Under the pieces are notes generated by a model, which was given only the letters and a program-made list of their open reading frames with translations, did not search any database and was not told where the DNA came from. Positions 1-23,423 of a DNA stretch of 23,423 nt are shown piece by piece. Origin of the DNA: a virus. The translations under genes were made by a program, and so were the position numbers. How positions within the stretch are numbered: position 1 is the first letter of the stretch; each line of letters opens with the position of its first letter. The stretch spans positions 1 through 23,423 of IMG/VR virus record IMGVR_UViG_3300008625_000078; one strand, 5' to 3'.

Positions 1-4
1 CCTT

Positions 5-20
5 TTTGGTTGATATATAT
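5..20 (+). promoter_or_regulatory. Putative phage promoter element upstream of gene 32
   Basis: The 16-nt string TTTGGTTGATATATAT occurs here and again, identically, at 11015-11030. Each copy sits 50-70 nt before a replication gene that opens a transcription block (gene 32 here, the sliding clamp there). An exact 16-nt repeat in two such positions suggests a shared promoter or regulator site. It does not match the T4 late consensus, and no transcription start is visible. Confidence 0.4.
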
Positions 21-29
21 TATCAAATG

Positions 30-47
30 GTTACTGATGGTAGTAAC
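30..47 (+). promoter_or_regulatory. Leader hairpin before gene 32
   Basis: GTTACT (30-35) and AGTAAC (42-47) form a perfect 6-bp stem with a 6-nt loop, about 30 nt before the ribosome site (AGGAGA, near 75-80). T4 gene 32 mRNA has a structured leader to which gp32 binds to repress its own translation. A similar role here is only inferred from position, and no pseudoknot partner was found. Confidence 0.3.
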
Positions 48-87
48 TGACAAATGAAAAATAACTAATAATACAGGAGAATAACAA

Positions 88-843
88 ATGGATATTAATT
101 CGATTCGTAAGCGTCTTAACCAACTTCAGACAACAAATAACAGAACTTCAAACTTATGGAAACCACAGCCTGGTAAACAGGTAATTCGTGTGTTACCATA
201 TAAACATAATAAGGACAATCCTTTCATTGAATTGTTCTTCCATTTTGGTTTGAATAATAAAACATATCTTTCACCAATTACATTTGGTCGCCCCGACCCG
301 ATTGAAGAGTTTGCACAAAAACTTAAAACAAGCGGAAATCGTGAGGAATATCAGATGGCTCGTAAATTGGAAGCAAAAATGAGAACCTTTGCTCCAGTTA
401 TCGTTCGTGGTGAAGAAACTCAAGGAGTTCGTTTCTGGGGATTTGGTAAAACTGTTTATCAAGAATTACTCGGTGTAATTGCCGACCCAGATTATGGTGA
501 TATTACAGACGCTGTTAGTGGTCGTGATGTTTCCGTAGAATTCATTACTGCTGAAGAAAGTGGTGCTTCATTTCCAAAGACGAATGTTCGTGTGAAACCT
601 AATCAAACACCTATCGTGGAGGATAAAGCTCAAATGGAAGCTCTCTTGGAAAATCAAAAAGATATTACTGAATTATATCAGGAACTATCCTATGATGAAT
701 TAACCGGCGTTCTAAACGAATGGTTAAACCCAGATGGTGAAGCAGAAACAACTGAAAAGGAAACCGCTCCAACTTCAGTTGTTGCTAGTGAAACAAAAGT
801 AGAAGATGCCAGTGCGGCATTTGATGACTTATTTAATAAGTAA
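88..843 (+). CDS. 32: gp32-like single-stranded DNA-binding protein
   Basis: Probable replication and recombination SSB that coats ssDNA at the fork and helps load UvsX and the helicase. It is 251 aa (T4 gp32 is 301). The basic N-terminus (SIRKRLNQLQ) fits the gp32 cooperativity segment. A central OB-like region includes WKPQPGKQVIRVLP and VRFWGFGKTVYQELL. The tail is strongly acidic and Ser/Thr-rich (about residues 213-251) and ends in DDLFNK, typical of the partner-binding tail. The segment equivalent to the T4 zinc site (around SPITFGRPDPI) has no cysteines, so this looks like a zinc-less version. The ATG has AGGAGA upstream with good spacing. It is first in the replication cluster, followed by a structured gap and uvsX. 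The family call rests on overall pattern and position. Confidence 0.88.
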   Translation: MDINSIRKRLNQLQTTNNRTSNLWKPQPGKQVIRVLPYKHNKDNPFIELFFHFGLNNKTYLSPITFGRPDPIEEFAQKLKTSGNREEYQMARKLEAKMRTFAPVIVRGEETQGVRFWGFGKTVYQELLGVIADPDYGDITDAVSGRDVSVEFITAEESGASFPKTNVRVKPNQTPIVEDKAQMEALLENQKDITELYQELSYDELTGVLNEWLNPDGEAETTEKETAPTSVVASETKVEDASAAFDDLFNK

Positions 844-858
844 GTAGGGTTATAAACT

Positions 859-937
859 ATGGTGGTTGTTGAAGCCAACAACTAATAAAACCGATTGTGT
901 GCGACGCATCGTCTATAAAGCCGGACACAACCACCAT
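859..937 (+). ncRNA. Structured three-way-junction RNA between gene 32 and uvsX
   Basis: The 112-nt gap folds by eye into a compact three-way junction. P1 pairs ATGGTGG (859-865) with CCACCAT (931-937). P2 pairs TTGTTG (866-871) with CAACAA (876-881) around AAGC. P3 pairs TTGTGT (895-900) with ACACAA (925-930) and encloses an inner stem GACG/CGTC (903-906/910-913). P1 abuts P2 and P3 with no spare bases. CCG (891-893) could pair with CGG (922-924) as a pseudoknot. It is richer in G+C than its surroundings. TTTT follows P1, so a branched terminator or attenuator is possible. It lies just before the uvsX ribosome site (AGGAGA), so leader regulation is also possible. It matches no RNA family I can name. 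Confidence 0.5.
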
Positions 938-955
938 TTTAATTAGGAGAATTAT

Positions 956-2053
956 ATGTCGATACAAGACGACTTGGCTAACACATTAGCCACTTCCTTG
1001 AATAAGAAATTTAAGGATTACAAAGTCGCCCACTTCTTGGGTGGCGCAAACGCAACGCCAACAGATATTAAAGAATTTATTTCAACTGGATCAACAATGT
1101 TAGATTTGGCAATTTCTAATAGACCAGATGGTGGAATCGCAGTAGGTAGAATCACAGAATTAAATGGACTTGAAAGTAGTGGGAAATCATTAGTTGGTGC
1201 ACACCTACTTGCTGAAACTCAAAAGAAGGGTGGAGTTGCTGTTTATATAGATACTGAAACTGCTGTAAGTGAGGATTTCTTAGAGGTGATTGGAGTGGAT
1301 ATAAGTAATATGTTATATTTACATTTAGAAACTACAGAAGATATATTTGAAGCCATTGAAGAAATCATAACGAAAGTTAGGGAATCAGATAAAGATAGAT
1401 TAGTAACTATATTAGTTGATTCACTGGCGGCTGCTTCTACCAAGGTGGAATTAAATGCTGACTTTGATAAAGATGGTTGGGCTACAAGTAAGGCAATCAT
1501 CATTTCTAAAGCTATGAGAAAGATTACTCAAATGATTGGTAGGCAGAGGGTTGCTCTTGTATTTACTAATCAATTAAGAGTAAAATTAGGAGCTATGTTT
1601 GGAGATCCATATACTACTTCAGGCGGTAAGGCTCTTCCATTTCACGCTTCAACTCGTATTAGATTAAAGAATAAAGGTCAAATTAAAGATAAGAAAAAGA
1701 ATGTAATTGGTATGACCATTTTGGCTCAAGTTGTTAAAAATAGATTGGGTCCACCTTTGAGGAAAGCAGAGTTTCCATTATACTTTGAGAGTGGTGTAGA
1801 TGATGATGGCAGCTGGTTAGTAGTAATGAAAGAGCATGGTATAGTAAAAACCAGCGGCGCTTGGTATTCTATGACAGACCACAATGGTGATGAAGTTAAG
1901 TTCCAGTCGAAGGAATGGGCTGATAAATTAAAAGATGAAGATTTTAAAGCTCATTGTTATAAACTAATTTGTGATAAAGTGATATTGAAGTATGAAAAGG
2001 CTGACTTGGGTATAGATGATGTAATCCAAACTGATGAGGTTTTGGGTGACTAA
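956..2053 (+). CDS. uvsX: UvsX-like RecA-family recombinase
   Basis: Strand-exchange ATPase that forms filaments on ssDNA for recombination-dependent replication and repair. The 365 aa are close to T4 UvsX (391). Walker A is GLESSGKS at about residues 71-78. The YIDTE segment near 98-102 matches the RecA/UvsX motif with the catalytic glutamate. Walker B is in LVTILVDSLAA, about 149-159. A conserved FTNQLR segment follows near 200, and TTSGGKALPFHAS matches the L2/DNA-contact region. The start ATG has TAGGAGA upstream. It follows gp32, its partner at the fork, across the structured gap. The stop overlaps the likely GTG start of the RNase H gene, implying translational coupling. Confidence 0.93.
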   Translation: MSIQDDLANTLATSLNKKFKDYKVAHFLGGANATPTDIKEFISTGSTMLDLAISNRPDGGIAVGRITELNGLESSGKSLVGAHLLAETQKKGGVAVYIDTETAVSEDFLEVIGVDISNMLYLHLETTEDIFEAIEEIITKVRESDKDRLVTILVDSLAAASTKVELNADFDKDGWATSKAIIISKAMRKITQMIGRQRVALVFTNQLRVKLGAMFGDPYTTSGGKALPFHASTRIRLKNKGQIKDKKKNVIGMTILAQVVKNRLGPPLRKAEFPLYFESGVDDDGSWLVVMKEHGIVKTSGAWYSMTDHNGDEVKFQSKEWADKLKDEDFKAHCYKLICDKVILKYEKADLGIDDVIQTDEVLGD

Positions 2054-3086
2054 TGAAAGATATTTATCTATACTTAATGAGATTACTAAGAATGGTGGTC
2101 AGATAGAAGATAGTGAACCTGATGATAAGGTATTGATAATAGATGGACTAAACACCTTTATAAGATCGTTTAGTATCGTACCAACTCTCAATGATGACGG
2201 CGCTCACGTTGGGGGAATAGTTGGTTTTCTAAGATCAATCGGTTATGCTATCAAAACAATAAGACCCACCCGATGTATTATTACATTTGATGGAAAGGGT
2301 GGGTCTGACCGCCGGAAGAAAATATTTCCAGAGTATAAGGCTGGTCGTAAAATGTCCAAAAGATTAAATCGGGCATACGATTTCAATTCGAGAGATGATG
2401 AAAAACACTCGATGATTTCTCAATTAACGAGAGTCATTGATTATTTGGATTATCTTCCTGTAACTACAATTACGATTGAAAGTATAGAGGCTGATGATAC
2501 GATGGCTTACATCACAAAACAACTTCTTACCACATCTAAAGTGGTACTAATGTCTACGGATAAAGATTTTCTACAACTTGTAAATTCAAGAGTTTCAGTA
2601 TGGTCTCCCACTAAAAAGAAGTTATATGGTGCACCAGAAGTATTAGAAGATTACGGAATACCATCACATAACTTTGCAGTATATAGGGCTATCGACGGAG
2701 ATAAATCTGATAATATAGATGGTGTCCGTGGTTGGGGATTAAAAACAATACAAAAAAAATTACCACTTTTACTCGAAGATAAGATACTTACTATTGATGA
2801 CATTATTGAAGAAGATGAAAAGTTAAAAGAGAGTGAAGAATTATTAAAAAGAAATTACTCATTAATGCAATTAGATGAAGTAGATATTAGTGCTTCTGCT
2901 AAAACTAAGATAATGGATAAAGTAAGAGAACCAATAAACAAATTAAACAAAATGCAGTTTCAGAAAAGATTTATAGAAGATAGGTTGTTTGCATCACTTC
3001 CAAATATGGATAGCTGGATGGTACAATGTTTTACAAAACTCAATCAAATGGCGGAAAAAACGCATGGGTCGTCAAACGAAATATAA
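2046..3086 (+). CDS. rnh: RNase H-like 5'-3' exonuclease (FEN family)
   Basis: Flap/5' nuclease expected to remove RNA primers from lagging-strand fragments, as T4 RNase H does. Acidic metal-site motifs are in order: VLIIDGLNTF, IITFDGKGGSDRRK, ESIEADDTMAY, MSTDKDFLQL and DGDKSDNIDG (the helix-hairpin-helix region). I prefer the GTG at 2046 as start, because GAGG lies 7 nt upstream and the GTG overlaps the uvsX stop. An ATG at 2034 in the same frame has no comparable ribosome site. The product is about 346 aa, somewhat longer than T4 RNase H (305). The 3' end overlaps the next small gene. Confidence 0.87.
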   Translation: MTNERYLSILNEITKNGGQIEDSEPDDKVLIIDGLNTFIRSFSIVPTLNDDGAHVGGIVGFLRSIGYAIKTIRPTRCIITFDGKGGSDRRKKIFPEYKAGRKMSKRLNRAYDFNSRDDEKHSMISQLTRVIDYLDYLPVTTITIESIEADDTMAYITKQLLTTSKVVLMSTDKDFLQLVNSRVSVWSPTKKKLYGAPEVLEDYGIPSHNFAVYRAIDGDKSDNIDGVRGWGLKTIQKKLPLLLEDKILTIDDIIEEDEKLKESEELLKRNYSLMQLDEVDISASAKTKIMDKVREPINKLNKMQFQKRFIEDRLFASLPNMDSWMVQCFTKLNQMAEKTHGSSNEI

Positions 3087-3243
3087 CTCAAAAGAAGAAA
3101 AGAAGGTAGCCCAGAGAAAATGGTCTATGGAATACTATTATAGAAACAGAGCAGTATTACAAGCAAAGGCTCGTGAAAGATACAGAAGAAAAAAGATGAT
3201 GGAATTAAAGGAAAAACAGAGGAAAGAATTATATGGTGAGTGA
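3064..3243 (+). CDS. Small basic hypothetical protein
   Basis: A 59-aa, very basic protein (MGRQTKYNSKEEKKVAQRK at the N-terminus), rich in Lys/Arg with aromatic YYY and RERYRRKK segments, predicted largely helical. Short proteins with a KYxxxEEKKxAxRxxxxxYYxxN pattern recur in large DNA viruses and phages without a known function, and nucleic-acid binding is only inferred from charge. I chose the ATG at 3064, although the frame is open further upstream inside the RNase H gene. It overlaps RNase H by 23 nt and the helicase start by 11 nt, so it is probably translated as part of the same chain. Confidence 0.6.
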   Translation: MGRQTKYNSKEEKKVAQRKWSMEYYYRNRAVLQAKARERYRRKKMMELKEKQRKELYGE

Positions 3244-4591
3244 AAATTTTAACTCATTTGGGCCGACGTTCCAGGCAAAGATAATATCATCGTTATTATC
3301 AGATAATAAATTTATACAAACTATTAGTGATATATTAGAGCCACAATACTTTGATTCTGATGCTAATGCCTGGTTAGTTAAACAGATAAGCGAATACTTC
3401 ATGGAGTTTAGAAAGGCTCCTACACTTGAAGTATTGAAGATTAAAATCACTCAATTAGAAAATGAGATTCTAAAAGTGTCTGTTATAGAAAATCTTAAAG
3501 ATGCTTGGAGAAACATCGAAGCTACTGATTTAGAATTCGTAAAGCAGGAAACGTTAGGATTCTGTAAGAACCAGGTACTTAAAGGCGCTATCGTAGATGC
3601 TGTAGATTTACTTGAACAGAAAAAGTATGATGAGATAAAAGTTATTATTGATAATGCTATGAAAGCTGGCAGTGAAAGAGATTTGGGTCATGATTACATC
3701 ATATCATTAGAAGATAGGCTTACTGGTTCGGTAAGAGAAACATTGGGAACTCCGTGGGATGCTGTGAATGGGGTAATGGATGGTGGATTGGCTGGTGGAG
3801 AATTAGGAGTATTAGTCGCGCCTGCTGGAATTGGTAAGACATGGGCATTACAATCATTAGGTGCGCATGCTGTAAAATGTGGAAAAACAGTAGTACATTA
3901 TACATTGGAATTGAACGCAAATTATGTTGGGTTAAGATACGATACAGTATTTAGTGGAATTACTACATCGAATATAAAATTTTATCAAGATGACGTTCAA
4001 TCAGTAATTGATAAACTTACAGGCAAATTAATTATTAAGTATTATCCAACTCGGTCTGCTACTGTAAATACAATAGCGGCTCACTTAAAACAGATGGAAT
4101 TGCAAGAGATTAAGCCTGATATAGTAATAGTGGATTATGCTGATATTCTGAAACCTACTGCGTTCTATAAAGAGAAGAGGCATGCAACTGGAGAAACGTA
4201 TGAGAATTTACGTGGTGTTGCAGGAGAATTCGATATTCCAATTTGGACTGCTAGCCAAGCAAACAGATCCAGCTTGGAGGAAGAAGTAATTGATGCAAGC
4301 AAAGTTGCTGAAGATTATTCCAAAGTAATGACGGCAGATTTTGTAATGAGTATAAGTCGTAAGGTAGAAGATAAGATAGCTAACACAGGCAGATTTCATG
4401 TCATTAAAAATAGATTTGGAATTGATGGAATTACATTTCCTGCGAGTATTAATACAAATACAGGGTTAATACAAGTACATGATGCTTCAACTGTTGATGG
4501 GAAGGACGCTCAAGGAAAAATGGATAATTCAGAAGAATATTTAAGAAAAACTTTGTCGAAAAAGTATAATGATATGGGAGGATTTGAATAA
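3233..4591 (+). CDS. 41: gp41-like replicative DNA helicase (DnaB family)
   Basis: Hexameric 5'-3' helicase that unwinds the fork on the lagging strand. The 452 aa compare with 475 for T4 gp41. The N-terminal helical domain spans about 1-160. The RecA-like motor follows, with Walker A APAGIGKT at about 196-203 and Walker B in PDIVIVDYADIL at about 295-306, plus a GETYENLRGVAGEF/ASQANRSS segment typical of DnaB-family motor domains. The C-terminus is acidic and polar. No primase (gp61) is visible in this window. It overlaps the upstream small gene and ends 1 nt before the methyltransferase start. Confidence 0.9.
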   Translation: MVSENFNSFGPTFQAKIISSLLSDNKFIQTISDILEPQYFDSDANAWLVKQISEYFMEFRKAPTLEVLKIKITQLENEILKVSVIENLKDAWRNIEATDLEFVKQETLGFCKNQVLKGAIVDAVDLLEQKKYDEIKVIIDNAMKAGSERDLGHDYIISLEDRLTGSVRETLGTPWDAVNGVMDGGLAGGELGVLVAPAGIGKTWALQSLGAHAVKCGKTVVHYTLELNANYVGLRYDTVFSGITTSNIKFYQDDVQSVIDKLTGKLIIKYYPTRSATVNTIAAHLKQMELQEIKPDIVIVDYADILKPTAFYKEKRHATGETYENLRGVAGEFDIPIWTASQANRSSLEEEVIDASKVAEDYSKVMTADFVMSISRKVEDKIANTGRFHVIKNRFGIDGITFPASINTNTGLIQVHDASTVDGKDAQGKMDNSEEYLRKTLSKKYNDMGGFE

Positions 4592-4592
4592 T

Positions 4593-6158
4593 ATGAATGA
4601 ATACACAACAAAAAATAAATGTATTCTTGGTGACAGTTTAGATAAACTAAAAGAATTAGATGATAATTCAGTAGATAGTATCGTAACTGACCCGCCATAC
4701 GGATTGAGTGCTGCTAAGAATAGTGGGAATAAATCTACTGGTGGTTTCATGGGCAAAAAGTGGGATTATGATGTGCCTTCTGTTGAGATGTGGGAAGAAT
4801 GTTTAAGAGTATTGAAACCAGGTGGTTACTTGCTATCCTTTGCAGGAACAAGAACTCACCATAGAATGTGTGTGAATATTGAGGATGCAGGGTTTGAGAT
4901 CAGGGATATGATTGCTTGGGTTTATGGTTCGGGCTTTCCTAAGAGTCATAATATTGGTAAGGCGATTGATAAAATGGGAGGTGTTTGCCCTAATTGGAAA
5001 CCATTAAAATACGAGGACGCAGTTAAAAAGAGTCCTTATACCCATAATGATATTGATAAACATTTAGGATTAAAAGCGTCATCTTGCTATTGGTCAAGAA
5101 CTGATGATAGAGCTTGTATCCCTTTAGAGAAGTATTGGGTAAAGATTAAAGAGTTTTTACAATTACCAGATGATTTTTCTGCTATTAAACCAGAAGCAGA
5201 ACGTGAGGTGATAGGGAAAAGAATAAGTAATGCACAAGACCAGCATAAATGGCTTGGAGAAAAATATAATAAACATAAAAGCAACGAAATAAACATAACA
5301 GCACCAGCAACCGAAGAAGCCAAGAAATGGGAAGGCTGGGGAACAGCCCTAAAACCTGCACTTGAGCCTATAACAGTAGCAAGGAAACCATTTAAGGGTA
5401 CAGTTGCTAATAATGTATTGAAGTGGGGAACAGGTGGGATTAATATTGATGGGTGTAGGGTTGAGACTGAAGACAATCTTAATGGTGGTGCTTATTCTTT
5501 GAATGGTGGAAGAAAATCACTTATTGGAGATAGCAGAACAGGAAAGGCAAAGGGGATGTTTCAAGATGGTAAAACATCAGAGAGCAACTATAAACAACCA
5601 CAAGGCAGATTCCCTGCAAACCTAATACATGATGGTAGTGATGAGGTTGTGGAGTTGTTTCCTGACAGTAAAGGAGGTGGATTTCCTAAGAAAATAAATG
5701 GTAATAGTCCAATATCTTTTAGAACAAATGAAGAAAAAGAAGAAAGAATAAATCTAAATGATTCTGGCTCTGCTGCTCGTTTCTTTTATTGTGCAAAGGC
5801 AAGTAAAAAAGAAAGGAACGAGGGGTGTGAGGAGTTGGAACACAGGAGACATTCAGATAGAAAAAAAGAAGATGGAGTTGGTGGAGATAACCCAAGAAAC
5901 AGGACTAACACATTAAAACAAAATTTCCATCCAACAGTAAAACCAATCAAACTAATGCAATACCTTGTCAGATTGGTAACGCCAAAAGGTGGAACAGTTT
6001 TAGACCCATTCGCAGGAAGTGGAACAACAGGAATTGCAGCAGTAATGAGTGAAAGAAACTACATTATGATAGAAAGAGAAAAAGAGTATTTTGAAATAAT
6101 GGAAGCAAGAATTGAGAAAGTTGAAAATCCTACTAAACAATGGGAAAAGTTTATGTGA
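4593..6158 (+). CDS. DNA methyltransferase (N4-cytosine/N6-adenine, DPPY type)
   Basis: SAM-dependent amino-methyltransferase for DNA. The catalytic motif DPPYGL is at about residues 33-38 and the SAM-binding motif LDPFAGSGTTG near 470-480. DPPY before FxGxG means a beta-class order, as in many phage and restriction methylases. The protein is 521 aa, with a long middle region (about 100-440) containing the target-recognition part and several Gly/Asn-rich loops. The C-terminal HPTVKPIKLMQYL segment is typical of the family. I chose the ATG at 4593, just after the helicase stop, with GGGAGG upstream. Whether the role is self-protection or regulation is unknown. No cognate restriction enzyme is adjacent, so it is likely an orphan phage methylase. 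Confidence 0.9.
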   Translation: MNEYTTKNKCILGDSLDKLKELDDNSVDSIVTDPPYGLSAAKNSGNKSTGGFMGKKWDYDVPSVEMWEECLRVLKPGGYLLSFAGTRTHHRMCVNIEDAGFEIRDMIAWVYGSGFPKSHNIGKAIDKMGGVCPNWKPLKYEDAVKKSPYTHNDIDKHLGLKASSCYWSRTDDRACIPLEKYWVKIKEFLQLPDDFSAIKPEAEREVIGKRISNAQDQHKWLGEKYNKHKSNEINITAPATEEAKKWEGWGTALKPALEPITVARKPFKGTVANNVLKWGTGGINIDGCRVETEDNLNGGAYSLNGGRKSLIGDSRTGKAKGMFQDGKTSESNYKQPQGRFPANLIHDGSDEVVELFPDSKGGGFPKKINGNSPISFRTNEEKEERINLNDSGSAARFFYCAKASKKERNEGCEELEHRRHSDRKKEDGVGGDNPRNRTNTLKQNFHPTVKPIKLMQYLVRLVTPKGGTVLDPFAGSGTTGIAAVMSERNYIMIEREKEYFEIMEARIEKVENPTKQWEKFM

Positions 6159-6207
6159 TGGTGTATATTTATGGATACAACAATGATTATAGTATAAGGA
6201 ATTAGTT

Positions 6208-8217
6208 ATGGAAAAATTCGTTTTAAGTGAAAACTTTATAAACAAATACAAAAGAAAAAAACCACCATTTGGCTTCAACGGACTTGGGGAATTAGTGTAT
6301 ATGAGAACCTATTCCCGTATCAAACAGAATGGTAAAAATGAGAGATGGTGGGAAACAGTCAGACGAGTAGTTGAAGGTACATATAATATGCAGAAACAAT
6401 GGATTGAACAACATCAATTAGGTTGGAATCCATGGCAAGCTCAAAGAAGTGCTCAAGAAATGTACGATAGAATGTGGAGTATGAAATTTCTCCCACCAGG
6501 TCGCGGATTATGGGCTATGGGAACAGCAATCACAGAGGAAAAGAAGTTATATGCAGCACTAAATAATTGCGCATTCGTATCTACTAAAACTTTGAAGGAA
6601 GATGGCGCAAAACCGTTCACATTTCTTATGGACGCTTCTATGTTAGGAGTTGGAGTAGGATTTGATGTAAAGGGAGCAGGAGAAATTATAGTAAAGGGTG
6701 TGAATAGAGATAGAACTGAAGAAATATATATGATACCCGATACAAGAGAGGGTTGGGTAGAATCATTGAGATTATTATTGGAAAGTTATTTTCATGGAAC
6801 TGCTCCAATGGAATTCGACTACAACCAAATAAGACCATCGGGTGCACCTATTCATGGATTTGGTGGAGTGAGTAGTGGTCATGAACCATTAAAAGAAGTA
6901 CATGATGAAATCAGAAATATATTAGATGATAATAGTGAAGCTCCAATCACATCAACAACAATCGTAGATATTATGAATTTGATTGGAAAGTGTGTAGTTG
7001 CCGGCAATGTCAGGAGGACTGCAGAAATTGTATTCGGTGACCCAAACGATGAAGAATATTTAGATTTAAAAAACTATAAGAAAAATCCACATAGAGAACA
7101 ATTCGGTTGGACATCCAATAATTCAGTATTTGCAGAAGTGGGAATGGATTATACTGATATATGTAAAAGAATTGTAGATAATGGTGAACCGGGAATTGCT
7201 TGGTTAGAGAATATGAGAAAGTATTCTCGTATGAAAAATGGTGGTGATGATAAAGATCATAGAGTTGCAGGTGGAAATCCTTGCCTGGAACAAAGCTTGG
7301 AATCCTACGAATTATGCTGCCTTGTAGAAACATTTCCACATCACCACGACGACTTAGAAGATTACAAAAAGACATTGAAGTATGCATATTTATATGCTAA
7401 AACAGTTACACTTGGCAAAACTCATTGGCCAGATACTAATAGAGTGATGTTAAGAAATAGACGCATAGGAACTTCAGTAAGTGGTGTAGCACAATTTATT
7501 ACAGCCAACGGACTTGATGAATTGAGAAATTGGTTAGAAAGTGGATATGATATTATTCAAGAGTATGATAAAATGTATTCAGATTGGCTTGCCGTTCCAC
7601 GTTCAATTAAAACAACAAGTGTAAAGCCCAGTGGAACGGTAAGTTTATTAGTTGGTTCAACACCAGGAATACATTATCCTGAAAGTAGATTCTATATTAG
7701 AAGAATGAGATTATCTAAACATTCAGAGTTAATTGAACCATTGAAGAAAGCTAATTATCATATTGAACCTGCCTTCGGTAGTGAAAAAACTACTATGGTG
7801 GTGGAAGTGCCGGTAGATGTTGGTGAGGGTATTAGAACAGTAGGCGATTTATCAATATGGGAACAGTTTAGTTTAGCTGCTTTCATGCAAAGACATTGGG
7901 CTGATAATCAAGTTAGTTGTACTGCAACATTTAACCCTGATACAGAGGCAGACCAATTACCACACGTACTAAATCATTTTCAATATAGGTTGAAGGGAAT
8001 TTCAATGTTACCACGGCATGAGCTTGGTGCATATAAACAAATGCCGTATGAGGCTATTGATGAAACGACATATAACAAAATGGTAAAGAAATTAGGGAAA
8101 TTGTCATTTGTTGGTGTGGAAGGTGAAGAAGCGGATGTAGAAAAATTCTGTAATTCTGACTATTGTGAGATAATACCACATACTGGAGACAATGACGATC
8201 AAGAATATTCAAATTAG
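6208..8217 (+). CDS. nrdJ: Adenosylcobalamin-dependent ribonucleotide reductase (class II)
   Basis: Reduces ribonucleoside triphosphates (or diphosphates) to deoxy forms to supply dNTPs for phage replication. Likely the monomeric RTPR type. It is 669 aa against about 739 in the Lactobacillus enzyme. Active-site features: N-terminal cysteine in LNNCAFVS (C121); the radical-site NPCLEQ (N357, C359, E361); a second cysteine partner in the ELCCLVETF segment (C370/C371); the conserved IKTTSVKPSGTVSLLVGSTPG loop; and a C-terminal CNSDYC pair (C648, C653) matching the reducing cysteines. No small subunit is nearby, as expected. The ribosome site is AAGGA before the ATG. The 3' end overlaps the likely true start of the DNA polymerase. 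Confidence 0.93.
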   Translation: MEKFVLSENFINKYKRKKPPFGFNGLGELVYMRTYSRIKQNGKNERWWETVRRVVEGTYNMQKQWIEQHQLGWNPWQAQRSAQEMYDRMWSMKFLPPGRGLWAMGTAITEEKKLYAALNNCAFVSTKTLKEDGAKPFTFLMDASMLGVGVGFDVKGAGEIIVKGVNRDRTEEIYMIPDTREGWVESLRLLLESYFHGTAPMEFDYNQIRPSGAPIHGFGGVSSGHEPLKEVHDEIRNILDDNSEAPITSTTIVDIMNLIGKCVVAGNVRRTAEIVFGDPNDEEYLDLKNYKKNPHREQFGWTSNNSVFAEVGMDYTDICKRIVDNGEPGIAWLENMRKYSRMKNGGDDKDHRVAGGNPCLEQSLESYELCCLVETFPHHHDDLEDYKKTLKYAYLYAKTVTLGKTHWPDTNRVMLRNRRIGTSVSGVAQFITANGLDELRNWLESGYDIIQEYDKMYSDWLAVPRSIKTTSVKPSGTVSLLVGSTPGIHYPESRFYIRRMRLSKHSELIEPLKKANYHIEPAFGSEKTTMVVEVPVDVGEGIRTVGDLSIWEQFSLAAFMQRHWADNQVSCTATFNPDTEADQLPHVLNHFQYRLKGISMLPRHELGAYKQMPYEAIDETTYNKMVKKLGKLSFVGVEGEEADVEKFCNSDYCEIIPHTGDNDDQEYSN

Positions 8218-10075
8218 TTCTTGACTTTTACGATTTTCTTTCGTAAATTCATATGGAAATTGGGGAGTATATTCCTTTACAAAAATAAGAGGTGAAGTTA
8301 TTTATCAGAATTTATATTATGATCAAAGAAACCGGAAAGTCCATATATGGGATGATGAAAATGGGTATTTCACTATGCCTTATAAACGGTATGCTTATGT
8401 AAAGGATAGAAGTGGAACTCATGTATCTTTATATGGTGATAAATTAAAGAAGGTATTTAGATATGAGCCAGACACACCTAATTTATTTGAATCTGATGTA
8501 CCACCTGAAACTCGTGTATTAGTAGATCAATATAAAGATTCAGATGATATGTCCACCGGTCATAGAATTATGACTATTGATATTGAGGTGGAAGTTACAG
8601 ATGGGTTTCCAGAACCAAAGCAAGCAAAAGATAGAATAACGTCAATCGCTGTGTACAATTCAGCTGACGATACATATTACGCATTTGCATTAGATGAGGA
8701 TAAAAGATTGACTCTTGAGTCAAAAGGTAACGTTGTAATTGAATCTTTTGATGATGAGTACTCTTTATTGCAGAGATTCCTTGTTAAGTATATGGAATTT
8801 AAACCCACAATTATTACTGGGTGGAATATAGATACATTTGATATGCCGTACTTGTACAATAGAATGAGTAAAGTTGTAGGTAGTAATATAGCAGATGTCC
8901 TTTCACCCATAAGAGAAGTTAAATGGAATAAGCACAGAAAAAGATACTTGTTTGGTGGAGTAAGTTGTTTAGATTATTATGCATTATACAGATTATTTAC
9001 TTACACTCAATTATCATCTTACAGATTGGATGCTGTTGCTGAGCATGAGTTAAGTGAGAATAAACTTGAATACGAAGGTACGCTTACAGATTTATATGAA
9101 AAGGATTTAAATAGATATGTGGAATATAATATTCATGATGTTAGACTTGTAAAACGATTAAATGATAAATTAGATTTTATTGACATGGCACGTGGTGTAT
9201 GTCATGTTGGTCATGTTCCTTATGAAGATGTATTTTTCTCATCAAGATATTTAGAAGGTGCTATTTTAACATATCTAAAAAAGATGGGAATTGTTGCACC
9301 AAATAAACCACCTCGGCCAGAAAAAATGAGTGATGATAAGTTTATAGGGGCGTATGTAAAACACCCACAGAAAGGGAAGCACGATTGGGTATTTGATTTG
9401 GATTTAGTGAGTTTATATCCCAGCATTATACGGAGTTTGAATATAAGCCCTGAAACAAAGATAGGTAAGTTAAGTGGTTGGGATGCAGAGGAATTTATTA
9501 AAGGAGTGAAGAAAACATACACTCTAACATCAAATGATAAAGAAATAGGGAAGCTTACTGAAACAGAACTAAAAGATTTCTTTGATAAAAATAAAGTTTC
9601 AATATCTTCTAATGGTGTATTATATAGAAGTGATAAACAGGGACTAATTCCTGCTTTATTATCTAAATGGTTTGATACTCGAGTAGAGTATAGGAAACTG
9701 ATGAAGAAGTTTGGTGATGCCGGTGATAATGAAAAATATACATACTTTAAGAGTCGTCAGTTAATTCAGAAAGTGGTGCTTAATTCAATGTATGGTTGTT
9801 TGGGCTTAAAGAGTTGGCGATTTTATGATCTCGATAACGCAACTGCGACTACAATTACTGGTCAGGAACTTATTAAATTTACATCAAAAATGGCTAGTTA
9901 TAAATATAATTCTATATTAGGTTATCCGATTGAAATTGAACTGGAAAATGGTGATGTTAAAAAGTTATATGAGAACTCTATGGTATATGTAATTAGAAAT
10001 CATAAAAAAATAAAAGTATTAGTAAAAGATATAATTAAATCGGATGATTTTTTATATGAAGTATATTTTAAGTAA
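8192..10075 (+). CDS. 43: gp43-like family B DNA polymerase, N-terminal part (interrupted)
   Basis: N-terminal and palm part of the replicative polymerase. The first undisturbed ATG is 8375, but the same frame encodes clearly polymerase-like sequence from about 8246 (SYGNWGVYSFTKIRG) with no start codon. The only in-frame ATG is 8192, with GGAG upstream, giving MTIKNIQISS, then TGA at 8222-8224. I propose that ribosomes cross this gap. Counting from the ATG at 8375, the motifs are: Exo I IDIEVE (about 69), Exo II TGWNIDTFDMPYL, Exo III YNIHDVRLV, motif A DLVSLYPSI and motif B KVVLNSMYG. Polymerase similarity stops at NSILG (about 9922). A 50-codon foreign tail follows to TAA at 10075. Motif C and the thumb are encoded downstream. 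Identity is certain; how one chain or two chains form is not. Confidence 0.88.
8199..8251 (+). other. Putative ribosome-bypass element 1 (polymerase N-terminus)
   Basis: TCAAGAA (8199-8205) pairs with TTCTTGA (8218-8224). The 3' arm contains codon TCT (8219-8221) and the in-frame stop TGA (8222-8224). A second stem, TTTACGA/TCGTAAA (8227-8233/8241-8247), lies inside the skipped region. The reading frame is the same on both sides. Landing could be at TCA (8249-8251), giving ISS then YGNWGVYSF, or at TCT (8237-8239), giving ISS then FVNSYGNW. The synonymous landing is less neat than at the other two sites. Stop readthrough is an alternative. Confidence 0.42.
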
Positions 10076-10123
10076 CATAACAGAGATAATAAAATGAAAA
10101 TTAAAAGTATAAGGAGGCTGCCC
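9923..10123 (+). other. In-frame Hint/intein-like insertion in the polymerase gene
   Basis: Polymerase sequence breaks after NSILG and resumes at NVDVDHVIYIDT (from 10124). The 201 nt between (exactly 67 codons) encode a beta-rich segment (IEIELENGDVKKL, MVYVIRNHKKIKVLVKDII, then KMKIKSIRRL). This resembles the middle of split inteins of the NrdJ-1/gp41-1 type, but it lacks the N-terminal Cys/Ser block A and the C-terminal His-Asn block, so protein splicing is not expected. Codon 51 is TAA (10073-10075). A new ATG at 10094 restarts the same frame. It could be a decayed intein or a distinct mobile insertion family. Confidence 0.5.
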
Positions 10124-10162
10124 AACGTCGATGTGGATCATGTGATCTACATCGATACTTAA
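10094..10162 (+). CDS. Polymerase middle segment encoding half of motif C
   Basis: ATG at 10094 opens 22 codons in the same frame as the N-terminal part, reading KIKSIRRL then NVDVDHVIYIDT, and stops at TAA (10160-10162). VIYIDT is the first half of the catalytic motif C (YxDTDS) of family B polymerases. Its second half (DSIF) is encoded five bases later in another frame. The segment therefore makes sense only as a bridge between the two polymerase parts. It is about half G+C from 10111 to 10158, well above its surroundings, because the codons also form a hairpin. No obvious ribosome site precedes the ATG. Confidence 0.5.
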   Translation: MKIKSIRRLPNVDVDHVIYIDT

Positions 10163-10164
10163 CT
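10111..10164 (+). other. Putative ribosome-bypass element 2 (polymerase motif C)
   Basis: AAGGAGG (10111-10117) precedes a 13-bp near-perfect hairpin, TCGATGTGGATCA (10128-10140) against TGATCTACATCGA (10143-10155), with one G-U pair and a formal 2-nt loop. The hairpin's 3' arm encodes IYID. The next codon is ACT (10157-10159), then TAA (10160-10162). An identical ACT lies at 10162-10164 in the frame of the downstream part. Hopping from ACT to ACT yields YIDT-DSIF exactly, restoring both catalytic aspartates. A -1 frameshift would instead insert Leu-Thr into the catalytic motif. Confidence 0.58.
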
Positions 10165-10176
10165 GATTCAATCTTC

Positions 10177-11004
10177 ATGACTGCACTCCCAATAATTAAA
10201 AAGAGATTCCCTACAATGGACTTCGATAGTGAAACTTTAATGAGTAAAAGAATATTGGATGTGGCTGATGAAATGCAGACATTTTTAAATAGTTCTTATG
10301 ATTATTTCGCAAAGAATTTTCTTAATTTAGATAACCATAGATTTGAGATTAAACAGGAGCTGATTGCAAAGTCGGGATTGTTTATTGTAAAGAAAAGATA
10401 TGGGATGAAAATTATTAACGATAATGGAGTAAAAGTAAATAAGCTTCATGTTAAAGGATTAGATTTAGTTAGAAGTAATTTTCCAAAAGCTATGGGTGAA
10501 TTATTGAAAAATGTATTAGAAGATATATTAGCAACAGTACCTAAAGATAAAATAGATGAAAGAATTATTAACTTTAAGGAATCAATGAAGTTAGTTGATT
10601 TTGATAGAATTTCAATGCCGACTGGAGTAAAGGGGCTGGAGAAATACTCAGCCGGTAAGAAAGGAAACTTTACAGAGTTTGCTAAGGGATCTCCAGCGCA
10701 CGTGAAAGCTGCTATCACTTACAATGATTTATTGAAGCATTATGGGCTTACAGGTAAATACCAATTAATATCTGAATCGGAAAAGATTAAATGGGTTTAT
10801 TTAAAACAGAATGAGCTCGGATTAGTATCGTGTGGGTACAAAGGATATGAAGACCCACCTGAAATTATTAACTTCATTAAAAAGAATTTGGACTATAAGA
10901 AGATGTATAGTCAAATGTTGGAAAAGAAAATCTTATTGTTTTACGAAACATTGAAGTGGGGGCAGCCAGTAAATAAAAAGGCTTCCATTGAAAGATTTTT
11001 TTGA
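10177..11004 (+). CDS. 43: gp43-like family B DNA polymerase, C-terminal part
   Basis: Carries the rest of the palm and the thumb. From ATG 10177 it is 275 aa (MTALPIIKKRFPTMD). The codons just upstream in the same frame (10165-10176) encode DSIF, the second half of motif C, so the functional frame begins before this ATG. KQELIAKSGLFIVKKRYGM matches the conserved region after motif C in T4-like polymerases. The C-terminus KKASIERFF resembles a clamp-binding peptide, fitting the sliding clamp gene next door. If translation started only at 10177, the catalytic aspartate pair would be missing, so either bypassing or another recoding event is needed. Split gene 43 versions (43A/43B) are known in some T4-like phages. 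Confidence 0.87.
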   Translation: MTALPIIKKRFPTMDFDSETLMSKRILDVADEMQTFLNSSYDYFAKNFLNLDNHRFEIKQELIAKSGLFIVKKRYGMKIINDNGVKVNKLHVKGLDLVRSNFPKAMGELLKNVLEDILATVPKDKIDERIINFKESMKLVDFDRISMPTGVKGLEKYSAGKKGNFTEFAKGSPAHVKAAITYNDLLKHYGLTGKYQLISESEKIKWVYLKQNELGLVSCGYKGYEDPPEIINFIKKNLDYKKMYSQMLEKKILLFYETLKWGQPVNKKASIERFF

Positions 11005-11014
11005 TTTTGGTTAA

Positions 11015-11030
11015 TTTGGTTGATATATAT
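11015..11030 (+). promoter_or_regulatory. Putative phage promoter element upstream of the clamp gene
   Basis: Second identical copy of TTTGGTTGATATATAT (see 5-20), 37 nt before the clamp ATG. The copy is followed by a TATATA stretch and CAACC, which can pair with the GGTTG inside the motif. It separates the polymerase and clamp genes, and probably starts a new transcript for the clamp and clamp-loader block. T4 middle and late consensus sequences were not recognised. Confidence 0.42.
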
Positions 11031-11067
11031 GTATATACAACCTAACATTAAGTAAGGAGATGGTTAC

Positions 11068-11784
11068 ATGAATAAACATTCATTAAATAGATTCATTGAT
11101 AAATACTACCTTGGTGGTAATTGTTCATCGGTGGTAATAAACAGTAAGGGAGATAATCTCTCTACTCGTTTCATCACAGGAGACAAAAACCTATTAGGTG
11201 AATTATCTATGACTGGATGGAGCTTTGAAGATGCTGAGCTTGGAGTGTACAACACAGAACAGTTGGTAAAACTCTTATCAGTACTATCAGAGAACATCAG
11301 CCTTAATCTAATGAAAGCTGGTGATAAAGCTGTATCATTAAAAATATCAGATAGTAAATCTGATGTGAATTATATGTTATCGGATTTATCAGTTATCAGT
11401 TCGCCACCAAACTTAAAGCAGCTGCCGGAGTTTGAGGTAAAGATTAAAGTTGATAAGTCATTTATGACGAAGTTTGTTGCTGGTAAATCAGCGCTTCCAG
11501 ATACAGATAATTTTACTGTATTGACGAATGATGATGGAGTTAAAGTTGTGATTGGTTATGCTGAAATCAACACAAACCGAGTTACTCTACCAGTTGAAAC
11601 TGAATCTTACGACGTTATAGATAATGTATCTTTCAATGCTAACTTATTTAGAGACGTATTAGTCGCTAATAAAGAATGTGAAAGTGCTACATTAGAAGTA
11701 AGTTCAGGTGGTTTGGCTCGAATCAATTTTAAGATTGATGAGTATGATGCTACATATTACCTCGTCGCAGATACAGATGTGTAG
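11068..11784 (+). CDS. 45: gp45-like sliding clamp
   Basis: Ring-shaped processivity factor for the polymerase, loaded by gp44/gp62. It is 238 aa against 228 for T4 gp45. There are no catalytic motifs. The assignment comes from the clamp-like alternation of beta strands (SSVVINSKGD, EDAELGVYNTEQLVKLLSVL, FNANLFRDVLVA, ARINFKIDEYDATYYLVADTDV), the gp45 length, and its position between polymerase and clamp loader. The start has AAGGAGA upstream. In T4 the clamp also activates late transcription, but whether it does so here cannot be seen. Confidence 0.88.
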   Translation: MNKHSLNRFIDKYYLGGNCSSVVINSKGDNLSTRFITGDKNLLGELSMTGWSFEDAELGVYNTEQLVKLLSVLSENISLNLMKAGDKAVSLKISDSKSDVNYMLSDLSVISSPPNLKQLPEFEVKIKVDKSFMTKFVAGKSALPDTDNFTVLTNDDGVKVVIGYAEINTNRVTLPVETESYDVIDNVSFNANLFRDVLVANKECESATLEVSSGGLARINFKIDEYDATYYLVADTDV

Positions 11785-11787
11785 TTA

Positions 11788-12552
11788 ATGGAAACGTATG
11801 TAGATACATCGAAAATATCTATTAGACCAATACATAAACCATTGGCTAAGGATATGATTGAGAAGAACCATTATAGCGGAAGATTATCTTCTTGTAGATA
11901 CCCACTTGGAGTATTTTATAGAGATGATGAAAGTGAACATCAATTTTTTGATGTTGATGAAAAGCTCATTGGTGTAGCTACATATGGATTTCCAGTAGGG
12001 CGAAGGGTTATCGGATCAATATTCAAAGAAGATATATTAGAGAATAGAAATATATTGGAACTTACGAGATTATTTATACACGATGGTTACGGAAAGAATA
12101 TTGAGTCGCATGTTATATCAAGCACATTTAAGTGGTTGAAGAAATATGCACGTGAGATTAAGGTACTAATATCCTATGCTGACCCAGAGCAGAATCACGA
12201 TGGTGCTATCTATCAAGCCACAAATTGGATTTATCAAGGATGTGGTGATTTTCAGATGGCACCAACTTATTCATTAAAATTGAATGAGGATGATGATTGG
12301 ATGCACAGTAGAAGTGTGTATTCAAAGTTTGGGTCAGCAGCACCCGACAACTTAAAGAAAGCCATAGGTCATGACTTTTGGTTAAAGAAGGAGGCTTCCA
12401 AGCACAGATACATTTACTTTCTTGGTAGTAAATCAGAGAATAGAAAATTTAGAAAAATGATGAAACATCCTGAAATGAAATATCCAAAGGATTATAATCA
12501 TGATGTTGAAATAACAAAAATTGAGGTAGAAAATAAAAAATGGGAAAGTTAG
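11788..12552 (+). CDS. Mom-like DNA modification protein, paralogue 1
   Basis: A 254-aa protein resembling the Mu Mom family, which has an acetyltransferase-like (GNAT) fold and modifies adenine N6. Visible pattern: IEKNHYSGRLSSCRYPLGVF near residues 25-45, KLIGVATYGFPVGR, LELTRLFIHDGYGKN, then VLISYADPEQNHDGAIYQATNWIYQG. The last block recurs in altered form in the genes at 14585 and 15204, so the three are likely paralogues. It starts 3 nt after the clamp stop. I infer base modification that protects phage DNA from host nucleases. The actual substrate and product are unknown. Confidence 0.7.
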   Translation: METYVDTSKISIRPIHKPLAKDMIEKNHYSGRLSSCRYPLGVFYRDDESEHQFFDVDEKLIGVATYGFPVGRRVIGSIFKEDILENRNILELTRLFIHDGYGKNIESHVISSTFKWLKKYAREIKVLISYADPEQNHDGAIYQATNWIYQGCGDFQMAPTYSLKLNEDDDWMHSRSVYSKFGSAAPDNLKKAIGHDFWLKKEASKHRYIYFLGSKSENRKFRKMMKHPEMKYPKDYNHDVEITKIEVENKKWES

Positions 12553-12584
12553 TGTAAAACTGTAATGATAAGAAAAAAGAAAAA

Positions 12585-12671
12585 ATGGTGAATTCAACTT
12601 CTTATAAATTAAAACGGATATGGGAAGATGAAATAACAAAAAATAAACTCAAGGAAATGTTATATGACTGA
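12585..12671 (+). CDS. Possible small peptide before gene 44
   Basis: A 28-codon frame (MVNSTSYKLKRIWEDEITKN then KLKEMLYD) fills the 111-nt gap and overlaps the gp44 start by 8 nt. It looks like a charged amphipathic helix, but the ribosome site is weak and A-rich. It may simply be leader sequence that couples translation into gene 44. No homologue recognised. Confidence 0.25.
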   Translation: MVNSTSYKLKRIWEDEITKNKLKEMLYD

Positions 12672-13587
12672 AAGTAGAAATTCATTGTGGTGTGAACACT
12701 ATCGGCCGGATTCATTAGAAAATTATATCGGGAACGATCATATTAAAACCAAACTTTCAATGTATATTGAAGATAATGATATTCCACATTTACTTTTTTA
12801 CGGTAGAGCCGGTACGGGAAAAACCACCGCTGCTAAAATATTAGTTAAAAATATAGAGTGTGATTATCTTTATATCAACGCGTCGGATATACGGAGAGTT
12901 GATGAACTGATACCCAAGGTTCGTGGATTTGCTTCTACTATTGGTTTTAAGGATAAAAAAATAATTATATTAGACGAAGTGGATTTTATATCTCCACACT
13001 CACAAGCAGCTCTACGAAACTTAATGGAAACCTTCTCAAAACACACTCGGTTCATTCTAACTTGTAACTTTGTAGAGAGAATCATTGATCCAATTCAAAG
13101 TAGATGCCAATCATTTCAAGTGATTCCACCATCTAAAAAAGAGGTGGCTGTTCATATGACGAACATTCTTAATGATGAAGAAGCAGAATATGAAATGGAT
13201 GATATAGTAAATTTGGTTAATGCTGGGTATCCAGACATTCGTAGGGTAATCAATTCAGCGCAACGCCAAGTAGTTGATGGAAAGTTAATGGTAGATAAAC
13301 AAGCTATTATTGAGAATGATTATAAATTAACTTTATTAGATATATTAAAAACACATAATAAAAAGGACGCATTTAAGAATATTAGAAAATTATTAGCTAA
13401 CAGTCAAGTAACAGATTTCGCTGAATTATTTAAGTTATTATATGATGAAGTTGATACTTATGGAACAGGTCATATTGCAGAGTGTATATTAACAATAGCT
13501 AAATACCAACTATCAGATACGCAAGTAGTTGATAAGGAAATAAATGCGATGGCTATGGTAATTGAAATATTAAACATTATTAAATAG
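12664..13587 (+). CDS. 44: gp44-like clamp loader ATPase
   Basis: AAA+ ATPase subunit that opens and loads the sliding clamp with gp62. It is 307 aa (T4 gp44 is 319). The conserved N-terminus WCEHYRPDSLENYIGND is present. Walker A is YGRAGTGKTTAAK at about 46-58. Walker B is IIILDEVDF at about 100-108. Sensor 1 is RFILTCNF, and the arginine-finger SRC motif is IQSRCQSF at about 144-151. Sensor 2 lies in PDIRRVINSAQR. The C-terminal collar domain is helical. The clamp lies upstream, with one Mom-like gene between, and gp62 follows after three small genes. Confidence 0.93.
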   Translation: MTESRNSLWCEHYRPDSLENYIGNDHIKTKLSMYIEDNDIPHLLFYGRAGTGKTTAAKILVKNIECDYLYINASDIRRVDELIPKVRGFASTIGFKDKKIIILDEVDFISPHSQAALRNLMETFSKHTRFILTCNFVERIIDPIQSRCQSFQVIPPSKKEVAVHMTNILNDEEAEYEMDDIVNLVNAGYPDIRRVINSAQRQVVDGKLMVDKQAIIENDYKLTLLDILKTHNKKDAFKNIRKLLANSQVTDFAELFKLLYDEVDTYGTGHIAECILTIAKYQLSDTQVVDKEINAMAMVIEILNIIK

Positions 13588-13597
13588 GAGTTAGAAT

Positions 13598-13804
13598 ATG
13601 TATTATGAAGTACAGGTATTATTTATTGAAGAAGTTCAGACAAAAAATGGTGTGAAGGAAAAGAAAGTTCGCCGTTATTATTTGGTAGAATGTGATTCAG
13701 TTAGTGTAGCTGAAGCGAGAGTAAACGAGTGGTTAAAAGATTCACCGTATGTTTTTGAGGTGAAATCTGCTAAGGAATCACGAATAGTGGAGGTGGTACA
13801 ATGA
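13598..13804 (+). CDS. DUF4494-like small protein
   Basis: A 68-aa protein beginning YYEVQVLFIEEVQTKNGVKE and continuing KKVRRYYLVECDSVSVAEARV. The pattern of a short antiparallel strand pair, then xYLVxxxSxxEAExR, matches my memory of DUF4494, which is found mainly in Bacteroidota and their phages. Function unknown. AGGAG precedes the ATG. It overlaps the next gene by 4 nt. Confidence 0.62.
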   Translation: MYYEVQVLFIEEVQTKNGVKEKKVRRYYLVECDSVSVAEARVNEWLKDSPYVFEVKSAKESRIVEVVQ

Positions 13805-14067
13805 GTACAAAACCAATGAAACCATTAGCTAATGGTAAACAACAAGTGCAAGTGGATTTATCTAAAGCTGATACTGTTAAATGTGAAAAGTGTGGAAATT
13901 ATTCGTTTATAGAAACATATTTCATAAAGAGAATTTCAGCAATTATGTCACCTACTGGTCAGGAGATGATTGCTCCCGTACAGGTATTTTCGTGCGGAAA
14001 CTGTGGGGAAGTTGAGAAGTCTATGATGCGGGGAATTGAGAATGTCGGACCAGAAGAAAACCAATAA
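13801..14067 (+). CDS. Small zinc-ribbon protein
   Basis: An 88-aa protein with two Cys pairs, CEKCGN (about 29-34) and CGNCGE (about 65-70), spaced as a zinc ribbon with intervening beta strands. Zinc ribbons of this size often contact DNA, RNA polymerase or partner proteins. The precise role is unknown, though position within the clamp-loader block suggests replication or transcription. GGAGG lies before the ATG. The 3' end overlaps another small frame. Confidence 0.68.
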   Translation: MSTKPMKPLANGKQQVQVDLSKADTVKCEKCGNYSFIETYFIKRISAIMSPTGQEMIAPVQVFSCGNCGEVEKSMMRGIENVGPEENQ

Positions 14068-14212
14068 TGCCGGTAAAGGTGATAAATTACGAAGGGGCGT
14101 AACGCAAGATGAGTGGGAAGAAAAATGGGAAAGAATCTTTGGTAAAAAAGAAAAGCCTATTCGATCACATCCAACACATAACAGCGGTTCAAAGTCCGAC
14201 GTACTGGACTGA
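14042..14212 (+). CDS. Small conserved-looking protein nested between zinc ribbon and gp62
   Basis: A 56-codon frame beginning MSDQKKTNNAGKGDKLRRG, then VTQDEWEEKWERIFGKKEKP. It overlaps the zinc-ribbon gene by 26 nt and the first 104 nt of the gp62 gene in another frame. Short phage proteins with a NxGKGDKxR start and a W/IFGKK segment recur next to replication genes in large phages, function unknown. Because the overlap covers the poorly conserved gp62 N-terminus, gp62 may in fact start later than 14109. Confidence 0.55.
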   Translation: MSDQKKTNNAGKGDKLRRGVTQDEWEEKWERIFGKKEKPIRSHPTHNSGSKSDVLD

Positions 14213-14588
14213 CATTTCTGATGATGATAAGAAGTCATTTTCAAATTATATGATAAATAGATTTTTAAGTATGAAGGGATCGGGAGATTGGATAGATTTA
14301 GTAAATGAAATACAAAAATATCCATTACAATCAAAAGAGTTATACAAATTATATATTAATATACTACCAAAAGGTAAACAATGGTTAAAGTATGTTAAGG
14401 GAGATAAGAAAATGAAATATCCAAAATGGGTTTATGAAATGGTAGCCAAATACTTACAATGTAGTTTAAGAGAAGCTGAAGATGCTGTGGAGATGTATGA
14501 ATTATCCTATGGCGGTCAAGCTGAACTTAAAGATATTTTAATGAAATATGGCAAAACAGAGAATGAATGTCGTAAAATAGGATTATGA
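14109..14588 (+). CDS. 62: gp62-like clamp loader small subunit
   Basis: The single non-ATPase subunit that completes the gp44 clamp-loader complex. It is 159 aa against 187 in T4. The conserved part starts at SLFDHIQHIT and continues with a PYMINRFLSM-like segment (NYMINRFLSMKGSGDWIDLV), IQKYPLQSKELYKLYINILP and KGKQWLKYVKGDKKMKYP. It is basic and helical throughout. ATG 14109 is the usual choice, but TTG near 14142 would begin closer to the conserved part and would shorten the overlap with the small frame at 14042-14212. The stop overlaps the next gene (ATGA). Confidence 0.8.
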   Translation: MSGKKNGKESLVKKKSLFDHIQHITAVQSPTYWTDISDDDKKSFSNYMINRFLSMKGSGDWIDLVNEIQKYPLQSKELYKLYINILPKGKQWLKYVKGDKKMKYPKWVYEMVAKYLQCSLREAEDAVEMYELSYGGQAELKDILMKYGKTENECRKIGL

Positions 14589-15217
14589 GCGTAACTGATT
14601 TTACAATTGAAGAAATACCACGTAAATTCGTAGATCCTTTTATAAGAAAACACCATTATTCTGCTAGTACAAATGGCATTCAACAAAAAGAATGTTTCGG
14701 TTTATATACAGAAGGCAACTTTGGATTACCTAAAATGATTGGTGCTATGATGTATGCTATACCATCAATGCCACACACAGCAAAGAGATATAATCCAATC
14801 AATCCTGATAGGTGTATTGAGTTGAGAAGGATGTGTTGTATTGATGAGACACCCAAAAATACTGAGAGCTATTTTATAGGTAAAACTTTAAGATGGTTAA
14901 AGAGAAATACAAATTATGAAGTAGTAGTTTCTTTTGCAGATCAACATTATGGTCATTCGGGAATAATTTATAAGGCTTCAAACTTTGAATCTTTGGGAAT
15001 GACTGGTCAGGCAAGAATATTGATGGTAGATGGAAAAGAATACCATTCTCGATCTTTAAGTCAACCAATAAAACCTTATAGTGTTGAAATTCGGAGAAGA
15101 TGGAAAGCTAAAGATCCAAATGTATTTTTTGTTAAGAGAAAACCCAAGCATATTTATGTATACTATCTCAACAAAAAAATCAAAAGAAAAATAAAAAAGT
15201 TAAATGATAACAATTGA
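14585..15217 (+). CDS. Mom-like DNA modification protein, paralogue 2
   Basis: A 210-aa relative of the protein at 11788. Shared blocks in order: FIRKHHYSASTNGIQQKECF, MIGAMMYAIPSM, CIELRRMCCIDETPKN, then VVVSFADQHYGHSGIIYKAS and a C-terminal basic segment (KIKRKIKKL). A GNAT-like fold is inferred from family resemblance. Its ATG overlaps the gp62 stop and its 3' end overlaps paralogue 3 by 14 nt. Modification of phage DNA bases is the likely role. Target base unproven. Confidence 0.65.
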   Translation: MSVTDFTIEEIPRKFVDPFIRKHHYSASTNGIQQKECFGLYTEGNFGLPKMIGAMMYAIPSMPHTAKRYNPINPDRCIELRRMCCIDETPKNTESYFIGKTLRWLKRNTNYEVVVSFADQHYGHSGIIYKASNFESLGMTGQARILMVDGKEYHSRSLSQPIKPYSVEIRRRWKAKDPNVFFVKRKPKHIYVYYLNKKIKRKIKKLNDNN

Positions 15218-15800
15218 ATTAGTAGAGGATAGAAGTCAAAAACAAGCAGTAAAAAATATCATAGAAAATCATCATAGTTATGTAGCATCTAATGACTCAG
15301 TAGGTAGAAGAATAGATTGGTTAGTTTATCATTCGGATTATACAAATGTGTTGGGGCTTGAAAAGCCCGTTGGTATGATTGGTATAGGCTCTTCAGTTTA
15401 TCCACCACCAAAAGATATTTTAAGATATGCTGGGATGAAGAAGGATGAGTATAAAGAAAAATTTAATGAGTTTGGAAATAATTGGAGATTCTGTATGACT
15501 ACATATATTAAGAATGCAGGAACACAGATATTGAAACAACTTAGAAAACAAGCACCTATAGAGTGGAAGAAAAAGTATGGAGATGATTTGAAGTGGTTAA
15601 TTACTTTTGTCGCTGGTGGTAATAATGGTGCTGTTTATAAAGCAGATAATTGGAAACAGATTGGTGAAACTGCTGGATTACCAAAACATAAAGCAGTATC
15701 TATGAAGTGGCATAAAGATAACTTAGATACTATGTTTGTGAAACCAACTGGTGAAAATAAGAAAATAATTTTTATAAAAAAGCTTGACTTGTATAGGTAA
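15204..15800 (+). CDS. Mom-like/GNAT-type protein, paralogue 3 (divergent)
   Basis: A 198-aa protein with IIENHHSYVASNDSVGRRID near the N-terminus, KPVGMIGIGSSVYPP, and WLITFVAGGNNGAVYKADNW, which parallels the SYADxxxxHxGxIYxAxNW block of the other two copies. It is the most divergent of the three, lacking the ELTRL-type strand in clear form. It may act on a different substrate, or form part of a multi-step modification. Closest neighbours are paralogue 2 (overlapping) and the Nmad1/DUF1599-like gene. Confidence 0.5.
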   Translation: MITIELVEDRSQKQAVKNIIENHHSYVASNDSVGRRIDWLVYHSDYTNVLGLEKPVGMIGIGSSVYPPPKDILRYAGMKKDEYKEKFNEFGNNWRFCMTTYIKNAGTQILKQLRKQAPIEWKKKYGDDLKWLITFVAGGNNGAVYKADNWKQIGETAGLPKHKAVSMKWHKDNLDTMFVKPTGENKKIIFIKKLDLYR

Positions 15801-15810
15801 AAATTCGTAT

Positions 15811-15825
15811 ATTTAATCGTTAAAT
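15811..15825 (+). promoter_or_regulatory. Palindrome in short intergenic gap
   Basis: ATTTAA and TTAAAT flank a TCG loop, a perfect 6-bp inverted repeat in the only non-coding stretch (38 nt) of this block. It may be an operator or part of a promoter. AAGGAG follows directly for the next gene. Confidence 0.25.
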
Positions 15826-15838
15826 CAAGGAGTATAAT

Positions 15839-16264
15839 TTGGAGCAATCTTTATTAGATATTAAAAGAGGTGTAGCTATGAAAAATAAAACAATAAAAGA
15901 ATCTAAAACAGTAACTTATACAGATGATGTTCATCCTGTAGTTGAACAGATGGAATCAGAATGGCCTGAAATGACCAAAGAGTTTAAGAAGATTCAACAA
16001 GAACAATATGAGTTGTTTTTAATTAAACAACGAGCGTACGGCCCAAGTAATATAAGTGTTGGGACACAACTAAAAACTGATGCTGATATTAAATTATCAT
16101 TAACTGGACTGTTTTTTAGGATCAATGATAAAATAGAACGAATAAAAAATATGATAATGAATGATATAGAGAATAATGACGAACCATTAGAAGATAGTTT
16201 TTTGGACTTATCAACTTATGGAATTATTGCAGAAGTAGTTCGTAGAAGACGGTGGGGAAAATGA
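15839..16264 (+). CDS. Nucleotide-modification-associated domain protein (DUF1599/Nmad1-like)
   Basis: A 128-141 aa helical protein with YGPSNI, then KLSLTGLFFRINDKIERIKN, EPLEDSFLDLSTYGIIAEVV. This is the pattern of the Nmad1/DUF1599 family, named for its linkage to phage nucleotide modification systems. The start may be TTG 15839 (AGGAG 7 nt upstream) or ATG 15878 (AGAGGTG upstream). Both have good ribosome sites. It directly follows two Mom-like genes, supporting a shared modification role. The stop overlaps the next ATG. Confidence 0.7.
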   Translation: MEQSLLDIKRGVAMKNKTIKESKTVTYTDDVHPVVEQMESEWPEMTKEFKKIQQEQYELFLIKQRAYGPSNISVGTQLKTDADIKLSLTGLFFRINDKIERIKNMIMNDIENNDEPLEDSFLDLSTYGIIAEVVRRRRWGK

Positions 16265-17139
16265 AATATATGTCTAAAACAGTATCGTATTCATCATACT
16301 CAAACTGGGCTTCCTGCCCATATAAATGGAAGTTAAGTTACATTGATAATCTACGGACATTCAGCGGTAATATTTTTACTATATTCGGTTCGGCACTTCA
16401 CGAAGTATTGCAGACATACCTCACAGTAATGTATAACGATACTGTAAAAATCGCAGACGCACTTCCACTTGATGAAATGTTATTACATAGAATGAAACAT
16501 CATTATACCGAAACTATGGAGAATAATGGTGGAGAAGTTATATGTGAACAATCTGATATGGAAGAGTTCTTTACGCAGGGTGTGACTATATTAGAATGGT
16601 TTAAGAAACGCCGTGGTGAATATTTTAGTAAAAGAGGATATGAGTTAGTAGGTATTGAAGTTGAATTAGATTATGAGTTACCTAATAATATTAACTTTAT
16701 TGGTTTTCTGGATGTGGTTATTAAAGACACTGTAAGAGATGTTATAAAGATTTATGACATTAAAACATCTACGATGGGATGGAATAAATATATGAAGGCT
16801 GATAAACTAAAAAGTGATCAGTTATTACTTTATAAACAATTCTATTCTAAACAATATAATCATCCGATAGATAAAATTGAAGTTGAATTTTTTATTGTGA
16901 AACGAAAGTTATATGAGAATGTAGATTTCCCACAGAGGAGAGTTCAGAAATTTGTGCCCGCTAGTGGAACACCTTCGGTAAATCAAACTATAAGTAGATT
17001 GAATGAATTTATAGAAGAATGCTTCACAAATGATGGAGAATATAACATTGAACATACTTATAGAAAAGAGGCTTCTAAAAAAGTTTGTAGGTTTTGTGAA
17101 TTTAATCAAACGGAGTTATGTGATGCCGGAGTTAAATAA
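16261..17139 (+). CDS. Cas4/RecB-like PD-(D/E)XK nuclease with Fe-S cysteines
   Basis: A 292-aa nuclease of the PD-(D/E)XK superfamily. Motifs in order: SYSNWASCPYKW with the first cluster cysteine (C19), the helical GSALHEVLQ histidine motif, GFLDVV (catalytic Asp), IYDIKTS (the D/ExK pair) and SDQLLLYK (the QxxxY motif). The C-terminus has CRFCEFNQTELC, giving C-x2-C-x8-C, so a 4Fe-4S cluster as in Cas4 and AddB is likely. Probable role: exonuclease processing DNA ends in recombination or host DNA breakdown. No Cas genes or CRISPR repeats are present. ATG 16261 overlaps the upstream stop, with GGTGGGG before it. Confidence 0.82.
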   Translation: MKYMSKTVSYSSYSNWASCPYKWKLSYIDNLRTFSGNIFTIFGSALHEVLQTYLTVMYNDTVKIADALPLDEMLLHRMKHHYTETMENNGGEVICEQSDMEEFFTQGVTILEWFKKRRGEYFSKRGYELVGIEVELDYELPNNINFIGFLDVVIKDTVRDVIKIYDIKTSTMGWNKYMKADKLKSDQLLLYKQFYSKQYNHPIDKIEVEFFIVKRKLYENVDFPQRRVQKFVPASGTPSVNQTISRLNEFIEECFTNDGEYNIEHTYRKEASKKVCRFCEFNQTELCDAGVK

Positions 17140-17583
17140 GTGAAGAATATAAATTTGAGGTTGAATTTATCTCATTTCTTCAATAAAGAATGGGAGAGTG
17201 ATGTAATGGAAAAGTTGAAAGTTATTCACTCTAAACGAATTACATTCTTTTTATACTTATGGTATGAGGATGGATCACTTTCCCCTGATGATTTGAAAGA
17301 TTTTTTGGTTAAGTATGAAAGCAGTTTAGAATTTAAAACGAATATTAGGAGTGGGAATAAATTGAAACTTGATGAATTTATTTGGTTTGATATAATTGAA
17401 GATAAATTTGCAGGTCAATCAAATCAAATTAGGTTTGAGTATATTTATGATAAAGAAGAACAGCTATTAGATGGCTTAGAAGAATTTGATAAGTGTGCTA
17501 TATTCTGTACATCAGAAAAACCATCTAAACAAATAAGAAAGCAGAAGAGGAATGACTATGAGAGTAGCGATAGTAGGGAGTAG
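17140..17583 (+). CDS. Hypothetical protein (GTG start)
   Basis: A 147-aa protein starting at GTG, immediately after the nuclease stop, with GGAG 8 nt upstream. It has a hydrophobic and aromatic ITFFLYLWYEDG segment near residue 35, which is not long enough to be a convincing membrane helix, and a charged Ser/Lys/Arg tail. No family recognised. It overlaps the following gene by 26 nt, so it probably belongs to the same transcript. Confidence 0.6.
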   Translation: MKNINLRLNLSHFFNKEWESDVMEKLKVIHSKRITFFLYLWYEDGSLSPDDLKDFLVKYESSLEFKTNIRSGNKLKLDEFIWFDIIEDKFAGQSNQIRFEYIYDKEEQLLDGLEEFDKCAIFCTSEKPSKQIRKQKRNDYESSDSRE

Positions 17584-17959
17584 AAAATATACCAACAAAC
17601 GACGTATTCAAGAGTTCATATTTAAACTTAAAGAAAAGTTTGGGGAAACACTTGAAATCGTAAGTGGTGGTCAAAAGCAAGGAGCTGATGGGTATGCTAA
17701 AAAGTACGCTTTAGAATTTGATATAAATTATTCAGAGTTTCCACCAGCTCACTATCCATATAATCAACATTGTGTAAATGAAAGTTTTAATTATGGGAAG
17801 AATTATGCTGTATGGAATTACCATAAAAGGAATAAACAGATAGCTGAATACTCTGATGTAGTAGCGGCTTTTATACCTGATGGTCATATATCAAATGGAA
17901 CGAACAATACATTGGAGAATGCTAAAAATTTAGATAAAAAAATTGTTATAATAAAATAA
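17558..17959 (+). CDS. SLOG-superfamily protein (YspA/DUF2493-like)
   Basis: A 133-aa Rossmann-like protein. RVAIVGSRKY at the N-terminus and EIVSGGQKQGADGYAKKYA are the nucleotide-binding loops of the SLOG/DprA-like fold. VVAAFIPDGHISNGTNNTLENA and IVIIK complete it. Such proteins sense or process nucleotide-derived ligands, and many phages carry one of unknown role. I chose ATG 17558 because GAGG lies 7 nt upstream. The ATG two codons earlier is too close to it. Confidence 0.75.
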   Translation: MRVAIVGSRKYTNKRRIQEFIFKLKEKFGETLEIVSGGQKQGADGYAKKYALEFDINYSEFPPAHYPYNQHCVNESFNYGKNYAVWNYHKRNKQIAEYSDVVAAFIPDGHISNGTNNTLENAKNLDKKIVIIK

Positions 17960-17994
17960 TTATATATATTTATATATGAAGTACGGAGATAGTT

Positions 17995-18183
17995 ATGTTA
18001 AAATTAACAACTGTAAAGTTATTAGAAGAGTTATATAAGAAATTCAAAATTAAAACTTTAGATGATGAATTTACTTTACAAAAATTAGTAAATAGATCTA
18101 TGGATTTATATGTTCATAATGAAGAATTTAGAGAACAAATAAATGAATGGAAAAATCTTAAACCAAGCGGGAGTAAGTTATGA
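17995..18183 (+). CDS. Small ribbon-helix-helix-like protein
   Basis: A 62-aa protein. LTTVKLLEELYKKFKIK looks like the strand and first helix of a ribbon-helix-helix fold, and TLQKLVNRSMDLYVHNEEFR like the second helix, as in short phage DNA-binding regulators. CGGAG precedes the ATG. The stop overlaps the next start. DNA binding is inferred. Confidence 0.55.
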   Translation: MLKLTTVKLLEELYKKFKIKTLDDEFTLQKLVNRSMDLYVHNEEFREQINEWKNLKPSGSKL

Positions 18184-18353
18184 TGCCAATGAATCAAACG
18201 GATTTGGTTCTTAGAAGTATATATGAACTGTTATTGAAGATGGAACAGCGATTAAAAGCTATTGAAGAAGCGATAACGAAAAAGGGTGAATCCCAGAAAC
18301 AATTATTAATAGATGAAAAATATAAACAGATTAGTGGAAGTATAAAATGGTAG
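18183..18353 (+). CDS. Small coiled-coil-like hypothetical protein
   Basis: A 56-aa frame beginning MPMNQTDLVLRSIYELLLKM, then EQRLKAIEEAITKKGE. Heptad-like spacing of Leu and Ile suggests a helical dimer. It shares one base with the previous stop (TGATG) and overlaps the next frame by 7 nt. No family recognised. Confidence 0.5.
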   Translation: MPMNQTDLVLRSIYELLLKMEQRLKAIEEAITKKGESQKQLLIDEKYKQISGSIKW

Positions 18354-18478
18354 TTTGTGAAACAAATGAAAATACAATTAAATTAAAGTGTAAATCGGTT
18401 ACAGATAAATCTTACAAGATTGATGTGTGGGTATTACATGAAAATGGTAAATTATTACAGGAATATAAATATGAATAA
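18347..18478 (+). CDS. Small hypothetical protein upstream of the glycosyltransferase
   Basis: A 43-aa frame beginning MVVCETNENTIKLKCKSVTD and ending in EYKYE, with alternating strands. It overlaps the upstream gene and the glycosyltransferase start (ATG 18471). Its last codons contain TATAAATA (18464-18471), the T4 late-promoter consensus. The frame is short, so confidence is moderate. Confidence 0.45.
   Translation: MVVCETNENTIKLKCKSVTDKSYKIDVWVLHENGKLLQEYKYE
18464..18471 (+). promoter_or_regulatory. Possible T4-type late promoter
   Basis: TATAAATA is an exact match to the T4 late -10 consensus and the only + strand copy I noticed. A transcript from it would begin near 18477-18479, just before AAGGAGG, and would exclude ATG 18471. 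In an AT-rich genome a single 8-mer may be chance. Confidence 0.3.
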
Positions 18479-19035
18479 AATTAAGGAGGTATCCACAGAT
18501 CATCTGATTAGTAAGAAGAAAAAAATCTTACTTTTATCGGATGATCTGTGAAAAGTCGCTGAGAATGAGTAGTGGCGTTGGTACAATGTCTAAAGAGTTG
18601 GTTATTAATACGATACATAAATTTGATTGGGTTCAGTTAGGCGGCGCAATTAAACATCCTGAAGAGGGTAAGGTAATTGATATGAATGAATCAATTAGGA
18701 AGGAAGTTGGAGTTGAAGATGCATATCTTAAAATATATCCTGTTAGTGGATATGGAAATCAAGATTTACTCCGTCAATTGATTGATATAGAAAAGCCTGA
18801 TGCTATACTACATTTTACAGACCCAAGATTTTGGGGATTTTTATATCAAATGGAGCATGAAATAAGACAGAATATTCCTATTCTATACTTGAATTTATGG
18901 GACTCACTTCCCGATCCAATGTGGAACGCACCATTTTATGAGAGCTGTGATGCGTTGTATGCTATTTCTAAACAATCATATGGGATTAACAAACGAGTAT
19001 TAGAAAAAGTTGGTGTGATGGTTGAAGAACTTTAA
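18471..19035 (+). CDS. Glycosyltransferase, N-terminal part (frame-interrupted, split gene)
   Basis: N-terminal Rossmann half of a phage glycosyltransferase (GT-B type by pattern). From ATG 18471 the frame reads MNKIKEVSTDHLIS then KKKKILLLSDDL and stops at TGA (18549-18551). In another frame similarity resumes at RMSSGVGTMSKELV (from 18562) and runs through WVQLGGAIKHPE, LKIYPVSGYGNQDLLR, AILHFTDPRFWGFLYQMEHE and YLNLWDSLPDPMW to TAA at 19035. KILLLSDDLRMSSG is the expected continuous family start. The reading frame from 18541 (MICEKSL) alone would lose the first strand. The C-terminal half is at 19375-20283, beyond an inserted element. Sugar and acceptor are unknown. Confidence 0.78.
18483..18561 (+). 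other. Putative ribosome-bypass element 3 (glycosyltransferase)
   Basis: AAGGAGG (18483-18489) is followed by a long hairpin. Positions 18494-18508 pair with 18536-18550 (15 bp, one G-U), and 18510-18516 pair with 18526-18532 (7 bp) around a 9-nt A-rich loop. The 3' arm holds take-off codon CTG (18546-18548) and two bases of stop TGA (18549-18551). An identical CTG lies at 18559-18561 in the downstream frame. The hop joins SDDL to RMSSG exactly. A +1 shift at CTG-TGA, as in prfB, is also possible and would insert EKSL. Confidence 0.55.
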
Positions 19036-19368
19036 TTATTTTGTGTTATTTTTTGTTATTATTGATATTTATTATTAGATAACGGAGAAATAATATGAAA
19101 AAATATAGTAGAAAATGTCCAGAATGTAAAATGAATATATATTATACAAATAAATATAATTTGAAAAATGCAGATTTGAATGATACTCACTGTTTAAGTT
19201 GTTGCTCGCTTGGAAAATGCTGGGTATAAAGTTATTAGGGTGAAAATATGAAATATAAAACAATAAATATTCCAATAGATGAATACGAAAAAATAAAGAT
19301 TTTTTGTGATAAAAATGCGTTAAAGATTACAAAATGGATAAGTAAAGTTGTATTAGAAAAAATTAGGA
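19036..19368 (+). mobile_element. Element inserted in the glycosyltransferase gene
   Basis: About 330 nt separate the two glycosyltransferase halves, which lie in the same frame. The stretch is very AT-rich and holds a truncated homing-endonuclease-like zinc-finger frame and most of a ribbon-helix-helix frame. The second half restarts with its own AGGAG and ATG. This resembles a fractured gene produced by a homing endonuclease cassette. The exact ends cannot be set because no clear target duplication is visible. Confidence 0.5.
19095..19229 (+). pseudogene. Homing endonuclease N-terminal zinc-finger remnant
   Basis: A 44-aa frame beginning MKKYSRKCPECKMNIYYTNK, continuing with NLKNAD and CLSCCSLGKCWV, then stop. 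The CPxC and CxxC(C) pairs around a Tyr-rich turn resemble the N-terminal zinc finger of phage HNH/GIY-type homing endonucleases, which normally continue into NUMOD and nuclease domains. These are missing, so it is probably a truncated relic, or a stand-alone zinc protein. CGGAG lies upstream of the ATG. Confidence 0.5.
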
Positions 19369-19391
19369 GTGAAAATGAACGAAAAAAATAA
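19248..19391 (+). CDS. Small ribbon-helix-helix protein
   Basis: A 47-aa frame, KYKTINIPIDEYEKIKIFCD then LKITKWISKVVLEKIRSE. The strand (TINIPID) and two helices fit a ribbon-helix-helix DNA-binding protein, such as a CopG-type repressor. It lies inside the inserted element and overlaps the restart of the glycosyltransferase by 17 nt, so it may regulate or couple to it. Confidence 0.55.
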   Translation: MKYKTINIPIDEYEKIKIFCDKNALKITKWISKVVLEKIRSENERKK

Positions 19392-20283
19392 AGTTGTGCT
19401 TTCTTATATTCCACATGGAGTGAATGATAAGATGTATTATCCAATCAATGATAATCATACAGATTATAAAAATTTTGTTGAATTTAGAAATGCTATTTTT
19501 AATAATAAAGAATATGAGTTTGTTGTGTTTTGGAATAATAGAAACATTCGTAGAAAATTACCAGGTGATATTATACTTGCTTATAAAACATTTTGTGATA
19601 CATTACCCCAAGAGAAATCAGAAAAATGTGTATTAATTATGCATACTCAACCGATTGATCAAAATGGTACAGATTTACCAGCGGTAGTAGAAAATGTTTG
19701 TCCTGATTATGATGTGGTATTTTCACATAAAAAGTTGAATGAAAGGGAGTTAAACTTTCTATATAATGTTGCAGATGTTACTATAAATGCAGCATCAAAT
19801 GAAGGTTTCGGATTGGGGACTTGTGAGTCGTTAATGGCAGGAACTTCAATTTCAGTAAATGTTACTGGTGGATTACAAGATCAATGTGGGTTTAGGTATA
19901 AGGGTGAACTATTGACAGCGCATGATTATTTAGAAATTGGATCTTTACATAATGATAAAGAATGGAAAGATAATCCTGATTTAACTTGGGGAGAATGGGT
20001 AAAACCAATCTGGCCTGCTTGTCGGTCATTACAAGGTTCAGTACAAACACCATATATTTTTGATGATAGACCAAGATTTGATGATTTTGCAGTTGTATTA
20101 AAAGAATGGTATGATATGGGCAATGAAGAGAGAGAACGGTGTGGGATGCTGGGTCATGACTTTGTAAATAGTGATGATGCTATGATGTCCGGAAAAGCTA
20201 TGGGTGAAAATTTGATAAAGTATGTAGAACAAACTTTAGAAAAGTGGATTCCCCGAAAACGATATACAATTTATAAAGGATAA
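19375..20283 (+). CDS. Glycosyltransferase, C-terminal part
   Basis: The second half (302 aa from ATG 19375, with AGGAG 7 nt upstream) of the enzyme begun at 18471. NKVVLSYIPHGVNDKMYYPI continues a typical GT-B protein. FVVFWNNRNIRRKLPGDIIL and VCPDYDVVFSHKKLNERELN follow, then the nucleotide-sugar motif NAASNEGFGLGTCESLMAGT with the conserved Glu pair of GT4-like enzymes. The C-terminal helix is WIPRKRYTIYKG. The two halves could work as separate chains that associate. The same frame continues from the N-terminal half across the insert, consistent with one ancestral gene. Confidence 0.8.
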   Translation: MNEKNKVVLSYIPHGVNDKMYYPINDNHTDYKNFVEFRNAIFNNKEYEFVVFWNNRNIRRKLPGDIILAYKTFCDTLPQEKSEKCVLIMHTQPIDQNGTDLPAVVENVCPDYDVVFSHKKLNERELNFLYNVADVTINAASNEGFGLGTCESLMAGTSISVNVTGGLQDQCGFRYKGELLTAHDYLEIGSLHNDKEWKDNPDLTWGEWVKPIWPACRSLQGSVQTPYIFDDRPRFDDFAVVLKEWYDMGNEERERCGMLGHDFVNSDDAMMSGKAMGENLIKYVEQTLEKWIPRKRYTIYKG

Positions 20284-20287
20284 TAAT

Positions 20288-21601
20288 ATGAAACCGTTAA
20301 TGTTAATTACAGGGCCAGTAGCTACTCGTTCAGGGTATGGAGCACATTCAAGAGATTTAGTTCGATCATTGATTGCTATGGATAAGTTTGATATTAAAAT
20401 AAATTCACTGCGTTGGGGTGGAACGCCTATGAATGCTTTGAATGATCAAGATCCAAATGATAAAGAAATTATAGATAGAATACTTACAGATAATAATTTA
20501 CCACGGCAACCAGAGGTTCACATTCAAATTAGTGTTCCAAATGAGTTTACACCGATTGCTAAATATAACATTGGTGTGACCGCCGGTATGGAAAATACTG
20601 CACCTAAACCTGAATGGATTGAAGGTATGAATAGAATGGATATGAATATAGTTCCATCTAATTTTGTTAAAGATGTATTTGAGAATGTTGTATATCAAAG
20701 AACAAATAAACATACAGGTCAGCCAGAGGGAACGTTAAAGATTGAAAAGCCAATAGAAGTTTTGTTTGAGGGTGTGGATACCACAATATTTAAGAAAACT
20801 AATGAATTTAGTGAGGAGTTTGTAAATGAATTGAAACAAATTCCGGAGAAATTTCTGTTCTTATATGTAGGACATTGGTTACAGGGAGATTTAGGTCAAG
20901 ATAGAAAAGATACAGGTATGCTTGTAAAAACTTTTTTAGAAACATTTAAGGATAAGCCAAATCCACCAGCTTTACTAATGAAAACGAGTGGGGCTACATT
21001 TTCAATTATAGATAGAAATGAAATATTGAGAAAGCTTGATGATATAAAGAAAACAGTGAATGGTAAATTACCTAATATTTATGTACTGCATGGTGATTTA
21101 GAAGATGATGAAGTTAATGGTCTATACAATCATCCAAAGGTAAAAGCTCATATTACATTCACTCATGGTGAAGGTTATGGTAGACCATTATTAGAAGCTA
21201 GTATATCAGGTAAGCCAGTTATTGCTTCAGATTGGAGTGGTCATAAAGATTTCCTTTCTAAAGATTTATCTGTATTATTACCGGGTGTAATGACACCAGT
21301 ACATCCATCAGCACTTCCAAAGGAAATGTTAATGGAAGGAGCTCAATGGTTTACTGTAAATTATCAATACGCTTCACAAATTATGATGAATGTATTTAAG
21401 AAGTATAGAAGTTATACATTAAATGCTAAGAAATTGAGTACTGTAAATAAGAGTAGATTTTCACTTAAACGAATGACTTTAGAATTTGATAAAATATTAA
21501 ATAGATATTTACCAGACTTTCCTAAACAAGTGAATTTGAAACTTCCAAAGTTGAAAAAAGCTGGAGATTCTAAATTAAAGTCAATGAAATTGCCTAACTA
21601 A
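20288..21601 (+). CDS. GT4-like glycosyltransferase (GT-B)
   Basis: A 437-aa intact glycosyltransferase. The N-terminal MLITGPVATRSGYGAHSRDL has the glycine-rich acceptor-side loop of GT4. FLFLYVGHWLQGDLGQDRKD opens the second Rossmann domain. HGDLEDDEVNGLYNHPKVKA and HGEGYGRPLLEASISGKPVIA form the EX7E-type nucleotide-sugar site. The C-terminal tail is Lys-rich. It starts 4 nt after the previous gene. Probable roles are DNA base glucosylation or modification of virion or host surface sugars. The sequence does not decide. Confidence 0.85.
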   Translation: MKPLMLITGPVATRSGYGAHSRDLVRSLIAMDKFDIKINSLRWGGTPMNALNDQDPNDKEIIDRILTDNNLPRQPEVHIQISVPNEFTPIAKYNIGVTAGMENTAPKPEWIEGMNRMDMNIVPSNFVKDVFENVVYQRTNKHTGQPEGTLKIEKPIEVLFEGVDTTIFKKTNEFSEEFVNELKQIPEKFLFLYVGHWLQGDLGQDRKDTGMLVKTFLETFKDKPNPPALLMKTSGATFSIIDRNEILRKLDDIKKTVNGKLPNIYVLHGDLEDDEVNGLYNHPKVKAHITFTHGEGYGRPLLEASISGKPVIASDWSGHKDFLSKDLSVLLPGVMTPVHPSALPKEMLMEGAQWFTVNYQYASQIMMNVFKKYRSYTLNAKKLSTVNKSRFSLKRMTLEFDKILNRYLPDFPKQVNLKLPKLKKAGDSKLKSMKLPN

Positions 21602-21614
21602 AGAAGGTATAATT

Positions 21615-22070
21615 ATGGAACAGAAAACGCAATGTCCTGTATGTCAGGGATTAAATGATAATTGTTTTGTAGAAAAAACAGAAGTAGATGGAAAACCCTT
21701 TGAGTCATATTTATGTTTTCAATGTGGGATGACCACAAATTCCTTTTTCGCTTTGGATAGTGATAGATTGGAAGAGATGGTATCTAATAATACTGAACTT
21801 ATGAATGATTTAAAAGTAATTGATGAAGATAGAAATTTAGTATGGTTTCCGTCGGTAATTAATATGGGTGAGTTGGGTATAATTTATCCTGACGGGCAAC
21901 CACATGATTGGTTTTGGAGATATGCTAAGGTAGTAGATATACCGGAGGAAGAAAGAGATCAATATGATGGTCATGAAAAACGTTTGGATGTGGAGAATGC
22001 ACAGAAATTTGGTCAATTTGAATTTACTGAAGCTTGTGAAGCTATGGGAGTGATAAAAGATAATGGCTAA
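21615..22070 (+). CDS. Conserved-looking zinc-binding hypothetical protein
   Basis: A 151-aa acidic protein with an N-terminal zinc-ribbon-like CPVCQG and CFQCGMTTNS pair, followed by a Trp-rich domain (LVWFPSVINMGELGIIYPDG, HDWFWRYAKVVDIPEEE). I have seen similar proteins as hypotheticals in large marine phages, with no function assigned. The ATG has AAGG upstream. It overlaps the next gene by 8 nt. Confidence 0.6.
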   Translation: MEQKTQCPVCQGLNDNCFVEKTEVDGKPFESYLCFQCGMTTNSFFALDSDRLEEMVSNNTELMNDLKVIDEDRNLVWFPSVINMGELGIIYPDGQPHDWFWRYAKVVDIPEEERDQYDGHEKRLDVENAQKFGQFEFTEACEAMGVIKDNG

Positions 22071-22503
22071 AATTGCATATAATTGGAGTAAAGTCAATGC
22101 GGGTGATATAGTATCTTTTATTTATGAGAATAAAGATGGTAGAAAGCTCCGTAGAACAATACTTGTAATAGAGCCAAAGTTTAAAAATAGGTCTAAGAAT
22201 AAATCCAGTCAATATTTAATCCACGGAATCCAATTAGAAATATCTAATATAAGAACTAACCCAGAGATTAAAAAAATATTAGAAACTGCCGGACAAGTAG
22301 AAATTGTAGATGAAGCTAAAAAAATATTTAGAGTTAATTTAGATGGTACTGGAAAAGTAACCTATAAGAAGTTAAAGACACTAATAGAACGACATGGTGT
22401 TTATAGAACTTTTAATTACGATAAAGCTAAAAAGAGTCGAATATTTTTAGAAGATTTAAAATTACCACCATCATTTATCAATGAGTTATCAAATGAAGAT
22501 TAG
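22063..22503 (+). CDS. Hypothetical protein
   Basis: A 146-aa protein. VNAGDIVSFIYENKDGRKLRR resembles a small beta-barrel (SH3-like) start, and the remainder is charged and mixed. Paired with the upstream zinc protein and overlapping it, so likely co-translated. No family or catalytic motif recognised. Confidence 0.55.
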   Translation: MAKIAYNWSKVNAGDIVSFIYENKDGRKLRRTILVIEPKFKNRSKNKSSQYLIHGIQLEISNIRTNPEIKKILETAGQVEIVDEAKKIFRVNLDGTGKVTYKKLKTLIERHGVYRTFNYDKAKKSRIFLEDLKLPPSFINELSNED

Positions 22504-23122
22504 TCATGGAATAACAGTATGTAATGAAGCTGATGAACTAAATAGATTATTGGAAATGCTCATACATAAAACAGATGAAGAGGATGAGATAGTAATTTGT
22601 GTAGATGGTGAAGATGACGGAGTAAGATTTGTATTGGATAGTTGGACACAACAATATGGTCATTTAAAAATGATAAAGGTTTATCAGAGAAAACTTGATG
22701 GTGATTTTTCAGCTCAAAAGAATTCAGTTATAGAAAACGCATCGGGAGATTATATTATCCATTATGACGCTGACGAGCACCCGAATGAAATATTGTTACA
22801 ACAAATCAAACAGATATTAGAAATAAACGAAGTCGAGTTGTTATGGATTCCCAGAGTAAATACTGTCGATGGAATTACAGATGAACACATACAAAAATGG
22901 GGATGGCAAGTTAATGAAAAAGGTTGGGTGAATTTCCCTGACTATCAAAGTAGGGTATTTAAACGTTCTGGTCATATAAGATGGCAAGGTAAAGTTCATG
23001 AACGGATAGTGGGGGCTGAAACATATGCTCATCTTCCACCAAATGAAGAATTATCTTTGTATCATCCGAAAACTATTGATAAACAAGAACAACAAAATGA
23101 ATTTTATGAAAATATTACATAA
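22493..23122 (+). CDS. GT2-family glycosyltransferase
   Basis: A 209-aa GT-A enzyme. KISHGITVCNEADELNRLLE at the N-terminus is the nucleotide-binding strand. DEIVICVDGEDD follows, then YIIHYDADEHPNE, where DADE is the metal-binding DxD motif, and the RVFKRSGHIRWQGKVHERIV segment is typical of GT2 'TPR-linked' enzymes. I chose ATG 22493, since the ATG at 22481 lacks a good ribosome site and adds only MSYQ. It overlaps the previous gene by 11 nt and shares its last base with the next ATG. Confidence 0.82.
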   Translation: MKISHGITVCNEADELNRLLEMLIHKTDEEDEIVICVDGEDDGVRFVLDSWTQQYGHLKMIKVYQRKLDGDFSAQKNSVIENASGDYIIHYDADEHPNEILLQQIKQILEINEVELLWIPRVNTVDGITDEHIQKWGWQVNEKGWVNFPDYQSRVFKRSGHIRWQGKVHERIVGAETYAHLPPNEELSLYHPKTIDKQEQQNEFYENIT

Positions 23123-23423
23123 TGAAGAATAAATTTATAATAATAATCCCATTATATAATGCAGCTAAGTGGATTAAACTAAGTTTGGAAACTATTAAAT
23201 TACAAAGTTTTGAAAACTTTGAATGTGTCATTATTGATGATAAATCAACGGATGATTCAATAGATGTGATCAGTACAATAATAGGCGATGATGATAGATT
23301 CCATTTAATTACAAACAATGTAAACGTTGGAAGCTCTCTTGAAAATTTTATTAAAGGGTTTGATTATATAAATCCAGCGGATGATGATATTATAGTTAGG
23401 TTGGATGGTGATGATTGGTTATC
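23122..23423 (+). CDS. GT2-family glycosyltransferase (partial, runs off the window)
   Basis: The first 100 codons of another GT-A enzyme. FIIIIPLYNAAKWIKLSLET is the canonical GT2 start, VIIDDKSTDDSIDV the second motif, and IIVRLDGDDW the DxD metal site. The gene continues past 23423, so length and acceptor are unknown. It is the third glycosyltransferase gene in this cluster, counting the split one as two pieces of one gene, plus the GT4-like enzyme. Confidence 0.85.
   Translation, partial: MKNKFIIIIPLYNAAKWIKLSLETIKLQSFENFECVIIDDKSTDDSIDVISTIIGDDDRFHLITNNVNVGSSLENFIKGFDYINPADDDIIVRLDGDDWL

Follow-up and report, generated by a model that had tools for sequence, protein, structure and literature searches.

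Efficient programmed bypassing in phages has been established for a single gene, gene 60 of T4. In this case, a replication gene was split by an insertion of about 1 kb that brought a homing endonuclease gene, which gave the arrangement gene 39, mobA and gene 60 (PMC5009743, PMC3014915, PMC11194080). Early in the downstream gene created in this way, there is a short insert of 50 nt, which begins with an in-frame stop codon and is seen as a protection from the nuclease (PMC5009743). The refolding of a 5′ stem-loop, upstream of the take-off codon, is thought to aid the movement over this insert (PMC5009743; PMC11194080). According to a review of T4, bypassing is apparently unique to gene 60, and its use in other T4-related phages was posed as a question (PMC3014915).

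Shorter hops have also been described. In the account of Weiss et al. 1987 given in PMC5009743, stop-hops and +5 and +6 hops in synthetic E. coli constructs involve re-pairing of the peptidyl-tRNA, past a stop, with a matching codon close by. A short bypass has been proposed in the terminase gene of Streptomyces phage Hau3, with a proposed dependence on a UUA codon (PMC5009743), and the byp elements of Magnusiomyces mitochondria are short inserts that are skipped in translation, occur many times per genome and are described as independent of mRNA context (PMC5009743). As for phage polymerases, the two polypeptides of the split gp43 of Aeromonas phage 25 associate (PMC2988022). Searches of the open-access literature brought up no polymerase gene described as being read by bypassing.

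The DNA considered here, hereafter the window, is a stretch of 23,423 nt of a viral contig (IMGVR_UViG_3300008625_000078, positions 1-23,423, one strand). Judging from comparative sequence analysis, its family B DNA polymerase (PolB) gene very probably contains a mobile insertion cassette that uses programmed translational bypassing, likely a second natural case of the hop known from T4 gene 60. It is also probable that this is a second mobile cassette combining an endonuclease with a bypass, which spreads among phage DNA polymerases independently of that of T4 and in which the gap is 5 nt and a 5′ hairpin is the main RNA signal. If this is true, gene 60 would be no isolated case but a member of a broader class: nucleases would invade essential genes, with a hop to mask a protective insert. 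Four diverged natural versions of a far smaller element in a replicative polymerase, with sequence variation and closely related empty sites, would make it testable which signals are sufficient to make ribosomes hop forward, and also whether the inserts are kept as protection from homing endonucleases. Standard annotation would label such polymerases broken.

A split polymerase gene with a stop codon in motif C

The polymerase gene of the window is divided into an N gene and a C gene, with the following features, all on the + strand:

8375-10075, +, gene for the N-terminal part of PolB, 566 aa, with the exonuclease and motifs A and B, TAA stop at 10073-10075
9923-10072, +, foreign 50-aa tail that ends the N gene, not in intact homologs; related tails occur in other split PolBs
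10076-10093, +, 18-nt spacer, the position of a homing-endonuclease-like ORF in other carriers
10094-10126, +, start of the C gene (ATG10094) with the head peptide MKIKSIRRLPN; MKIK.I is kept in all four carrier lineages
10127-10138, +, 5′ arm of the hairpin, GTCGATGTGGAT, contributed by the insert
10145-10156, +, 3′ arm of the hairpin, ATCTACATCGAT, which codes for IYID of motif C
10157-10159, +, candidate take-off codon ACT (Thr); ACT, ACC, ACG and ACT across the four lineages
10160-10162, +, in-frame stop TAA, which opens the 5-nt gap TAACT (10160-10164)
10162-10164, +, candidate landing codon ACT, which overlaps the stop by one A (the last of TAA)
10165-11004, +, rest of the C gene (DSIFMTALP..., thumb and C-terminal part), 279 aa past landing

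The N gene matches Pfam DNA_pol_B (1.6e-29) and DNA_pol_B_exo1 (5.8e-25), and its residues 1-516 are about 74-80% identical to intact PolBs. In the C gene, the part from ATG10177 matches DNA_pol_B (6.1e-7), and everything after the landing codon is 79-86% identical to the closest intact PolBs. From the end of the helix ahead of motif C to the codon of the second Asp there are 242 nt in the window versus 33 or 36 nt in 230 + 27 intact loci. Relative to the 33-nt form, the extra 209 nt consist of an insertion of 204 nt, with the stop TAA at 10073 and the new ATG at 10094, and of 5 nt in motif C. Structure prediction was of low confidence (pLDDT 54 for the N protein and 50 for the tail plus head). 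The insert upstream of the hairpin (9923-10111) has 20% GC versus 33% for the window, and 10112-10159 has 50%, which makes the junction a mosaic.

At motif C, the upstream frame, a short ORF of its own from ATG10094 (MKIKSIRRLPNVDVDHVIYIDT), reads ..VIYIDT and ends in ACT-TAA, and the downstream frame reads TDSIFMTALP.... A +5 move to the overlapping ACT, with decoding resumed at GAT 10165 (GAT-TCA), rebuilds YIDTDSIF. Within -6 to +12 nt of the take-off codon, the landing ACT is the sole AC- codon that opens the polymerase frame in each of the four lineages described below; among the moves tried over the same range, +5 alone returns the Thr anticodon to AC- and to the polymerase frame in all of them. 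The ACN-to-ACT hop is the sole realignment found that would yield a working motif C.

A first-pass annotation made from the letters of the window had proposed this bypass, from ACT-TAA to a second, overlapping ACT, with TAACT skipped to give YIDTDSIF. Its reading of the sequence is borne out, including the 3′ arm of the hairpin that encodes IYID and ends at the take-off codon; the layout it gave for 10111-10179 is correct, and the hop is strongly supported by the layout of relatives, hairpin covariation and purifying selection on the shifted frame. Two of its points need correction. The hop was supposed to restore a single full polymerase, whereas motif A, with its catalytic Asp, remains on a polypeptide of its own, the product of the N gene; because the N gene already stops at 10073-10075, the product of the hop would be a C subunit of about 301 aa and not the whole polymerase. 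An AAGGAGG noted upstream is present at 10111-10117, but no role for it is supported: it consists of AGG-AGG codons, is peculiar to the window lineage and is replaced by A-rich sequence in the others.

Other carriers of the layout

Over 9881-10300, contigs from two other metagenomes (L001 and L048) show no difference from the window, and elsewhere they have 15-20 differing sites. An error in a single assembly is thus excluded, as both carry the stretch unchanged. Two further carriers, L150 and L169, were found by a protein search for PolB C parts followed by a spacing check, in which the motif was not used. They have the same split, an ORF of about 290 codons, then MKIKTIKKKNVGVDYNVYTDT-TAA-CT, and TDSVFYEALP in the shifted frame; the tail in L150 is EIYDITLENGKTIQMGGNAVVKLTNGLTKKVSELTENDDVLI, followed by a stop. 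When 2.9 million viral contigs were scanned for the motif, 9 were returned, all of them split PolBs of this layout; in 257 Gb of prokaryote genomes, the pattern matched 2 times, both unrelated. The scan pattern fixed TAACT, so its conservation in the lineages found by the scan is partly by construction, which does not apply to the window, L150 and L169. The 5′ arm of the hairpin was left out of the pattern, and hence its conservation is not built in.

The carriers, every one a metagenome contig, fall into four lineages: A (the window), B (L150, L169, L214 and L215), C (L208 and L212) and D (L211). Lineages B to D have polymerases about 44-50% identical to that of the window. Their split falls in the loop where the window has it, and the N gene ends in a related tail; motif C holds ACN-TAA-CT-GAY, and a hairpin of 12 bp abuts the take-off codon. 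The hairpin-stop-codon arrangement, whose search in relatives had been suggested as a check, is thus present in three diverged lineages. In all four, the stop directly follows the take-off codon (ACN-TAA). The pair of take-off and landing codons is ACT/ACT in the window and L211, ACC/ACT in L150 and ACG/ACT in L208, the first two bases matching in the latter two. Since re-pairing would go from ACC to ACU in lineage B and from ACG to ACU in lineage C, the P-site tRNA would have to tolerate a third-position mismatch or wobble. In a set of 50,697 records, the element was found in no isolated phage.

The 175-kb contig of L208 has one PolB only, in its two halves. In the L048 contig, a PolA-like ORF of 427 aa (L301, 604-1887) lies upstream of PolB; it falls under the Pfam cut-off and matches PHROG 2573, DNA polymerase, at 1.8e-6, so PolB is perhaps not the sole polymerase of this phage. 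A phage of lineage C (IMGVR_UViG_3300022848_000777; L310, 10937-19810) encodes 27 tRNAs, including tRNA-Thr(UGU), and a tmRNA, a set that may be relevant to hopping or to the rescue of stalled ribosomes.

The hairpin ahead of the take-off codon

The inverted repeat at 10127-10156 forms 12 bp and one inner pair, with two G.U pairs, and adjoins the take-off codon. Taken alone, it is no more than mildly unusual: it is the longest short-loop hairpin of the window, about one of at least 13 bp being expected per window by chance, and its folding z-score is -2.6. The GC content over the 48 nt at the hairpin (50%) ranks among the highest 1.5% within the window. It had been called a perfect hairpin of odd composition. 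The high GC content stands, but two pairs are G.U, and in the window alone the length is near chance. That the hairpin exceeds chance follows from its conservation, with compensatory changes, in the other lineages:

Lineage A (window): GTCGATGTGGAT-N6-ATCTACATCGAT-ACT, then TAACTGAY
Lineage B: GTCGGTGTGGAC-N6-GTCTACACCGAC-ACC, then TAACTGAY
Lineage C: GTCGGCGTAGAT-N6-ATCTACGTCGAC-ACG, then TAACTGAY
Lineage D: GTCCACGTAGAT-N6-ATTTACGTGGAC-ACT, then TAACTGAY

All 12 pairs are kept in five sequences, and 4 of them are altered on both sides. The covariation score was equalled in none of 500 shuffles, and sliding the partners by 1-3 columns abolishes pairing. With a covariance model, carriers score 76-109 bits versus 34 for the best intact PolB. 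Every non-Watson-Crick pair (four columns) is G.U in the mRNA sense and none is A.C, which favours an RNA structure. When an A-site take-off stem-loop was sought, a single downstream pairing (4 bp) was seen, which is disrupted in the window and L169. A crude scan of the L208 and L048 contigs for further hairpin-codon-stop sites gave none comparable.

Use of the shifted frame and alternative explanations

In a comparison of the lineage B contigs L150 and L214, the omega values are 0.075 for the N gene, 0.066 for the ORF in the split and 0.063 past the hop, at dS of 0.37-0.55; purifying selection on the shifted part is strong. The longest identical run between them in 2.5 kb is 101 nt (P=0.002, permutation) and takes in the head, the hairpin, the stop and the landing codon, as expected if this stretch is constrained as RNA plus protein. 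Hopped C products would have 299-302 aa in the four lineages. In none of them does a start or near-start codon (ATG, GTG, TTG, CTG, ATT, ATC or ATA) precede DS(I/V)F in the C frame; the second Asp of motif C thus lies beyond ordinary initiation.

It is very unlikely that the stop and the change of frame come from a sequencing or assembly error or from a recent pseudogene. Such an origin would suit a view of a single lineage, with two disruptions in one gene and a nuclease ORF apparently lost in the window. Nevertheless, the sequence is identical in three metagenomes, and omega past the hop is 0.06 between two carriers. Error and gene decay, which the first-pass annotation named as alternatives, are made unlikely by the layout shared with three other lineages, the compensatory changes in the hairpin and the selection on the shifted frame; for lineages B to D, selection and covariation in the compared sequences already refute them. 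Termination-reinitiation is frequent in phage operons, and in the window ATG10177 is in frame four codons past landing, which would allow the C part to arise from initiation or re-initiation past the stop instead of hopping. This has very little probability, given the lack of starts ahead of the catalytic DS: the first usable ones lie 4, 25, 9 and 25 codons past landing in the four lineages, and the second Asp of motif C would be lost.

The frames might also be joined by other recoding (-1 or +1 frameshifting, or stop readthrough) or by removal at the RNA level (an intron or editing). Hairpins stimulate ordinary frameshifting too, and phage polymerase genes often contain group I introns. By contrast, other shifts lead to a stop or to a wrong frame, a -1 shift adds two residues between the aspartates of motif C, no Rfam family matches (group I and II introns included), and introns of 5 nt are not known; these routes are thus highly improbable. 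Finally, TAACT could be a scar without function at the site of the pol-c intein, with the hairpin serving the nuclease as a DNA element and not as a recoding signal. The insertion is exactly at the pol-c intein position of LR756508, and palindromes may be protein-binding sites. A scar would kill the gene, yet it is under purifying selection, and the G.U pairs, in four separate columns, favour RNA over a DNA element, which makes this account extremely unlikely. The related idea of an intein scar or decaying split intein came first, from the pol-c intein of LR756508 at the same site, and was set aside as the whole story, being insufficient given selected carriers with covarying hairpins.

Mobility, the ORF in the split and inteins

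Presence of the element among relatives is sporadic. Carriers are scattered on the tree, the window lying among intact PolBs up to 84% identical to it, and well supported branches force four changes (gains or losses). Intact relatives have neither split nor insertion, and this includes L285, which is 92% identical to L150. Compared with L150, the empty site of L285 reveals two separate insertions around about 24 nt of motif C. In the window, residues 461-540 (near the junction) and 341-360 (near motif A) deviate from columns that the family otherwise conserves, a pattern to be expected of co-conversion by a distant donor.

Lineages B, C and D have ORFs of about 224-290 codons in the split and the window has none; its phage has apparently lost the nuclease ORF. 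One ORF type is found in B and C, where its end overlaps the ATG of the C gene, and another in D. The C-terminal halves of the two types are related (40% over 121 aa) and contain VDG(F/Y)..NIVIEY. Sub-threshold Pfam matches are to the ROS/MUCR zinc finger and NUMOD3, and the ORF resembles the middle of an ORF annotated with a VSR-like domain in the split Aes508 polymerase (about 43-45% over 64 aa). On these motifs, matches and likeness, the ORF likely encodes a homing endonuclease, of a type that differs from the HNH nuclease MobA of T4.

The tails of the carriers are mutually related in shuffle tests (p<0.02 for every pair), and the conserved MKIKxI head lies about 20 residues ahead of the take-off codon and may or may not serve as a nascent peptide signal. 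The PolB of LR756508.1 is split in the loop where the carriers are; its tail is related to theirs, and its head reads MKxKxI. It differs in having no bypass, its motif C site being filled by a pol-c intein. In Aeromonas phage Aes508 (JN377894), PolB is likewise split at motif C, with a free-standing VSR-like nuclease ORF between the halves; there, however, the split is after DTD, and the halves are rejoined by protein splicing with no stop-hop. The tail of LR756508 resembles the end of the Aes508 N-intein, also in a shuffle test, in which the tails of the window, L150, L208 and L211 individually do not; the carrier tails resemble that of LR756508 and not the intein directly. A profile comparison of tail and intein was weak. 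Descent of the tail from an intein is thus a lead suggested by these likenesses, and the cassette possibly descended from a split-intein cassette.

The tail was also considered as an intein and rejected, having no significant match in Pfam, NCBIfam or PDB; the intein families of Pfam and NCBIfam gave no match for the split region. A split intein, which would have a block A with Cys or Ser at its N-terminus and HN at its C-terminus ahead of Cys, Ser or Thr, was rejected as well, as the tail adjoins the extein directly without block A and the head is without block F/G. The LR756508.1 polymerase itself (259363-267278; L055) is that of a huge phage and has two inteins, near motif B and at motif C. 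The split of the gene lies between the two inteins, and the gap holds unrelated ORFs over about 3 kb. The Aes508 polymerase (JN377894.1, 18223-23545; L316) has three coding pieces, a Seg-like ORF, a group I intron, a split intein and the VSR-like ORF.

Proposed mechanism

In the proposed scheme, the cassette would enter the loop just ahead of motif C and close the N gene with a short foreign tail. It would usually bring a homing-endonuclease-like gene and then restart translation with a short head peptide, and a second insertion, of 5 nt (TAACT), would lie inside motif C. In the window, the ribosome would initiate at ATG10094, read 22 codons (19-22 across lineages) and pause with a Thr codon in the P site and UAA in the A site. 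The peptidyl-tRNA-Thr would then detach, shift 5 nt forward, re-pair at the overlapping ACU and resume at GAU (GAY across lineages), and the resulting C subunit, with an intact YIDTDSIF, may associate with the N subunit into a polymerase.

The hairpin is a 5′ stem-loop behind the take-off codon, of 12 bp with covariation. Since the last base of its stem adjoins that codon, it would press to re-form behind the ribosome; abutting the E-site codon, its refolding probably powers the forward move. A point against such a simple action is that, with ACN in the P site, the 3′ arm is inside the ribosome. The 5-nt insertion is probably retained because it breaks the target of the nuclease, as supposed for the 50-nt insert of T4.

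Compared with the T4 system, this locus is alike in that a replication gene is split by an insertion that in other carriers holds a nuclease-like ORF, a short insert that opens with an in-frame stop comes early in the second of the resulting genes, take-off and landing codons match, and a stem-loop is found upstream of take-off. The parallel with gene 60 is closer than the first-pass annotation had proposed, as it extends to the nuclease-like split and to the position of the bypassed insert. The differences are a DNA polymerase instead of a topoisomerase, a gap of 5 nt and not 50 nt, Thr ACN in place of Gly GGA, and take-off after 19-22 codons rather than 46; in addition, gene 60 has an A-site take-off stem-loop, which is not seen here, where the hairpin abuts the take-off codon. 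The hops of Weiss et al. 1987, as recounted in PMC5009743, are alike in re-pairing past a stop, +5 included, but occurred in constructs, while this case would be natural, with a conserved structural signal. The Hau3 terminase resembles it as a short bypass proposed in a phage gene, and differs by its proposed UUA dependence and in that no nuclease cassette is described there (PMC5009743). The byp elements, also short skipped inserts, differ in being mitochondrial, numerous and independent of context (PMC5009743).

Genomic setting

The window is a T4-like replication region. Besides PolB, it encodes a single-strand binding protein, a RecA/UvsX-like recombinase, a 5′-3′ exonuclease, a DnaB-like helicase, a ribonucleotide reductase, a sliding clamp and a clamp loader. 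An N6/N4 DNA methylase is encoded at 4569-6158. Downstream of PolB, at 11788-12552, 14585-15217 and 15204-15800, there are two Mom-family proteins and one DruA/Mom-like protein; the Mom-family DNA modification proteins match Pfam Mom at 8e-44 and 2e-40.
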